Source of the DNA: Pseudogemmatithrix spongiicola
GTDB taxonomy: Bacteria > Gemmatimonadota > Gemmatimonadetes > Gemmatimonadales > Gemmatimonadaceae
Assembly (NCBI RefSeq): GCF_030623445.1
Contig: NZ_CP130613.1
Coordinates: forward strand, 2,790,001-2,854,000
Direction: 5' to 3'
Length of the DNA stretch: 64,000 nt
The notes below the pieces were generated by a model. It had not been told where the DNA came from. It was given only the letters and a program-made list of their open reading frames with translations, and did not search any database. A program made the position numbers and the translations under genes. Of this stretch, positions 1 to 64,000 are shown in pieces. The number at the start of each line of letters is the position of its first letter. The stretch's first letter is position 1.

Positions 1-1
1 C

Positions 2-1591
2 AAGGGTCCGGCGAGCGTGCTCTATGGAAGCGACGCCCTTGGCGGCGTGATCAACATCGTCGCGCCGGCGTTGCCGGAGGCGCGGGCCGAGTCGCCGTTC
101 CTGCGCGGGCGCGCGACCATGGCGTACAACACGAACGTGATGGGGCCCGACGGCACGCTACGTCTCGACGCGGCGCGCGGTGGCTTCGGCGCGCGACTCG
201 CGGCGACGGGCCGCCTCACCGGTGACATGCGCGTGCCGCGCGGCGTGCTGCGGAACACGGAGAACGAAACCGGGCATGTCGAGCTCGCGACTGGCTACAC
301 CGGCAGCACACGCAAGCTCATGCTGCGCATCTCGGAGCGTCGCGAACGCATCGAGATCTTCGACGACCCCATCACGGCGCCTGGCTACACGGGCTTCCAA
401 CGTCTCACGACCAGTCGCGGCACACTCGAGGGCGAGACTGCGCTCGGCGCACGCGACCGACTGCAGCTGCAGCTCGGCGTCGAGCAGAACTTCCGTCGCG
501 AGTTCGCCGACGCCAATGCCTCGGACATCGCGCTTGGCTTGCTCGTCAACAATGCGAGTGGCTTCCTGCACCTGCATCATCGGCCGATCGGCCCGTTCAG
601 CGGAGGCACCGTCGGTGTGTTCGCGCTCGACAGTCGCTTCGAGAACCGCGGCACGGAGACGTTGATCCCCGACTCGCGCTCGCAGAACATCGCGGTCTAT
701 GCCCTGGAGCACGCCGAGCGCGGGCGCTGGCGCGGCACGGTCGGCGCCCGCTGGGACCTGCGCAGCTTGAGCATCGCAGACGACGCGGTGCTCGGCCTCA
801 GCGCGGAGTCGCAGCGGCATCAGGCCGTGACCGGCAGCGTCGGCATGTCGTACCGGCTCGTGGAATGGGCGTCAGTCGTTGCGAGCGCGGGACGCGGCTT
901 CCGCGCGCCGGCGGCGCCTGATCTCTATGCCAACGGATTCCACGAGGGGACGCGGGCCTTCGAGCGCGGCAATCCGGACCTGCGCATCGAAACCTCCCTC
1001 AATACCGACATCGGCCTGCGCGTCGAACACGCGCGCGTGACCGGCGAGCTGAGCGTGTTCCGCAACGCAATCGACGACTTCATCTACCTGCGGCCGTTCG
1101 GGACGGGCGGTGCGGCGTTTGACTCCCTGGAAGTCGTACAGGGCAACGCGCTGCTGCGCGGCGCGGAGGCGCGGGTGGCCGTGCGCACGCTGCCCTGGCT
1201 CACGCTGCAGGCGGCGGGCGACGTTGTGCGCGGCCAGAACACGTCAGTGGACGTGCCACTCACGTTCGTGCCGCCACCGCGCGTACAACTGGGGGCGCGC
1301 GCCGAGCGGGCGCGGTTGGGAGGCTACGTGATGCGCCCGTGGCTGAGCGTGCAGGGCGAGCGGAACTGGCGGCAGACGCGGCTCGATCCGCGCGATGTCG
1401 CGCCAGCGGGCTACACGCTCTGGCAGCTCGGCGCCGGCGGCACGCTGCTCGCGGGGGCGCGCGTGCTCGTGGTGGATCTCGCGGTGCGCAACGTATTCGA
1501 CACGCGCTACCGGAGCTTCATGAGCCGGTACAAGGAGTTCGCGGACGGGCCGGGGCGGGCGGTGGTGCTGCGGGTGACGACGGAGTTCTGA
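2..1591 (+). CDS. TonB-dependent outer-membrane receptor, 5'-truncated
   Basis: The reading frame is open from base 2 with no start, so the N-terminus (signal peptide, any TonB box, most of the plug) lies outside the window. The first residues, ending LYGSDALGGVINIV, match the end of the plug domain of TonB-dependent receptors. The remaining roughly 500 residues show the alternating pattern of a 22-strand barrel, and the protein ends in an aromatic-terminated strand (VVLRVTTEF), as is usual for Bam substrates. The motif 'VRNVFDTRYRSF' near the end is typical of the last strands of siderophore or vitamin receptors. Its role would be energised uptake of a chelate or vitamin across the outer membrane. 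The ligand cannot be told from this part. Confidence 0.9.
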   Translation, partial: KGPASVLYGSDALGGVINIVAPALPEARAESPFLRGRATMAYNTNVMGPDGTLRLDAARGGFGARLAATGRLTGDMRVPRGVLRNTENETGHVELATGYTGSTRKLMLRISERRERIEIFDDPITAPGYTGFQRLTTSRGTLEGETALGARDRLQLQLGVEQNFRREFADANASDIALGLLVNNASGFLHLHHRPIGPFSGGTVGVFALDSRFENRGTETLIPDSRSQNIAVYALEHAERGRWRGTVGARWDLRSLSIADDAVLGLSAESQRHQAVTGSVGMSYRLVEWASVVASAGRGFRAPAAPDLYANGFHEGTRAFERGNPDLRIETSLNTDIGLRVEHARVTGELSVFRNAIDDFIYLRPFGTGGAAFDSLEVVQGNALLRGAEARVAVRTLPWLTLQAAGDVVRGQNTSVDVPLTFVPPPRVQLGARAERARLGGYVMRPWLSVQGERNWRQTRLDPRDVAPAGYTLWQLGAGGTLLAGARVLVVDLAVRNVFDTRYRSFMSRYKEFADGPGRAVVLRVTTEF

Positions 1592-1641
1592 TCGGGGCTG
1601 CCGCGCGGCGCGTTCCGGGTACCTCCTGCAACGTTGCGGTG

Positions 1642-1658
1642 ATGCATGGTTCATGCAT
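1642..1658. promoter_or_regulatory. Palindromic operator of the vapBC pair
   Basis: A perfect inverted repeat, ATGCATG-GTT-CATGCAT (7-bp arms, 3-bp spacer), ends 10 bp before the vapB start codon. VapBC complexes usually autoregulate by binding such inverted repeats over their own promoter. The position and symmetry are seen directly; binding is inferred. Confidence 0.55.
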
Positions 1659-1668
1659 ATTGGTACAT

Positions 1669-1881
1669 ATGCGGACCACCATGATCATCAACGACGAACT
1701 ACTCGCCCGTGCGATGGAACTGACGGGACTCCGGGAGAAGACGGCGGTCGTGCACGCCGGACTCGAGGCATTGATCGCTCGCGCCAGCGCCCAGCGGCTC
1801 GCGCGGCTCGGGGGCTCGGACCCAGAGGCCGCGGCGGCTCCCCGGCGTCGGAGCCCAGCACCGCCGAAACGCGGACGCTAG
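1669..1881 (+). CDS. VapB-type antitoxin
   Basis: A 70-residue protein starting at an ATG just after a perfect palindrome. The first 35 residues (MRTTMIINDELLARAMELTG, then LREKTAVVHAGLEAL) have the short beta strand plus two helices of the ribbon-helix-helix VapB family (DUF2191-like), which binds operator DNA as a dimer. The C-terminal half is Ala/Pro/Arg-rich, as expected for the disordered toxin-neutralising tail. The gene is followed after one base by a PIN-domain toxin, the standard antitoxin-first order. There is no strong Shine-Dalgarno sequence, so a short or leaderless transcript is possible. An upstream in-frame start exists but would run through the operator. Confidence 0.85.
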   Translation: MRTTMIINDELLARAMELTGLREKTAVVHAGLEALIARASAQRLARLGGSDPEAAAAPRRRSPAPPKRGR

Positions 1882-1882
1882 C

Positions 1883-2242
1883 GTGTTGCTGGCCGACACG
1901 TCCGCGTGGATTGCGCATCTTCGCCGCTCGGACCGGATACTCGCCAGCGCGTTGGACGAGGGACGCGTCATCGTGCACCCGTTCGTCGTTGGCGAACTCG
2001 CATGCGGGACCTTGCGGCGCCGCGAGGGTTTTCTCGACGACCTAGCGCGATTGCCGCAGGCAACGCACGCGACGCACGCCGAAGTCATGCTGCTGGTCGA
2101 GCGCTACCGCCTCGCCGGCACGGGCATCGGCTGGATCGACGCACATCTGCTCGCGGCCGCGCGACTCAGCGACGCCCAGCTGTACACGCATGACGCGGCA
2201 TTGCAGCGGGCCTGGACCTCGGTTTCGCAGACGCGGCGCTGA
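1883..2242 (+). CDS. VapC-type PIN-domain ribonuclease toxin
   Basis: A 119-residue PIN-domain protein with a GTG start one base after the vapB stop. The acidic residues of the PIN metal site are all in place: D5 in 'ADTSAW', E38 in 'VGELA', D86 in 'GWIDAHLL' and D104 in 'THD'. The fold therefore looks catalytically intact. Family members are Mg-dependent endoribonucleases that cut tRNA or rRNA and are held inactive by VapB. The length is normal for VapC (about 120-135). The stop codon lies inside a 13-bp-stem hairpin shared with the convergent lipoprotein gene. Confidence 0.88.
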   Translation: MLLADTSAWIAHLRRSDRILASALDEGRVIVHPFVVGELACGTLRRREGFLDDLARLPQATHATHAEVMLLVERYRLAGTGIGWIDAHLLAAARLSDAQLYTHDAALQRAWTSVSQTRR

Positions 2243-2261
2243 CCGAGCCGGTCAGCGCCGC
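2233..2261. terminator. Bidirectional hairpin between vapC and the lipoprotein gene
   Basis: A perfect 13-bp stem (GCGGCGCTGACCG and its complement) with a 3-base loop spans the vapC stop and ends just before the stop of the convergent gene. There is no U-tract on either side, so it is a hairpin-only terminator or a 3'-end protecting structure. Confidence 0.6.
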
Positions 2262-2266
2262 ATCGA

Positions 2267-3148
2267 TTACCAGCGCACGTAGCGGAACGCCGCCGGCTCG
2301 TCGCCGTGCGTGATGCCATGCTGCAATCGCAGCGGGCCGCCCGCAGTCGCCGACGCCTCGCCAAGCATCGTCTTGTTCTGCAGCCAGTTGCTCCACAGGC
2401 TCAACTGCAGACCATTGCGGTTCCAGACGCCATAGTCCGCCTCGACGAGTTCGCGCAGCTTGCGTTCGGCGGGTCCGTCGACCGCACCCTCCCACTCGCT
2501 GTGGAAGATGCGCTGGAGGTACTGCCCCGTCGGGTGCAGCCAGACGACCGCCGAGTCGATCACGATGTGCCGGCTGACCGGCCCGTCGCCGAAATCACCG
2601 TTCTCGACGATATACGCGGACGGCAGCGGTTGGTCGCGCAGTGCGTTCGCGCGCCAGCGACCGTGGATATCGAGCGCCGGACGCGTCCTGCGCAGCTGCG
2701 ACACCGCGACGCCGGCTTGTCCGCCGTAGCGCAGGTTCATCTGGAGTTCGGTGCCGATCGGGCCCGCCACGCTGTAGAGCAGCTCGCCAGTGTTGCGTCG
2801 GAACTCGTACGCGGTCGGCCTCGCGGTCCAAGTCCCCCAATCGAGCGTGCTCGTCCACGCATGGTGCTGGCCGCTGCGGTAGCGCTGATACCAGCCCTTG
2901 TGCTCCCACGTGCCATTGGCGGCAATCTCGACACGTGCGGAATCGAGGAAGTCCTGCTCAAGGATGCCGCCGGCCACCGTTCGGTGGCCGAGCAGCGCAG
3001 GTAGCGGCTGCCCATCGGAGACATGGACGTGCCACACCTGGTCCTGGAGGGCGGGCAGCGGCGTCGGGATGGCGACGGGGGCGGTCGCCTCGCTGCAGGC
3101 AGCGATGGACAGCGCGACGATGATTGGCGAGAAGCGGAGCGGCAACAT
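2267..3148 (-). CDS. Two-repeat lipoprotein of unknown function
   Basis: A 293-residue protein with a lipoprotein signal peptide (lipobox about residues 15-18, ALSIAAC|S), so it is probably anchored in the outer membrane. The mature part contains two copies of a roughly 110-residue beta-rich unit. One begins near 'VWHVHVSDGQPLPALL', the other near 'RWRANALRDQPLPSAY'; each has a 'D.QPLP' start and a later 'G.W/G.Y..R....' strand. The neighbouring gene on the same strand encodes a single copy of the same unit. I recognise no named family. The unit resembles small secreted beta-sandwich domains common in this kind of genome. Confidence 0.75.
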   Translation of the reverse strand: MLPLRFSPIIVALSIAACSEATAPVAIPTPLPALQDQVWHVHVSDGQPLPALLGHRTVAGGILEQDFLDSARVEIAANGTWEHKGWYQRYRSGQHHAWTSTLDWGTWTARPTAYEFRRNTGELLYSVAGPIGTELQMNLRYGGQAGVAVSQLRRTRPALDIHGRWRANALRDQPLPSAYIVENGDFGDGPVSRHIVIDSAVVWLHPTGQYLQRIFHSEWEGAVDGPAERKLRELVEADYGVWNRNGLQLSLWSNWLQNKTMLGEASATAGGPLRLQHGITHGDEPAAFRYVRW

Positions 3149-3238
3149 ATGTAAGGCTGAGACACCGGAGGTGGCAGAAGCGTTGCGGTCGTAGTGGTGA
3201 CTACGACGGCCGGTGCAGCGCGGTTTCTGCGGCCCCTC

Positions 3239-3703
3239 CTACGGTGTCGCCTTCGTAAGCGTCACCGTCACACCCTGCGTCACGCCCTCGACCCACACGG
3301 CGGTCGTGAAGGACTCCGTGAACGCCTCCGGGACGAGGAATGCGAGTTCCGCCCGGTCCGTGACGAAGATGTACCCACTCGGCTCGGCCGCCCAGCTGCC
3401 CTTCGCGGTTACGACAAACTCCTCGTGCAACGCACCGTCCCGGTAGCGGCGCACAACCGCGCGCTGCTCCCAGGCTCCGGCGGAGTCGATGTGGACGGTG
3501 AAGCCCTGGAGCACGTCCGCCTCGTGCACGTCGCCGTCGAGGCGGCGGTGAGCGACCGTGATGGGCAGCGGCTGGCCGTCGGCCGTCACTGCTGACCATT
3601 CCTGCGAGGCCAAGGGCGGCAACAGACGCTCGGCGGCGGGTTCGGTCGAGACGTCGCAGGCAACGACGAGGGAGGCAAGGGCGAGCAAGGGGATGCGGCG
3701 CAT
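3239..3703 (-). CDS. Single-repeat lipoprotein, paralogue of the next gene
   Basis: A 154-residue lipoprotein. The start at 3703 is supported by an AGGAG element just upstream and by the signal peptide that follows (MRRIPLLALASLVVAC, lipid-modified Cys at residue 16). The mature domain aligns by eye with the first unit of the protein at 2267-3148: 'LPPLASQEWSAVTADGQPLP' against 'LPALQDQVWHVHVSDGQPLP', then 'AGAWEQRAVVRRYRDG' against 'NGTWEHKGWYQRYRSG'. The two genes lie in tandem on the minus strand with 90 bp between them, which suggests local duplication. The function is unknown. Confidence 0.75.
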   Translation of the reverse strand: MRRIPLLALASLVVACDVSTEPAAERLLPPLASQEWSAVTADGQPLPITVAHRRLDGDVHEADVLQGFTVHIDSAGAWEQRAVVRRYRDGALHEEFVVTAKGSWAAEPSGYIFVTDRAELAFLVPEAFTESFTTAVWVEGVTQGVTVTLTKATP

Positions 3704-3776
3704 ATCGGCTCCTGGTGTGGTACGTGTATCAGGAGATACGCAGCGACGGCCGGGGACCCGACACGGCCCTCGCGGA

Positions 3777-3782
3777 TAGATT
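3777..3782 (+). promoter_or_regulatory. Candidate -10 element (TAGATT) before tesB
   Basis: An AT-rich hexamer TAGATT stands 24 bp before the thioesterase ATG in otherwise GC-rich DNA. The same TANNTT pattern appears before several other starts in the window (5415, 7356, 19955, 55103). No convincing -35 box is visible. Confidence 0.3.
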
Positions 3783-3806
3783 AGGAGAATCCTCCCGGCC
3801 CTCGCA

Positions 3807-4679
3807 ATGACCGTCGTCCAAGACCTGATCCGCCTCCTCGAGCTCGAACCCATCGAGCACAACATCTACCGCGGCGAGAACCGCGACATCGGCACCGGCC
3901 GCGTGTTCGGCGGCCAGGTGTTCGCGCAGGCGCTGGCGGCGGCCAAGAAGACGGTCGAAGACGGGCGCGAGGCGCACTCCGTGCACGGCTACTTCCTGCG
4001 CGAGGGCGACACGCGCGCGCCGATCGTGTATTTCGTGGACCGCCCGCGCGATGGCCGCTCGTTCACGTCGCGCCGCGTGACGGCGATCCAGCACGGCGAG
4101 GCGATCTTCCACCTCTCGGCGTCCTTCCACCTGCACGAGCCGGGCATGGACCACCAGGTGCCGATGCCTGACGTGCCGGCGCCGGAGGACCTCGAAGACG
4201 AGCTCGACGTCATCCGCGCGAATGCGGACAAGTACCCCGCCGCGCTGCGCGACATCGTCACGCAGGACCGACCGCTGGAGTTCCGCCGCGTGCACCCGCG
4301 CAAGCTCTTCGAGCGCGAGACCACGGATGCGGCGGGCGCGAAGCGTCTGGTGTGGTTCAAGCTGCGCGAGCGCATCCCCGACGCGCCGATCCTACATCAA
4401 GCCACGCTGGCCTACGCCAGCGACTACGGCTTCCTGCCGACCTCGCTGCAGCCGCATGGCGTGAGCTGGCGCGACCCGCGGTTGATCATCGCCTCGCTGG
4501 ACCACACGCTCTGGCTGCACCGTCCGTTCCGCGCCGACGAGTGGCTGCTCTACGTGAACGATTCACCGACCGCCTTCGGCGCGCGCGGCTTCGTGCGTGG
4601 CCAGGTGTTCACGCGCGACGGCCAATTGGTGGCGAGTGCGGCGCAGGAAGGGTTGATCCGCCTCCGCGAGGCGAAGTGA
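3807..4679 (+). CDS. tesB: Acyl-CoA thioesterase II
   Basis: A 290-residue double-hotdog protein of the TesB family. The N-terminal hotdog carries 'GRVFGGQVFAQALAAA', the hallmark of the family. A second hotdog follows with 'LDHTLWLHRPFRADEWLLY' and 'ARGFVRGQVFTRDGQLVAS'. Length and architecture match E. coli TesB (about 286 aa). It hydrolyses medium- and long-chain acyl-CoAs to free acid and CoA in the cytoplasm and may act as a release valve for beta-oxidation. Its stop overlaps the GTG of the next gene by 4 bp, so the two are translationally coupled. Confidence 0.92.
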   Translation: MTVVQDLIRLLELEPIEHNIYRGENRDIGTGRVFGGQVFAQALAAAKKTVEDGREAHSVHGYFLREGDTRAPIVYFVDRPRDGRSFTSRRVTAIQHGEAIFHLSASFHLHEPGMDHQVPMPDVPAPEDLEDELDVIRANADKYPAALRDIVTQDRPLEFRRVHPRKLFERETTDAAGAKRLVWFKLRERIPDAPILHQATLAYASDYGFLPTSLQPHGVSWRDPRLIIASLDHTLWLHRPFRADEWLLYVNDSPTAFGARGFVRGQVFTRDGQLVASAAQEGLIRLREAK

Positions 4680-5380
4680 GTCCGGACATCGCCACGGGGC
4701 TCGCGTTCTTCGCGGTCTTCCTGTTCTCGACGACGCTGCACGAAGCCGCCCACGCGTGGGCGGCGCTGCGCGGTGGCGATCCGACCGCCTATCACGGTGG
4801 GCAAGTCTCGCTGGATCCCATCCCGCACATGCGCCGTGAGCCCTTCGGGATGGTGATCCTGCCGCTGCTCACCTCGGTGACGATGGGCTGGCCGATGGGC
4901 TACGCGAGCGCTCCCTACGATCCGCGCTGGGCGCTGCGTTACCCGAGGCGCGCCGCGCTGATGGCGCTGGCTGGGCCCGCCGCGAACCTCCTGATCGTGT
5001 TGCTCTGCTTCGCCGCCATGCGCGGACTCGCCGCGTCGGGCACGTTCTTTCCGCCCGAGAGCGTGAACTTCGGCCAGCTCACGGCCACGAACGCCGGCCA
5101 GACCTGGAGCACGATCGGCCATTTCCTGAGCATCGGCTTCTCGCTGAACCTGCTGCTCTTCGTGTTCAACCTGCTGCCCTTCCCGCCCCTCGACGGCAGC
5201 GCGGCGATCACGCTGCTCATGACGCGCCGCATGACGACGCGCTATCAGATGTGGGTCTGGGGCACGCCCATCCTCGGCTTCGTGGGCATCTTCGCGGCCT
5301 GGCAGCTGTTTCCGCCGGTGTTCGGGCCGGTGTTCCGCATCGCGATCAACCTGATCTATCCGGGCGTCACGTACGGCTGA
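4676..5380 (+). CDS. Site-2 protease-type (M50) membrane metalloprotease
   Basis: A 234-residue polytopic protein starting at the GTG that overlaps the tesB stop. The zinc site HEAAH is at residues 22-26 in the first membrane helix. The third-ligand region 'NLLPFPPLDGS' follows in a later helix, the arrangement of M50B/Rv2869-like peptidases (FpvB/SREBP type without PDZ). Proteins of this short form are often annotated 'site-2 protease family'. The substrate is unknown; family members cut transmembrane helices of regulators. The nearest anti-sigma gene is 12 kb away, so no partner can be assigned. Confidence 0.88.
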   Translation: MSPDIATGLAFFAVFLFSTTLHEAAHAWAALRGGDPTAYHGGQVSLDPIPHMRREPFGMVILPLLTSVTMGWPMGYASAPYDPRWALRYPRRAALMALAGPAANLLIVLLCFAAMRGLAASGTFFPPESVNFGQLTATNAGQTWSTIGHFLSIGFSLNLLLFVFNLLPFPPLDGSAAITLLMTRRMTTRYQMWVWGTPILGFVGIFAAWQLFPPVFGPVFRIAINLIYPGVTYG

Positions 5381-5428
5381 TGCGGGGCGCGTGACAGCGC
5401 GCGTGTTTCGGAGGTACGTTATGCTGCG

Positions 5429-5773
5429 ATGCGCCCCCTCCGACTGCTCGTGGCCGTCTCGGCCCTGACCCTCTCCGCCTGCGCCGACCTCCTTGGCGTC
5501 AAGGACATCGTCGAGTTCACGGTCATGGAAGCGCGCGTCGCCTGTACCGGCATCTTCGACCAACCCGAGACCTGCCTCCTGGTGCGCATGCGCGGCGAGG
5601 AGAGCGAGCGGTTGTTCTACGATGAGATCGAAGGCTTCGAGTTCAAGCCCGGTGTGCGCCAGTTGATCCGCGTGGAGCGCATCCGCATCCAGAACCCGCC
5701 GCAGGACGGCTCGAGCTACCGCTACCGGCTGATCGAGGTTATTGCGCGGATGGTGGCGTCGCCGGTTCCGTAA
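5429..5773 (+). CDS. DUF4377-domain lipoprotein
   Basis: A 114-residue protein with a signal peptide and lipobox (LTLSAC|A, Cys at about residue 19). The mature part reads 'CLLVRMRGEESERLFYDEIEGFEFKPGVR' (split here as CLLVRMRGEE and FYDEIEGFEFKPG) and then 'RYRLIEV'. This matches the DUF4377 pattern of a Cys-Leu-x-Val strand, an 'IEGF.f.PG' turn and a closing strand. The family is found in periplasmic or outer-membrane lipoproteins, sometimes fused to META/HslJ domains, and its function is not established. The 3' end overlaps the convergent PAP2 gene by 35 bp. Confidence 0.78.
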   Translation: MRPLRLLVAVSALTLSACADLLGVKDIVEFTVMEARVACTGIFDQPETCLLVRMRGEESERLFYDEIEGFEFKPGVRQLIRVERIRIQNPPQDGSSYRYRLIEVIARMVASPVP

Positions 5774-6362
5774 CCGGCGCCCAGCGGCGCCACAGGAACC
5801 AACTGACGAGCCACCCGAGTCCGGCGGCGAAGACCACATCGCTGACGAAATGCGCCCGCGCCACGATGCGCGTGATCCCGCAGCCCACCGCCAGCACGAT
5901 GCCCACCCACTTCGCCCGCGGAAACAGGCGCGCCAGCATGAACGCGCCGCCGAACGCGACCGCCGCATGCGAGCTCGGGAACGCGAGGCCGGCGCCACTC
6001 CAGGTCCGCTCGTCCCAGGGCCGGAATCCATAGCCGCCGTCGTTCAACGCCGGACGCTCTCGGCGCACCACGATCTTCAGCAGCTCCGCCAACGCGCCGG
6101 CGAGCATCGGACTCCAGAACAGCAACCAGCCGCGGCGCCTGGCGACGACGCGCGCCACGGCACTGCCGTCGTGCTGGAATCCCACGGCGAGCGCGAGGGC
6201 CAGCCAAGTCCCGGCGAATCCGATGATGCGCAAGAGCCGACCGAGATCCTTGTCGTAGACCTTCGGCGCATTGAACAACTCGAACACCGTGCGGTCCACG
6301 AGCATCGCCACGGCCGTCGCGGCAATCGTGACGGCCAGCGCACGCCACGCAGCGCCCTTCAT
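5739..6362 (-). CDS. PAP2-family membrane phosphatase
   Basis: A 207-residue membrane protein. The three-part PAP2 signature is present: 'KIVVRRERP' (K-x6-RP), 'PSSHAAVAFG' (PSGH-like with the catalytic His) and 'RIVARAHFVSDVVFAAG' (S/R-x5-H-x3-D). About five or six hydrophobic segments surround these motifs, so the active site would face the periplasm. Substrates of the family are phosphatidic acid, undecaprenyl diphosphate and similar lipid phosphates. The start ATG overlaps the stop of the upstream Nudix gene by 4 bp. Confidence 0.88.
   Translation of the reverse strand: MKGAAWRALAVTIAATAVAMLVDRTVFELFNAPKVYDKDLGRLLRIIGFAGTWLALALAVGFQHDGSAVARVVARRRGWLLFWSPMLAGALAELLKIVVRRERPALNDGGYGFRPWDERTWSGAGLAFPSSHAAVAFGGAFMLARLFPRAKWVGIVLAVGCGITRIVARAHFVSDVVFAAGLGWLVSWFLWRRWAPVTEPATPPSAQ
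5760..5779. terminator. Hairpin over the DUF4377/PAP2 convergent ends
   Basis: A perfect 8-bp stem (CGCCGGTT / AACCGGCG) with a 4-base loop spans the stop codon of the DUF4377 gene and lies within the last codons of the convergent PAP2 gene. It could terminate in both directions. No U-run follows. Confidence 0.45.
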
Positions 6363-6952
6363 CGCCAGATCCCCTCGAACGTCGCAAGGATGCGCTCCGT
6401 CATCCCCCACACCGTGAAGTCCCCGAGCTGATACGCCTCGACCTTCATCTGCAGGTCGCGCACCCGCACGCTGGTGCGCACGCGCGTCTCGGGGTGGAAC
6501 AGCTCGCCCAAGCGCACCCAGCGCAGCTCCGCCACTTCGTGATTCGGCACGATGCGCACGTCGGCATGCAGCGCGCACACGAACGGCCGCACGATGATCG
6601 GCGGCAGCACCGGCGTGCGCGGACGCAGCTCGTCGAGCTGGCCGAGCACCTGCCCGTGCACGCGCAGGTCGATGCCGACCTCCTCGAAGGTCTCGCGCAG
6701 CGCCGTATGCTCGAGCGACGGATCCGTCGCATCCCAGCGGCCGCCCGGCAGTCCGATCTGCCCGCTCCACGGGTCGCCTTCACGCGCCGCGCGACGCATC
6801 AAGAGCAACTCGAGTTCGTCCGCGGCCGGACGCAACACGAGCGCGACGGCCGCTTCCTTGAACGGCTCGTCGCGCTCGGCGAGCGCGGCCGGGCGCGCCG
6901 CGAGGGCACGCTGCAGCCGCGCGAACTGCGGCGCGAGCTCCGCGCCCATCAT
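6359..6952 (-). CDS. Nudix hydrolase, CoA-pyrophosphatase type
   Basis: A 197-residue protein. The ATG at 6952 is chosen because it sits directly after the rhodanese stop; a GTG at 7000 would overlap that gene by 47 bp. The core has the CoA-type Nudix arrangement: 'WSGQIGLPGGR' before the box, then 'HTALRETFEEVGI' supplying the REUXEEXGU metal-binding half. Bacterial relatives (NudL/CoaL-like, about 190-210 aa) hydrolyse CoA and acyl-CoA to 3',5'-ADP and phosphopantetheine. It lies in a minus-strand run rhodanese-Nudix-PAP2 with overlapping or touching ends, so the three are probably cotranscribed. Confidence 0.85.
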   Translation of the reverse strand: MMGAELAPQFARLQRALAARPAALAERDEPFKEAAVALVLRPAADELELLLMRRAAREGDPWSGQIGLPGGRWDATDPSLEHTALRETFEEVGIDLRVHGQVLGQLDELRPRTPVLPPIIVRPFVCALHADVRIVPNHEVAELRWVRLGELFHPETRVRTSVRVRDLQMKVEAYQLGDFTVWGMTERILATFEGIWR

Positions 6953-6953
6953 C

Positions 6954-7316
6954 TCAGCCTTCGACAGGTCCGCCGGCGGCGACCCAGGCACCCCAGCCAC
7001 CCGCCATCGAGGCGACGTTGCTGTAGCCCATCTGCTGCAGGGTGTCGGCGGCGAGCGCGGAGCGGTTGCCGCCCGCGCAGTATATCACGAGGTTCGCGTC
7101 CCGCGGGATCAGCGGCTCGATCTTGCTCTCCATCGTGCCGCGCGGGATGACGATCGCGCCGGGAATCCGGCCGAGGTTCGTCTCGTTGGGCTCGCGCACG
7201 TCGAGGAGCACCGGGGCGCCGGGCTGGCCCAGCGTCTTGGCGACGTCGGCAGCCGTGACTTCACGGATGCGGGACTTCGCCTCGTTGATGAGGTCGGTAG
7301 CGGTCTTGTAGGCCAT
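6954..7316 (-). CDS. Single-domain rhodanese-like sulfurtransferase
   Basis: A 120-residue single rhodanese domain. The active-site loop is C80-A-G-G-N-R-S, followed by 'ALAADTLQQMGY' and 'MAGGWGAW', the standard end of the domain. The N-terminal region contains 'VLLDVREPNET' and 'HIPGA'-like 'RIPGAIVIPRG'. Such proteins carry persulfide sulfur in the cytoplasm; no partner is encoded beside it. It is the first gene of a tight minus-strand set with the Nudix and PAP2 genes and starts only 51 bp from the divergent symporter gene. Confidence 0.9.
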   Translation of the reverse strand: MAYKTATDLINEAKSRIREVTAADVAKTLGQPGAPVLLDVREPNETNLGRIPGAIVIPRGTMESKIEPLIPRDANLVIYCAGGNRSALAADTLQQMGYSNVASMAGGWGAWVAAGGPVEG

Positions 7317-7367
7317 GCGGGGAATCTACCGAATCGCCGGGGACGCGGTCAGGCGTATCTTTCCCGC

Positions 7368-8627
7368 ATGTCGCTCACGCTCCAGGTGCTGCTCGCCCTG
7401 CTCGCCGGCCTCGGACTCGGCCTGGGACTCTCCGGCTCCGACTCGGCCTCCGCCGCGACGGTGCTGTCCACGCTTGGGCCCATCGGTACGCTGTTCATCA
7501 ACGCGATCCGCATGACGGTCATCCCGCTGGTGACGGCGACGCTGATCGTCGGCGTGGGGTCGGCCCCGAGCCCGCAGGCGGTGGGCCGGCTCGGCGCGCG
7601 GTCGCTGGTGACCTTCGTGGTCGTGCTCGCCGCCGCGAGTGCGGTGGGCGTGGTGTTCGGCTCGTGGCTGCTCGGGGCCTTCTCCTTCGACGCCGCGACG
7701 GTCGAGGCGATGCGCGCCACCGCCTCGAGCGACGTCGCGGGCGGTGCCAGCGTGCCGACGCTTGGCGAGTGGATCGTCGGCTTGGTGCCGGTGAATCCCA
7801 TCAAGGCCGCAGCCGACGGCGCAATGCTGCCGTTGATCCTGTTCAGCGTCTGCTTCGCCGCCGCGCTGACCCGTGTGCGCGAGGAGCGCCGCGCGGCGGT
7901 GCTGCGGGTGTTCGAAGGAATCCAGGACGCGTCGCTGGTCCTCGTGCGCGCGATCCTCGCGCTGGCGCCGATCGGCGTGTTCGCGTTGGCCGTGCCGTTG
8001 GCCGCCAAGCTCGGGCTCGCGGCCGCCGGTGCGCTCGTGGTCTACATCAGCGTGGTGAGCAGCATCTGCCTCGGCTTCATGGCCTTCGTGCTTTACCCGG
8101 CGGCCGTGCTGCTCGGCAAGGTGCCGCTGCGGCGCTTCGCCGAGGCGGCACTCCCGGCACAGGGCATCGCCTTCAGCTCGCGCTCGTCGCTGGCCGCGCT
8201 GCCGGCGATGCTCGACAGCGTGCGTGACACGTTGAAGCTGCCGCCGACCATCGGCAGCTTCTTCATTCCCCTGGCGGCATCGATGTTCCGCGCCGGCGCC
8301 GGCATCGGCCAGACCGTCGGCGTGCTGTTCATCGCCAAGCTGTACGGCGTGGATCTCGGGACGGCGCAGCTCGCGACGATCGCCGTCACCAGCGTCATCA
8401 CGTCGTTCTCCGTGCCCGGCGTGCCGGGTGGCAGCATCCTCGTGATGATTCCCGTGCTCATGTCGGCGGGGATTCCCATCGAAGGCATCGGGATCCTGCT
8501 CGGCGTGGATACGATCCCCGACATGTTCCGCACGACGACGAACGTGACCGGCCACATGGCGGCGGCGACGGTGCTCGCGCGCGGCGAAGGCGGCGGCGAC
8601 CGCGCCGTCGGCGCCACCGCAGCCTGA
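7368..8627 (+). CDS. Dicarboxylate/amino acid:cation symporter (DAACS)
   Basis: A 419-residue membrane protein with the DAACS (GltP/DctA/SdcS) fold. There are many hydrophobic segments, an 'SSRSSLAALPAML' re-entrant serine-rich loop, and the substrate/sodium region 'GVPGGSILVMIPVL' and 'GVDTIPDMFRTTTNVTGHMAAA', close to the NMDGT-type and 'D..RT..NV.GD' motifs. It imports C4-dicarboxylates or acidic amino acids with Na+ or H+. The final motif has GH in place of GD, which could shift substrate choice. The start is the ATG at 7368, close behind a TATCTT element. The next gene begins 7 bp later on the same strand. Confidence 0.9.
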   Translation: MSLTLQVLLALLAGLGLGLGLSGSDSASAATVLSTLGPIGTLFINAIRMTVIPLVTATLIVGVGSAPSPQAVGRLGARSLVTFVVVLAAASAVGVVFGSWLLGAFSFDAATVEAMRATASSDVAGGASVPTLGEWIVGLVPVNPIKAAADGAMLPLILFSVCFAAALTRVREERRAAVLRVFEGIQDASLVLVRAILALAPIGVFALAVPLAAKLGLAAAGALVVYISVVSSICLGFMAFVLYPAAVLLGKVPLRRFAEAALPAQGIAFSSRSSLAALPAMLDSVRDTLKLPPTIGSFFIPLAASMFRAGAGIGQTVGVLFIAKLYGVDLGTAQLATIAVTSVITSFSVPGVPGGSILVMIPVLMSAGIPIEGIGILLGVDTIPDMFRTTTNVTGHMAAATVLARGEGGGDRAVGATAA

Positions 8628-8634
8628 CGGGACC

Positions 8635-9807
8635 GTGATCGCCGACCATTGGCTCGCGGCGACGCTGGGCGCGCTCTGGGTCACGCTCCTGGTGACCGTC
8701 GTGCTGCGCTTCCTCGACAGCAAACGACTCTCGGCGTACACCCCGGTCTCGCGCGGTGATGCGCCACCGCTCTCGGTGGTGATCCCGGCGCGGAACGAAT
8801 CGCGGAACATCGAGGCCTGCGTGCGCAGCGTGCTCACCAGCGACTATCCGCGCCTCGAGGTCATCGTCGTCGACGACCACTCCACCGACGGCACGGGTGA
8901 GATCGCGCGGCGCCTCGCCGCCGAGGATACGCGCCTGCGCGTAGTGGCGGCGCCCGACCTGCCCGCCGGATGGTTCGGCAAGCAATGGGCCTGCCACACC
9001 GGCGCGCGCGCCGCGTCGGGCACGCTGCTCTGCTTCACCGATGCCGACACGCGGCACGCCCCGCGGCTGCTCAGCTTGAGCGTCGGCGCGATGCGTCAGC
9101 GCGGCGCCGACCTGTTCACCGTGGCGGGCCATCAGCAGGCGCTGACGTTCTGGGAGAAGGTCATCCAGCCGTTCGTGTTCAGCATCCTGCTCTCGCGCTA
9201 CGGCGGGCTCGAGGCGATGAGCCGCTCCAGCAAGCCGCTGGACAAGATCGCCAACGGCCAGTTCATCCTGATGTCGCGCGGCGCATACGACGCCATCGGC
9301 GGCCACGACGCGGTGAAGGACCACGTGGCCGAGGACCTGCGGCTGGCGCAGTTGGCGACGGCGCGCGGACTGCAGGCCCACATGCTGCTCGCCCGCGACG
9401 AGCTGCAGACACGCATGTACACCTCGCTGGCCGAGATCCGACGCGGCTGGGGCAAGAACGTCTATGCAGCCGGGCGTGATACCATGCCGCTGAATGCCGT
9501 GACCGGACGGATCTTCCCGTGGATCTTCCCGTTGCCGGCGCTGATGCCGGTGCTGCCGCTGCTGTGCCTCACGCTCGGCCTCGCCGGCGTATGGGGCCCG
9601 GGCGCGCTGGTCTTCGGCGCGATCGCCGCGCCGGCCACGCTGCTCTTCTATGCGGGGGTGTACGGATTCTCGCGGTTGAATCCGCTGTGGGCGCTGTTGT
9701 ATCCACTGGCCGCCGTGACGTTCAGTTGGATCTGCGCCGAGGCGGCGTGGCGCGGCAGCAAGGTGGAGTGGAAGGGACGGGGCTATGTGTCGCGGAGGGC
9801 GACGTGA
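8635..9807 (+). CDS. Membrane-anchored family 2 glycosyltransferase
   Basis: A 390-residue protein with a GTG start. One N-terminal membrane helix is followed by a GT-A domain with 'VVIPARNESRNI', 'VVDDHSTDGT', the DxD 'FTDADTRH' and a later 'EDLRLAQ' acid pair. The C-terminal roughly 90 residues hold three or four hydrophobic segments. Size and layout are like HpnB- or CrtQ-type glycosyltransferases that work on polyisoprenoid or carotenoid lipids at the inner face of the membrane. The actual acceptor cannot be told. It ends in a 4-bp overlap with a HAD phosphatase gene, an operon link. Confidence 0.85.
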   Translation: MIADHWLAATLGALWVTLLVTVVLRFLDSKRLSAYTPVSRGDAPPLSVVIPARNESRNIEACVRSVLTSDYPRLEVIVVDDHSTDGTGEIARRLAAEDTRLRVVAAPDLPAGWFGKQWACHTGARAASGTLLCFTDADTRHAPRLLSLSVGAMRQRGADLFTVAGHQQALTFWEKVIQPFVFSILLSRYGGLEAMSRSSKPLDKIANGQFILMSRGAYDAIGGHDAVKDHVAEDLRLAQLATARGLQAHMLLARDELQTRMYTSLAEIRRGWGKNVYAAGRDTMPLNAVTGRIFPWIFPLPALMPVLPLLCLTLGLAGVWGPGALVFGAIAAPATLLFYAGVYGFSRLNPLWALLYPLAAVTFSWICAEAAWRGSKVEWKGRGYVSRRAT

Positions 9808-10463
9808 GCGAAAGGCGGGTGGCGGTGCTGTTCGACTTGGACGGCACGTTGGTGGATTCGATCGAGTTGCTCGTGGCGAGTATGGAGTACTCGTTCGAGG
9901 GGCGCGAGCGACGGCCGAGCGTGGCGGAGTGGCTGCCGCTGATCGGGACGCCGCTGGACGCGATGCTGGCGCGCTGGGCCGAAGGGCCGGCGGACGTGGA
10001 AGCGCTGCGGGCGCGCTACCGCGAGCATCAACTGGCCAAGCACGACGAGATGCTCAAGCTGTATCCCGGCATGGTGGAGACGGTGCGGGCGCTGCACGCG
10101 GCGGGCCATCCGCTAGCGGTGGTGACGAGCAAGCTCGAGGTCGGAGCGAGGCGCGCGCTCAAGTTCGCGCAGATCGAGGAGTGCTTCGCGGCGGTGGTGG
10201 GCATCGATCACACGGCCAAGCACAAGCCGGAACCCGAGCCCGTGTGGCATGCGCTGGAGCGTCTGCAGATGCCGCGCGAGCGGGCGATGTTCGTGGGCGA
10301 CAGTACGCACGACATGCATGCGGGGCGTGCCGCCGGCGTCTACACGGTGGCCGCGCTGTGGGGGCCGTACACCCGAGCCCAGCTCGAGCCCACGACCCCC
10401 GATGCGTTCATCGCGAGCTTCGACGAGCTGATGCCGCTCGTCACGCGCTTGGCTAGTCGATGA
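9804..10463 (+). CDS. HAD-superfamily phosphatase, phosphoglycolate phosphatase-like
   Basis: A 219-residue HAD subclass IA hydrolase starting at the GTG that overlaps the GT2 stop. All four motifs are visible: I 'FDLDGTLVDS', II 'VVTSKLE', III the Lys in 'HKPEPEP', IV 'FVGDSTHDMHAGRAAG'. A helical cap lies between motifs I and II. The closest general match is Gph or PpaX-type phosphatase (phosphoglycolate or pyrophosphate), but HAD specificity cannot be read from sequence this way. The 3' end overlaps the convergent lipoprotein gene by 11 bp. Confidence 0.88.
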   Translation: MSERRVAVLFDLDGTLVDSIELLVASMEYSFEGRERRPSVAEWLPLIGTPLDAMLARWAEGPADVEALRARYREHQLAKHDEMLKLYPGMVETVRALHAAGHPLAVVTSKLEVGARRALKFAQIEECFAAVVGIDHTAKHKPEPEPVWHALERLQMPRERAMFVGDSTHDMHAGRAAGVYTVAALWGPYTRAQLEPTTPDAFIASFDELMPLVTRLASR

Positions 10464-11016
10464 AGCGGATGGTGCGGTAGATCGCGAGCTGCAGCTCGAC
10501 GTTGGCCTTGCCGGACGCCTCGCCAGCCATCGAAAAGGTCGGCCGCGTGAAGGAGATGCCGGTGGCGACGCGGCCCGTCCCTTCCTCGTACCACATCGCA
10601 CCCATCTGCCCGCCGACCATCACGTTCTCGGTGATGCGACGGGCCATGGTGGTGCCGGCTGAGCTCGCACCCGCATTCGCGATGGACGACCCGGACATCT
10701 GGCCGGGTGGCATCCCGGAGACGACGACCTGCACGCGCTGCGTCGTGGAACCCCAGCTGAGGCGATTGCCGGTGGCGCGGGCCTGCGTCGCCGAGACCTG
10801 CCAGCCGCTGGGCACGCAGAACGTGATGTTGGTGATCTCGACGAGCTTCCAGTCGCCGGTGTTCGGCGGGACGGGAACGGGACAGGGCTCCCAGTCCTGG
10901 TCCGACGACTGCACGGCGGCGGTGCCGGCGGTGCTCGGCGTGGTGGCTGGCGGTGCGCCGCCGCCGCAGGCGGCGGCCGAGACGGAAACGACGAGTGCGA
11001 GGGCGAATCGCTTCAT
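10453..11016 (-). CDS. Hypothetical lipoprotein
   Basis: A 187-residue protein starting at an ATG at 11016. It has a signal peptide and lipobox (VSAAAC|GGG) and a Pro/Thr/Ala-rich linker to about residue 35. The mature domain begins around 'DWEPCPVPVPPNTG' and contains one further Cys ('ITFCVPSGW'), so a disulfide is possible. The pattern 'GDWKLVEITNITFCVPSGW' looks like a small beta-rich surface domain that I cannot place in a family. It is flanked by a convergent HAD gene and a divergent methyltransferase gene. Confidence 0.65.
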   Translation of the reverse strand: MKRFALALVVSVSAAACGGGAPPATTPSTAGTAAVQSSDQDWEPCPVPVPPNTGDWKLVEITNITFCVPSGWQVSATQARATGNRLSWGSTTQRVQVVVSGMPPGQMSGSSIANAGASSAGTTMARRITENVMVGGQMGAMWYEEGTGRVATGISFTRPTFSMAGEASGKANVELQLAIYRTIRFID

Positions 11017-11111
11017 TGGTATGGCCTCCGGGCCACCAGTATGCGATGCAGTCGTGAGGTCGGCAAGGATTTGATTCCGGTGACACGCGCGAGGCGGGCG
11101 AATCTCCGGAC

Positions 11112-14100
11112 GTGTTCTCAACCCGCGATGCTACCGCCGCGCTCAGCGCGCTTGCCGATCCGCGTGCGCTGGCCCAGCTGAGCCAGCTCCTGGGCTTCGG
11201 CGCTCCGATTCCGATTGACCGCCGGACCTTGGCACGCCTCTCGCTCGGTGAGGACGCGCCCCGGGCGTGGGTCGCGCCGCGAGAAGACGGCCTGCGGGCG
11301 TTGCTGGTTCGGGTTCGGCAGGGCGGCGACGCGGCAGCGCGCACGAGCGCCTACTGTCGGGCAATCACGCGCGAGGCACCCGAACGTTGCTGGCTGGTGC
11401 TCGCGTGCTTCGAAGCGACGTCCGAGATCGTCATCGCCGCCGCACCACCGGAGCCGCGCGAGGCAGTCCCGCTCTGCGTCATCGACCCGCACGCGCCGCG
11501 CGAGAGCGACGCCGAGACGTTGGCGGCCCTCGTGGGCAGTCGCGAGGGTCCAGACCTCCTCGTCCACCTGCGCTGGCGCGAGACGCTCGGCCGCGCCGCG
11601 CTCACCCGACGGTTCTATCTCGAACTCGAGCAGCAGGTCACGACGATGGCCCGTCACGCGCAGGGCAACGCCAATGCCGACGCGCGGCGGACCATCGCCC
11701 TGCTACACGCGTCGCGGCTGCTGTTCGTCGCGTTCCTTGAGGCGCGCGGTTGGCTCGACGGTGACCGCGAGTTCCTGCGGCGGCATTTCGCCGAACGCGC
11801 GCGCGGCGGCACCTCCGCGCATCGGCGCTTCCTCGACCCACTCTGGTTCGGCACGCTGAACACGCCGTGGCGCAATCGCGCGGCGGCGGCGCGGGCGTTC
11901 GGGCGCGTCCCGTTCCTCAATGGCGGACTGTTCACGCGCAGCGCGATCGAGCGGCGCCACGCCGACCTGCGTTTCACCGACGAGTCGCTCGATGCAGTCA
12001 TCGGTGGCTTGCTGTCGCGGTATCGACTCACCCCGCGGGAATCCCGCGACACGTGGAGCGAGGCCGCCGTCGACCCCGAGATGCTCGGGCGCGCCTTCGA
12101 GTCGCTCATGCAGGGCGCCCTGCGCCGCACCCGTGGCGCGTTCTACACACCACCGGCGCTGATCACGCAACTCACCCGCGAAGGCCTCGCGGCTGCATTC
12201 GAGGCGCGCGGGGTTCCGGCCGAGCAGCTCTGGAGCCTCTGGGACGGCGCGCGCCCCACGCGCAAGGCACAGCTGCGCCTGCAGCAAGCCCTCGCGGGAT
12301 TCACCGTCCTCGATCCCGCCTGCGGGTCGGGCGCGTTCCTGGTCTATGCACTCGAGGAGCTTGCGGGACTGCATCAGCGCTGCGCCGACGCGCTCCCCCT
12401 CGGTACCCGCCGACGCGACGTGCTCACGCGCAGCATCTTCGGCGTCGATATCGATCCGACCGCCGTCTGGCTCTGTCAGCTGCGACTCTGGCTGTCGGTG
12501 GTCGTCGAGGAACCGGAGGACGACCCGCTGCGCCTGCCACCGCTTCCGAACCTCGACCAGAACATCCGCGAGGGCGACGCGCTGGCGGGGAACGGATTCG
12601 ATGACGCGTTCCTTCCGGCGTCTCCGGGGCTCACGGCGCAGCGACTGCGTTACACCCGTGCCGTCGGCATCCGCAAGCGCACCCTGGGCCAGGCGCTGCA
12701 GCGTGCAGAGCGGGAGCGGGCCATCGCCGCCGAGGTGGCGCGCGGCGCACGGCTGCAGGGCATCCGCCGCGAGCTGCTGCTTGCCGCCCGCGCCCCCGAC
12801 CTGTTCCGCGCGCGGCGCGGCGTCGAGCGCGCCACGCAGCAGCGGCTCGACGAACTCCGCACGGCCATCCGGCGGTCGCGGCGGAACGTCGAGTCCCTGC
12901 GCGGCGGTGCGGCCTTGCCGTTCAGCTTCGTCACGTACTTTCCCGACGTCGCGGCCGCTGGCGGCTTCTCGCTGACGCTGGGGAATCCCCCGTGGGTACG
13001 CACGCACGGCATCGCGGCGGAGCAACGCGCCTCGCTGCGGGAGCGGTTCGCGGTGTTCCGGAGTGCGGCGTGGGACGCGGGTGCGGCGGACGCGGCAGCC
13101 GGCAAGGGATTCGCGTCACAAGTGGACCTCGCGGCGCTGTTCACTGAGCGGGCCGTTCGCCTGACGCAGCGGGAGGGGGCGATCGCCCTGCTGCTTCCCG
13201 CGAAGCTCTGGGGATCGCTCGCGGGTGGTGGACTCCGTGCGTTGCTACAGATGCAGGCCCCACCGTTGCTGCTCGAGGAGTGGCAGGATTCCTCCGCGGG
13301 CTTCGACGCCGTCGTGTATCCCTCCGCGTTCGTGGCGCGGCGGCAGTCGCCGAGCGATGTGCCGCCTCAGCTGCGAGTCGTCGCGCATCGGCGCGACTTG
13401 CCGCTGCCGTGGACCATGCATCGCGAACGCTTGGCGCTCGACGACACGCCGGGTGCGCCATGGCTGCTGCTGCCTCCGGACGTGCGGGACGCCTTCGACG
13501 CGCTCGGCGCGGCGGGCATCCCGTTGGCGCGCTCGCCACTCGCGCGCCCGCAGCTCGGCGTGAAGTGCGGCTGCAACGAAGCGTTCGTGCTCGATCGCGG
13601 TGACGGTTCGGTGAAGGACGTCGAACCGCATCTCGTCCGCCCGCTGCTGCGTGGCGAGCATCTCGCACCGTGGCGTCCCGCGGCGAGTGCGCGCGATGCG
13701 GCGATCCTGTGGACGCACGACGCGCGCGGCAAGCCGTTGAGCGATCTGCCGGCCGAGGCGCATCGGCGGCTCTCGCGCTGGCGGCGTCAGCTGGAGCAAC
13801 GCAGCGATGGGCGCGGCGGCCCGTGGTGGGCGCTGTTCCGGACCGACGCGGCACGCACGGACCGTGCGCGCGTGGTGTGGGGCGATATCGGGCGCAGTCC
13901 CCGCGCCCTCGTGCTGCCGCGCGGTGATATGACGGTGCCGCTCAACACCTGCTACGTGGTCCGCGCGCCGTCCGATGACGACGCACACACGCTGGCGGTG
14001 CTGCTCAACTCGTCCGTGGGCACCGCGTGGCTCTCGGCACTCGCAGAGCCCGCGCGCGGCGGATACCGACGGTTCCTCGGCTGGACCTGTGCGCGCCTTC

Positions 14101-14267
14101 CCATCCCCCGCGACTGGACGCGCGCCGTGCGCCTGCTCGCACCCCTCGGGCGCGAGGCGTCGGAGGGCATGGTGCCCGATGTGTGGACGATGACGGAGCG
14201 GGTACTCGAGGCCTATGCGGTGGAACACAGCGCCGTCGCGGCGCTGCTCTCGTGGCATCAACTCTGA
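11112..14267 (+). CDS. Eco57I/TaqI-type N6-adenine DNA methyltransferase
   Basis: A 1051-residue protein with a GTG start. The SAM-binding motif I is 'VLDPACGSGAFLV' (DPACGSG at residues 401-407) and the catalytic motif IV is NPPW at 625-628, so it is an N6-adenine methylase of gamma order. Upstream of motif I is 'RGAFYTPPAL', the usual lead-in of type IIG and type I methylases. Between motifs lies a long Arg-rich helical insert (about 515-600). The C-terminal roughly 230 residues ('LGVKCGCNEAFVLD', 'EPHLVRPLLRGEHLAPW', 'TCARLPIP') look like a TaqI-type target recognition domain. The first 190 residues show no PD-(D/E)xK motif that I can see. Its stop overlaps the helicase gene by 16 bp. Confidence 0.88.
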   Translation: MFSTRDATAALSALADPRALAQLSQLLGFGAPIPIDRRTLARLSLGEDAPRAWVAPREDGLRALLVRVRQGGDAAARTSAYCRAITREAPERCWLVLACFEATSEIVIAAAPPEPREAVPLCVIDPHAPRESDAETLAALVGSREGPDLLVHLRWRETLGRAALTRRFYLELEQQVTTMARHAQGNANADARRTIALLHASRLLFVAFLEARGWLDGDREFLRRHFAERARGGTSAHRRFLDPLWFGTLNTPWRNRAAAARAFGRVPFLNGGLFTRSAIERRHADLRFTDESLDAVIGGLLSRYRLTPRESRDTWSEAAVDPEMLGRAFESLMQGALRRTRGAFYTPPALITQLTREGLAAAFEARGVPAEQLWSLWDGARPTRKAQLRLQQALAGFTVLDPACGSGAFLVYALEELAGLHQRCADALPLGTRRRDVLTRSIFGVDIDPTAVWLCQLRLWLSVVVEEPEDDPLRLPPLPNLDQNIREGDALAGNGFDDAFLPASPGLTAQRLRYTRAVGIRKRTLGQALQRAERERAIAAEVARGARLQGIRRELLLAARAPDLFRARRGVERATQQRLDELRTAIRRSRRNVESLRGGAALPFSFVTYFPDVAAAGGFSLTLGNPPWVRTHGIAAEQRASLRERFAVFRSAAWDAGAADAAAGKGFASQVDLAALFTERAVRLTQREGAIALLLPAKLWGSLAGGGLRALLQMQAPPLLLEEWQDSSAGFDAVVYPSAFVARRQSPSDVPPQLRVVAHRRDLPLPWTMHRERLALDDTPGAPWLLLPPDVRDAFDALGAAGIPLARSPLARPQLGVKCGCNEAFVLDRGDGSVKDVEPHLVRPLLRGEHLAPWRPAASARDAAILWTHDARGKPLSDLPAEAHRRLSRWRRQLEQRSDGRGGPWWALFRTDAARTDRARVVWGDIGRSPRALVLPRGDMTVPLNTCYVVRAPSDDDAHTLAVLLNSSVGTAWLSALAEPARGGYRRFLGWTCARLPIPRDWTRAVRLLAPLGREASEGMVPDVWTMTERVLEAYAVEHSAVAALLSWHQL

Positions 14268-16435
14268 CGGCGCTTGACGCGGTGCGCGCGCGCATCGCCG
14301 CCGCGGTGCTCGCCACCCCCGCGGCACCCGCGCTCGGCCGCTTCACCTTGCGCCCTGCGCAGCAAGAGAGCGTGACGGCGATCCGCCATGCGTTGCGCGG
14401 GCACGCAGGGGCGCTCGTGGCAGACGCGGCCGGCAGCGGCAAGACCGTCCTCGCCCTCGCCGTTGCCGCAGGCTACGACGAGGTGCTGGTGCTTACGCCG
14501 GCCGCCGTGCGCGAGCAGTGGCGGCGCGCGGCCCGCGATGCGGGTGTTGCCGTTCGACTTGAAAGCCACGAGACCCTGAGTCGGAGTCGCCGCGTGCAAG
14601 CGGCGCCGCTGATCATCGTCGACGAAGCGCATCACTTCCGCAACCCGCGCAGCGTGCGCTACGCGGCGCTCGCGCGATTGGCTCGCGGCCGCCATCTCCT
14701 GCTGCTCTCGGCGACGCCCGTGGTCAATCGCCCCGCCGATCGCGATGCGCTGCTCTCGCTCTTCCTCGGCTCGCGACCGCGCACGCCGCAGCTCCTCGAG
14801 CGCGTGATCCTGCGTCGCGCCGGACGGCCCGAGGCGTCCGTCGCCGTGCGCGAGCTTCCTTCACTGCTCGGCGATGCCGATGTCCCGGGCCTCACTGAGC
14901 GTCTGGCCTGTCTCCCGCCGCCATTGCCGGTGGCCGATGGCAGCAGCGCTGTCGCGCTCGTGCGCATCACGTTGGCGATGGCGTGGAGCTCCAGCCTCGC
15001 AGCCCTGGATGCAGCGCTTCGGCGCCGGATCCAACGTGGCATGGCAATGGCCGATACGCTGCGCGAGGGGCGTTGGCCCACGCGCGACGCACTGCGTGAC
15101 TGGATCATCGGCGACGACGCGACGCAACTCGCGCTGCTCCTGGACCCTTCGGAGCTCCCCCGCACCCCGCCGCCCGAGGCCGCGGCGACGCTCGCGCGGC
15201 ACCTCGACGCGGTACACGCGATGCGTGCCTGCGTCGCGCCGATGCTCGAATCGGACGCTGCCGCGCGCGCGGACGCGATTCGCCGGCTGCTGGATTGCGA
15301 GGCCCCCCGTCGCGTGGTGCTGCTGGCACGGCATGCCGAAACAGTCCGGGCGCTCTACGCGCAGCTGCGGAATCTCCCCGGTGTCGTCGCCATCATCGGG
15401 ACACGCGTGCATGCTGCCGCCGGCCGCTGGACGCGCGACGAAGTGCTCCGCGCGCTTGGCCCGCGCCAGCCGCCATGGCGCCCCGACGACCCGCGCGGCA
15501 TCCGGCTCCTGCTCGCGACCGATATCCTCGCCGAGGGTGTCGAGCTCCAGGGCTGCGCGACGCTCATCCACGGCGACCCCGCGTGGACGCCAGCGCGGTT
15601 CGAACAGCGCGTCGGCCGCGTCGCGCGTGACGGTCAGCGCGACACCGTCCACGTGCTGCGGTTCGCCATGCCGGCGGGAGCCGCGGCGCTGCTCGACCTC
15701 ACCGAACGCCTGCGCCGCAAACGGGAGGCCCGACGGCGCTCATTGGCGCACACGACGGCAACGACCGCGCTGCGCGACGCCGTGGAGCGCTGGCATGCCG
15801 ACCCCGAGGACGTGGAATCCCCAGCAGGGCCAGTGGTCGCCGCAGCGGAAGGACAGCACGACGGGATGCTCATCGTGCTTAGCGCTGGATCAGCACAGCC
15901 AAGCCGTCTCCTCGCTGCCGTGCACCGCGAGGGCCGATGGCAGGTGAGTCCTCGCGCGGCAACCGCACACCGGCTCGTGGTCGGTTGCGGGCATCCGCTG
16001 CAGCTGCGGGGCCAGGATCTGCGCGTCGCGCGCCAAGTGGTGTCCGCGTGGCGGCGCCAAGTCGCCTCCCGGCAGGTGGTGCGTGACGTCGACACGCTCC
16101 CCACCCCGCTTCTGCGGCGGGTCGCGCAGCGGCTCGACCGGTGGATTCAGGCGGCACCGCTGGCACAACGCAGCGCCGCAGTCGCACGCGCTCGCCGACT
16201 TCAGGCCGGGCTGTCCTCGGCCAGGGGAGCGGGAGCCGAGGCCGATGTGCGCTCAGCATTGCGGCAAACGCGCGTCGACGAGTGCCTCGACCGACTCGAG
16301 CAGCTCATCGAGGAGCGCCCGGTTCTCGCACGCCCCGCCACCGAGCGCATCAGCGCCCTGCTGATTCTCCGCCGCCGATTGCCGGCCGCTCCCGCTCCGC
16401 CAGCACCTTCGATTGAAAGCGCTGCGACTCGCTGA
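14252..16435 (+). CDS. SF2 (SNF2-like) helicase/translocase paired with the methyltransferase
   Basis: About 727 residues if it starts at the GTG at 14252, inside the end of the methylase gene; a second GTG at 14282 is also possible. Helicase motifs are intact: Walker A 'AAGSGKT' (GSGKT 61-65), DEAH at 124-127, 'LSATP' at 152-156, 'LLLATDILAEGVELQG' (motif V) and 'QRVGRVARDGQ' (motif VI, about 452-462). The C-terminal 250 residues are Arg/Ala-rich and helical, with no nuclease motif I can recognise. The overlap makes cotranslation with the methylase very likely. Together they resemble the motor and modification halves of a restriction system. It is shorter than typical DISARM DrmD or type ISP motors. 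Confidence 0.85.
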   Translation: MASTLTALDAVRARIAAAVLATPAAPALGRFTLRPAQQESVTAIRHALRGHAGALVADAAGSGKTVLALAVAAGYDEVLVLTPAAVREQWRRAARDAGVAVRLESHETLSRSRRVQAAPLIIVDEAHHFRNPRSVRYAALARLARGRHLLLLSATPVVNRPADRDALLSLFLGSRPRTPQLLERVILRRAGRPEASVAVRELPSLLGDADVPGLTERLACLPPPLPVADGSSAVALVRITLAMAWSSSLAALDAALRRRIQRGMAMADTLREGRWPTRDALRDWIIGDDATQLALLLDPSELPRTPPPEAAATLARHLDAVHAMRACVAPMLESDAAARADAIRRLLDCEAPRRVVLLARHAETVRALYAQLRNLPGVVAIIGTRVHAAAGRWTRDEVLRALGPRQPPWRPDDPRGIRLLLATDILAEGVELQGCATLIHGDPAWTPARFEQRVGRVARDGQRDTVHVLRFAMPAGAAALLDLTERLRRKREARRRSLAHTTATTALRDAVERWHADPEDVESPAGPVVAAAEGQHDGMLIVLSAGSAQPSRLLAAVHREGRWQVSPRAATAHRLVVGCGHPLQLRGQDLRVARQVVSAWRRQVASRQVVRDVDTLPTPLLRRVAQRLDRWIQAAPLAQRSAAVARARRLQAGLSSARGAGAEADVRSALRQTRVDECLDRLEQLIEERPVLARPATERISALLILRRRLPAAPAPPAPSIESAATR

Positions 16436-16877
16436 TCCGCTCCACCTCGATGGCCAGCGTGTCGATGCTCTGCTGCAGCTGTGCCAACTGCTGCGCCACC
16501 GCCGGCCCGTGCACCAGCGCCTTGTCCTGCCGGCGCTCGATCATGCGCATGATGCCCCGCACGATCGGCGTCACGATGACCATCAGCGCGACGCTCCCGA
16601 ACACGATCCCGATGATCGGCACGACCTCGGGCGGGATATCGGGGCTCACCTGGACGACGGACGGCGGCGCGGTCTGACCCGCCGTCTGCACCGCGTTCTG
16701 CGCCGCCTCGATGGCATTGCGAATGGCCCGCTCGGCATCGGCATTCGCGTCGGGGAGTGCGCTCGAACCATCCCTCGGCGTCGCGCCCGGTTGGCCGGGA
16801 AGCGGCGGAATGGGAGGCGGGGCCGGCTGGCCGGCCTGCGGCGCGGCTTGTGGCGCGGCTTGCTGCGCGGTGGGCAT
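16350..16877 (-). CDS. Single-pass membrane protein with Pro-rich head and coiled-coil tail
   Basis: About 175 residues from the ATG at 16877; a GTG one codon upstream is equally possible. Residues about 8-45 are Ala/Gln/Pro-rich. A single membrane helix lies near 85-110 (VVPIIGIVFGSVALMVIVT), followed by a basic stop-transfer and an amphipathic coiled coil (VAQQLAQLQQSIDTLAIEVE). I know no function for it. The gene is convergent with the helicase and overlaps its last 86 bp. It is divergent from the ECF sigma gene, with about 135 bp between. Confidence 0.68.
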   Translation of the reverse strand: MPTAQQAAPQAAPQAGQPAPPPIPPLPGQPGATPRDGSSALPDANADAERAIRNAIEAAQNAVQTAGQTAPPSVVQVSPDIPPEVVPIIGIVFGSVALMVIVTPIVRGIMRMIERRQDKALVHGPAVAQQLAQLQQSIDTLAIEVERISESQRFQSKVLAERERPAIGGGESAGR

Positions 16878-17011
16878 CACTGCTCGGACTCCTTTGGGGT
16901 CTGCCCCCCGTACGGCTGGCGGCGGGGGGCGGTGTCACGGACAATATCCAGCAGCTTCAAACCTTTCGCACCCCCGCCCCATCCAATCCGGCGTACGATA
17001 CACGGCGCCGA

Positions 17012-17584
17012 ATGACCTTGCCCCTGACGCTTCCCACCGCCCCCAGCCAACCGTCCGGCCCCGCCGACGACGTCGCGCTCGCCGCCTCCGGCGACCGCCG
17101 CGCGTTCGAACGGATCTACCGGACGCATGTGGACCGAGTCTTCTCGATCTGCTGCCGGATGGTGGGCGACCGCGCCAAGGCCGAGGAGCTCACGCAGGAC
17201 GTGTTCGTACGCTGCTGGGAGAAGCTGGGGACGTTCCGCGGGCAATCCGCGTTTTCCACCTGGCTGCACCGGCTGGCCGTGAACGTGGTGCTCAACGACC
17301 GAGAGGCCGAAGGGCGCCGCCGCAGCAAGCACGACGACGGGATCGAGGACATGGATGCGATCAGCACGGCGGACGTCCGCCCGCTGCCCGTCCCCGGCCT
17401 CTCGCTGGACCTCGAGGCGGCCATCGCCGCGCTCCCGGCCGGCGCCCGGAAGGTCTTCGTGCTCCACGATGTCGAAGGCTATACCCACGAAGAGATCGGC
17501 ACGATGCTCGGCGTCACCGCCGGGGGATGCAAAGCCCAACTGCACCGCGCCCGCATGCTGCTCAGGAGGATGTTGACCCGATGA
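17012..17584 (+). CDS. ECF-type RNA polymerase sigma factor
   Basis: A 190-residue sigma-70 family protein of the ECF group. Region 2 is 'FERIYRTHVDRVFSICCRMV' with 'AEELTQDVFVRCWEKL' and 'AFSTWLHRLAVNVV' (2.3-2.4, -10 recognition). Region 4 is 'LPAGARKVFVLHDVEGYTHE' with 'EIGTMLGVTAGGCKAQLHRAR' (helix-turn-helix for -35). It directs polymerase to a small regulon. The stop overlaps the start of a zinc-finger anti-sigma gene by 4 bp, and three DUF4097 genes follow closely, so these are the likely regulon or at least the operon. Confidence 0.93.
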   Translation: MTLPLTLPTAPSQPSGPADDVALAASGDRRAFERIYRTHVDRVFSICCRMVGDRAKAEELTQDVFVRCWEKLGTFRGQSAFSTWLHRLAVNVVLNDREAEGRRRSKHDDGIEDMDAISTADVRPLPVPGLSLDLEAAIAALPAGARKVFVLHDVEGYTHEEIGTMLGVTAGGCKAQLHRARMLLRRMLTR

Positions 17585-18222
17585 CGCACTTTCGCGAACA
17601 CGACGTCGAGAACGAACGGCACCGCGCCGAGTGCGCGGAGTGCCAGACGCTCTGGACTGAACTCGAGGCCATCGGCGCCGAAGCGGCGCAGTTGCCGCTG
17701 CTCACGCCCTCGCGCGATCTCTGGAGCGGGATCGAGGCACGCATCACGACGGCCTCGGCGCCGCGGGCGCTGCCGTTTCATCGGAGGCAGGGCTTCCGCC
17801 TCGCCATCGCGGCCTCGCTGCTCGTGGCCGTGAGCTCGGGCGTCACCTGGCGCCTCGCCACCCGCGGCGCCGGGGAATCGCTGCCGGCGGCGACGCTCGC
17901 GGAATCGGCGGGCGCCGCCGAGGCGGTGGGCCCCGACGCCACGGAGATCCACCGTGCCGCGTTCTCGGCCAGCGTCACGCAGATGGACCGCGAGATCGCC
18001 ACGCTGCAGACCATCGTCAGCGAACGCCGCGGCGAGCTGGACCCCCAGACCATCGAAGTGCTCGAGCGCAATCTCGCCGTGATCGATGCGGCCATCACCG
18101 AAGCCCGGTCCGCGTTGGATGCGGACCCGGCCTCCAAGTTCCTGGCGCAGCAGTTCACGCGCGCCTACACCAGCAAGCTGACCCTACTGCGCGGGGCGGC
18201 CCAGCTGCCCGCCGGACTCTGA
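17581..18222 (+). CDS. Anti-sigma factor with HxxxCxxC motif
   Basis: A 213-residue protein. The N-terminus has 'HRAECAEC', the H-x3-C-x2-C core of zinc-binding anti-sigma domains, followed by two helices. A single membrane helix lies near residues 77-95 (FRLAIAASLLVAVSSGVTW), giving a cytoplasmic sigma-binding head and a periplasmic sensor. The periplasmic part is helical (SVTQMDREIATLQTIVSERR) and may sense an envelope signal or protein partner. It would hold the ECF factor encoded just upstream (4-bp overlap). The next gene starts 2 bp after its stop. Confidence 0.85.
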   Translation: MTHFREHDVENERHRAECAECQTLWTELEAIGAEAAQLPLLTPSRDLWSGIEARITTASAPRALPFHRRQGFRLAIAASLLVAVSSGVTWRLATRGAGESLPAATLAESAGAAEAVGPDATEIHRAAFSASVTQMDREIATLQTIVSERRGELDPQTIEVLERNLAVIDAAITEARSALDADPASKFLAQQFTRAYTSKLTLLRGAAQLPAGL

Positions 18223-18224
18223 CC

Positions 18225-19127
18225 ATGACCATCACCCTGCAATTCCGCGCCCTGCTGCTCGCCGGCGCCCTTCCCCTCGCGGCCGCCGCACAGGACAACG
18301 GCGCCCGCGTGGACACGACCCTTACCCTCTCGCGCGGCGGCCACGTCGAGCTCGGGAACGTCTCCGGCGAGATCCGCGTGACGGGCAGCGACCGGCGCGA
18401 CGTCCGCATCACGGCGACGATCGACCGCGGCCGCTTCGAGCTCTCCGCCTCGCCGATGCGCGTCGCGCTGCGTACGCGCTCGGTGAACAACCGGCAAAGC
18501 GCGGCCTACATCGAAGTCCAGGTCCCGGTCGGCACCCGCGTCAGCGCCACCACGGTGAGCGGCCTCGTGGAAGTGCGCGCCACGATGGCGGAGGTGGTCG
18601 CGAAGTCGGTGAGCGGCCGCGTGGACGTGCGCGGCGCACGGGAGCGGCTCGACGCCGAGACCGTGAGCGGCACGCTCGACCTGCGCGACGTGCAGGGCCG
18701 CATGAGCATCGAGGGCGTCAGCGCGGACATCGACCTCGACGAGGCGCAGGGCGACGTGACGGCCGAGACCGTGAGCGGGTCGATCCGCATCCGCCGCAGC
18801 CGCCTGAGCGGCCTGCGGGCCGAGGCCGTAAGCGGCACGATCAGCTACGAGGGAAACCTGGACGCGAACGGCTCGTACAGGATGAACACGCACTCCGGGA
18901 GCGTCACGATGACCCTGCCGGCGAACGTGGGGGCAACGCTGGAGCTGGAGACGTTCAGCGGGCGCATCAACAGCGATTTCCCGCTCACCCTGCAGCCGGG
19001 GCAGGCCACCGGACGCGGGCGGCGGATGGAGTTCACGCTCGGCAGCGGTGGCGCGCGCGTCACGGCCGGGGCATTCAGCGGCAACATCACCATCCGTCGC
19101 GGCGGCGCGGCGGGCGACCGGGAGTGA
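18225..19127 (+). CDS. DUF4097 beta-strand repeat protein 1 (secreted)
   Basis: A 300-residue protein with a Sec signal peptide cleaved about residue 22 (AAAAQ|DN). The rest is a ladder of short beta strands marked by the recurring turn '(T/S)VSG': 'TVSGLVEVRA', 'SVSGRVDVRG', 'TVSGTLDLRD', 'TVSGSIRIRR', 'AVSGTISYEG'. Spacing is about 17-20 residues, as in a right-handed beta-solenoid. It ends with 'RVTAGAFSGNITIRR'. The family (DUF4097, putative adhesin) is often found next to ECF sigma/anti-sigma pairs, as here. No enzymatic residues stand out. Confidence 0.85.
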   Translation: MTITLQFRALLLAGALPLAAAAQDNGARVDTTLTLSRGGHVELGNVSGEIRVTGSDRRDVRITATIDRGRFELSASPMRVALRTRSVNNRQSAAYIEVQVPVGTRVSATTVSGLVEVRATMAEVVAKSVSGRVDVRGARERLDAETVSGTLDLRDVQGRMSIEGVSADIDLDEAQGDVTAETVSGSIRIRRSRLSGLRAEAVSGTISYEGNLDANGSYRMNTHSGSVTMTLPANVGATLELETFSGRINSDFPLTLQPGQATGRGRRMEFTLGSGGARVTAGAFSGNITIRRGGAAGDRE

Positions 19128-19132
19128 GCAAG

Positions 19133-19915
19133 ATGCACACGATGACGCGTTGGACGGCGACGGCCGTGGTGCCGCTGGCGATGCTTGCGGCCCCGGCCGC
19201 GGCACAGGAGAGCACGACCTGGCGCTGGGACGGGACGCTCGCCGAAGGCCGGACGGTGAACCTGCACAATGTGAACGGCAGCGTGCGCTTCGAGAGCGGC
19301 AGCGGCGATCGCGTCGAGGTGGAGGCCGAGAAGCGCTGGCGCCGCGGCGATCCGGACGATGTGCGCATCGAGGCGCGGCAGCTCTCGAACGGCAACGTGG
19401 TGATCTGCGCGATGTGGCGGCGCAACGATAGCTGCAGCGAGGGCGGCATCAACGGCGGCGATCGCGAGTGGAACCGCAATAACGACGTCTCGGTGCACTT
19501 CGTGGTGCGAGTGCCGGCCTACGCCAACGTGGACGCGAACACCGTGAACGGCAGCGTCGAGGTGGCGGAGTTGCGCGGGCGCGTGGACGCGAACACGGTG
19601 AACGGCAACGTCGAGGCGGCATCGAGCGGCGGGCCCGTGCGCGCGCGCACGGTGAACGGGTCGATCCGCGCGCGTGGGCTGATCACCGACGACCTGGAGT
19701 ACAACACCGTGAACGGCAGCATCGAGATCGAACTGCCGGCCAACACGAACGCCGACGTGAGCCTGCGCACGACGAACGGGCGGGTGACCAGCGACTTCCC
19801 GATCACGTTCACGGGCGAGATCAACCCGCGGCGCATCGAGGCGAAGGTGGGCAACGGCGGACCGGAGCTGCGCGCCCGCACGGTGAACGGCGGCATCCGG
19901 TTGATCAAGCAGTGA
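19133..19915 (+). CDS. DUF4097 beta-strand repeat protein 2 (secreted)
   Basis: About 260 residues from the ATG at 19133, which has GGAG 8 bp upstream; a GTG at 19124 overlapping the previous stop is the alternative. It has a signal peptide ending 'AAPAAAQE'. The repeat turn is TVNG: 'TVNLHNVNGSVRFE', 'TVNGSVEVAELRG', 'TVNGNVEAASSGG', 'TVNGSIRARG', 'TVNGSIEIEL', 'TVNGGIRLIK', about 18-19 residues apart. Two Cys (about 90 and 97) could form a disulfide. It is a paralogue of the genes on both sides. It is a likely surface or periplasmic beta-solenoid of unknown partner. Confidence 0.85.
   Translation: MHTMTRWTATAVVPLAMLAAPAAAQESTTWRWDGTLAEGRTVNLHNVNGSVRFESGSGDRVEVEAEKRWRRGDPDDVRIEARQLSNGNVVICAMWRRNDSCSEGGINGGDREWNRNNDVSVHFVVRVPAYANVDANTVNGSVEVAELRGRVDANTVNGNVEAASSGGPVRARTVNGSIRARGLITDDLEYNTVNGSIEIELPANTNADVSLRTTNGRVTSDFPITFTGEINPRRIEAKVGNGGPELRARTVNGGIRLIKQ
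19540..19760 (+). repeat. In-frame ACCGTGAACGGC-type coding repeats
   Basis: Near-identical 10-15 bp blocks (variants of CACGGTGAACGGC) recur four times in this gene about every 54-57 bp, each encoding TVNG. They mark the beta-solenoid rungs and could allow slippage or recombination between rungs and between the neighbouring paralogues. Confidence 0.6.
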
Positions 19916-19954
19916 GCTAGCGGCCTCCGGGAAACCGGTTCATCGGCGGCGCCG

Positions 19955-19960
19955 TAGATT
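19955..19960 (+). promoter_or_regulatory. Candidate -10 element (TAGATT) before the third DUF4097 gene
   Basis: The hexamer TAGATT lies 29 bp before the ATG at 19990 in a 74-bp gap. It matches the element before tesB exactly. It suggests that the third DUF4097 gene has its own promoter. Confidence 0.3.
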
Positions 19961-19989
19961 GGGGAGTCTCTCCCCATCCGGAGCCGCCG

Positions 19990-20862
19990 ATGTCGTTTCG
20001 CCCGCTGGTCGTGGTTGTCGCGCTCTCGCTCGTTGGCTGCGACGCCGATGTCGAGGCCAATGCCGGTCCGCGGCAGTCGCGCGAGCAGGTGTTCTCGTAC
20101 AGCGCCCCGCTGCGGGCGGGCCAGACGCTGGCCCTGCGCAACATGTCGGGCCAGCTGAGCATCGAGCCGGCGAGCGACGATACGCTGCGGGTGGTGGCCG
20201 ACCTCGCCTGGCGCGGTGACTCCGCGCTGCCGCGCGATGTGTCGTTCCGCAGCGACACCATGCCGGGCGGGGTGTACGTCTGCGCGATCGTCGGCAAGGG
20301 ACAGTGCACCGCCGACGACTACGACGTGAACAGCGATGGCACCGGCATGTCGTTCCGGCGTGGCCGCGTTCGCCTGGGCATGGGCGGCGGTTCGCTAGCC
20401 ACGGTGCACTTCCGCGTGCAGGTACCGACCGGCGTGCGGCTGGAACTGGTGATGATCGACGGGTCCATCGTGTCGGCGTCTTCCGCCCCCGTGAAGGCGC
20501 GGGGCGTGAACGGCCAGATGACGATCGTGACGAGCGTCGGGCCGGTGAACGCGAAGACCGTGAACGGCAACATCGACGCGCGCATGACGACGCTCTCCGG
20601 CACCGATTCAGTCGTGGTGGAAACGGTGAACGGCGAGGTGGCGGCCTACCTGCCGATGAATGCCTCCGCGACGGTGGACGTACGTGCGACGAACGGCACG
20701 GTGCAAAGCGACTTCGCCGGCGTGACCGGCGGCTCGCAGGGCATCAACAAGGCGATCACCGGCGTGCTTGGTGCGGGCGCCACGCCCGTGCGTGTGCGAT
20801 CGATCAACGGCGGCGCGGCGCTGCGGCAACTCGATGCCCAGGGACGGCCGCTGACGCCGTAA
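19990..20862 (+). CDS. DUF4097 beta-strand repeat lipoprotein 3
   Basis: A 290-residue protein with a lipoprotein signal (LVVVVALSLVGC|D), so unlike its two neighbours it is probably lipid-anchored. The repeat turns are 'GVNGQMTIVT', 'TVNGNIDARM', 'TVNGEVAAYL', 'ATNGTVQSDF' and 'SINGGAALRQ'. A 60-residue segment before them contains 'VCAIVGKGQC' (two Cys) and 'DYDVNSDGTG', a possible calcium-binding loop. It is separated from the second paralogue by 74 bp with a possible promoter of its own. Confidence 0.83.
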   Translation: MSFRPLVVVVALSLVGCDADVEANAGPRQSREQVFSYSAPLRAGQTLALRNMSGQLSIEPASDDTLRVVADLAWRGDSALPRDVSFRSDTMPGGVYVCAIVGKGQCTADDYDVNSDGTGMSFRRGRVRLGMGGGSLATVHFRVQVPTGVRLELVMIDGSIVSASSAPVKARGVNGQMTIVTSVGPVNAKTVNGNIDARMTTLSGTDSVVVETVNGEVAAYLPMNASATVDVRATNGTVQSDFAGVTGGSQGINKAITGVLGAGATPVRVRSINGGAALRQLDAQGRPLTP

Positions 20863-20896
20863 CGCAGGCAGACGGGGTCGCGCGCTTCGCGAGGGT

Positions 20897-21193
20897 TCAG
20901 CGCGCGCCCACCGCGCCGTCGATCAGCGCCGCCAAGGCGAAGTCCAGGTCGGTGAGGCCGCCTTGGTCGTGCGTGGAGAGCGTGACGATCACGCGATTGT
21001 AGCGCAGGTCCACGTCCGGGTGATGGCTCAGCGACTCGGCTGGTTCGACGAGCCGGTCGACGAATTCCACGGCCTGCGGAAACCCGCCGAACACGAAGGT
21101 GCGCGTGATCGTCTCGCCATGGCGGGACCAGCCGGGCAGTCCGCGCAGCTTGGTGGCGATCGTTGCGTCATCGAGGCGAGGCGGGCGGCTCAT
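20897..21193 (-). CDS. 4a-hydroxytetrahydrobiopterin dehydratase (PCD/DCoH)
   Basis: A 98-residue protein of the pterin-4a-carbinolamine dehydratase family. The start at 21193 gives the usual length of about 100. Signature residues are 'SHHPDVDLRYNRVIVTLSTH' followed by 'GLTDLDFALA': the paired histidines and the later Thr-His form the pterin site. It dehydrates 4a-hydroxy-tetrahydropterin, normally to recycle the cofactor of an aromatic amino acid hydroxylase; no such hydroxylase is in this window. The stop lies 34 bp from the convergent DUF4097 gene. Confidence 0.9.
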   Translation of the reverse strand: MSRPPRLDDATIATKLRGLPGWSRHGETITRTFVFGGFPQAVEFVDRLVEPAESLSHHPDVDLRYNRVIVTLSTHDQGGLTDLDFALAALIDGAVGAR

Positions 21194-21294
21194 GGCGGGC
21201 TCGGCGAAGGGGGATGCCGTGAAAGTGCGGCGCGGGCGATATACGTTCAATGGGAGAGGATGTACCCGCGCCTGCCCCAGCCCCCGGAGATGCC

Positions 21295-21747
21295 ATGACC
21301 ACCGCCGACGTGCTCCCCCTGATCCGCCGCGGCATGCTCGCGGTGCTGGTGTTCGGTTGCGTGGGCCTCATCGGCGAGCTGGTGCTGCTCGAGCACTACT
21401 CTGAACTCACGCAGCTGCCGCCGCTGGTGCTCTGTGCGCTGGCCATCGTGGCGGTGGTCGCCCATTGGATCGGTGGCGGCGCGAAGACGGTGCGTGCGCT
21501 CCAGGTCGTGGGCCTGCTCATGGTGCTTGCCGGCGGCATGGGCGTGTTCTTCCACGGCGAGGAGAACCTCGAGCACGCGCAGCGGGACGCCGAGGAATAC
21601 AACGAGCCGACCAGCGGCTCCGCGTTCTGGATGAGCGTCATCAAGGGCGATGCGCCGACGCTTGCCCCGGGCACGATGATCCAGTTCGGCTTGCTCGCGC
21701 TGCTCTACGCGTACCGGCATCCGGCCCTGAAGCGGCCGGAGGAGTGA
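21295..21747 (+). CDS. Four-helix membrane protein of unknown function
   Basis: A 150-residue protein. The ATG at 21295 is preceded by CGGAG at a good distance. There are three or four hydrophobic segments, roughly residues 14-34 (LAVLVFGCVGLIGELVLLEHY), 43-61, 67-86 (VGLLMVLAGGMGVFFHG) and 125-140. Between the third and fourth is a charged loop with 'HGEENLEHAQRDAEEYNEP', which could bind metal. I do not recognise the family. It is divergent from the pterin dehydratase gene. Confidence 0.65.
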   Translation: MTTADVLPLIRRGMLAVLVFGCVGLIGELVLLEHYSELTQLPPLVLCALAIVAVVAHWIGGGAKTVRALQVVGLLMVLAGGMGVFFHGEENLEHAQRDAEEYNEPTSGSAFWMSVIKGDAPTLAPGTMIQFGLLALLYAYRHPALKRPEE

Positions 21748-21757
21748 CCGGGCAACG

Positions 21758-22162
21758 TTAGCGCCGCGCCGCGCAGAGGTGCTGCATGGCCACGTGCGCG
21801 AACGTGCTCTGCAGCGCCGGCCCGAAGCCCGGCTGCCGCGGCGCGCTCTGCCGGTAGATGCGGTTCGCGCGCTCGTCGTGGTAGATGATGTTCTCGAGCA
21901 CCGCCACCTTCTGGTTGGCGCAGTCGAACATCGCGCGCGCGCGTGACCCGGTGATGGGGCCCTGCGGCGTGCTCACCGGCTCGGCGTACACCGTGCGTAC
22001 GAGAGCGACCTTCATGCCCACGGAATCCTTCACGCTGCGTGCGTCGACGTAGACCGTGTTGCCGCTGGAGGTCTTGCCGATGTCCTGCCAGCGGGTGTTG
22101 GCCGCTTGCGCGTGGGCGGCCGTGCTCAGGGCGCAGAGGAGAAGGAGCGAGGGCAGTCGCAT
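21758..22162 (-). CDS. Secreted protein similar to surface-adhesin protein E
   Basis: A 134-residue protein with a Sec signal peptide (MRLPSLLLLCALSTAAHAQA). The mature part 'RWQDIGKTSSGNTVYVDARS' then 'VKVALVRTVYAEP' and 'AMFDCANQKVAVLENIIYHD' follows the pattern of the Adhesin_E family (W..iG.s..g..vyvD..Si, then a Cys-containing strand with a second Cys near the end, 'HLCAAR'). Members are small secreted beta-sandwich proteins; the adhesin name comes from a Haemophilus protein and may not apply here. It is 4 bp from the small zinc-ribbon gene on the same strand. Confidence 0.7.
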   Translation of the reverse strand: MRLPSLLLLCALSTAAHAQAANTRWQDIGKTSSGNTVYVDARSVKDSVGMKVALVRTVYAEPVSTPQGPITGSRARAMFDCANQKVAVLENIIYHDERANRIYRQSAPRQPGFGPALQSTFAHVAMQHLCAARR

Positions 22163-22166
22163 CGGG

Positions 22167-22376
22167 TCAGTTGAGTTGCACGAGGCGCACGACGCGCGCC
22201 CCGCAGGTTCCGCACTTGCCGATGAGGGCGAGTTCCTTGTTGCGGAGCTCGGCTTCGGTGAGGTCGAAGTGCCGCGTCGCCAGGCAACGCGTGCAGAAGC
22301 CGCTGTCGAGCAGCTTGGCACGAGTCTCTTCCGGAACCTTGTCCCAGATGGCCTGCGCTTCGGGGGTGAATGCCAC
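22167..22376 (-). CDS. Small double-CxxC zinc-ribbon-like protein
   Basis: A 69-residue soluble protein with a GTG start preceded by GGAG. It has two knuckles, 'GFCTRCLATRHFD' and 'GKCGTCGARVVRL', about 28 residues apart, which would hold one zinc ion as in small ribbon proteins. The N-terminal 22 residues form a helix (AQAIWDKVPEETRAKLLD). Size and motif suggest a nucleic-acid- or protein-binding accessory factor; no specific function is known. It lies just upstream of the adhesin-E-like gene on the minus strand. Confidence 0.7.
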   Translation of the reverse strand: MAFTPEAQAIWDKVPEETRAKLLDSGFCTRCLATRHFDLTEAELRNKELALIGKCGTCGARVVRLVQLN

Positions 22377-22469
22377 GGGGAGCTCCGGCGAGGGGAAGCG
22401 GCACCTGCTTCCGTGGAGCTTGGGGCATTCCCGTGCGGCGCGCCAGTGCCCGGATGGCGCGTGCCGCCG

Positions 22470-23258
22470 TCAGCAGCGCGGCAGCGGGGCGTAGACCGTG
22501 GTCTTCTTGCCGACGACGAAACCGATGATGGCCGCGTATTGCCCGACGGCGAAGGTGCCCTCCAGACCACCCGCGCGCTGATCGGGCGGACTGGCCAGGT
22601 ACAGCGCGCCGAAGGCGGCAGCCCCGACCGCACCCCAGAGAAATGCGCCCAGCTTTCGGTCTCGCACCGGCAGGCGCACGCTCATGCCTGCGCTGCGGAT
22701 CCACGTCACCTCGGCCGAGGCGTCAGTGGCGAGGGCGAGGCTGTCCCGGCGATGCTCGACGACGCGGCCGCTCAGCTCGCGTCCGCTCCCCGTTCGGACC
22801 GTCAGCGGTGAGCCTCCGGCGATGCGATACGCGGGACAGGAGGTCGACAGACTGAGCGTCTGCCAACGGGGCTGCGTCAAGGCGGCGCCGAGCAGCGCAC
22901 CGAACGCGGTATAGCCCCCGATGAGCGCCCACGACACCGGCTCCACCAGCGCATCGCTGCCGCCGAGGAGGACCATGGAGGCGGACAAGCCACCGCCGAT
23001 CAGGGCCCCGACCTTCGCCCCCTGCTTCCGCGTGAATCCACTGTTGCGCTGTACGGTGAGTCCCCCGTTCGTCGAGCGCAGTGTCAACGCGCCCGTCTTC
23101 AAGCGAAGATCGAAGGAGTCGCCGGCGGCCTCGTGCAACGTGGCCTCGATCCACGGCGCGTTCGGGGCCATGCGTGTGCGCACGTCGAGCGGCTGCGCGG
23201 AGAGCGAGAGCAGCGGCGCGAGCAGCACTGCGGGGAGGAACACGAAGCGTGGCGTCAT
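22470..23258 (-). CDS. Hypothetical exported protein with glycine-rich membrane segments
   Basis: A 262-residue protein with a signal peptide (PRFVFLPAVLLAPLLSLSAQ). The first mature domain, 'DVRTRMAPNAPWIEATLHE' to 'TLRSTNGGLTVQR', is a small SH3-like beta unit, and a second similar unit follows near 'PLTVRTGSGRELSGRVVEH'. Each is followed by a Gly/Ala-rich hydrophobic hairpin ('KVGALIGGGLSASMVLLGG' and 'GAFLWGAVGAAAFGALYLA') of the glycine-zipper kind. The protein therefore appears to be an internal duplication of one SH3-plus-hairpin module. The function is unknown. Confidence 0.65.
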   Translation of the reverse strand: MTPRFVFLPAVLLAPLLSLSAQPLDVRTRMAPNAPWIEATLHEAAGDSFDLRLKTGALTLRSTNGGLTVQRNSGFTRKQGAKVGALIGGGLSASMVLLGGSDALVEPVSWALIGGYTAFGALLGAALTQPRWQTLSLSTSCPAYRIAGGSPLTVRTGSGRELSGRVVEHRRDSLALATDASAEVTWIRSAGMSVRLPVRDRKLGAFLWGAVGAAAFGALYLASPPDQRAGGLEGTFAVGQYAAIIGFVVGKKTTVYAPLPRC

Positions 23259-23295
23259 GCGGGCGCCCCTAGCTTCCGTCCGGCGCCGCAGCGGG

Positions 23296-24513
23296 TCAAT
23301 AGGACGTTTCGCGCGTGGCCCGCAGCCCCAGCATCCCGGCCAAGGCAAACAGGGCCGCGGCAATCAAGAAGGCGAGTCCGGGCAGATGCAGTGCCGCTCC
23401 ATCGGAAATGGACCACGCGAAGACCAGCGTGAACAGCGCGGGCCCGATCATGCCGGCGATGCCCATGAGCGAACTCGTGGCGCCCTGCAGTCGGCCCTGC
23501 CCACTCGGTCCGACGCGTGCCGACATCACGCCCATCAAGGACGGGTTGAACACGCCGGCCGGCGCGTAGACCACCACGGCCACCCAGAACAGCCATGCGA
23601 CATCCGTGAGCCCATAGAGCGCGAAGCCGATCGTTCCCGCCGTCGCCCCGATGGCCAGCGCCTTCCGCGCGCCCAGCCTCCGCACCAGCGGCCGCACGAC
23701 GCCGCCCTGCACCACCACGTTCGCGACGCCGACGATGGCCAGCGCGAAGCCCACTTCCTTGGCGCCCCACTGCAGCACGTAACCGGCCCAGAGCACGAAG
23801 ACGCTGGGATACACGGTGTGGCCGAGGTTGTAGAGGAAACTCGTGCCGGCGAGCGGCAGCAGTTCTCGATGTGCGCGGAGGAACTGCAGCGCGCCGATCG
23901 GATTCGCCCGCGCCCAGGTGAATCCCGCGCGGCGCTCCGGCGGCAGCGACTCCGGCAGGATGAACAGACCGTACAGCGCATTCAGGAGCGCGAGGCCGCC
24001 CGCCACCCAGAACGGCAGGCGAGGATCGCTCGCGCCGAGCACGCCGCCGAGCGCCGGGCCGACGATGAAGCCGAATCCCCACGCCGCGCCCACGATGCCG
24101 AACGCCGCGGCGCGGTTCTCCGGCTCGGTCACGTCGGCGATGTACGCCGATGCCGTTGCGAAGCCCGACGCCGTCATGCCGGAGATGATGCGCCCGACGA
24201 ACAGCCAGCCCAGCGTCGGCGCGAGGGCCATGAAGATGTAGTCGAGCCCGAGTCCGGCGATGGAGATCAGCAGCACCGGCCGCCGGCCGTAGCGGTCGGA
24301 GAGTGCGCCCAGGATGGGCGCGCAGAGGAACTGCATGAGCGCCCACGTGGTCCCGAACAGCCCGACCCAGCGCGCCGCGGTGGCGGAATCGTTGTTGACG
24401 AAGGACTCGACGAGCTTCGGCAGAACCGGAATGACGATGCCGAATGCAACGATGTCGAGAACGATCGAAACGAAGATGAACGTGAGGGCGGCGCGACCGG
24501 CGGGCTTGGACAC
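23296..24513 (-). CDS. TetA-type major facilitator efflux transporter
   Basis: A 405-residue, 12-helix MFS protein with a GTG start. It has the drug:H+ antiporter motif A between helices 2 and 3 ('GALSDRYGRRPVLL'), motif C-like 'GFGFIVGPALGGVLG' in helix 5, and the helix-1 'DIVAFGIVIPVLPKL' stretch typical of the TetA class. It also has the TetA-like 'SAYIADVT.PE.RA..FG' segment (ASAYIADVTEPENRAAAFG). It could export a tetracycline-like drug or a metabolite; TetA-like proteins in environmental genomes are not proof of resistance. It is divergent from the Rieske gene. Confidence 0.87.
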   Translation of the reverse strand: MSKPAGRAALTFIFVSIVLDIVAFGIVIPVLPKLVESFVNNDSATAARWVGLFGTTWALMQFLCAPILGALSDRYGRRPVLLISIAGLGLDYIFMALAPTLGWLFVGRIISGMTASGFATASAYIADVTEPENRAAAFGIVGAAWGFGFIVGPALGGVLGASDPRLPFWVAGGLALLNALYGLFILPESLPPERRAGFTWARANPIGALQFLRAHRELLPLAGTSFLYNLGHTVYPSVFVLWAGYVLQWGAKEVGFALAIVGVANVVVQGGVVRPLVRRLGARKALAIGATAGTIGFALYGLTDVAWLFWVAVVVYAPAGVFNPSLMGVMSARVGPSGQGRLQGATSSLMGIAGMIGPALFTLVFAWSISDGAALHLPGLAFLIAAALFALAGMLGLRATRETSY

Positions 24514-24580
24514 GTCCGAAGTCTATCCGCTCGCACCATGTCCGGCGAACCCGCACAAACGAAACCGATCGCCGGGTCGT

Positions 24581-24589
24581 TGGTATTAT
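24581..24589 (+). promoter_or_regulatory. Candidate extended -10 (TGGTATTAT) for the Rieske gene
   Basis: TG-N-TATTAT is an extended -10 in the 115-bp divergent gap, about 40 bp before the ATG at 24629. The -35 region (GAAACC at 17 bp) is poor, as is common for extended -10 promoters. Confidence 0.35.
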
Positions 24590-24628
24590 GCGGAAGCATC
24601 CCCATCACCACGCGCCGAGGGGCATCTG

Positions 24629-25147
24629 ATGTCGCACGGAAACGAGCACGAGCCTTGTGAACCCACGCTGGACGCCTGCGCCCTGCAGGATCGCCGTGAC
24701 TTCATGCGCCACGGGTTGATGGCGGTCGGCGCGCTGATTGCGATGGGCGCCGTGCCGGAACGCCTGGCCGCGCTTGAACGCACGCTCGCGACGGGCCGCC
24801 GCGTCGGGAATGAGCTCCGCTACCCCGTGCCGACCGCGGACGGCGCGACGATCGACCGCGCCAACAACCTCATCATCGCGCGATTCAACGGCGAGGCCAT
24901 CGCCTTCGTGCTCGAATGCCCGCACCGCGGCGAGAACGTGCGCTGGCAAGCGAACAACAACCGCTTCTTCTGCCCCAAGCACGAGAGCACCTTTGAGCCC
25001 AACGGCGCGCGCATCCAGGGCAAGGCCGAGCGCGGCATGGACCGCTACGCGATCCGGCGTGAAGGCGACGAACTCGTGGTGACCACCACGGAGAAGGTCC
25101 GCAGCACCAACGCCGAGGCGTGGGCGGCGGCCAAAGTCAGTCTGTAA
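24629..25147 (+). CDS. Rieske [2Fe-2S] protein with Tat signal
   Basis: A 172-residue protein. A twin-arginine segment 'DRRDFMRHGLMAVGALIAMG' near residues 21-40 suggests Tat export or anchoring. The Rieske ligands are C97-x-H99 ('ECPHRG') and C115-x2-H118 ('FCPKH'). The spacing is short, as in ferredoxin-type or QcrA-like soluble Rieske domains. The second loop lacks the paired disulfide cysteines of bc1 Rieske proteins, so a low-potential electron carrier is more likely than a bc1 subunit. No cytochrome b gene is nearby. The 3' end overlaps the convergent gene by 11 bp. Confidence 0.85.
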   Translation: MSHGNEHEPCEPTLDACALQDRRDFMRHGLMAVGALIAMGAVPERLAALERTLATGRRVGNELRYPVPTADGATIDRANNLIIARFNGEAIAFVLECPHRGENVRWQANNNRFFCPKHESTFEPNGARIQGKAERGMDRYAIRREGDELVVTTTEKVRSTNAEAWAAAKVSL

Positions 25148-26228
25148 CCGCCTTCTCCACTGCCGCCCTCAGGATGCTCATGAAGTCCTGCGCGTTCGTG
25201 ACCACGCCGATCGCCTGGTGCGTGCCGCGGTCCTTGAGTTTGCTCACCAGGAACTCGCTGGCGTCGACGCAGATCGTCGGCAGTTCCTGCAGGCCGCCCT
25301 GCGCATCCTCATAGTACGCCGGCAGCATGTTGCCGACGGCGATCGAGTGCAGCGCCGTGGCGATCATCACCGCCATCGTCGCCTTGATGGTGTGCTGGCG
25401 CGTCGCGTCCTGCGCCTGCACCGCATCCGTGTAGACGCCTGGCAGCGGGCCATCGTCGCGGATGGAGCCGCCCAGCACGAACGGCACCCCTTCCACCACG
25501 CAGGCGTGCATGATGCCTTCCGTGATGGTGCCGTGCTCGACCGCCGCCTCGATGCTGCCCGCCCGGCGCACTGCGTTGATGGCGCGCATGTGGGCCGAGT
25601 GTCCGCCGGCGGTGGGTTCGCCTTCGCTCGTCATGCCGAGCGTCGTGCCCACGGTCGCGGCTTCGATATCGTGCACCGCCACCGCGTTGCCGGCGAGCAG
25701 GGCCTGCACATACCCGTTGCGGATGAACCACACGAGGTTGTCGCGCGCCCGCGAGTGCACCAGCGCGGGCCCCGTCACCCAGAGCACGTAGCCGCCGCGC
25801 CGCTTCTCCTCGACTAGCATGCGGGCGATCTGCGTGTAATCGATGGGCTTCTCGCGGCTCACCGCACTGCTCATGAAATGGAAGTCGCCGTCCGCCCCCG
25901 CCTCACCGGCGAATCCGCGCGCATGCACGAGCACACCCTCGCGCCCGTCCTCGGCGCTGCCGACCACCACCGCATCGCCGGCCTTCACGCGACGGCCCTC
26001 GCGCACCCACCAGCTGTTGCCCTCTCCGCGCACGAGTACGCCGTCCATGCGCGGCTCGCGCGGCAGCACCCAGCTGCCATCGGCGTTCTTCACATAGGTC
26101 GGCAGGTTGGTGGTCGCGAAGAACCCGTCGGGAAGCACGCCGTCGCGCTCGACGCGTGCGGTCTGTGCCGGCGGCGCCTTCGCGAGGGCGGGCGCCGTGA
26201 AGTCAGGCGGCGTGTAGCGGATGGGCAT
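25137..26228 (-). CDS. LOR/SDH-domain ornithine cyclodeaminase (TIGR00300 type)
   Basis: A 363-residue protein of the TIGR00300/LOR-SDH family. Recognisable stretches are 'VREGRRVKAGDAVVVG', 'ALLAGNAVAVHDIEAATVGT', 'GGHSAHMRAINAVRRAGSIE', 'GIMHACVVEGVPFVLAGSIR'-like 'VEGVPFVLGGSIRDDGPLPG' and 'VYTDAVQAQDATRQHT'. Archaeal members and the C-terminal part of cyanobacterial AgrE/ArgZ convert ornithine to proline and ammonia with NAD+. It is encoded 7 bp after an arginase, which makes an arginine-to-ornithine-to-proline route very plausible. It is not related to the mu-crystallin-type ornithine cyclodeaminase. Gene order and family both support the call. Confidence 0.82.
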   Translation of the reverse strand: MPIRYTPPDFTAPALAKAPPAQTARVERDGVLPDGFFATTNLPTYVKNADGSWVLPREPRMDGVLVRGEGNSWWVREGRRVKAGDAVVVGSAEDGREGVLVHARGFAGEAGADGDFHFMSSAVSREKPIDYTQIARMLVEEKRRGGYVLWVTGPALVHSRARDNLVWFIRNGYVQALLAGNAVAVHDIEAATVGTTLGMTSEGEPTAGGHSAHMRAINAVRRAGSIEAAVEHGTITEGIMHACVVEGVPFVLGGSIRDDGPLPGVYTDAVQAQDATRQHTIKATMAVMIATALHSIAVGNMLPAYYEDAQGGLQELPTICVDASEFLVSKLKDRGTHQAIGVVTNAQDFMSILRAAVEKAVTD

Positions 26229-26235
26229 CGGCGTC

Positions 26236-27147
26236 TCAGAGAATGCGCTTGCCGAGCGCCGAGCAGATGAGCTCGCAGGCGATCTCGGCGGTGCGATTGC
26301 GTTCGTCGAGCACGGGGTTCACCTCGACCATGTCGAGGCCGACGAGCTTGCCCGTGTCGGCGATCATCTCCATGGCGAGGTGCGCCTCGCGGTAGGTCAT
26401 CCCGCCAGGCACCGCGGTGCCGACGCCCGGCGCCTCCTCGGGGTCGATGACGTCCATATCGAAGGACACCCACAGGCCGCTGGTGTCCTTGGTCGCGACG
26501 GCGATGGCCTCCTCCAGCACGCTCCGCACACCGCGCTCATCGAGGGCGCGCATGGTGAACGCCGAGAGTTTCCACTTCTTGATGTGCGTGCGCTCGGCCG
26601 CATCGAGGTCGCGCAGGCCGACCAGCGCGAGGTCCGACGTGCGCAGCGCCGGCGCTGCGCCCGCCAGCTCGACCATGGCCTTGTCGCCGAAGCCGAGCAG
26701 CGCGGCGAGCGGCATGCCGTGCACGTTCCCGCTCTTCGACGTCGCGGGCGTGTTGAGGTCACCGTGCGCATCGACCCACAGGGCACCGATGCGCTGGCCC
26801 TTGGCGCGGAGGTGCGACGCGGCGCCCGCGATGGAACCAGCCGCCAGCGCATGGTCACCGCCAAGCACGACGGGCATCCGGCCCGACGCCAGCGCCTCAC
26901 GTGTCTGCGCGGCGACCGCCGTGCAGACATCGGTGATTGCGCCGAGGTAGCGCGCGCCGCGTTGCGCGCCGCGGGCTGCGTCCTCGCGCAGCGGAACGGG
27001 CACGTTGCCCGCGTCGTCGACGTCATGGCCAAGCTTGACGAGCCGCTCGCGAAGATCGGTATAGCGAACGGCGGAGGGACCCATGTCCACGCCGCGGCGT
27101 GAGGCGCCGAGGTCCATCGGGACGCCGATGATGCGCACCTGTGTCAT
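26236..27147 (-). CDS. rocF: Arginase
   Basis: A 303-residue ureohydrolase. The binuclear Mn site motifs are intact: 'VVLGGDHALAAGSIAG', 'LWVDAHGDLNTPATSKSGN' with 'VHGMPLAALLG', and 'VSFDMDVIDPEEAPGVGT'. The 'SGNVHGMP' motif and the length match arginases (RocF type) rather than agmatinases. It splits arginine to ornithine and urea in the cytoplasm. No urease is seen in the window. The downstream LOR/SDH gene, 7 bp away on the same strand, would use the ornithine. The 107-bp upstream region contains three TATGC blocks. Confidence 0.92.
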   Translation of the reverse strand: MTQVRIIGVPMDLGASRRGVDMGPSAVRYTDLRERLVKLGHDVDDAGNVPVPLREDAARGAQRGARYLGAITDVCTAVAAQTREALASGRMPVVLGGDHALAAGSIAGAASHLRAKGQRIGALWVDAHGDLNTPATSKSGNVHGMPLAALLGFGDKAMVELAGAAPALRTSDLALVGLRDLDAAERTHIKKWKLSAFTMRALDERGVRSVLEEAIAVATKDTSGLWVSFDMDVIDPEEAPGVGTAVPGGMTYREAHLAMEMIADTGKLVGLDMVEVNPVLDERNRTAEIACELICSALGKRIL

Positions 27148-27254
27148 ATGCCCTGATGCTACGCGAGGGACGGCACGCCGGAAGGGATTCGCAAGGGTAT
27201 GCAGCCTATGCGTGCCGTATGCGGGGGCCGATGCATTGGCATCCAGCCGCCGGG

Positions 27255-28502
27255 TCAGCCGTCGCCGCGCTGGACCCGGAAGGCCGGCGGGACGTACCCC
27301 GTGGGCTTATGCTCGTCAGGGATCGTCGCCGTGTTGCCGTCGCGCAGGGCATGATACTGGGGCGACATGATCTCGACGCCCGCCGCATTGAAGACGTCTT
27401 GGATCGCCGCGTGGAGGTCGGAATAGATGCCAGCCAAGGCGTGGGAGTCCCGCGTGAGCGCGTTCACCTCGTAGGCGACGGAGAAATCGCCGAGCGCGGT
27501 CTGCAGGACGAAGGGCTTGGGGTCGCGCAGCAGCGCGGGGACCTTGGCGACGGCACTCAGCAGCAGCTCGTGGACCTGCCGCCATGGCACGTCGTAGCCG
27601 ATCGTCACGCTGGTGTGCACGACCAAACCGTCGCTGCGGGCCATCGCCGTGTAGTTCAGCACGTGCGCGCTGAGGACCATGGCATTGGGAATGGTCACGT
27701 CAACGTTCTTGATCGTCCGCACGCGCGTGACGAGCAGCGTCTTGGCGATCACGTCGCCGGTCGATTCGCCGATCCGCACGCGATCGCCGACGCTGAACGC
27801 CCGGGTGTACGTCAGCACGACGCCGGCGATGATGTTGGAGATGGCCGACGACGAGCCCAGCGACACCAGCAAACCGAGGAAGAGCGAGATGCCCTTGAAC
27901 GCCTCGGACTGCGCGCCCGGCAGGTACGGGAAGATGACGACCAGCACGAACGCAATGACGAGGAAGCGCGCGATCTTGTACGTCGGTTCGGCCCACTCCG
28001 GCTCGAAGCCGCCGAAGGTCAACGTCCCGCGCTCGACGGCCGAGAAGACCGCACGCACGACCACCAGCGCGTAGCGCGTGACGACGATGATGACCGCGAT
28101 GAACGCGATGTTCGGCAAGTACTCGAGGATGCCCCAGCCCACGCGGCCGAGCGGATCGAGGACGTAGCCGAGCAGCCGGTCCGCGTACGGCTCGGTCCAG
28201 GGGAAGAAGCCGAGGACCAGCGGGAGGTAGAAGTACAGCAGGACGAGGATGACGGCGACGCGCAGGAAGCGCAGGACGGCGGCGAGGCCCTGGGCCACCT
28301 GTTCCGCGGTGAGCAGCTCCAAGGTCTTGATGCGCAGCGACGGCAGCCCGCCATCCTTGCGCGCGTCCAACGCCGCCTCGCCGCGCGCGATACCGCGCCG
28401 CACGAGCCGCAGGAGCAGGAGCAGCACCAGCGTGGCGACCAGCGTGAGCGCCGCACCGATGGCGATGACGCGCATCGTTTCGACCAGCGACACCTTGCTC
28501 AC
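27255..28502 (-). CDS. MscS-family mechanosensitive channel, membrane and cytoplasmic part
   Basis: A 415-residue protein from the GTG at 28502. It has about four hydrophobic helices, then the MscS pore helix region 'FLGLLVSLGSSSAISNIIAG' and the beta domain 'FSVGDRVRIGESTGDVIAKT' with 'IPNAMVLSAHVLNY', and a C-terminal alpha/beta domain. It gates on membrane tension to release solutes. The reading frame continues upstream without shift: reading back, two sense codons and a TGA separate it from the end of the 127-residue gene at 28509-28892, which looks like the missing N-terminal domain of the same protein. So this may be one gene cut by a nonsense codon or two coupled genes. Confidence 0.85.
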   Translation of the reverse strand: MSKVSLVETMRVIAIGAALTLVATLVLLLLLRLVRRGIARGEAALDARKDGGLPSLRIKTLELLTAEQVAQGLAAVLRFLRVAVILVLLYFYLPLVLGFFPWTEPYADRLLGYVLDPLGRVGWGILEYLPNIAFIAVIIVVTRYALVVVRAVFSAVERGTLTFGGFEPEWAEPTYKIARFLVIAFVLVVIFPYLPGAQSEAFKGISLFLGLLVSLGSSSAISNIIAGVVLTYTRAFSVGDRVRIGESTGDVIAKTLLVTRVRTIKNVDVTIPNAMVLSAHVLNYTAMARSDGLVVHTSVTIGYDVPWRQVHELLLSAVAKVPALLRDPKPFVLQTALGDFSVAYEVNALTRDSHALAGIYSDLHAAIQDVFNAAGVEIMSPQYHALRDGNTATIPDEHKPTGYVPPAFRVQRGDG

Positions 28503-28508
28503 CTGCGC

Positions 28509-28892
28509 TCACAGCGCATCGCGGAATTGCGCCGAGAGCACGTCGCGCGGCACACCGGCGGCGCTGGCGTCGGCCTCCGTGACGGTCATGAGGATGATGT
28601 CGCCGGCGGTGATGTCCGTGTTGTCGTCGCCGACGACGATGCCAAGGGAGTCGAGGCGTACGCGCGTCAGGCCGCGCAGGCGCGCCTGGATGGCCTCGGC
28701 GCGCTGCGCCGCGGTGAAGGCCCCGAAGCGCGTCGGCACGAACAGGGCGGTATCGCCGCGCACGACGAGCGGCGCGGCGGCGGCCGTGCTGTCGCCGAGC
28801 GGCCGGCCAGGGATCGCCGCGAGCGGCTGTTGCGCGTCCGCGCCGATCGCGAGAGCGACGGACATGGCGAGCGCGTGGAGCAAGCGTCGCAT
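28509..28892 (-). CDS. Separated periplasmic N-terminal domain of the MscS channel
   Basis: A 127-residue protein with GGAGG upstream and a Sec signal peptide (LLHALAMSVALAIGADAQ). The mature region 'DTALFVPTRFGAFTAAQRAE' and 'DITAGDIILMTVTEADASAA' followed by 'GVPRDVLSAQF' is the sensor-like N-terminal domain found at the start of roughly 550-residue MscS-like proteins. The last codon is followed by TGA, then GCG CAG and the GTG of the channel gene, in the same frame. The two genes together make 546 codons, the size of the intact family member. This is either a real split or a nonsense mutation or base error. Confidence 0.7.
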   Translation of the reverse strand: MRRLLHALAMSVALAIGADAQQPLAAIPGRPLGDSTAAAAPLVVRGDTALFVPTRFGAFTAAQRAEAIQARLRGLTRVRLDSLGIVVGDDNTDITAGDIILMTVTEADASAAGVPRDVLSAQFRDAL

Positions 28893-28918
28893 CGGGCCTC
28901 CGAGGGGATGGGCGGGCG

Positions 28919-30547
28919 TCAGCGCGCCGGACGCAAGCTGAGCACGAGACCGACCACCACCACGGTGCCGGCCCCGATCACATTATGCCAGAGGAAACTG
29001 ACTTGCGGCGCGCCGAACGCAACGGCCGCGACCACCGACATGCCCGCCAGCAGGCCGACGAAGGCCCCGACGCCCCGCGCCCGCGGGATCATGGCGAGCA
29101 GGAACACGCCGAGGATCGATCCGTAGAAGAAGGATCCGAAGCGGTTCACGACCTCGATGAGCGAGCCAAGGGTCGCGGCCTGCGTCGCGACGATGCAGGC
29201 GAACAGTCCCCAGAACATCGTCGAGAGCTTGCCGACCCTGAGCGACTGCGGATCGGTGGCGGCAGGATTGACCCAGCGTTGGTAGAAATCGACGGTCGTG
29301 GCCGTGGCGAGCGAATTGAGCTCCGCGGCGATGCTCGACATCGCCGCCGCCAGGATGGCGGCGAGGAACAGTCCGGCGAGGCCGACCGGCAGGTAATCGA
29401 TGACGAAGCGCGGGATGATGTAGTTGACGTCTCGGGTGGGCTGTCCGAGTGCGTCCTGCGCGGTCGCGAGGGCCTCGGTGCGCACGGCATTGACGGCACG
29501 GTCGGCCGCGGCGAAGGCAGCGGCATCGCGGGAATCCGCCGCCTGCCGTCGCTCGTCGGTCACGGCGGCATAGCGCGCATCGAGCGCCGCGAACGCACCC
29601 GGCGCCGCCGCGCGAGCCGCGCGGTCCTGCACCGGATTGAACAGCAACGGCATCGGCTTGAATACGTAGAAGAGGAAAATGCCGACGCCCAGCAGGAGAA
29701 TCATCGCCTGCAGCTGGATCTTCCAGTACGCACTCATCAACAGCGAACTGCGCGCCTCATCCACCGACTTGGCGGCGAGGTACCGCTGCACCTGGGATTG
29801 ATCCGCCCCGAAGTACGAGAGCATGAGGAAGGTGCCGCCGATGATGCCCGACCAGAACGTGTAGGTGTTCGTCAGGTTGAACGAGAAATCGAAGGTCGTC
29901 AGGCGACCCGTCGCGCCGGCCAGCCGCAGGGCGTCGTCGAGGGGCAGCGGCAACTGCACGACGATCACGACGAGCATGGCGGCGACGGCCGCGACGATGA
30001 CGAACATCTGCTTGACATCCGCCCAGGTGACTGCGCCCACGCCGCCGATCACCGTGTAGAGCACCGTCGGAATGCCGATGAGCCCGATGGACATCCACAG
30101 CGGGATGCCGAGCACGGCGGTGAAGACCACCGCCGGTGCGGCGATGATCGTGCCGCAGGACATCCCGCGCGAGAGCAGGAAGAGGAAACTGGTCAGCGAC
30201 CGCGTGGCGGGGTTGAAGCGCCGCTCCAGATACTCGTACGCGGTATAGACCCTGGCGTTCATCAGGAACGGGACGATGGTCACGCCGAGGATGACCATCG
30301 CGATCGGCAGGCCGAAGTAGAACTGCACGAAACGCAGCCCGTCCGTGGCGCCTTGGCCCGTCGTGCCGATGAGCGTGATGGCCGAGAGCTGCGTGGCCAT
30401 CACGGAAAGTCCCACCGCCCACCACGGTAGCGACCGCCCCGCGAGGAAGTACCCCTCGAGGTTCGTGGCGCCGCGCGAGCGCCGGATGCCATCGCCCACG
30501 ACCCACGCGAGGTACGCCACGACGACGAGCCAGTTGATCCAGTGCAT
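28919..30547 (-). CDS. Sodium:solute symporter (SSS family)
   Basis: A 542-residue, 13-helix SSS transporter; the start at 30547 places the first helix (WLVVVAYLAWVVGDG) correctly. Family features are 'LPWWAVGLSVMATQLSAIT', 'RFNPATRSLTSFLFL' and 'AILAAAMSSIAAELNSLATA'. The region between helices 8 and 9 carries an Ala/Arg/Asp-rich soluble insert of about 70 residues (around 'RAARAAAPGAFAALDARYAA') that is rare in the family. The substrate is not clear. The upstream neighbour is a 33-residue membrane microprotein 2 bp away, and before it a cardiolipin synthase-like gene, so the three form an operon. Confidence 0.88.
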   Translation of the reverse strand: MHWINWLVVVAYLAWVVGDGIRRSRGATNLEGYFLAGRSLPWWAVGLSVMATQLSAITLIGTTGQGATDGLRFVQFYFGLPIAMVILGVTIVPFLMNARVYTAYEYLERRFNPATRSLTSFLFLLSRGMSCGTIIAAPAVVFTAVLGIPLWMSIGLIGIPTVLYTVIGGVGAVTWADVKQMFVIVAAVAAMLVVIVVQLPLPLDDALRLAGATGRLTTFDFSFNLTNTYTFWSGIIGGTFLMLSYFGADQSQVQRYLAAKSVDEARSSLLMSAYWKIQLQAMILLLGVGIFLFYVFKPMPLLFNPVQDRAARAAAPGAFAALDARYAAVTDERRQAADSRDAAAFAAADRAVNAVRTEALATAQDALGQPTRDVNYIIPRFVIDYLPVGLAGLFLAAILAAAMSSIAAELNSLATATTVDFYQRWVNPAATDPQSLRVGKLSTMFWGLFACIVATQAATLGSLIEVVNRFGSFFYGSILGVFLLAMIPRARGVGAFVGLLAGMSVVAAVAFGAPQVSFLWHNVIGAGTVVVVGLVLSLRPAR

Positions 30548-30549
30548 GC

Positions 30550-30651
30550 TCAGCCCCCGTAGCGCTGTTGGAGCAGCCACAACAGCGCCAGTGCCAAGGC
30601 TTGGATGGCGAGAACCTTCATCACAGTGGTCCGGACGCGCGGTGCAGTCAT
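30550..30651 (-). CDS. 33-residue membrane microprotein upstream of the symporter
   Basis: An ATG-started frame of 33 codons lies exactly between two genes: its start is 1 bp after the stop of the cardiolipin synthase-like gene and its stop is 2 bp before the symporter ATG. After a basic N-terminus ([13 protein letters not shown]) comes one hydrophobic helix ([16 protein letters not shown]) and a short RYGG tail. A second ATG at codon 11 would give 23 residues. Tiny single-helix proteins encoded directly before SSS transporters are known as symporter accessory proteins, so that role is likely here. This is inference from position and topology. Confidence 0.55.
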
Positions 30652-30652
30652 G

Positions 30653-32110
30653 TCAGAGATAGGGCGAGAGCAGTCGGGCGAGCCCGTGACCGAGCTTCTT
30701 CCAGCCGGGGCGCGAGTCCACGTGCTGCAGCGTGAGTTCCGTCGCGCCGGCGATCTTCATACGTACTTCCTCGTCCAAGCGCTCGGCCAACTTGCGGTCG
30801 AAGCACTCGACGTCCAACTCGAAGTTCAGGCGCAGCGACCGCGGGTCCCAGTTGGACGAGCCGAAGAGCACCCAGGTGCGGTCGACCACCATGAGCTTGG
30901 TGTGATCGAAGGGCAGCGGCGTGAGATGCACGCGACATCCGGGCCGCAGTACCTGCCAAAGCTGCGCCGTCGCGGCCCACTGCACGAGGGGGATGTTCAC
31001 CTTCGCCGGCAGCACGATATCGACGCGCACGCCGCGCAGCGCCGCGACGGTGAGCGCCGAGATCAGCCCTTGGTCCGGGAGGAAGTACGGCGTGACGATG
31101 CGCACGGACTCGCGGGCGCTCGCGAGGGCGCCGAGGAGGACGGTGCGCAGGATCTCGAGATCGCCGTCGGGTCCGTCGGTGAAGGCGCGGGCCGTGGTCT
31201 CGCCGGTGGGCGGCAACGTCGGATACCACTGCGGACCATCCAGCAACTCCCGCGTCATGAACGCCCAGTCCTCGGCGAAAACTTCCTGCAGCTGGCCGAC
31301 AATCGGGCCCTCGAGCTGGAAGTGCATGTCGCGGACCATGCGCGGCGGATTGTCGCGATGGATGTTGCGGGCCTGGATGTTGATGCCCCCGCAGAAGGCC
31401 ACGCGGCCGTCCACCGTGAGCACCTTGCGGTGCGTGCGGAGGTTGAAGAAGCCGAGTCCCGCGTCGCGCACGCGCGGCAGGAACAGCGCGGCGCGGACGC
31501 CAGCCTTGCGGAGGGCTTGGACCACCGGCGGCCACGTGTAGCGCGCGCCGACGCCGTCGATGAGCACCCGCACCTCGACGCCGCGGGCGGCGGCGCGCCC
31601 GAGGGCTTCGATGAACGGGCGCCCGGCCGCATCGTCGCCGAAGATGTAGCTCGACAGCGCGACGGACGACCGCGCGGCGTCGATGGCGGCGAGCATGGCC
31701 GGGTACGCTTCGTCGCCATTATGCAGTGGCGTGATGCGGTTGCCCGTGAGGAGCGGGCGGCCGCTCATGGTCTCGCCGAGTCGCGCCATCGGTTCGAAGG
31801 CCGTCGGCACGCTGGTCGCCGTCCCGACGCGGGCGATCGCCGTGCCGTGCGGCGTCGCCAAACTCATGCGGCGGCGGGCGCGCTGCAGCTCGGCGGCGCG
31901 ACGGCGGATGCGGTTGAGGCCGAGCATCGCGTAGAGCACGGAGCCGATCACGGGCACCAGCCAGATCACGCCGGTCCACGAAATCGCGGCCCGCACGTCG
32001 CGCTTGTTCACGAGCACGTGGCCCGTGGCCGCGAGATTGAACGCGAGCACCACGGCGGCGGCCGCGTAGGCCCACCAGCCGGGGAGGTCCCGGAGTACGC
32101 TCCAGCTCAT
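30653..32110 (-). CDS. Cardiolipin synthase-like phospholipase D protein
   Basis: A 485-residue protein from the ATG at 32110; a TTG two codons upstream is possible. Two N-terminal membrane helices ([13 protein letters not shown], and '[20 protein letters not shown]') are followed by two PLD domains with HKD motifs: '[18 protein letters not shown]' and '[20 protein letters not shown]'. The second lacks the usual Gly after Asp (VVDR) but keeps H, K and D. This is the layout of bacterial ClsA, which condenses two phosphatidylglycerols to cardiolipin. The family also contains other phosphatidyl transferases. Confidence 0.88.
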
Positions 32111-32221
32111 CGGCAACCCTTGGCCATACCCAAACGTACTCTAGTGCGAGACGCCCGACGATGCGTTGCGGGAGCGCGCCCGCCGAGCGAACTTGCACCC
32201 TTCTCCCTCTCTGGAGCGCCG

Positions 32222-32731
32222 ATGCCGGTCACCCTCACCGTCAACGGGACCCGCCGTACGCTGGACGTCCCGGACGACATGCCCCTCCTGTGGGCCCTGC
32301 GCGAAGTCCTCGACCTCAAGGGCCCGAAGTTCGGCTGCGGCATCGGCCAGTGCGGCGCCTGCACCGTGCACGTGAACGGCAACGCGATCCGGTCCTGCAA
32401 CCTCCCGGTGGCCGGCGTGGCGAACGCCAACGTCGTCACCATCGAGGGGCTTTCCGCGGACGGCACGCATCCGCTGCAGCAGGCCTGGCAGGAGCTGGAC
32501 GTCGCGCAATGCGGCTACTGCCAGGCGGGCCAGATCATGACGGCCGCCGCGCTGCTGCGGCGCACGCCGCGGCCCTCGGACGCCGACATCGACCAAGCGA
32601 TGACCGGCAACCTCTGCCGCTGCGCCACGTACCATCGCATCCGCGAGGGCATCCACCGCGCCTCGGCGATCGCCGCCAACAACGACGCCTCCGCGCGCGA
32701 CACCGACGCCGCCACGCAGGAGGCCCTGTGA
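32222..32731 (+). CDS. iorA: [2Fe-2S] subunit of an isoquinoline 1-oxidoreductase-type enzyme
   Basis: A 169-residue protein, ATG preceded by CTGGAG. It binds two clusters: a plant-type [2Fe-2S] with '[16 protein letters not shown]' and a further Cys, and the second in an all-helical domain ('[10 protein letters not shown]' and 'GNLCRCATY'). It is the small electron-transfer subunit of xanthine-oxidase-family molybdenum hydroxylases of the two-subunit Ior/CoxS type. The stop overlaps the GTG of the molybdopterin subunit by 4 bp. Ala/Asp-rich residues trail after 150. Confidence 0.88.
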
Positions 32732-34932
32732 CCTCGACACTCGATCGTCGCGACTTCCTGCGCGTCACCGGCATCGCCGGCGGCGGACTGCTCATCGGCA
32801 CGACGCTGCAGTTCCGCGCCCGCGATGCGCAGGCCACGGAGTTGGCCGCGGACTACATGCCCAACGCGTTCATCAAGATCGGTGCCGACGGCAAGGTGAC
32901 GATCATCGCGAAGAACCCCGAGATCGGCCAAGGCGTGAAGACCTCGATGCCGCAGCTGATCGCCGAAGAGCTCGACGTCGCCTGGGACGCGATTGCCATC
33001 GAACAGGCGGACTCGGATCCGGCCAAGTACGGCCCGCAGGTGGCGGGCGGCAGCACGGCGACGCCGACGAACTGGGAGCCACTGCGCCGGGCCGGCGCGG
33101 TCGGACGCGCGTTGATGATCGCCGCCGCGGCGCAGACCTGGAACGTGCCGGAGAGCGAGTGCCAGACCAACGGGGACGGACGCGTGCACCACCACGCGAC
33201 GCGCCGCACGCTGGGCTACGGCGAACTCGCCGCGAAGGCCGCGACGCTGCCGGCGCCCGACCCCGCGACGGTGCGCATGAAGGCACCCAGCGAGTACCGC
33301 ATCATCGGCAAGCCGCTGCCGGGCGTGGACAACCCGAAGATCGTGCGCGGTGCGCCGCTGTTCGGCATCGACGTGACGGTGCCCGGCATGCTGCATGCGC
33401 AGTACGTGAAGGCGCCGGTGTTCGGCGCGCGCGTGGCGAACGCGAACCTCGACGAGATCAAGCGCATGCGCGGCGTGCGCGATGCGTTCGTCATCGAAGG
33501 CGGCACGCAGCTGGCTGGCCTGCTGCCCGGCGTGGCGATCGTCGCCGACAGCTACTGGAACTCGCGCGTGGCGCGCAACGCGCTCAAGGTCACTTGGGCC
33601 GAGCATCCCACGGCGCAGCAGTCGAGCGCGGCGTTCCGCGCCAAGGCCACGGAGTTCCTCGCCGCCGAACCGCAGCGCACGCTGTTCGCGCAAGGCGATG
33701 CGCCGGCGACGCTCCAGGGCGCGAGCGTAGTCGAGGCGGAGTACGAGTACCCGTTCCTCGCGCACGCCTCGCTCGAGCCGATGAACTGCACGGCGCACTT
33801 CAAGGACGGCAAGCTCGAGGTCTGGGCGCCGACGCAGAATCCGCAGTCGGGTCGCGCACTCTGCGCCAACACGCTGGGCATCGAGCAGGCGAACATCGTG
33901 ATCCACATCGTGCGGTCGGGCGGCGGCTTCGGCCGCCGGCTGAACAACGACTATATGGTCGAGGCCGCGGCGATTTCCAAGCAGGTCGGCGCGCCGATCA
34001 AGCTCGTCTGGACCCGCGAGGACGACATCCAGCACGACTTCTACCGTCCCGCCGGCTACCACAAGCTGCGTGGCGCCGTGGACGCGCAGGGCAAGCTCGT
34101 CGCCTGGGACAATCACTTCGTTTCATTTGGCGAGGGCAACGGCTTCGCGCCCGCCGCGGGCATTGGCGGCTCGGAGTTTCCGGCGGCATTCGTGCCGAAC
34201 TTCCGGCTCGCGACGTCCACCATGCCACTCGGCGTGCCGACGGGCTTCCTCCGCGCGCCGACGAGCAACGCGATCGCCTTCGTGTACCAGAGCTTCATCG
34301 ATGAGCTGGCGCACGCGGCCAAGAAGGACCCCGTGGCGTTCCGCCGCGAGATGCTCGCGCAGTTCGCGCCGCCGCCGCCACCGGCCAGCGGTCCGCGGCC
34401 GCAGTTCATGGATGCGGCGCGCATGCGCGGCGTGCTCGACCTCGTGGCCGAGATGTCGGGCTGGGGCACTAAGCAGCTGCCGCGCGGCACGGGTATGGGC
34501 GTCGCCTTCCACTTCAGCCACCGCGGCTACTTCGCCGAGGTCGTGCAGGCGACGGTCGCCCGCAACGGCACCGTCACGGTGGACAAGGTGTGGGTGGCCG
34601 GCGACGTCGGCAGCGTGATCATCAACCCAAGCGGCGCGCTCAACCAGGTGCGCGGCTCGGTGCTCGATGGCCTGAGCGAAGCGATGGCGCAGGAGATCAC
34701 CATCGAGGGCGGCGCCGCCAAGCAGTCGAACTTCCACGATTTCCCGCTCCTCCGCATGCGCGGCGTGCCCCCGGTGGAGGTGCAGTTCAAGACCTCCGAC
34801 GTGCCGCCGACCGGCATGGGCGAGCCGGCGCTGCCGCCGGTGATCCCGGCCCTGACCAACGCGATCTTCGCCGCGACGGGCAAGCGCATCCGCTCGCTGC
34901 CGTTGAACAAGCACAACCTGCGCTGGAGCTGA
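32728..34932 (+). CDS. iorB: Molybdopterin-binding subunit, isoquinoline 1-oxidoreductase-type
   Basis: A 734-residue protein starting at the GTG overlapping iorA. A Tat signal ([17 protein letters not shown]) sends the folded complex, with the small subunit piggy-backed, to the periplasm. Family marks are '[20 protein letters not shown]', '[17 protein letters not shown]' and the base-catalyst region '[19 protein letters not shown]' (GxGE). No FAD subunit gene is present, as in IorAB-type aldehyde or N-heterocycle dehydrogenases that pass electrons to a cytochrome c. The substrate is unknown. Confidence 0.88.
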
Positions 34933-34933
34933 G

Positions 34934-35980
34934 ATGAAGCAGTGGCTGGAGACGCGTCAGGTGCTCGCCCGCCTCGCTGAGTGGCAGGCGGCGGGCGTGC
35001 CCTGTGCGTTGGCCACCGTGATCCGCGTGCAGGGCTCGGCGTACCGGCATGAAGGTGCCAAGCTCGTCGTCGCGGCCAGCGGCGAGCACGTCGGCAACGT
35101 GAGCGGCGGTTGTCTCGAGGCCGACGTGCGCGAGGTCGCGCTGCGGGTGATCCGCAGCGGCATCGCCGAGCGTCGCGAGTACTGCGGCAGCATAGACGAG
35201 ATCCAGGCTTGGGACCTCGGCGTGGGCTGCGAAGGCGTCGTCGAGCTGTTCATCGAGCCCGTGCACGATGCTCGTGAGGCGGAACGTGCGATGCTGGCCG
35301 CCGAGCGTGCCCATGTGGTGGAGACGGACCTGCTGAGCGGCGTGCGCCGAGTCTATCCGCTCGACGCCCGTGGCGAACAATCGTCCGGTAGCGACGCCTC
35401 GACGCTGCGGGGCGATCGGTTCTTCGATGTGCTCGAGCCGCCGCCGCGCCTGTTGGTTGTGAGTGCCGGCGATGATGCCGTGCATCTCGCGCGGCTGGCA
35501 TCGTCGGTGGGTTTCCGCGTGGTCGTGGCGGATCGCCGGCCGGGATTGCTCACGCGCGAGCGCTTTCCACTGCCGATTCACCTGGTCGAAGCCGATGCTG
35601 CGCAGCTGGCGGAGCGCATCGTGCTCGATGCCGATGCCTTCGCCGTGGTGATGACCCACAACTTCGCCGACGACACGGACTACCTGCGGGCGCTGCTGCG
35701 GACGCCGGCACGCTACCTCGGCGTGCTCGGTCCGCGACAGCGCACGGCGCGGATCCTCGGCATCCTGCGCAACGAAGGACCGGTGGAGCATGAGCGTGTG
35801 TTCGGGCCGGTCGGGCTCGACATCGGCACCGATGGCGCGGAGCAGGTGGCGCTGAGCGTGGTCGCCGAGATGCTCGCGGTGCGCAGCGGGCGTCGGCCGC
35901 AATCGCTGCGCGAGCGTCAGGCGCCGATCCACGCCGCGGAGCCGACGCCGTCCGCGTCATCGTCCGCACCGCGCTCGTGA
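34934..35980 (+). CDS. XdhC/CoxI-family molybdenum-enzyme maturation factor
   Basis: A 348-residue protein of the XdhC family. The N-terminal domain has '[20 protein letters not shown]' with '[12 protein letters not shown]' (the conserved S-G-G-C-x-E). The C-terminal Rossmann part includes '[20 protein letters not shown]' and '[19 protein letters not shown]'. XdhC proteins bind and deliver Moco, often adding the terminal sulfido ligand, to the enzyme subunit. It starts 1 bp after the iorB stop and ends in an overlap with the MocA gene, so it clearly serves this operon. Confidence 0.88.
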
Positions 35981-36573
35981 GCGACGCCGCGCGGCCGCTG
36001 CGTGTCGGCGCCGTGGTGCTCGCCGCCGGGGCGTCGACGCGCATGGGGCGCAACAAGCTGCTGTTGCCCGTCGAGGGCGAACCCATGGTGCACCGGACGG
36101 TGCGCCGCGTGCGCGATGCCGGCTGCGATCCGCTGGTCGTCGTGACGGGGCACGAAGCCGAACGCGTGCGCGAGGCGCTCGTCGCGTTCGACGTGCGGTT
36201 CGCCGCCTCGCCGGATCCTACCGGTCCGACCAGCGCCTCGCTGCACGCCGGACTGCGCGCACTGCCCGAGGATGTCGATGCGGCGCTCGTGATGCTCGCC
36301 GACATGGTCCACGTGACGACGCCGATGCTGCGCGCGCTCGTCGACGGCGTGGCAGCCGGTGCGGAGCCACTGGGCGTCTCGCGCTACGACGATGTGCTAG
36401 CGCCACCGTTGGTGTTCCGGCGCGCGCTGTGGCCGGAGCTGCTGGCGTGGCACGGCGAGGGTTGCGGCAAGGCGGTGGTCCGCGCGCACGCGGCCGAGGC
36501 GCGCATGCATGACTGGCCGGCGGAGGCGTTGCAGGACGTCGACACGCCGAGCGACTACGACGCCGTGCGCTGA
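35977..36573 (+). CDS. mocA: MobA-like NTP transferase, molybdenum cofactor cytidylyltransferase type
   Basis: A 198-residue nucleotidyltransferase with a GTG start overlapping the XdhC stop. The NTP-binding signature 'VVLAAGASTRMGRNKLLLPV' is at the N-terminus, with 'DAALVMLADMVHVT' (in place of the usual GDxP) and 'VLAPPLVFRRALW'. Members convert Mo-MPT to MCD, the form of cofactor in periplasmic xanthine-oxidase-family enzymes, which fits the Tat-exported subunit encoded upstream. MobA (MGD) is the other option but is less likely in this context. Confidence 0.83.
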   Translation: MSDAARPLRVGAVVLAAGASTRMGRNKLLLPVEGEPMVHRTVRRVRDAGCDPLVVVTGHEAERVREALVAFDVRFAASPDPTGPTSASLHAGLRALPEDVDAALVMLADMVHVTTPMLRALVDGVAAGAEPLGVSRYDDVLAPPLVFRRALWPELLAWHGEGCGKAVVRAHAAEARMHDWPAEALQDVDTPSDYDAVR

Positions 36574-36584
36574 CGCGGACGGCG

Positions 36585-36604
36585 CCTGACCGGCAAGCGT
36601 CAGG
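36585..36604. terminator. Weak hairpin between mocA and the DCC gene
   Basis: CCTGAC and GTCAGG form a 6-bp stem around an 8-base loop, right after the mocA stop and on the stop codon of the convergent DCC gene. It is short, so the terminator call is tentative. Confidence 0.35.
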
Positions 36605-37058
36605 GCAGCATGCGCGCGAGTTCGTGCGGCGCGGGGAGATGGCAGGCTGCCGCACCGCCCATGAGGCGCTTCCGCACACGCGCGATGGCGTTGTAGACCG
36701 GATCGCGCAGGAACCGCGGCACGGCGGACCCGAGCGTAGCGAGGAGGCTATAGCCGCCGCCGAGGTACCGCGCGGTCTGCAGTACGGCATCGGAGTACAC
36801 GTACACGACTTCGCGGCCATCTCGGTCGCGGTCCACCCACAGCAGCGACTCCACTGTCTTCAGGTCCGAGTGCCGCTCGCGCACCGCACGGCCGGCCTCG
36901 CCCTCGCGAGCCGCGAAGCGCACGATGCCGCGACGGTCATGCTGCAGGATGAACTGCACCGACCGCGCACAGAAGCCGCAGTCACCGTCGTAGACGAGGA
37001 TCGGTCCGTCGGCTGCCGTGACCGCGCCGTGCGCGGCGCGTGTCGTGGCGTCGCTCAT
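36600..37058 (-). CDS. DCC-family thiol-disulfide oxidoreductase-like protein
   Basis: A 152-residue DUF393/DCC protein. The signature is the N-terminal 'LVYDGDCGFCARSVQFI' (D-x-x-C-G-F-C), which gives the family its name. Later conserved parts are 'RFAAREGEAGR' and 'ESLLWVD' followed by 'YVYSDAVLQTARYLGG'. It has a thioredoxin-like fold with a CxxC site; the physiological partner is not known. The start overlaps the stop of the upstream hydrolase gene by 4 bp on the minus strand. Confidence 0.85.
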   Translation of the reverse strand: MSDATTRAAHGAVTAADGPILVYDGDCGFCARSVQFILQHDRRGIVRFAAREGEAGRAVRERHSDLKTVESLLWVDRDRDGREVVYVYSDAVLQTARYLGGGYSLLATLGSAVPRFLRDPVYNAIARVRKRLMGGAAACHLPAPHELARMLP

Positions 37059-37765
37059 CGCGCCGCAGCCGCCGCAGCGGGAGTGAAGCGCCCGCTGCGC
37101 AGGAACTCCACGGTGAGCCGATGCACTTCCGGCTCGCGCATGATGAACGTGTGGTTGCCCTTCACGACGATGTGCGCCGTCTCGCCGGCGACGTGCGTCT
37201 CCTCGAGCCGCACCGTGCTGTCGTCGCGGCCGGCGATGACGCCGATCTCGACGCCCGGTGGCGTCGGGATCTGGCGGACGGTGGCCGTGCTGTCGTTGCG
37301 AAGTTCGTCAATGGGCTCGAGCAGCCAGCCGGCGATGGGCGCGAAGCGATTCGCCATCATCGCGCCTTGGTTCGGCGGCGCGAGCATGACGAGGCGCCCC
37401 ACGCCCGGCGGTGCATCCTCCTGGGCAATCACCCAACGGGCGATGATGTTGCCAAGCGAATGGCCGACGAAATGGATGCGCGTGTGCGTCGGCAGGCGCT
37501 TGGCCTCGATCTCCTGCCTGATCGTAGCGCCGAGTTCAGGGATGCTGCAGCAGTAGCTCGAGTAGCCGATGTTGAGCACGTCGAATCCCGCCTCGCGCAG
37601 CGCTAGCTCGACCGGCCGCATCGAGCGCGCCGTGCGACCCATGCCGTGCAGGACCACGACGAGTTCTCGCGCCGCCGCGGAGTCCGACGCGGCCGGGCCC
37701 TGGGCACGCCCGGTCGTCGGCAGGCAAGCCAGCAGCATCGGCAGCAGGAGGAGGCGCAGTCGCAT
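37055..37765 (-). CDS. Exported alpha/beta hydrolase (lipase/esterase-like)
   Basis: A 236-residue protein with a Sec signal peptide (LRLLLLPMLLACLPTTGRAQ). The oxyanion-hole strand is 'ELVVVLHGMGRTARSMRP' and the nucleophile elbow is 'HFVGHSLGNIIARW' (GHSLG). The last part 'IVVKGNHTFIMREPEVHRL' provides the catalytic His. The short form with 'HGMGRT' and 'GHSLGN' resembles PGAP1/EstA-like periplasmic lipases. The paired 'YCCSI' could form a disulfide. It is the first gene of a two-gene set with the DCC protein and is divergent, after 30 bp, from a second hydrolase. Confidence 0.82.
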   Translation of the reverse strand: MRLRLLLLPMLLACLPTTGRAQGPAASDSAAARELVVVLHGMGRTARSMRPVELALREAGFDVLNIGYSSYCCSIPELGATIRQEIEAKRLPTHTRIHFVGHSLGNIIARWVIAQEDAPPGVGRLVMLAPPNQGAMMANRFAPIAGWLLEPIDELRNDSTATVRQIPTPPGVEIGVIAGRDDSTVRLEETHVAGETAHIVVKGNHTFIMREPEVHRLTVEFLRSGRFTPAAAAAAR

Positions 37766-37795
37766 CGTGCTCGCAAAGTGCGGGACGGGGGTCTA

Positions 37796-38647
37796 ATGTT
37801 CCAGTCCATCTATCTACCCGTGACCACGATCCCTGATTCCCTGCAGGCCGGCGACGGCACGCGCCTCGCACTGCACCGCTGGCCCGGCGACGGGCCGCGT
37901 GGCACCGTCCTGGTCGTCCACGGCCTTGGCGAGCACGGCGGCCGCTACGCGCATGTCGCCGCGTGGTTCGCGGCACGCGGGCTGCGCTGCGTGGGTTACG
38001 ACCATCGCGGGCACGGACGCTCCGAGGGCGCGCGCGGCATCATCCCGACAGCCGGGGCGCTGCGCGATGACCTCGGCACCGTGGTGGACGCCCTCCGGCC
38101 GTCGAGCGGGACCTTTCTCCTGCTCGGCCATTCGATGGGCGGCGCGGTCGTCGCCGACTTCGTCGCACGCCGCGTGCGCGCGGCGGACCTGGTGATCCTC
38201 ACGAGTCCGGCGCTCAAGGCGCCGCTGTCGGTGTTCCAACGGCTCCAGCTGGCCATCGGGCGTCGCTTCGCGCCGGACCTCGCGCAGGGCAACGGGCTCG
38301 ACGCCACGGGCATCGCGCACGATCCAGCCACGGTGCAGGCGTATCTCGATGATCCGCTCGTGCACGACCGCATCTCGGCGCGACTGGCGCAGGCCATCCT
38401 CGACTCCGGTGAGGCCGCATTGGCGGCGGCGCCTAAATGGGACACGGCGACGCTGCTGCTCTACGCCGGTGCGGACCGCCTCGTGGACCCGCGGGGCAGC
38501 GATGCGTTTGCGGCCAGCGCCCCCCGCGAGGTCGTGGAGTCGCAGCGCTTCGATGCGCTCTTCCACGAAATCCTCAACGAAGGGGAGCTGGCCGCTCCCG
38601 TGTTCGCGCGCATCGAGCGGTGGCTCGATGCGCGCCTGCCCCGCTGA
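37796..38647 (+). CDS. Monoacylglycerol lipase-like alpha/beta hydrolase
   Basis: A 283-residue cytoplasmic hydrolase from the ATG at 37796. It has 'TVLVVHGLGEHGGRYAHVAA' (HG dipeptide of the oxyanion hole), 'VGYDHRGHGRSEGARG', the elbow 'LLGHSMGGAVVADF' (GHSMG), and a late Asp/His pair ('YAGADRLVDPRGSD', 'FHEILNE'). The 'HGxGEHxGRY' and 'DHRGHGRS' pattern is that of monoglyceride lipases and lysophospholipases (Hydrolase_4). The length matches. It is convergent with the M14 peptidase gene only 3 bp away. Confidence 0.88.
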   Translation: MFQSIYLPVTTIPDSLQAGDGTRLALHRWPGDGPRGTVLVVHGLGEHGGRYAHVAAWFAARGLRCVGYDHRGHGRSEGARGIIPTAGALRDDLGTVVDALRPSSGTFLLLGHSMGGAVVADFVARRVRAADLVILTSPALKAPLSVFQRLQLAIGRRFAPDLAQGNGLDATGIAHDPATVQAYLDDPLVHDRISARLAQAILDSGEAALAAAPKWDTATLLLYAGADRLVDPRGSDAFAASAPREVVESQRFDALFHEILNEGELAAPVFARIERWLDARLPR

Positions 38648-38650
38648 CGC

Positions 38651-40510
38651 TTACGGCCTGATCACCACCGGCGCGTCGGCGATGCCGCCGCGCGTGCTCG
38701 TCACCCGGGCGTTCGCCTCAACCGTCTGCCCGGCCGGTGCGATCACGCGCACCGTCACCGTCTTGGTCTCGAAGCCGCCCACCCAGAACTCCTGGATGCG
38801 CGGGCCCACGGTGCGCAGTCCGCCGCCCTCGATGGTGAGCGCGTCCGGCCGCACGATGTGCACGCGCTTGGCCTGCTCGAGTGCCGTCGGGATGCGCCCG
38901 CTGTTGCGGACGCGCACGAGGACCTCGTGCGTGGCCGAGTCGCGCTGGGCGCCGCGGAGACGCCGCACCTCGACGTTCGGGATGTCGAGCTTCGGCAGAT
39001 CCATCGCCATGTTCAGGTTGAACATCGCCTGGTTCTTGGCCCAGCGCTCGAGATCCTCGGCTGGCGGGTTCTGCGACCAGAACTTGGGATCCGCGCCACC
39101 GACCTCGACCTCGCCGAGATCGGGATGCATGACCTTCGTCCACATCTGGTACCCGCGGCCCCCGAAGCGCTCGTCGTTGTAGCGCAGCACTTCGTACTGG
39201 TCGATCCGGCCGTCCTTGTTGTAGTCGATCTCGCGACCGCCGTTCCAGAGCTCGTCGCCGTACCAGACCTGGCCCATCTGGAAGTAGCCGAAATCCGGCC
39301 CGTGGCCGAACAGCGGAGTCGGACGCTCCTGGCCGGCGGGCTGCCCGCGCGTGCCGTAGGTCCAGTACACGTCGCCGGCGAGCCCGTAGTTGGTCAGCGA
39401 GTTGCCGACGGAATCGTAGTGCTGCAGCAGCTTGAGGTCGGACGGGAACACGCACTCACGCTCGAGGCAGGTGCTGGGCCCGCGCAGGTGCATCGGCACC
39501 GACGTGTCCATCGAGTTGGTGACGCTGATGTTCGGGTGGCGCACCTGCCAGAGGAACACGGCACGCGTCTCGGGTTCGGAGAGCGGATACTCGCCCGCGC
39601 CGAACTGCGTCTGGCCGCGGCCGGTCGCCTCTTCCATCGGACGCCAGTTGTACGGGTAGTTGCGGTGCAGGTCGAGGCCGCCGACGCCGTCTTCGTTGTA
39701 GCGGCCGTCCTTGTCGTTATCGATGCCTTCCGGATACACCATGTAGTCGCCGCGGCCCTGTCCGACCTGCCGCATCAGGCGACCCTTCGCGTCCATTGTG
39801 TCGATGACGTGCGTGCCGTTGCCCGCGCCGACGAACTTGCGCATCTGCCGGATGTGGCCGTCGCCGTCGAGGTCCTCGCCGGAGTCTTCGTCGAGAAGTC
39901 CGTCGCCGTCGTTGTCCACCGGGCGCACCGAGCTGCGGTTCGCCATCGGCGTGAGCTTGTACATGTCCGCGCCGTCGGGATTGTTGTTCAGGCGCAGATA
40001 GAGCACCGACTGGTCGAGCAGCCGCGTGATCGCCGGGTCCTTGCCGTAGTTCTCGATCACGTGCCAGGCCAGCCAGAGGACGCTCTCACTCGAGGTGATC
40101 TCGCCCGAGTGGCGACCGCCCTCGAAGAAGGCCGCCGGCTTGTCGGTGTGCTTCCCGGTGGACTTGTTCGTGACGATCAGCTGCCAGATGGGCTGGCCAC
40201 CGAAGGAGGTGCCCACCTGCACGAGCTCGACGATCTCGGGCCGCTCGCGGGCCCAGCGCTGCATCCAGTAGTTGAGTTCGGCCGTGGTGTGGTAGTGCGC
40301 GAAGTCCATCACGCCCCATTGCCGCGGCTGCATCTCGCGGTAGTTCGCGAGCGGGAACATCGACTGGCCGTCGCGCAGGCCGGGGATGGTGAGCACGCGG
40401 CGCGCGGTATCGCGCGGCGCCTGGGCGGCACCGCGGCCGCCGCCACCGCCGCCCATCTGGGCGGCCAACGGCGCGGCAGTCAGCAGCAGGGCGAGGATCG
40501 GAGCACGCAT
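38651..40510 (-). CDS. M14-family zinc carboxypeptidase with EF-hand-like loops
   Basis: A 619-residue exported protein with a signal peptide (LALLLTAAPLAAQ). The M14 zinc site is H134-x2-E137 ('GGRHSGE'), with H341 as probable third ligand ('SVPMHLRG') and the substrate region 'LRLNNNPDGADMY' and 'LDLHRNYPYNW'. Inserted in the catalytic domain are Asp-rich loops with DxDxDG spacing: 'DNDGDGLLDED' (199-209), 'DLDGDGHI' (213-220), 'DNDKDGRYNED' (264-274), and later 'DYNKDGRID'. They look like EF-hand/dockerin calcium sites. The C-terminal roughly 110 residues form a beta-sandwich. It is a probable periplasmic peptidase. Confidence 0.88.
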   Translation of the reverse strand: MRAPILALLLTAAPLAAQMGGGGGGRGAAQAPRDTARRVLTIPGLRDGQSMFPLANYREMQPRQWGVMDFAHYHTTAELNYWMQRWARERPEIVELVQVGTSFGGQPIWQLIVTNKSTGKHTDKPAAFFEGGRHSGEITSSESVLWLAWHVIENYGKDPAITRLLDQSVLYLRLNNNPDGADMYKLTPMANRSSVRPVDNDGDGLLDEDSGEDLDGDGHIRQMRKFVGAGNGTHVIDTMDAKGRLMRQVGQGRGDYMVYPEGIDNDKDGRYNEDGVGGLDLHRNYPYNWRPMEEATGRGQTQFGAGEYPLSEPETRAVFLWQVRHPNISVTNSMDTSVPMHLRGPSTCLERECVFPSDLKLLQHYDSVGNSLTNYGLAGDVYWTYGTRGQPAGQERPTPLFGHGPDFGYFQMGQVWYGDELWNGGREIDYNKDGRIDQYEVLRYNDERFGGRGYQMWTKVMHPDLGEVEVGGADPKFWSQNPPAEDLERWAKNQAMFNLNMAMDLPKLDIPNVEVRRLRGAQRDSATHEVLVRVRNSGRIPTALEQAKRVHIVRPDALTIEGGGLRTVGPRIQEFWVGGFETKTVTVRVIAPAGQTVEANARVTSTRGGIADAPVVIRP

Positions 40511-40683
40511 CGAGAATCCCAGTAGAGGTGAAGAGCGAACCTATGGCTACGCCTCCCGCAGCCGCAGCGTTCAATCCCCCTGAACTTGGCCCCGATCGGC
40601 GTGCGCGCCAACTGGTGCATCGCGGGTGCCCGGCACATCTTCTTGCGCATCCACCACCCTACCGCCCGCGCAGGAGTCCCACC

Positions 40684-41913
40684 GTGGCCGAAGGTCGCAA
40701 GTCCCGCAAGAAGCCGCTGACGTCCGAACAGCTCAAGCGCTCGATCGAGTCCCTCGGCCCCGCCGAGGCCGCCGACGCCCTCGAAGCCCTCGATCCGAAC
40801 GTCGCCGCCGAGGTGCTCCAGCAGATCAATCCGTCGGTGGCGGGCGACATCATCCCCGAGCTCGAGAACGACAAGCGCGATTCCCTGTTCGCCGCCGCGC
40901 CTGAGGGCGTGACGCGGCAATGGTCGCTGAATCTCTCGTTCCCCGAGGGCAGCGTCGGCCGCTTGATGGAAGTGCCGCCGCTCACGTTCCACCCGAACGA
41001 GACGGTGGGCGAGGCTTCAGACCGCGTGCGCGGCGTGCCGCGCGCGACGTTCTTCACGTATGCGTTCATCCTCGACGCCGAGCGACGCTTGGTCGGCGTC
41101 TGCACGATGCGCGACCTGCTCGCCGCGGACGACGCGGCGCGGCTCGAGGACGTGATGCTCCGGGACGTCTTTGCGCTGCGGCCCGAGCAGCAGCTCGATG
41201 ACGCGATGCGCATCGTCGTGCACCGGCACTATCCGGTGTATCCCGTCGTCGACGACGTCGGCCGCTTCCTCGGGCAGGTGCGCGGCAGCGCGATGTTCCA
41301 GGAGCAGGCCGTGGAGATCTCGGCGCAGCCCGGCCAGATGGTCGGCGTCAACGACGAGGAGCGCCTGCTTACGCCGTGGCCGCGCTCGCTCAAGTTCCGG
41401 CACCCATGGCTGCAGCTGAACCTGCTCACCGCATTCCTCGCGGCCGGCGTGGTCGGCTTCTTCCAGGAAACCTTGGACCAGATGGTCATCCTCGCGCTGT
41501 TCCTGCCGGTGCTCGCGGGCCAGAGCGGCAACACGGGCTGTCAGGCGCTCGCGGTGACCTTGCGTGGCATGACGCTCGGGGAGCTCGACAAGGGCGCCGG
41601 CAAGGCGCTGGTCGCGAAGGAAGCGCTGCTCGGCATCCTGAACGGATTCCTCGTCGGCCTCGTCGCCGGCGCGGGCATGTTCTTCGTCGCGCGGGCGCAG
41701 GGGAATCCGAACGCCTTGGCCTTGAGCGGCATCGTCGTGCTCGCGATGATGGGCTCCTGCGTCATCAGCGGCATCAGCGGTGCGCTCATTCCGCTCACGC
41801 TGCAGCGCGTCGGCGCCGATCCGGCGACGGCCTCGAGCATCTTCCTGACGACCGCCACCGACGTCGCGTCGATGGGCATGCTGCTCGGGCTCGCGACGAT
41901 GCTCCTGATGTAG
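40684..41913 (+). CDS. mgtE: Magnesium transporter MgtE
   Basis: A 409-residue protein from a GTG with AGGAG 8 bp upstream. Order of domains: MgtE N-domain ('LGPAEAADALEALDPNVAAE'), two CBS motifs ('RRLVGVCTMRDLLAAD' and 'VVDDVGRFLGQVRG'), a linker helix and five membrane helices with 'LPVLAGQSGNTGCQALAVT' and 'STASIFLTT'-like 'TASSIFLTTATDVASMG'. The cytosolic domains sense Mg2+ and close the channel. The N-domain is shorter than in Thermus MgtE. The 173-bp divergent gap upstream has no M-box structure that I could identify. Confidence 0.92.
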   Translation: MAEGRKSRKKPLTSEQLKRSIESLGPAEAADALEALDPNVAAEVLQQINPSVAGDIIPELENDKRDSLFAAAPEGVTRQWSLNLSFPEGSVGRLMEVPPLTFHPNETVGEASDRVRGVPRATFFTYAFILDAERRLVGVCTMRDLLAADDAARLEDVMLRDVFALRPEQQLDDAMRIVVHRHYPVYPVVDDVGRFLGQVRGSAMFQEQAVEISAQPGQMVGVNDEERLLTPWPRSLKFRHPWLQLNLLTAFLAAGVVGFFQETLDQMVILALFLPVLAGQSGNTGCQALAVTLRGMTLGELDKGAGKALVAKEALLGILNGFLVGLVAGAGMFFVARAQGNPNALALSGIVVLAMMGSCVISGISGALIPLTLQRVGADPATASSIFLTTATDVASMGMLLGLATMLLM

Positions 41914-41918
41914 TCCCC

Positions 41919-41945
41919 GCCGGCGGCGCTTACGGCGCCGCCGGC
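41919..41945. terminator. Bidirectional hairpin between mgtE and the sugar dehydrogenase gene
   Basis: A perfect 11-bp stem (GCCGGCGGCGC / GCGCCGCCGGC) with a 5-base TTACG loop starts 6 bp after the mgtE stop and covers the stop codon of the convergent gene. No U-tract is seen. Confidence 0.6.
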
Positions 41946-43078
41946 ACCACGCGCAGGACGCGACCGTTCGGATTGTCCGTCACGACGTAGAGGTAGCCGT
42001 CGGGGCCCTGCGTGACGTCGCGGATGCGCTCGCCGATCTCGCGCAGGTAGCGCTCCTCGGACGTCACGCGGCCGTCGCGTAGCGTCAGGCGCACGAGGCC
42101 ACCGGGATTCAGCGAGCCGATCAGGAGACTGCCCTGCCAGCCTGCATAGCGCGTGCCCGTGTAGAACGTCATGCCGCTGGGCGCGATGACGGGATCCCAG
42201 AAGTACACCGGCTGCTCCATGCCCTCGCGCGCCGTGCCCTCACCGATCGGGAGGCCCGAGTAGTCGCGCCCGTACGTGATGACCGGCCAGCCGTAGTTGC
42301 GACCCGGTTCCGGATGGTTCAGCTCGTCGCCGCCACGGGCGCCATGCTCGACTGTCCACAATGCGCCCGACTCCGGGTGCAGCGTCGCGCCCTGCAGGTT
42401 GCGATGCCCGTAGGACCAGATCTCCGGCTGGGCATTCGACTGCCCGACAAACGGATTGTCCGCGGGAATCGAGCCGTCCGCGTTGAGGCGCACAATCTTG
42501 CCCATGCCCTGCGTGAGGTCCTGCGCTCGCTCACGATACGACTGCCGATCGCCCTGTGTAATGAAGAGCGTGCCGTCTCGCGTGAAGACCAAGCGAGACC
42601 CGAAGTGTCCGTTGCCTTCGAGCTTGGGCCGCTGCCGGTAGATCACCTGTACATCGACGAGCCCGGTCTCGGTCAGGCGCCCACGCGCCGCGGCGGTGCC
42701 GACACCGCCCTCGCCTGGCTCGGAATAGCTGAGGTAGACGAGCCGCGTGGTCGCGAAGTCCGGATCGAGCGCGACGTCGAGCAGTCCGCCCTGCCCCTGC
42801 GCGTGGACCGTCGGCACACCGCTCAACGGCGCCGACAGGCTGCCGTCGGCGCTCACGATGCGCAGGCGACCGGGCCGCTCCGTGACCAGGATGCGACCGT
42901 CAGGCATGAACTCGATGGCCCAGGGTTGCACGAGGCCGGTGGCGACCGGTTCCACGGTGACGACGCCGGCAATCGGATCCGGCGTCGGCGACTTGATGGC
43001 CAGCGATGCGGCGTCGAGGGGACGACGGCAGCCCGTCGCGACGAGGACGGCGGTTCCAGCGAGGAGAAGTCTGCGCAT
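41930..43078 (-). CDS. PQQ-dependent sugar dehydrogenase, lipoprotein
   Basis: A 382-residue protein with a lipobox (TAVLVATGC|RR). The six-bladed beta-propeller of soluble glucose/sorbosone dehydrogenases (GSDH) is recognisable: 'GLVQPWAIEFMPDGRILVTE', 'QGQGGLLDVALDPDFATT', 'GNGHFGSRLVFTRDGTLFIT', 'QGDRQSYRERAQDLTQGMGK', 'YGHRNLQGATLHPESGALW', 'EHGARGGDELN' and 'NYGWPVITYG'. His in 'YGHRN' and Arg/Asn positions fit the PQQ pocket. Members (YliI-type) oxidise aldoses with PQQ in the periplasm. No PQQ biosynthesis genes are in the window. Confidence 0.9.
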   Translation of the reverse strand: MRRLLLAGTAVLVATGCRRPLDAASLAIKSPTPDPIAGVVTVEPVATGLVQPWAIEFMPDGRILVTERPGRLRIVSADGSLSAPLSGVPTVHAQGQGGLLDVALDPDFATTRLVYLSYSEPGEGGVGTAAARGRLTETGLVDVQVIYRQRPKLEGNGHFGSRLVFTRDGTLFITQGDRQSYRERAQDLTQGMGKIVRLNADGSIPADNPFVGQSNAQPEIWSYGHRNLQGATLHPESGALWTVEHGARGGDELNHPEPGRNYGWPVITYGRDYSGLPIGEGTAREGMEQPVYFWDPVIAPSGMTFYTGTRYAGWQGSLLIGSLNPGGLVRLTLRDGRVTSEERYLREIGERIRDVTQGPDGYLYVVTDNPNGRVLRVVPAAP

Positions 43079-43155
43079 ATTCCCTAGCGTATCGCTCCCG
43101 ACGCGGCCGCGCCACTACGCGGTCGTCCCGCCCGGTTCCCTCTGGCCCCGCCGCC

Positions 43156-45033
43156 ATGTCGCTCCTGCTCGCGCTCGCAATCGCCGCCGATACGCTCACG
43201 TATCCCGTCATGAACCACGGCCGACCGGCCGGCGAGATGCGGGTCGTGCGGGACGCCGACTCGCTCGTGGTCTCGTACTCGCACATCGACCGCAACCGCG
43301 GCCGCTGGGTGCAGAACCGCTACATGCTCGGCGCCGACGGCAGCGTGGTGGCCGCCGAGTCGCGGCCGATGACGCGCGATGGCACCGTGAGCGCCGCCAG
43401 CGAGACGTACCGCGTGATCGGCGACTCGGTGCGCATCTCGCGCGGCAGCACCACGCAGACGCTGCCGCGCGCGGGTGGCGTGCTCACGCTGGGCAATGCG
43501 ACACCGCTCGACCTTGCCTTCCTCGCGCAGCAGCTGCTGCGCCTGCCGGATGGTGCCGGCCGGCTGCTGCCGGGCACCGCGCGCACGCAGCTCGTGATCG
43601 CGGCGGACACAGTGGTCACCACCGCACGCGGCGGCGCGCGCGTGCGGTTCGCCATGTTCCACGGCCCCAACGCGAGCCCGCGCGGCGTGTGGATCGACGG
43701 CAGCGGCGCCTTCGTGGCCGGCACGGCGGACTGGTTCATCCCCGTACACCCCGACTTTATCGGCGCGATGCCGACGCTGCGAGCCATCGAGCTCGACTAC
43801 CGCGCGCGCATCGCGGCGCGCATCGCCGCGCGCCTCACGCCGACGCACAGCGGCGATGTCGTGATCGAGAACGCCGATGTGTTCGATGCCGCCTCCGGCG
43901 CCATCCTGCCGCAGTACAGCATCGCGATCTCGGGCGGCCGCATCACGGCCGTGGCGCCGACCCGCGGCTTCCGCGCGCCGCGTGGCGCACGGCGCATCGA
44001 CGCGCGCGGCAAGACCGTGATCCCCGGCATGTGGGACATGCATTCGCACGTGTTCGCCTCGTCGCCGGCCGGCCAGTCGCTGCGCGACCTGGCCATGGGC
44101 GTCACCGGCGTGCGCGACCTCGCTTCCGACACCGACGCCGCGACGTCACTCCGCGACCGCTCCAACGCCCTGGAGATCGTCGCACCGCACCTCGTACTCG
44201 GCGGCATCATGGAAGGCCCGCAGCGCTGGTATGGCCCCACGGACGTCATCGTCAGCACCGAAGACGAAGCCCGCGCGGCCGTCGCGCGCTACGCCGAGCT
44301 CGGCTACCGCCAGGTCAAGCTCTACAACCTCGTGCATCCGGACCTCGTCCCGACGATTGTCGCCGAGGCCCGCAAGCACGGCCTGCGCGTGAGCGGGCAC
44401 GTCCCGCGCGGGCTCACGGTGAACGCGGCGATCCGGCTGGGCTTCGAGGAGATCAACCACGCGGCCTTCCTGTTCTCCACGCATCACCAGGATTCGCTCT
44501 ACGTGCCGGAGATGCGCGCGTACTCACTGGTCGCGTCGATCGTCGCGCCGCGCACGGACGTTGATGGCGCCGCCATGACCGCGCTGCTCGCCGACCTCAA
44601 GGCGCACAACACGGTGGTCGACGGCACGTTCAACCTCTGGATGCGCGCCGAGAACGGCGCCGATTCGCTCGAGGCCAAGGCGAACAACGCCGCCTACCGC
44701 CGGCTGATCAAGCGGCTCCACGAACACGGCATCACGATGGTCGCCGGTACGGACGGCTCGAACTACATCGCCGAGCTCGAGCAGTACGAGCGCGCGGGCG
44801 TGCCGGCGCCGGCCGTGTTGCAGATGGCGACGCTGACGTCCGCCCGCGTGATGGGCCTCGACTCGACCATGGGCAGCATCGCGGTCGGCAAGGTGGCCGA
44901 CTTGGTGATCGTGAACGGCAAGCCGCACGAGCGGATCGCCGACCTGCGAAACGTGCAGCTCGTGTTCCGCGCCGGCCGCGGCTACGAGCCGGCGAAGCTC
45001 ACGGAGCAGATGGCGGCGGTGGTGATTCCCTGA
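43156..45033 (+). CDS. Exported metal-dependent amidohydrolase
   Basis: A 625-residue protein with a short signal-like N-terminus (MSLLLALAIAADT). Residues 1-230 form a beta-rich domain of unknown role. The amidohydrolase domain starts near 'VVIENADVFDAASGAILPQY' and contains 'GKTVIPGMWDMHSHVFASS' (HxH metal site), 'YRQVKLYN' (bridging Lys), 'LRVSGHVPRGL' and 'EEINHAAFL' (His ligands) and 'GITMVAGTDGSN' (catalytic Asp). This is the prolidase/imidazolonepropionase-like group. Such N-terminally extended secreted forms may act on dipeptides or cyclic amides. Its 3' end is followed by a perfect palindrome. Confidence 0.85.
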   Translation: MSLLLALAIAADTLTYPVMNHGRPAGEMRVVRDADSLVVSYSHIDRNRGRWVQNRYMLGADGSVVAAESRPMTRDGTVSAASETYRVIGDSVRISRGSTTQTLPRAGGVLTLGNATPLDLAFLAQQLLRLPDGAGRLLPGTARTQLVIAADTVVTTARGGARVRFAMFHGPNASPRGVWIDGSGAFVAGTADWFIPVHPDFIGAMPTLRAIELDYRARIAARIAARLTPTHSGDVVIENADVFDAASGAILPQYSIAISGGRITAVAPTRGFRAPRGARRIDARGKTVIPGMWDMHSHVFASSPAGQSLRDLAMGVTGVRDLASDTDAATSLRDRSNALEIVAPHLVLGGIMEGPQRWYGPTDVIVSTEDEARAAVARYAELGYRQVKLYNLVHPDLVPTIVAEARKHGLRVSGHVPRGLTVNAAIRLGFEEINHAAFLFSTHHQDSLYVPEMRAYSLVASIVAPRTDVDGAAMTALLADLKAHNTVVDGTFNLWMRAENGADSLEAKANNAAYRRLIKRLHEHGITMVAGTDGSNYIAELEQYERAGVPAPAVLQMATLTSARVMGLDSTMGSIAVGKVADLVIVNGKPHERIADLRNVQLVFRAGRGYEPAKLTEQMAAVVIP

Positions 45034-45039
45034 CTCCGC

Positions 45040-45061
45040 GCTGAGTCCGCGCGGACTCAGC
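45040..45061. terminator. Perfect 22-bp palindrome between convergent genes
   Basis: GCTGAGTCCGC followed at once by GCGGACTCAGC is a perfect 22-bp palindrome, 6 bp after the amidohydrolase stop and covering the stop of the convergent RidA gene. As RNA it folds to a 9-bp stem with a 4-base loop on either strand, so it is a probable bidirectional terminator. Confidence 0.6.
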
Positions 45062-45443
45062 CCTTCACGGCCGCGATCGCGTCGATCTCGATCAAGAGGC
45101 CGTGGTTCAGAGCCGGGACGGGCACCACCGCCCGTGCCGGCACGTCGGCGCCGACCACACGCGCGTACACCGCGTTGACGCGCGGCCAGAACGCGATGTC
45201 GGTGACGTAGACGTTCACCTTGAGCAGGTGGGCGAAATCGCTGCCCGCGGCGTGCAGGATGGCCTCGACGTTGCGCAGCGTGCGCTCGGTCTGCTCCTCG
45301 ATACTGCCGTGCAGCTTCTCGCCCGTCGCCGGGTCGATGCTCAATTGGCCGGCGACGTAGACCGTGCCGCCGTGGACGGTGGCTTGGGCGTAGTGGCCCG
45401 CCGGCGTGGGCGCGTGCGGTGTGGAGATGCGGGTGATCGGCAT
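45057..45443 (-). CDS. RidA-family enamine/imine deaminase
   Basis: A 128-residue RidA (YjgF/YER057c) protein. It has 'APTPAGHYAQATVHGGTVYV' and 'VAGQLSIDPATGEK', 'QTERTLRNVEAILHAAGSDF' and the substrate Arg in 'VYARVVGADVPARAVVPVPA' (R105-type). The classic C-terminal 'IEIDAIAA' end is present. It hydrolyses reactive enamine/imine intermediates released by PLP enzymes. It is distinct from the second RidA protein at 53515-53913. It lies 3 bp downstream of the HNH gene on the minus strand. Confidence 0.9.
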   Translation of the reverse strand: MPITRISTPHAPTPAGHYAQATVHGGTVYVAGQLSIDPATGEKLHGSIEEQTERTLRNVEAILHAAGSDFAHLLKVNVYVTDIAFWPRVNAVYARVVGADVPARAVVPVPALNHGLLIEIDAIAAVKG

Positions 45444-45446
45444 GGT

Positions 45447-46034
45447 TCAGTCGAGATACGGATCGGCGTCGTCGCGATCCTGCGGGTACAGCTCCCTCCA
45501 GCTGCGACGCCGTCCCTGCGGCTTGGCCTTGCGCGCGTGGGCAGGCCCCGTCGGCAGCGGCGGGCGCTGGTCGGGCGGCAGCAGGTCTTTCACCATCTCG
45601 ACGAGCTGATGGCTGAGGTGCTGCCCGTACTTGTACAGCGCGACGACACGGGCGCGGTTGCCGAGGAGGAACGAGAGGATCGGCTTGTCGGCCTTCGCGC
45701 TGTTGCAGGTCTTGCAGCTGAGCACGAGGTTGTCGCGCCGGTCGTAGGCCGTGAGTCCCTTGCGGGGCGTCACGTGATCGAGCGTGATCGTGCGCTCGGG
45801 CACGATGCGCTCGCAGTAGGCGCAGACGGGGCCGTGCTGCTTGAGCAGCCATTTGCGGGTGTCGACGTACGCGGCGCGCCCCGTCGGCACGGATGTCAGG
45901 GTCGGTTGCTTCGGGGCGCTGGCCTTCGGGCCGCCCTTGCCGCCCCGGCGGCGGCCCCCGCGCCGCGTCCCGGCGGCCTTCTTCTTGGTCGAGCCGGTCA
46001 TCGGGTCGACGGAGTCATCGTGTGATGCATCCAT
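45447..46034 (-). CDS. HNH endonuclease
   Basis: A 195-residue protein. A Lys/Arg/Gly-rich, probably disordered N-terminus (about 50 residues) is followed by the HNH domain: zinc knuckle 'PVCAYCERIVPE', the His-containing 'TITLDHVTPRKGL', and 'DNLVLSCKTCNSAKAD' carrying the Asn and the second CxxC. The C-terminal tail is basic and Pro-rich. The arrangement is like phage- and McrA-type single-domain HNH nucleases found as stand-alone genes; the target is unknown. An internal Met12 could be the real start. Confidence 0.87.
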   Translation of the reverse strand: MDASHDDSVDPMTGSTKKKAAGTRRGGRRRGGKGGPKASAPKQPTLTSVPTGRAAYVDTRKWLLKQHGPVCAYCERIVPERTITLDHVTPRKGLTAYDRRDNLVLSCKTCNSAKADKPILSFLLGNRARVVALYKYGQHLSHQLVEMVKDLLPPDQRPPLPTGPAHARKAKPQGRRRSWRELYPQDRDDADPYLD

Positions 46035-46077
46035 ATAAGGTAGTGGCCGCGCCTAGCGTCCGGACGCCGGGATTTAC

Positions 46078-46106
46078 TTGACATTTAAAACAATTGGCCG
46101 CACACT
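46078..46106 (+). promoter_or_regulatory. Candidate promoter of the aryl-CoA operon
   Basis: A perfect -35 TTGACA (46078-46083) followed after 17 bp by CACACT, a poor -10, sits in an AT-rich island about 30 bp before the first gene of the operon. The block TTGACATTTAAAACAA has partial dyad symmetry and could be bound by the operon's MarR regulator. Confidence 0.4.
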
Positions 46107-46134
46107 CTCCCCGTCCCCAATCCGGAGCAGGCGC

Positions 46135-48507
46135 GTGCGCGTGGTGGTCGTCGGTGGCGGTCCCGGTGGGCTCTATGCGGCGCTGCTGCTCAAGCGCCGG
46201 CACCCGGAGGCGTCCGTCACGGTCCATGAGCGCAACCGCCCGGGCGACACCTTCGGCTGGGGCGTCGTGCTCTCCGACCAGACGGTCGACAACCTCCGCG
46301 CCGCCGACCCCGAGAGCGGCCGCCGCATCGCCGACGCCCTGCACCGCTGGGACGACATCGCCATCCATTTCGGCGGGCGCACGATCCGGTCCGGCGGACA
46401 CGGCTTCTCCGGCATCGGCCGCAAGGAACTGCTCGCGATCCTCCACACGCGCTGCCGCGAACTCGGCGTGACGCTCGCGTTCGAGCACGAGCTGCCCGCC
46501 GACCTCGACGCGCTCGTCGCCGCCGAGCATCCCGATCTCATCATCGCCGCCGACGGCATCAACAGCCGCATCCGCGAGCGCTACGCCGCGAGCTTCCAGC
46601 CCGACACCGACCTGCGCCACTGCCGCTACGTCTGGCTCGGCACGCCGCGCCAGTTCGACGCCTTCACCTTCGCCTTCGTCGAGACACCGCAGGGCTGGTT
46701 CCAGGCACACGCGTACCAGTTCGACGAGGGCATGAGCACGTTCATCGTCGAGACGCCGCAGGAGAACTGGGACCGTGCCGGACTGGGCGCGATGTCCGGC
46801 GAGGAGTCCATCGCCTTCTGCGAACGCCTCTTCGCCGACCAGCTCCAGGGCGCACCGCTGCTCAGCAACGCCGCCCATCTCCGCGGCTCCGCGCAGTGGA
46901 TCCGCTTCCCGCGCATCACCTGCGGCTCCTGGCTGCATTGGATCGCCGACGGCGCACGCCGCGTGCCCGTCGTGCTGCTCGGCGATGCCGCGCACACCGC
47001 ACACTTCTCGATCGGCTCGGGCAGCAAGCTGGCGCTCGAGGATGCCATCGCCCTCGACGCGATCCTCGCCGCCGAGCCGGACCGCGAGCAGGCTTTCGCG
47101 CGCTACCAGGCCGAGCGCTCGGTCGAGGTGCTCAAGCTGCAGAACGCCGCGCGAAACTCCACCGAGTGGTTCGAGTCCGTGGAGCGCTACGCGCGGCTCG
47201 CGCCCGAACAGTTCGCGTACTCGCTGCTGACGCGGTCGCAGCGCATCTCGCACGAGAACCTCCGCGTGCGCGACGCCGCGTACGTGGCGAGCTTCGAGCG
47301 CTGGTTCGCCGAGCGCGTCGGCATGGCATTGAAGGCCGACAGCCCCGCTCCGCCACCGCTGCTCACGCCGTACACGGTGCGCGGCGTCACGCTGCGGAAC
47401 CGCGTCGTGGTCTCGCCGATGGCGCAGTACAGCGCCAACACGGACGGCAGCGTCGGCGACTGGCACCTCGTGCACCTCGGCGCCCGCGCCACGGGCGGCG
47501 CGGGACTCGTGATGGCCGAGATGACCTGCGTCGCGCCGGACGCGCGAATCACGCCGTGGTGCCCGGGGCTCTGGAACGCCGCGCAGCGCGACGGCTGGGC
47601 GCGCATCGTGCGCTTCGTCCACGAAAACTCGGGCGCGAAGATCGGCCTGCAGCTCGGCCACGCGGGCGCGAAGGGCTCCACGAAGAAGATGTGGGAGGGC
47701 ATCGACCAGCCGTTGCCCGATGGCAACTGGCCGCTCATCGCGCCCAGCGAGACCGAGTACCTGAAGGGCATCTCGCAGCGGGCGCGCGAGATGACCCGCG
47801 CCGACATGGACCGCGTGCGCGACGAGTTCGTGCAGTCGACGCGCTTCGCGGCGGACGCCGGCTTCGACTGGCTCGAACTGCACTGCGCGCACGGCTACCT
47901 ACTCTCGGCGTTCCTCTCGCCGCTGACCAACCGCCGCAGCGACGCGTATGGCGGGTCACTGGAGAACCGCGCGCGCTTTCCGCTCGAGGTATTCCGCGCG
48001 ATGCGTGCCACGTGGCCGGCGGACCGTCCGATGTCGGTGCGCATCTCGGCCCACGACTGGATGCCCGGCGGCAACACCGGCGACGATGCCGTGACGATTG
48101 CCGCGCTGTTCAAGGACGCGGGCGCCGACGTGATCGACGTCAGCGCAGGCCAAGTGGTGAAGGAGGAGCGACCCGTCTTCGGCCGCATGTGGCAGACGCC
48201 CTTCGCCGACCGCGTGCGCCAGGAAGCCGGCATCGCGACCATCGCCGTCGGCGCCATCACCGATGCGGACCAGGCGAACGGCATCATCGCGTCGGGCCGG
48301 GCGGATCTCGTGGCCGTCGGCCGGCCCCACCTCGTGAATCCGGGGTGGACGCTGACGGAGTCGGCGAAGTTCGGCTACCCGGGCGCCGGACCGTTCTGGC
48401 CGCCGCAGTACCGCGCCGCCAAGCAGCAACTCGATCGCCTGATGGAACGCGAGCGCGCGGCCGCCGGGGCCGCTGCCGCCGCCCCACCCAAGGGAGAACT
48501 CACGTGA
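46135..48507 (+). CDS. Salicyloyl-/anthraniloyl-CoA 5-monooxygenase fused to an OYE-type reductase
   Basis: A 790-residue two-domain flavoprotein from a GTG with GGAG 7 bp upstream. Residues 1-390 are a class A FAD monooxygenase: 'VVVVGGGPGGLYAALLLKRR', 'ADGINSRIRERY' and 'VVLLGDAAHTAHFSIGSGSK' with 'LALEDAIALD'. From about 409 an Old Yellow Enzyme/NADH:flavin oxidoreductase domain follows: 'TLRNRVVVSPMAQYSA', 'QLGHAGAKGSTKK', 'ELHCAHGYLLSAFLSPLTNR'. This fusion is known from 2-aminobenzoyl-CoA monooxygenase/reductase and salicylyl-CoA 5-hydroxylase/oxidoreductase, which hydroxylate and then reduce the aromatic ring without ring-cleaving dioxygenases. It heads an eight-gene operon. Confidence 0.87.
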   Translation: MRVVVVGGGPGGLYAALLLKRRHPEASVTVHERNRPGDTFGWGVVLSDQTVDNLRAADPESGRRIADALHRWDDIAIHFGGRTIRSGGHGFSGIGRKELLAILHTRCRELGVTLAFEHELPADLDALVAAEHPDLIIAADGINSRIRERYAASFQPDTDLRHCRYVWLGTPRQFDAFTFAFVETPQGWFQAHAYQFDEGMSTFIVETPQENWDRAGLGAMSGEESIAFCERLFADQLQGAPLLSNAAHLRGSAQWIRFPRITCGSWLHWIADGARRVPVVLLGDAAHTAHFSIGSGSKLALEDAIALDAILAAEPDREQAFARYQAERSVEVLKLQNAARNSTEWFESVERYARLAPEQFAYSLLTRSQRISHENLRVRDAAYVASFERWFAERVGMALKADSPAPPPLLTPYTVRGVTLRNRVVVSPMAQYSANTDGSVGDWHLVHLGARATGGAGLVMAEMTCVAPDARITPWCPGLWNAAQRDGWARIVRFVHENSGAKIGLQLGHAGAKGSTKKMWEGIDQPLPDGNWPLIAPSETEYLKGISQRAREMTRADMDRVRDEFVQSTRFAADAGFDWLELHCAHGYLLSAFLSPLTNRRSDAYGGSLENRARFPLEVFRAMRATWPADRPMSVRISAHDWMPGGNTGDDAVTIAALFKDAGADVIDVSAGQVVKEERPVFGRMWQTPFADRVRQEAGIATIAVGAITDADQANGIIASGRADLVAVGRPHLVNPGWTLTESAKFGYPGAGPFWPPQYRAAKQQLDRLMERERAAAGAAAAAPPKGELT

Positions 48508-49268
48508 GCAGTCTTGCCGGCAAGCACGCGCTCGTCACGGGCGCCAACCGCGGCATCGGCGCGGCCATCGTGCGCACGCTCGCCGCGCAGGGCGCGCAGG
48601 TCACGCTCATGGTGCGCGACCGCGCCGCCGCCGAGCGCGTCGCGGCGGAGGTCGCCACGCAAACGCACATCGTCACCGCAGACGTCAGCGATCGCGCCGC
48701 CGTGCGCGCCGGCTGCGAAAGCGCCGCCGCGGCACTCGGCCCTGTCGACATCCTCGTCAACAACGCCGGCACGGTCGAGACGATCCCGTTCCTCAAGACG
48801 CCGCCTGAGGTGTTCACGCAGATGTACGCCGTGCACGTGATGGGCGCGGTGCACACGGCGCAGGCGGTGCTCCCGGCGATGCTCGAGCGCGGACACGGGA
48901 CGATCGTGAACGTCGCGTCGATTGCCGGCCTGCACGGCGCGCCCTACGTGGCGCACTATGTGGCCGCCAAGCATGCGCTGGTCGGACTCACGCGCGCTCT
49001 GGCTGCCGAGTACCGCGGCAAGGGCATCACGGTGAACGCCGTCTGCCCCGGTTATGTGGCGACCGACCTCGTGAGCGGCTCGCTCGCGAAGATCTCGGCT
49101 AAGACGGGCCTCAGCGAGGCCGAGGCGCTGGCCGCGATCCTCAAGGACGCCGGGCAGCCGCGCATCGTCGAAGCACAGGAAGTGGCGGACGCGGTCTTGC
49201 ACTTCTGTGTGGGCGCCGGCGCAGCCGCAAGCGGCGAGACCTTCGTGCTCATGGGGCTCGACCGGTGA
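48504..49268 (+). CDS. Short-chain dehydrogenase/reductase
   Basis: A 254-residue classical SDR starting at the GTG overlapping the monooxygenase stop. It has the cofactor motif 'VTGANRGIG' (TGxxxGIG), 'VNNAGTVE' (NAG), catalytic Ser in 'VNVASIAGL' and Y-x-x-x-K in 'HYVAAKHALVG'. The end '[12 protein letters not shown]' is a little unusual. In the operon it would oxidise a 3-hydroxyacyl-CoA or the hydroxy group formed after ring hydration. The stop overlaps the MarR gene by 4 bp. Confidence 0.9.
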   Translation: MSSLAGKHALVTGANRGIGAAIVRTLAAQGAQVTLMVRDRAAAERVAAEVATQTHIVTADVSDRAAVRAGCESAAAALGPVDILVNNAGTVETIPFLKTPPEVFTQMYAVHVMGAVHTAQAVLPAMLERGHGTIVNVASIAGLHGAPYVAHYVAAKHALVGLTRALAAEYRGKGITVNAVCPGYVATDLVSGSLAKISAKTGLSEAEALAAILKDAGQPRIVEAQEVADAVLHFCVGAGAAASGETFVLMGLDR

Positions 49269-49774
49269 CGGGCGCAGCGCTGCGCCACGCGGACGCCGAG
49301 TCGGCGCTCGGGCCCGACGAGCACGAGGCGTTGCGCCTGTGGCTGCGCCTGTTCACCACAACGACGCTCGTCGAGCGCGTGGTCGACAGCGCCCTCAAGC
49401 GCGAGTTCGGGTCGTCGCTGCCACGCTTCGACCTGCTCGCGCAGCTGCACCGCGCGCCCGACGGCCTGCGCATGGGCGAGCTCTCCGAGCGCATCCTCGT
49501 CACGAACGGCAATGTCACCTGGCTGGTCGCCGCTCTGGAACGCGAGGGCTTCGTGAAGCGCCGTCCGGATGCGGCCGACCGGCGCGCGACGGTCGTGCGC
49601 CTCACGGCAACCGGTCGCCGGCACTTCGAGACGATGGCGCGGGCACACGAAGCGTTGATCGCCGACCTGTTCACCGAGCTCTCCCCGACCGAGCGCCGCG
49701 CGCTGCACGGCGCGCTGGGCAGCCTCAAGGCCCGCTTCCGCACTTCCCCAAGGACGTCCGATGACCGCTCCTGA
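49265..49774 (+). CDS. MarR-family transcriptional regulator
   Basis: A 169-residue winged-helix protein, GTG start. The DNA-binding part is '[20 protein letters not shown]' followed by '[20 protein letters not shown]' and the wing '[20 protein letters not shown]' (D-R-R-A motif), flanked by dimerisation helices. MarR proteins of aromatic-degradation operons are repressors relieved by the aryl-CoA intermediate. Being inside the operon (4-bp overlap before, 14-bp overlap after) it probably controls its own operon through the promoter near 46080. Confidence 0.9.
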
Positions 49775-50609
49775 CCCGATGACGGCGATGCGCCGTCCCT
49801 TCGCCGCGCGGCGCTTCACGCACTTCGGCTGGTCCGTGAGCGCCGATGGACGCGTGGCCACCATCACGCTGAATCGGCCGGAGCGGAAGAACCCGCTCAC
49901 GTTCGATTCCTACGCCGAACTGCGCGATCTCTTCCGCGAGCTGCCCTTCGCGAGCGATGTGCGTGCCGTGGTGCTGACCGGCGCCGGCGGCAACTTCTGC
50001 TCCGGCGGCGACGTGTTCGAGATCATCGAGCCGCTGACGCGCATGGCGGAGCCGGAACTCCTGGCCTTCACGCGCATGACTGGCGATCTCGTGCTCGCGA
50101 TGCTTCGCGCGCCGCAACCGATCATCGCCGCCGTGGACGGCGTGGCCGCCGGGGCCGGTGCCATCCTCGCGATGGCGAGCGACCTGCGGCTCGCGACGCC
50201 ACGCGCGAGGACGGCGTTTCTGTTCACGCGTGTCGGGCTTGCGGGCTGCGACATGGGCGCCTGCGCGATGCTCCCGCGCATCATCGGGCAGGGTCGCGCG
50301 GCGGAGCTGCTCTACACCGGTCGCTCGATGGACGCCGCCGAAGCCGAGCGCTGGGGGTTCTACAATGCCATCGTCGAACCGGACGCGTTGCTGGCGGATG
50401 CGCAGGCGCGCGCCGCGGCGCTGGCCAACGGTCCGGCGTTCGCGCATGCGATGACCAAGAAGATGCTGCTGCAGGAGTGGAGCGTCTCGCTGGAGCAGGC
50501 GCTCGAGATGGAAGCGCAGGCGCAGGCCATCTGCATGGGTACGCAGGACTTCCGCCGCGCCTTCGAGGCCTTCGCCGCCAAACGCACGCCCGTCTTCGAG
50601 GGCAACTGA
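49761..50609 (+). CDS. Enoyl-CoA hydratase/isomerase family protein
   Basis: A 282-residue crotonase. It has '[20 protein letters not shown]', '[20 protein letters not shown]' (oxyanion-hole G), '[20 protein letters not shown]' and '[20 protein letters not shown]', where the usual catalytic Glu pair is replaced by G-C-D. The Asp may act in place of one Glu, so it may be an isomerase or a ring hydrolase rather than a simple hydratase. It overlaps the MarR gene by 14 bp and lies 1 bp before the acyl-CoA dehydrogenase gene. It probably acts on the non-aromatic ring product. Confidence 0.88.
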
Positions 50610-50610
50610 C

Positions 50611-51801
<1,191 letters not shown>

Positions 51802-51824
51802 CCCGCGACACAAGGACCTCTGCG

Positions 51825-53486
51825 ATGCCCACGGCTGCGCCGAAGGACCTCGGACCGAGTGCCCACGTGGATCACTGGCCCCGTCGGCAGTTGCCGCCGG
51901 CGGAGGAGTGGCCGGTCATCCGGTTGGACCCACCATACGACTATCCGGCGACGCTGAACGCCGCGGTCGAGCTCCTCGATCGCGCGCTCACCGACGGACA
52001 CGCGGATCGCCCGGCGCTCATCACGCCCGATGGCAATGGCGGCTGGCAGCACACCACCTACGCGGAGCTCGCGGCGCAGGTCGATGCGCTGGCGCATGTG
52101 CTCGTGCGCGACATGGGGCTCGAACCCGGCAACCGCGTGCTGCTGCGCGGCTTCAACGGCCGCTGGATGGCCGTCGCTTGGCTGGCCACGGTGAAGGCCG
52201 GCCTCGTGGCCGTGACGACGATGCCGTTGCTGCGCACCAAGGAGTTGCGGGTCATCGCCGAGCGGGCGCAATGCCAGGCCGCGCTCTGCGACGTGCGACT
52301 GGCGGACGAACTGCGCCTCGCAGCGGAGTCACCGACGACGCTGCGCGACATCCGCGTCTGGGGTACGAACGATGCCGAAGGGCTTGAGGCGCTGATGGCC
52401 GTGCCGCGTGGGGCCTTCGATGCCGTGCGCACCAGCCGCGACGATGTGTGCCTCATCGCCTTCACGTCGGGTACCACCGGCGTGCCGAAGGGCTGCATGC
52501 ACTTCCATCGCGACGTGATGGCCATGTGCGACGGATTCTCCAAGCAGGTGCTCAAGGCCACGCATACGGACCGCTGCATCGGCACGCCGCCTTTGGCCTT
52601 CACCTTCGGGCTCGGCGGCCTGCTGTGCTTCCCGTTGGCGGCGCGCGGTGCGGCCGTGCTGGTCGAGAAGGCCACGCCGGAGTCGCTGCTCGATGCCATC
52701 GCACAGACCAAGGCGACCGTGAGCTTCACCGCACCGACGTTCTACCGCGCGATGTCGCTCGCACTCAAGAAGGAGCCGCAGCGTTGGCGCCTCCCGTCGC
52801 TACGGGCCTCGGTGTCGGCGGGCGAGGCGCTGCCGGACGCGACGCGCATGCTCTGGCGCGAGACCACTGGCATCGAGATGCTCGACGGCATCGGTGCCAC
52901 GGAGATGATCCACATCTTCATCGCTGCGGCGGGGAAGGACGTGCGGACGGGAGCCATCGGCAAGGCCGTGCCGGGCTACGAGGTCGCGATCCTCGACGAC
53001 GCGCTGCATCCGCTGCCGACCGGTGAAGTCGGGCGGCTCGCGGTGCGCGGGCCCACCGGCTGCCGTTACCTGAACGACCCGCGCCAGCGCGACTACGTGA
53101 AGGGTGGATGGAACCTCACCGGCGATGCTGCCCTGATGGACGCCGACGGCTACGTGTTCTTCAAGGCGCGCACGGACGACCTCATCCTCTCCGCCGGTTA
53201 CAACATCGGCGCACCGGAGGTGGAGGCCGCCGTGCTGCAGCATGAGAGCGTCGCGGAGTGCGCCGTCGTCGGCGTGCCCGATGAAGAACGCGGTCAAGCC
53301 GTGAAGGCCTTCGTGGTCCTCAAGCCCGACCATGAGGCCTCGAGCGCGCTCGCCAAGCAAATCCAGGACTTCGTGAAGGCGACCATCGCGCCGTACAAGT
53401 ATCCGCGCCTCGTCGAGTTCGTCGCGGCGCTGCCCAAGACCGATACCGGGAAGCTACAGCGCTTCCGCCTCAAGGAGCCCAAGTGA
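51825..53486 (+). CDS. Aryl-CoA ligase, 2-aminobenzoate/benzoate type
   Basis: A 553-residue AMP-forming ligase. The nucleotide loop is 'IAFTSGTTGVPKGCMHFHRD'. Later motifs are 'DGIGATEMIHIFIAA', 'GGWNLTGDAALMDADGYVFF' and 'ARTDDLILSAGYNIGAPEVE', with the catalytic Lys in 'PKTDTGKLQRF'. The pattern 'GATEMIHIFIAAAG' and 'SAGEALP' is that of benzoate- and 2-aminobenzoate-CoA ligases, which activate the aromatic acid with ATP and CoA. It makes the thioester used by the monooxygenase at the head of the operon. 'FTFGLGGLLCFP' lines the aryl pocket in relatives. Confidence 0.9.
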   Translation: MPTAAPKDLGPSAHVDHWPRRQLPPAEEWPVIRLDPPYDYPATLNAAVELLDRALTDGHADRPALITPDGNGGWQHTTYAELAAQVDALAHVLVRDMGLEPGNRVLLRGFNGRWMAVAWLATVKAGLVAVTTMPLLRTKELRVIAERAQCQAALCDVRLADELRLAAESPTTLRDIRVWGTNDAEGLEALMAVPRGAFDAVRTSRDDVCLIAFTSGTTGVPKGCMHFHRDVMAMCDGFSKQVLKATHTDRCIGTPPLAFTFGLGGLLCFPLAARGAAVLVEKATPESLLDAIAQTKATVSFTAPTFYRAMSLALKKEPQRWRLPSLRASVSAGEALPDATRMLWRETTGIEMLDGIGATEMIHIFIAAAGKDVRTGAIGKAVPGYEVAILDDALHPLPTGEVGRLAVRGPTGCRYLNDPRQRDYVKGGWNLTGDAALMDADGYVFFKARTDDLILSAGYNIGAPEVEAAVLQHESVAECAVVGVPDEERGQAVKAFVVLKPDHEASSALAKQIQDFVKATIAPYKYPRLVEFVAALPKTDTGKLQRFRLKEPK

Positions 53487-53514
53487 CCAACGACATCTCG
53501 CCGCGGGAGGCCGC

Positions 53515-53913
53515 GTGAGCCACAGGACCTTGCAGCCCGACGGCTGGGCCCGGCCGAGAGGCTATGCCAACGGCATCGTCGCGCGCGGCCGGACGATCTT
53601 TCTCGCCGGCCAGATCGGCTGGGACGCAGAGCAGCGTTTTGTCGGGCGCGATCTCGTCACGCAGGCCAAGCAGGCATTGCAGAACATCGTCGCGATCCTC
53701 GCCGAGGACGGCGCGAAGCCGGAGCACATCGTCCGCCTCACCTGGTACGTCACCGACCGGGCGGCGTATCTCGCCGCCGGCGCCGCGCTGGGCGCGGCCT
53801 ACCGCGACGTGATGGGCAAGCATTTCCCGGCGATGACCGCGGTCGAGGTATCATCCCTGATGGAAGCCGACGCCGTGGTGGAGATCGAAGCCACCGCCGT
53901 CGTGCCCGAGTAG
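53515..53913 (+). CDS. RidA-family protein in the aryl-CoA operon
   Basis: A 132-residue RidA-like protein, GTG start with GGGAGG a few bases upstream. It has 'YANGIVARGRTIFLAGQIGW' and 'DLVTQAKQALQNIVAILAED' with 'RLTWYVTDRAAYLAAG' and 'EIEATAVVPE' at the end. The catalytic Arg of canonical RidA is not obvious at the usual place; the loop reads 'FPAMTAVEVSSLME', which marks a divergent subgroup. Proteins of this kind occur in 2-aminobenzoate and tryptophan degradation clusters. It could hydrolyse the enamine left after the ring is reduced. Confidence 0.85.
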   Translation: MSHRTLQPDGWARPRGYANGIVARGRTIFLAGQIGWDAEQRFVGRDLVTQAKQALQNIVAILAEDGAKPEHIVRLTWYVTDRAAYLAAGAALGAAYRDVMGKHFPAMTAVEVSSLMEADAVVEIEATAVVPE

Positions 53914-53934
53914 TCTCCCCCCACGGAACCTCCC

Positions 53935-55062
53935 ATGCGATACGCCGAGATCACGGGCTGGGGCAAGTGCATGCCGCCGGCCACGCTCACCAACGACGAC
54001 CTCTCGACTTTCCTCGACACCAACGACGAGTGGATCACGTCGCGCACCGGCATGAAGGAGCGCCGCATCTCGCACGTCAGCGCGGTTGAGATGAGCACCA
54101 TTGCCGCGTCGCGCGCCCTGGCCTGCGCCGGCCTCGACGCCGCGGACGTGGAGCTGATCATCTACGGCGGCGTGAGCAACGAAGAGCTCTGCCCCAACTC
54201 CGCCTCCGGCGTGCAACTCGCCCTCGGTGCGACCGAGGCCGCGAGCATCGACCTCAACACCGCGTGCACGAGCTTCTGCTACGGACTCGCGACCGCGACG
54301 AGCATGATCCGCACCGGCATCGTCAGGAACGCCGTCGTCATCGGCGTCGAGCTCATCTCGCGCTACATGGATTGGAGCAACCGCAACGTGGCCGTGCTCT
54401 TCGGCGACGGCGCCGCCGCCGTCGTCCTGCAGGCCAGCGACCAGGAGACCGGCATGCTCGAGGCCGTCCTCGGCTGCGACGCCGAGGCGCGCGATTCGCT
54501 GCGGGTGCGTGGCTTCGGCTGCGGGTACTCCGGGCTCGGCATCACCTACGGCGACACGCTGTGGGACTTCGATGGCCAGGTAATCTTCAAGCGCGCCGTG
54601 CATGGCATGAGCGAGGCGTGCAAGCGCGTGATGGAGGCGCGGAAGCTCTCGGCGGATGACATCGGCCTCGTCGTACCGCACCAGGCGAACCTGCGCATCA
54701 TCGAGTCGGTGGCCAAGTACGCCGGCGTGCCGATGGAGAAGGTGATGCTCACGGTGCAGAAGTACGGCAACATGAGCGCGGCGACGGTGCCGGTCGCGTT
54801 GGTCGAGGCGCTGGAAGAGGGGCGCGTGCGGCCCGGCAGCTGGCTGCTCATGCCGGCATTCGGCGGCGGACTCACGTACTGCGCACTGTTGGTGAAGTGG
54901 GGCAAGCGCGTGACGCCGCTCGGCACGAGCCCGATGGAGCTGCCGCCGCTGACCGGGACGGCGCTGGAGCTCGTGAATGCCGTGCGGGCCAGCCAGGATC
55001 CCCACGGGCGGAGCAAGGCGGGTTTGATGGCACCGGCCTTCGCGCTGCCGCCGAAAGCCTAG
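53935..55062 (+). CDS. KAS III-like condensing enzyme (FabH/PqsD type)
   Basis: A 375-residue thiolase-fold enzyme with the complete KAS III triad: C111 ('NTACTSFCYG'), H249 ('VPHQANLRI') and N279 ('YGNMSAAT'). The early 'TNDEWITSRTGMKERRI' is typical FabH. The last roughly 45 residues after 'GGLTYCALLVKWG' are a Pro/Leu-rich extension not seen in FabH (about 320 aa). It starts 21 bp after the RidA gene in an operon with an aryl-CoA ligase, not with fatty acid genes. So a role with an aryl or ring-derived CoA starter is more likely than housekeeping fatty acid synthesis. Confidence 0.82.
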   Translation: MRYAEITGWGKCMPPATLTNDDLSTFLDTNDEWITSRTGMKERRISHVSAVEMSTIAASRALACAGLDAADVELIIYGGVSNEELCPNSASGVQLALGATEAASIDLNTACTSFCYGLATATSMIRTGIVRNAVVIGVELISRYMDWSNRNVAVLFGDGAAAVVLQASDQETGMLEAVLGCDAEARDSLRVRGFGCGYSGLGITYGDTLWDFDGQVIFKRAVHGMSEACKRVMEARKLSADDIGLVVPHQANLRIIESVAKYAGVPMEKVMLTVQKYGNMSAATVPVALVEALEEGRVRPGSWLLMPAFGGGLTYCALLVKWGKRVTPLGTSPMELPPLTGTALELVNAVRASQDPHGRSKAGLMAPAFALPPKA

Positions 55063-55102
55063 TCGGCCGCCGAGGCCCCGTGCGGACAGGACGGCGGCGC
55101 GG

Positions 55103-55108
55103 TATGTT
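55103..55108 (+). promoter_or_regulatory. Candidate -10 element (TATGTT) before the histidine kinase gene
   Basis: TATGTT stands 29 bp before the kinase ATG within a 75-bp gap. It fits the TANNTT pattern seen before other genes of the window. No -35 is evident. Confidence 0.25.
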
Positions 55109-55137
55109 CTCCGCCGTCGTCCCCAGCCGAGAGGCTC

Positions 55138-58176
<3,039 letters not shown>

Positions 58177-58187
58177 CCCGGTCTCCT

Positions 58188-58559
58188 ATGCCCCGCATCC
58201 TGCTCGTCGAAGACAACGAAATGAACCGCGACATGCTCTCGCGGCGGCTGGCGCGCCGAGGGCACGAGGTCGCCATCGCAGTCGACGGCCTCGAAGGCGT
58301 CGCGAAGGCGCTCGAGGGCGGTTGGGACCTGATCCTCATGGATATGTCCTTACCCGAAGTCGATGGCTGGGAAGCCACGCGCCGCATTCGCGCCGGCAGC
58401 AGCGGCCCGCGCGTGCCCATCATCGCCCTCACTGCGCACGCGATGTCGGGCGATCGCGAGAAGGCCCTCGAGGCGGGCTGCGACGACTACGATACCAAGC
58501 CCGTCGATCTCGAGCGCCTGCTCGGCAAGATGACCGCCCTGCTCGACCGTCCCGCGTGA
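58188..58559 (+). CDS. Single-domain response regulator (receiver only)
   Basis: A 123-residue stand-alone REC domain from the ATG at 58188. It has the acidic pocket 'LLVEDNEMNRDMLSRRL', phospho-Asp in 'DLILMDMSLPEVDGWEA', Thr in 'PIIALTAHAM' and Lys in 'DDYDTKPVDLERLL'. The 'VEDNEMNRDML' start is typical of DivK/CckA-type relay receivers. It has no output domain and would shuttle phosphate between the kinase upstream and the fusion protein downstream. Its stop overlaps the next GTG by 4 bp. Confidence 0.9.
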   Translation: MPRILLVEDNEMNRDMLSRRLARRGHEVAIAVDGLEGVAKALEGGWDLILMDMSLPEVDGWEATRRIRAGSSGPRVPIIALTAHAMSGDREKALEAGCDDYDTKPVDLERLLGKMTALLDRPA

Positions 58560-60517
58560 GCACACCGCTCGACCCCGCGACGACCGCCGAGCTGCGTCAC
58601 GAGCTGCGCACCCCGGTCAACCACATCCTGGGCTATGCGGAGCTGCTCGCCGAAGACGCGCCGCGCGATACGCCGACCGGTGCGGCGCTCGATGCGATCC
58701 GGGAGGCCGCGCGCGAAGTCCTCGCGGCCATCAATCACGCGCTGCCACCGTCCGGCGCCTCGGACGAGTCCGCCCTCCAGGCCCTGCTCACCACGCTGCG
58801 CGCGCCGCAATCGCGCATCCTCTCGCAGACGGCCGCGCTCGACGAGGCGAATGCCGACGCGCAGTTCCGCGCCGACATCGCGAAGATCGCCGAGGCGGCG
58901 CGGCATTTGTGCGACCCGCCGAGCGCGCGGCCGGCCAGCGGGCAGGCGGCCTCCGCCACCGGCAATGTGGCGAACGCTCCGATCGGGGAGGCCCCGAGCG
59001 TCGCGCATCCGACGCCGCTCGGCGGCACGGCGACGATCGCCGCTTCCCGCGGCCGCATCCTCGTCGTGGACGATGTCGACGAGAATCGCGCCGTACTCGC
59101 GCGGCGCCTCACCCGCGAGGGCTATACCGTCTCGCAGGCGGCGGGTGGCCTCGAGGCGCTCGCGATGGTCGCGGCGCAGGAGTTCGACCTCGTGCTGCTC
59201 GACGTGCGCATGCCGGACCTCGACGGCTTCACCGTGCTCGAGCGCCTCAAGTCCGCCGAGGCGACGCGCAACCTGCCGGTGATCATGATCTCCGCGCTCG
59301 ACGACATCGCCGCCGTGGTGCGCTGCATCGAGCACGGCGCCGAGGACTACCTGGCGAAGCCGTTCGACCAAGTGTTGCTGCGCGCGCGCATCGGCGCCTC
59401 ACTGGAGAAGAAGCGGTATCACGACCGCGAGGCGGACTACCTGCGCCAGGTGCTGCGCGTGACCGACGCCGCAGGGGACGTCGAGCGCGGGACGTATCAA
59501 CCCGGCGCGCTCGACGGGATCACCGAGCGCGACGACGAGCTGGGGCGGCTCGCGCGCGTCTTCGACACGATGGCGGCCGGCGTGAAGGCGCGCGAGGCCA
59601 AGCTGCACGCGCAACTCTCGCAGCTCCGCGCCGACGTCAGCATCGCCACCAGCGAACACCGCGCGGTCACGGCGTTGAGCGACGGCGACACCGATGCGCT
59701 CCGGCCCGGGGCGCTGCTCGCGAATCGCTACGAGATCCGCAGCGTCATCGGCCGCGGCGGCATGGGCGTCGTCTATCGCGCCCACGACCGCGAGCTCAGC
59801 GAGGACGTGGCGATCAAGACGATCCGCCGCGACTTGCTGGCCACGGATCCCGTGCTTGCGGAGCAGCTCAAGAGCGAGATCCGGCTCGCGCGGCGCATCT
59901 CGCACCGGCACGTGGTGCGCACGCACGACCTTGGCGAGGCCGACGGGATTTCGTTCGTCACCATGGAGTGCGTCACCGGACTCACGCTGCGCGAGTTGCT
60001 CGAGACCCGTGGGCAGCTCGCCGCCGCGAGCACGCTGGCGATCGCGCGGCAGTTCGCCGAGGCGCTGGCGGTGGCGCACGAGGCGGGTGTGATCCACCGG
60101 GACGTGAAGCCGGAGAATGCGCTCCTCGACGCCGACGGCATGCTCAAGGTGATGGACTTCGGCATCGCGCGCATCGCCGCGGCCTCCACGCGCACGAACG
60201 CCGGCCTCATCGTGGGCACGCCGATGTACATGGCACCCGAGCAGCTCGTGGAGGAGGCCGTCGACGCACGCGCCGACCTCTACGCCCTCGGCGTCGTCCT
60301 CTACGAGTGCCTCGCCGGTACGCCGCCGTTCGTCGGGCAGAACGTCGTGTCGCTGATCGCCAAGGTGCTCACGACCGCGCCCGCCCCGATCGCCGCGCAG
60401 GTGCCGGACGTGCCGCCTGCATTGGCCGCGCTCGTGATGCGGCTTCTCGCGAAGTCACCCAACGACCGGCCGTCGAGCGCAACGGAACTGGTGGAACTGT
60501 TGAGCGAGCTCGGCTGA
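58556..60517 (+). CDS. H-box / receiver / Ser-Thr protein kinase fusion
   Basis: A 653-residue protein with a GTG start. Residues 10-80 resemble a histidine kinase dimerisation domain with H15 in 'ELRHELRTPVNHILGYAELL', but no HATPase domain follows. A receiver (about 165-285) has D216 in 'VLLDVRMPDLDGF' and 'DYLAKPFDQ'. A helical linker (about 290-380, 'DELGRLARVFDTMAAGVKAR') leads to a Hanks-type kinase: 'IGRGGMGVVYRA' (G399), HRD at 514-516, D534 of 'DFGIAR' and 'GTPMYMAPEQL'. The kinase motifs are intact. It appears to join His-Asp relay input to Ser/Thr phosphorylation output. No membrane helix or PASTA domain is present. Confidence 0.85.
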   Translation: MSTPLDPATTAELRHELRTPVNHILGYAELLAEDAPRDTPTGAALDAIREAAREVLAAINHALPPSGASDESALQALLTTLRAPQSRILSQTAALDEANADAQFRADIAKIAEAARHLCDPPSARPASGQAASATGNVANAPIGEAPSVAHPTPLGGTATIAASRGRILVVDDVDENRAVLARRLTREGYTVSQAAGGLEALAMVAAQEFDLVLLDVRMPDLDGFTVLERLKSAEATRNLPVIMISALDDIAAVVRCIEHGAEDYLAKPFDQVLLRARIGASLEKKRYHDREADYLRQVLRVTDAAGDVERGTYQPGALDGITERDDELGRLARVFDTMAAGVKAREAKLHAQLSQLRADVSIATSEHRAVTALSDGDTDALRPGALLANRYEIRSVIGRGGMGVVYRAHDRELSEDVAIKTIRRDLLATDPVLAEQLKSEIRLARRISHRHVVRTHDLGEADGISFVTMECVTGLTLRELLETRGQLAAASTLAIARQFAEALAVAHEAGVIHRDVKPENALLDADGMLKVMDFGIARIAAASTRTNAGLIVGTPMYMAPEQLVEEAVDARADLYALGVVLYECLAGTPPFVGQNVVSLIAKVLTTAPAPIAAQVPDVPPALAALVMRLLAKSPNDRPSSATELVELLSELG

Positions 60518-60518
60518 G

Positions 60519-61121
60519 GTGCGCGTCCTCCAGCCGGTGACGCTCGAGGGACACGGCGTCCGCCTCGAACCCATGCAGCCCACGCACGCGGCCGCGCTCG
60601 CGGCGGCCGTGCAGGACGGCGCGCTGTGGACGCTGCATTTCACGACCGTCCCCACCCCCGACGGCTGTGACGCCTACATCGCCCATGCCCTGCGCGGCCA
60701 GGCCGACGGCAATATGCTCCCGTGGGTCGTGCGTGACCTCGCCAGCGATTCGATCATCGGCAGCACGCGCTACCACGACATCGTCGCCGCGATCAGCCGC
60801 GTCGAGATCGGCTACACTTGGTATGCCGCGCGATTCCAGCGCACGCACGTGAATACGGCGTGCAAGCTGTTGCTGATGACGCACGCCTTCGACACACTCG
60901 ACTGCGGCGTGGTCGCACTGCGCACCGACGCCGAGAACACGCGCTCGCAGGCGGCCATCGAACGGCTTGGCGCGCGTCGCGATGGCGTGCTCCGGCACTT
61001 CCAGGCGCGGAAGGACGGCAGCCCGCGCGACACGGTGATGTACAGCGTGCTGCGCGCGGAGTGGCCCGCGCTTCGGGAACGGTTAGCGGGGCGGTTGGAC
61101 AGGCGGTTGGAAGAGCGCTGA
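60519..61121 (+). CDS. GNAT-family N-acetyltransferase (RimJ/RimL-like)
   Basis: A 200-residue protein, GTG start 1 bp after the kinase stop. It has the GNAT pattern of RimJ-like enzymes: 'VTLEGHGVRLEPMQPTHAAA', 'IGSTRYHDIVAAISRVEIGY' and 'TWYAARFQRTHVNTACKLLL' (motif A) and 'RTDAENTRSQAAIERLGARR' with 'DGVLRHFQ'. It acetylates an N-terminal or side-chain amine using acetyl-CoA. The substrate is unknown. It seems to be the last gene of the signalling operon. A perfect 7-bp hairpin lies 41 bp after its stop. Confidence 0.85.
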   Translation: MRVLQPVTLEGHGVRLEPMQPTHAAALAAAVQDGALWTLHFTTVPTPDGCDAYIAHALRGQADGNMLPWVVRDLASDSIIGSTRYHDIVAAISRVEIGYTWYAARFQRTHVNTACKLLLMTHAFDTLDCGVVALRTDAENTRSQAAIERLGARRDGVLRHFQARKDGSPRDTVMYSVLRAEWPALRERLAGRLDRRLEER

Positions 61122-61161
61122 AGGGGCGGGGAGCAACGGCGCAGCTTCGTCTCCCGTCTCC

Positions 61162-61178
61162 CAGACGTGAGACGTCTG
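61162..61178 (+). terminator. Hairpin downstream of the GNAT gene
   Basis: CAGACGT-GAG-ACGTCTG is a perfect 7-bp stem with a 3-base loop, followed by a C/T-rich stretch rather than a U-run. It is a plausible terminator of the signalling operon, of modest strength. Confidence 0.4.
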
Positions 61179-61246
61179 CCCCCCGTCTCCCCCATTCCCC
61201 TCTCCCACCCCCCGCCCATACCCCCTCTCCCCTCTCCCACTCTCTT
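61175..61246 (+). repeat. Polypyrimidine tract before imuA
   Basis: About 72 bases are nearly all C and T on the plus strand (only a handful of purines), built from repeated CTCCC/CCCCT blocks. It lies in the 183-bp gap before imuA. Such tracts can form triplex DNA or bind Rho in the RNA. No gene is seen here. Confidence 0.55.
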
Positions 61247-61252
61247 GCGGAT

Positions 61253-61270
61253 TTCGGTGTTTATTCGGTA
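61253..61270 (+). promoter_or_regulatory. First copy of the imuA operator-like repeat
   Basis: TTCGGTGTTTATTCGGTA is an 18-bp block made of two TTCGGT half-sites 11 bp apart. It is followed by the palindrome GGTAATTACC (61267-61276). An exact second copy starts 35 bp downstream. The 11-bp period of the half-sites is that of direct-repeat LexA-type boxes. Confidence 0.5.
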
Positions 61271-61287
61271 ATTACCTACCCACTGAC

Positions 61288-61305
61288 TTCGGTGTTTATT
61301 CGGTA
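61288..61305 (+). promoter_or_regulatory. Second copy of the imuA operator-like repeat, touching the start codon
   Basis: An exact second copy of the 18-bp block; its last A is the A of the imuA ATG. There is no room for a Shine-Dalgarno between, so the mRNA may be leaderless or the start may be weak until derepressed. Confidence 0.5.
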
Positions 61306-62099
61306 TGTCCGCCGCCCTCAAGCTCCTCCGTGAACAGCTCGCCGCCGTCGTCGCAGGCACGCCCAGCAGCACCCCTGGGCTCCCCACGGGCGTGAAAGGG
61401 CTGGACCTCGCACTCCCCGGCGGCGGTCTCCCCCGCGGCCGCATCACCGAACTGCTCGCCCCCGCCGGACTCGGCAAGACCACGCTCGCCCGCAGCATCG
61501 CCGCCAGCACGCTGCTCGGCGGTCACGCCGTCGCCTGGATCGACGCCACCCGCACGCTGGATCCGCGCGACTTCATAGATGTGGACGCCGCCGGCCGCGA
61601 TGCCCTGTGGGTCGTGCGGCCCGGCGATCCCGCGCGCGCCGCCTGGTGCGCCGATCTCCTGCTGCGCACCGGGGCCTTCGCGCTCGTCGTGCTCGACGGC
61701 GCGCCCGTGCTCTCGCGCAGCATCGCCGTGCGCCTCTCGCAACTCACCCGCGACGCCGATGCCGCGCTGCTCCTGCTCGGCGATGGCCCCAAGGCCTCGG
61801 AGATCGGCGGCGCGCTGCGCCTCGTCCTCAAGCGCCGCCCTGCGCGCGACACGCGCGGCGGCCCGCAGGTCGCCGCGCTCATCGAGAAGGGTGGCCCGCA
61901 TCAACTCGTCCCTTTGCATCTGGAGGTGGGCCATGCCCGCGCCATCGCCCGAGATCTCGCGCGGGACATCGCGCATCGCCTGTGTGCGCATCCCGAGGTT
62001 CCCGATCGGCGCGGCGTGGCTCGCGCGCGGAACGGCGCCACGCGCATCGGCAGCGTCCGCGGACGCCGTGCCGCGCAGCCCAGCTATCCCGAACGCTGA
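61305..62099 (+). CDS. imuA: ImuA, RecA-like protein of the mutagenic repair cassette
   Basis: A 264-residue protein. It has 'PTGVKGLDLALPGGGLPRGR' and a Walker A-like 'APAGLGKTTLARS' (APAGLGKT 52-59), then 'VAWIDATRTLDPRDF' and a Walker B strand 'FALVVLDGAP'. ImuA (SulA-like RecA paralogue) recruits or loads the ImuB-DnaE2 complex for translesion synthesis after DNA damage. The last 55 residues, Arg/Ala-rich, are encoded in the 167-bp overlap with imuB, so they may be an overprinted tail. It is the first gene of imuA-imuB-dnaE2. Confidence 0.88.
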   Translation: MSAALKLLREQLAAVVAGTPSSTPGLPTGVKGLDLALPGGGLPRGRITELLAPAGLGKTTLARSIAASTLLGGHAVAWIDATRTLDPRDFIDVDAAGRDALWVVRPGDPARAAWCADLLLRTGAFALVVLDGAPVLSRSIAVRLSQLTRDADAALLLLGDGPKASEIGGALRLVLKRRPARDTRGGPQVAALIEKGGPHQLVPLHLEVGHARAIARDLARDIAHRLCAHPEVPDRRGVARARNGATRIGSVRGRRAAQPSYPER

Positions 62100-63558
62100 G
62101 CCTGCGCGCGACGCCACGGCAGCCGCTGCGCACTGGGATGCCCTGCCGATCGCCCTCTCCGACCGCGCGCGGCTGCGCACCGTGACCGTCGCCGCCGCGC
62201 GCAGCGGCGTGCGCACGGGCATGACCGTCGCCCAGGGCAAGTCCAAGTGCGCCGCGCTCGAGGTGCTGGCGTGGGACCAGGCGGCGATCGCGCGTGAAGT
62301 CGCCCGCGCGAGTGCCGCGTTCCTCGCGGCCTCGCCGCAGGTCAGCCCGCTGCGCGACGAACCCGGCACCTGGTGGATCGGCGCCGAAGGCTTCGAGGCC
62401 ATCGGCGGCGAACGCGCGCTGGCCACGCAACTGCTCGCCTTGGCGCGCGTCTGGCATCCGCGCGCGCGCGTCGCCATCGCCGACAGTTGCGTCACCGCCT
62501 ACGCCGCCACATGGAGCACGCGTGCCGCGAGCGAGCCGCTGCACGTCGCGCCAGGCGGCGACCGCGACTACCTCGCGCGCGTGCCGATCGCGCTCATTCC
62601 CATGGAGGGCGAGCTCCGCGAGGCGCTCACGGCCTTGGGCCTGCGCACGGCCGGATCGTTCGCGGCGCTCGACCCATTGGAAGTGGAACGCCGCTGGGGC
62701 AGCGACGGCCTGAGCGCCTGGCGACTCGCCTGCGCCGACGACGCGCGCCGCGCCACGCTCGCGCGCACGGACGATCCGCGGGTGATCGTCCACGAACTCG
62801 CGAGCAGCGCGCCCACGGTCGAGCCGGTGCTCTTCCTCGTGCGCGCCTCGCTCGACCGCTTGGTGCGCACGCTAGCCGCCGACGGACTCGCCGCCGCATC
62901 ACTCAGCATCACGCTCACCCTCGACGACGGCCGGCGCGTCACGCGCGAGGTGCGGCCGGCACGGCCCATCGCCCGCGTCGTGCCGCTCTTCGAGCGCTGC
63001 CGTGCCGCACTCGACACCTGGACGCTCGAGGCGCCCGTTGCCGCGCTCGAGCTGCGCGTCAGTGAAACCGCGCCGTCGAGCGCCGAGCAGGGCGACCTGC
63101 TTGCCGCCGCGTGGCGCGATCCCTCGGCGGCCGAAGCCGCGCTCGCCCGACTGCGCACGACGCTCGGCGCCGGCGCAGTCGTGCGTCCCGTCGCGCGCGA
63201 CTCGTATGCCCCGGAGCGCGCGGGAGGATGGGCCGAAGTGGAGCAAGCGGCGCGCGCCGTTCCGCTCGACGCGCTGCAGGCCACGTCCGTGAAGCCGTCG
63301 CCGGCGGCGCGGTTGCTCGAATCACCCGAACACATCGCGGTCGTCACCGACAAGCACGGCGTGCCCTTGCAAGTGTTCTGGAAGGGCCGTCGTCTCGCAC
63401 TCTCCCGCGCCGTGGGCCCCGAGCGCCTGAGCGGCGAGTGGTGGCACGCAAAACCGTTCGCGCGCGACTACTGGCGCTGCGAGTGCGACGAACTCGGGCA
63501 GGACCTGCTCATCTACCGCGACAGCGGCGGCTGGCACCTGCAAGGCTGGTACGATTGA
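61933..63558 (+). CDS. imuB: ImuB, catalytically inactive Y-family polymerase-like protein
   Basis: About 541 residues from the ATG at 61933; the family N-terminus 'IACVRIPRFPIGAA' follows at about residue 15, so a start further downstream cannot be excluded by much. The Y-family core is recognisable ('GVRTGMTVAQGKSKCAALEV', 'LTALGLRTAGSFAALDPLEV') but the catalytic Asp of motif I and the S-x-D-E of motif III are absent: the equivalents read 'CVRIPRF' and 'WIGAEGFEAIGG'. That is normal for ImuB, which is a beta-clamp adaptor. The C-terminal 'DYWRCECDELGQDLLIYRDS' part is the usual ImuB tail. It overlaps imuA by 167 bp and dnaE2 by 4 bp. Confidence 0.88.
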   Translation: MPAPSPEISRGTSRIACVRIPRFPIGAAWLARGTAPRASAASADAVPRSPAIPNAEPARDATAAAAHWDALPIALSDRARLRTVTVAAARSGVRTGMTVAQGKSKCAALEVLAWDQAAIAREVARASAAFLAASPQVSPLRDEPGTWWIGAEGFEAIGGERALATQLLALARVWHPRARVAIADSCVTAYAATWSTRAASEPLHVAPGGDRDYLARVPIALIPMEGELREALTALGLRTAGSFAALDPLEVERRWGSDGLSAWRLACADDARRATLARTDDPRVIVHELASSAPTVEPVLFLVRASLDRLVRTLAADGLAAASLSITLTLDDGRRVTREVRPARPIARVVPLFERCRAALDTWTLEAPVAALELRVSETAPSSAEQGDLLAAAWRDPSAAEAALARLRTTLGAGAVVRPVARDSYAPERAGGWAEVEQAARAVPLDALQATSVKPSPAARLLESPEHIAVVTDKHGVPLQVFWKGRRLALSRAVGPERLSGEWWHAKPFARDYWRCECDELGQDLLIYRDSGGWHLQGWYD

Positions 63559-64000
63559 GCGGCTACGCCGAGCTGCATTGCCACTCGACGTTCTCGCTGC
63601 TCGACGGCGCCTCGGATCCCGAGCGCTTGGTCGAACGGGCGCTGGCGCTCGGGCTTGGCGCACTCGCGCTCACCGATCACGATGACGTGGGCGGCGCGGT
63701 GCGCTTCGCGACGGCGGCCAAGGAAGCGCAGCTCGCCGGCCTGCACGGCGCCGAGCTCACGGTGGACGTGCCGCTGCCGCCGGGATACGAGCGCGGCAGC
63801 GCGGCGATCCCGCATCGTGTCGTCGGCGAGGACGGCGTGCCGCGGCTGCGCACGCATCTCGTGCTGCTCTGCGAAACGCGCGAGGGCTGGGGCAACCTCT
63901 GCACGCTGATCACGCGCGCGCGGCTGGACCATCCGCGCGGCGAACCGCGCGTGACGCTCGACCAACTCGCGGGGCACACGGCGGGGCTGTACGCGCTGAG
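63555..64000 (+). CDS. dnaE2: Error-prone DNA polymerase III alpha subunit DnaE2, 3'-truncated
   Basis: The first 148 codons of a gene that runs off the window. It starts at TTG overlapping the imuB stop. The PHP domain opening 'AELHCHSTFSLLDGASDP' (H8-x-H10), 'ALGLGALALTDHDDVGGAVR' and 'HLVLLCETREGWGNLCTLIT' is the usual start of DnaE2. 'GAEL' and 'LTDHD' carry more metal ligands. With ImuA and ImuB it makes the damage-inducible translesion mutasome. The polymerase core lies outside the window. Confidence 0.92.
   Translation, partial: MSGYAELHCHSTFSLLDGASDPERLVERALALGLGALALTDHDDVGGAVRFATAAKEAQLAGLHGAELTVDVPLPPGYERGSAAIPHRVVGEDGVPRLRTHLVLLCETREGWGNLCTLITRARLDHPRGEPRVTLDQLAGHTAGLYAL

Follow-up and report, generated by a model that had tools for sequence, protein, structure and literature searches.

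DNA methylases that are lineage-wide, vertically inherited and free of a nuclease, such as Dam, CcrM and C. difficile CamA, have a constant recognition domain and stand alone. Restriction-modification (R-M)-like modules usually belong to the accessory, mobile part of the genome and change their specificity quickly. Among the described systems closest to the locus studied here, class 1 DISARM (DrmMI and DrmD with DrmA, DrmB and DrmC) contains an adenine methylase and an SNF2 helicase, the DUF499-centred BREX-related (Hma) systems contain an N6-methylase and a Swi2/Snf2 helicase together with a core DUF499 ATPase, and type IIG or MmeI-like enzymes have a helical spacer, an Eco57I/MmeI methylase core and a TaqI_C-like target recognition domain (TRD). 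In type-2 BREX-related systems, an HKD domain is located at the N-terminus of the Snf2 helicase (PMC12839542).

The window, meaning the whole stretch of DNA that was analysed, is 64,000 nt of Pseudogemmatithrix spongiicola. The features used in this analysis are as follows.

9786..10463, + strand: HAD-type phosphatase (phosphoglycolate-phosphatase-like), conserved flank, from neighbourhood comparison
11112..14267, + strand: N6-adenine DNA methyltransferase, Eco57I/MmeI/TaqI-like, 1051 aa, GTG start, from Pfam
11112..11681, + strand: methylase N-terminal domain, residues 1-190, predicted alpha/beta fold, non-catalytic
12312..12332, + strand: methylase motif I DPACGSG, AdoMet binding, residues 401-407, conserved in orthologues
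12984..12995, + strand: methylase motif IV NPPW, N6-adenine catalysis, residues 625-628, conserved in orthologues
13332..14111, + strand: TRD, residues 741-1000, TaqI_C/BseCI-like, conserved across the order
14252..16435, + strand: SNF2-type SF2 helicase/translocase, 727 aa, GTG start, from Pfam, 16 bp overlap with the methylase
14432..14446, + strand: helicase Walker A GSGKT, residues 61-65, conserved
14621..14632, + strand: helicase motif II DEAH, residues 124-127, conserved
15605..15619, + strand: helicase motif VI QRVGR, residues 452-456, conserved
15767..16432, + strand: helicase C-terminal region, residues 506-727, folded, very fast-evolving
16982..17584, + strand: ECF sigma factor, conserved downstream flank, from neighbourhood comparison

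The initial annotation had described the two central ORFs as an overlapping methylase and SF2 helicase, and both are real. The methylase ORF has Pfam matches to Eco57I methylase (2e-14), MmeI_Mtase and N6_Mtase, and the helicase ORF to ResIII, SNF2-rel_dom and Helicase_C. Motifs I and IV of the methylase, as well as GxGKT, DEAH, TD...EG and QRxGR of the helicase, are kept across dozens of orthologues. This shows that both ORFs are genes under selection and not chance ORFs. The methylase has the type IIG layout of helical spacer, Eco57I/MmeI methylase core and TRD, and its best solved relative is MmeI (2e-8). As judged from its sequence, the protein probably methylates DNA at a motif of its own. 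The helicase motor, by its sequence class, is of the SNF2 type, a dsDNA translocase related to RapA, Rad54 and DrmD.

Pfam and defence-model profile searches recognised no nuclease domain in either protein. The initial annotation had likewise seen none, and had proposed an unrecognised nuclease fold in methylase residues 1-190 or in the helicase C-terminus, both to be checked by structure prediction. We modelled the methylase N-terminus and searched for similar folds. Residues 1-200 give a confident alpha/beta fold (AF2 pLDDT 93.5) with weak REase-like matches, the best named being BpuSI (residues 15-200 vs 24-197) at Z 4.1, and none of these matches rises above the noise range (Z below 8). 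These matches, together with PADLOC type IIG models that match the methylase outside residues 1-200, are what a type IIG-like nuclease hidden in the N-terminus would have in its favor. However, no acidic/lysine triad, and hence no PD-(D/E)XK active site, is conserved in residues 1-190 across 70 orthologues, and this domain is the fastest-evolving and least conserved portion of the methylase. The mobile relatives described below have the same N-domain with no visible ExK motif and carry an HKD nuclease instead. We consider a nuclease of the methylase's own very improbable. In contrast to type IIG/MmeI-like enzymes, the protein lacks the PD-(D/E)XK catalytic residues and has an obligate SNF2 partner. 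The other proposed site is not supported by residue conservation: the helicase C-terminal region has predicted pLDDT mostly above 80, and residues 491-727 contain no invariant residue in 67 sequences.

An HKD domain is also absent from the helicase N-terminus in families 1-3, and only 60-72 residues stand ahead of Walker A in Gemmatimonadales, compared to 259-296 in HKD-bearing relatives. Helicases of the sister family f9 have an N-extension of 225-256 residues without HxK/GSxN. Since homology of this extension to HKD was not significant by HMM or hhalign, it is by position only that it may be read as a dead HKD domain. A family-4 ORF scored E 2e-4 for HKD.

Although homology to DISARM is detectable (DrmMI 2.5e-24, DrmD 2.4e-22), the helicase scores 79 bits against the DrmD NCBIfam equivalog cut-off of 610. 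The DrmB-type MZB domain (PF09369; MZB/DUF1998) is lacking in the P. spongiicola genome and occurs in 3 of 61 genomes of the order, and the conserved neighbourhood of the pair contains no DrmB/DrmA-type gene. Membership in DISARM was thus rejected. BREX was rejected by the PglX test only, in which the methylase reaches 48.5 bits against an equivalog cut-off of 400. Both results agree with the initial annotation; the constant association with DISARM or BREX genes that it had named as decisive against its reading was not seen among the conserved neighbours recognisable by homology. The DUF499-centred systems were rejected by genome searches and by the lack of a fused nuclease: the DUF499 AAA+ ATPase (PF04465) is absent from the P. 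spongiicola genome and found in one of 61 genomes of the order, and neither an HKD nor a REase nuclease is fused to the helicase.

The initial annotation had also proposed a search for the pair in other genomes. Besides being nearly universal in its own order, the same gene pair was found on plasmids and virus-catalogued contigs of other phyla, with a helicase that carries an N-terminal HKD (phospholipase-D) domain. These modules are located on Nostoc, Planktothrix, Microcystis, Calothrix, Deinococcus, Halobaculum and Synechocystis plasmids and on IMG/VR contigs. The HKD motifs HxK...GSxN are present in 12/12 helicases examined, and the helicase matches PADLOC C3a139 'HKD+Snf2'. The methylase is homologous throughout (same N-domain, helical spacer, core and TRD), and a homologous SNF2 helicase is in the same locus, often a few genes away. 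The modules differ from the Gemmatimonadales pair in having an intact HKD, in having cargo genes between the two genes where those of P. spongiicola overlap, and in residing in defence islands on mobile replicons instead of a fixed chromosomal locus. A single-protein scan for viral carriage gave zero close viral homologues; a viral profile scan gave distant relatives only (20-33% identity), some of which are the HKD-bearing module. One locus in the profile scan, L189, is another HKD-less pair.

Within Gemmatimonadales, the methylase is present in 180 of 201 genomes, in 133 of 147 good genomes and in 67 of the 69 genera, and the helicase in 128 of the 147 good genomes. Counting the loci where the contig leaves room for it, the helicase is directly behind the methylase in 51/51 family-1 loci and 17/17 family-2/3 loci. 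Many loci share flanks of HAD, GT, ECF sigma and DUF4097 genes. The neighbours are ordinary genes and not a defence island, as the initial annotation had stated. The HAD phosphatase adjoins the pair, upstream or downstream, in all four families examined, and the ECF sigma factor is followed by anti-sigma and DUF4097-like genes. Trees of the methylase and of the helicase show zero conflict with RpoB at UFBoot of at least 95; they disagree with each other over the placing of f9, and f9 is at or near the base of the rooted trees. By gene content, shared flanks and trees, the pair is a core locus of the order, nearly universal and passed on vertically at one chromosomal place.

The TRD gives a further comparison to the mobile relatives. 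The ratio of TRD to core identity is 0.91, 0.81 and 0.87 in families 1, 2 and 9, respectively, and 0.46 in the cyanobacterial relatives. Conservation of the Gemmatimonadales TRD thus comes close to that of the catalytic core, whereas TRDs of the cyanobacterial relatives drop to 15-27% identity when the motif-I core is near 80-90%. Four Nostocales among these relatives have a common TRD at 55-61%, so swapping is seen between genera and not everywhere. The recognition sequence of the Gemmatimonadales pair is probably fixed. An ordinary R-M system would need a nuclease in trans, such as a stand-alone HKD or PD-(D/E)XK protein recruited by the SNF2 motor. According to one proposal, DISARM loci that lack DrmC recruit alternative PLD nucleases (PMC9142583), and auxiliary nucleases replace the HKD fusion in some type-2 BREX-related loci (PMC12839542). 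However, the neighbours recognisable by homology include no third gene that always accompanies the pair, and a constant TRD with vertical inheritance is unlike R-M systems. We regard this arrangement as improbable.

The explanation towards which we lean, moderately, is that a mobile methylase and HKD-SNF2 module shed its nuclease and turned into a core m6A system of fixed specificity, partnered by an SNF2 translocase. The evolutionary part of this explanation is strong. The ancestor would have been a mobile R-M-like module of an N6-adenine methylase and a fused HKD nuclease-SNF2 motor; the nuclease domain would have been lost in the Gemmatimonadales lineage, and the remaining two proteins would have become a vertically inherited core pair with a fixed recognition sequence. 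The pattern resembles the domestication of a restriction system, which would now mark DNA as a housekeeping function. Its present role may be an epigenetic mark or cleavage-free phage exclusion. Most likely, the methylase would put m6A on a single conserved motif throughout the chromosome, and its co-translated motor partner might act with it on DNA, e.g. by clearing proteins or scanning unmethylated sites. The pair would then provide an order-wide epigenetic or genome-maintenance mark with no DNA cutting. Of the 'minimal restriction-like or epigenetic system' suggested initially, the epigenetic alternative is the better one. Near-universal presence, vertical inheritance, the absence of a linked nuclease and a constant TRD are shared with the core orphan methylases; the difference from Dam, CcrM and CamA is the co-translated translocase. 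More tentatively, and with somewhat less confidence than in the nuclease-loss explanation, the tamed module may write an order-wide, Dam-like fixed m6A mark, with the retained SNF2 translocase as the ATP-driven half of what would be a bacterial methylase-remodeller pair. In the literature searched, we found no described counterpart of a DNA mark written or used in this manner, and no Gemmatimonadota methylome or motif. The reading predicts a single m6A motif common to little-studied, globally common soil and freshwater bacteria. Two states of one kind of module are available for comparison, a mobile one with a nuclease and swapped TRDs and a settled, nuclease-free one with a constant TRD, and the transition from restriction to housekeeping epigenetics therefore becomes testable. 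The retained motor raises the question of what use a translocase is to a methylase when nothing is cut.

Phage exclusion with no cleavage would follow a BREX-like logic, in which the methylase marks self and the SNF2 motor blocks replication or transcription of unmethylated incoming DNA. The homologous modules in plasmid defence islands and the relation of the helicase to DrmD/DpdE/ZorD-type defence motors are consistent with it. On the other hand, a constant TRD over the order would allow easy phage escape, and the vertical inheritance, the fixed locus and the lack of a close viral homologue in the viral scans also argue against it. We therefore consider it rather unlikely. Gene loss bears on both readings. 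One complete genome (G064) has an intact methylase and a cleanly missing helicase; the methylase can therefore stand alone, which counts in favor of the nuclease-loss explanation and against phage exclusion. The helicase is otherwise retained almost everywhere and must have a use other than methylation, which favors phage exclusion and counts against the nuclease-loss explanation. Most of the smallest genomes lack the pair, and in one of them (G136) it is cleanly absent between retained flanks. It is dispensable, which counts against the nuclease-loss explanation, and its loss in reduced genomes would suit phage exclusion. In a comparison of five genes with dS near saturation, for which reason only dN is quoted, dN of the helicase was 0.34 compared to 0.02-0.08 in neighbour genes. 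Such fast evolution is also expected of immune proteins and counts against the epigenetic reading, and it is fastest in the helicase C-terminus, where dN reached 0.60, a divergence that would suit phage exclusion.

Both open reading frames were borne out at the positions, and with the 16 bp overlap, proposed by the initial annotation; they are listed here together with a conserved cassette that follows them.

11112-14267, + strand: methylase, 1051 aa, GTG start; N6-adenine, Eco57I/MmeI/TaqI-type by family searches
14252-16435, + strand: SF2 helicase, 727 aa, GTG start; ResIII, SNF2 and Helicase_C matches in family searches
16982-20859: downstream cassette of ECF sigma factor, anti-sigma and three DUF4097-like adhesin-fold genes; conserved

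The family searches gave type IIG enzymes and DrmMI as the closest named relatives of the methylase, and DrmD, DpdE and phospholipase-D anti-phage helicases as those of the motor, with NCBIfam scores of both proteins well under curated cut-offs. All aligned orthologues keep methylase motif IV (NPPW) and motif I (DPACGSG or close variants, for example DPAVGSG in families 2, 3 and 9), and across 67 helicase sequences motifs I, II, III, V and VI show little or no variation. In the helicase model (pLDDT 89), the SNF2 core (residues 20-505) resembles INO80, CSB, ALC1 and ZorD, plus RapA by Foldseek structure comparison. The start of a small lipoprotein-like ORF on the opposite strand (10453-11121, -) shares 10 bp with that of the methylase; a homologue of this ORF was seen in one close relative only.

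The two genes are a core gene pair of the order Gemmatimonadales. The methylase is present in 180 of 201 genomes, 133 of the 147 of good quality and 67 of 69 genera, and the helicase in 128 of those 147. At loci where the sequence covers the methylase C-terminus and extends somewhat beyond it, we found the helicase directly behind the methylase in 51/51 cases for family 1 and 17/17 for families 2 and 3. Restriction-modification genes usually have a patchy distribution, whereas that of the pair is the opposite, and its phylogenetic behaviour is similar to that of a core orphan methylase. Set against an RpoB tree for the same genomes, the methylase and helicase trees show no disagreement that is well supported. 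Across the phylum, the pair also occurs in the sister family 9 (same class, other order; 38-42% identity) and part of family 4, and the remaining families have mostly generic methylase matches only. Pair-less genomes are mostly small; in one (G136) the pair is absent between a retained glycosyltransferase, HAD and DUF4097-like gene. Another genome (G064) has an intact methylase and no helicase, with a sigma factor directly behind the methylase. This genome is complete at 7.5 Mb, and the ECF sigma gene lies about 0.2 kb after the methylase (locus L132, about 7874-11089).

The suggestion that either protein hides a nuclease was not supported. Methylase residues 1-200 are modelled as an alpha/beta domain (pLDDT 93.5) whose structural hits, restriction-endonuclease folds (BpuSI, SPARDA effectors, others) among them, score Z 3.7-4.8, within noise; this N-terminal region is the least conserved part (over residues 1-120, members of family 1 share 34% identity and different families 20%), and no conserved acidic/lysine set was found in it among aligned orthologues. 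The helicase has no invariant residues beyond about 490 in the 67 aligned sequences. The pair is a derived nuclease-free relative of modules in which a methylase accompanies an HKD-Snf2 helicase, HKD denoting a phospholipase-D nuclease domain. In tblastn searches of plasmids, with the longer family-9 helicase as query for the motor, both proteins were found on the same replicons. In each of the six regions inspected (L167-L172; Nostoc, Planktothrix, Synechocystis pSYSX, Microcystis, Halobaculum, Deinococcus), the methylase gene is separated from that of a helicase of 1080-1270 aa by further genes (SLATT plus nucleotidyltransferase, DUF262, VapC, sigma-70-like, others), and several of the regions are surrounded by defence genes. 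They represent a widespread mobile module of TaqI/Eco57I-like methylase and HKD-SNF2 helicase with variable cargo, the gap apparently being a slot for other defence genes. The plasmid helicases begin with the HKD nuclease (FLHAKAYIF...GSSNFT), which is also intact in Calothrix (L066) and five IMG/VR contigs, 12/12 in total. Helicases of families 1-3 reach Walker A after only 60-72 residues. The family-9 helicase has an N-extension of 225-256 residues without HxK or GSxN, a putative HKD counterpart by position that gave no significant match to HKD by HMM or hhalign; in family 4, two of three loci have a separate small ORF between the two genes, and one of these ORFs weakly resembles HKD (E 2e-4). 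When the trees are rooted on the plasmid relatives, family 9 branches first or nearly first within the Gemmatimonadota clade, which is supported at 78 in the methylase tree and 100 in the helicase tree, and the simple reading is that the HKD nuclease was lost in this lineage. A virus-catalogued contig (IMGVR_UViG_3300003315_000001; L189, 3557-8057) encodes a 986-aa methylase, 32% identical, and an HKD-less helicase with the RecA domain at its very start; the contig may be chromosomal DNA that was mis-sorted, or the nuclease may have been lost independently.

Known systems were also considered. The initial annotation had set the pair apart from DISARM, rightly, as the DrmB-type MZB domain is absent from the window's genome and present in 3/61 genomes of the order. 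DUF499 BREX-related/Hma systems, as defined in PMC12839542, were ruled out as well (DUF499 in 1/61 genomes, not the window's), and no DUF499 ATPase is among the annotated genes of the six plasmid regions. Type IIG was rejected since the catalytic residues are lacking.

The target recognition domain (TRD, methylase residues 741-1000) bears on function. In cyanobacterial relatives the motif-I core is 79-93% identical, and TRD identity is 15-27% between genera of different orders and 55-61% among four Nostocales (mean TRD/core ratio 0.46). The ratio in Gemmatimonadota is 0.91 (family 1, despite a core identity of only about 57%), 0.81 (family 2) and 0.87 (family 9), and numerous TRD positions are invariant across these three families. 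Constancy of this kind would follow from methylation of one and the same motif in all these bacteria, whereas a diversifying restriction system would not be expected to show it. We favour a mechanism in which the methylase would write a fixed m6A mark, with the SNF2 motor serving as its putative partner, over BREX-like phage exclusion without cleavage. The latter stays alive because the helicase C-terminus diverges fast (dN 0.60 versus 0.02-0.08 in neighbouring genes) and the helicase is related to defence motors. The literature searched reports no Gemmatimonadota methylome.

The genes met repeatedly in the neighbourhood of the pair, at many loci, encode an HAD phosphatase, a glycosyltransferase, an ECF sigma factor and DUF4097-like proteins. 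The phosphoglycolate-phosphatase-like HAD gene (9786-10463 in the window) adjoins the pair in families 1, 2, 3 and 9, upstream in the window's close relatives, with others having it downstream. The gph gene of E. coli belongs to the dam operon; the HAD association may reflect a functional link or chance. The sigma/anti-sigma/DUF4097-like cassette is found at many Gemmatimonadaceae loci.
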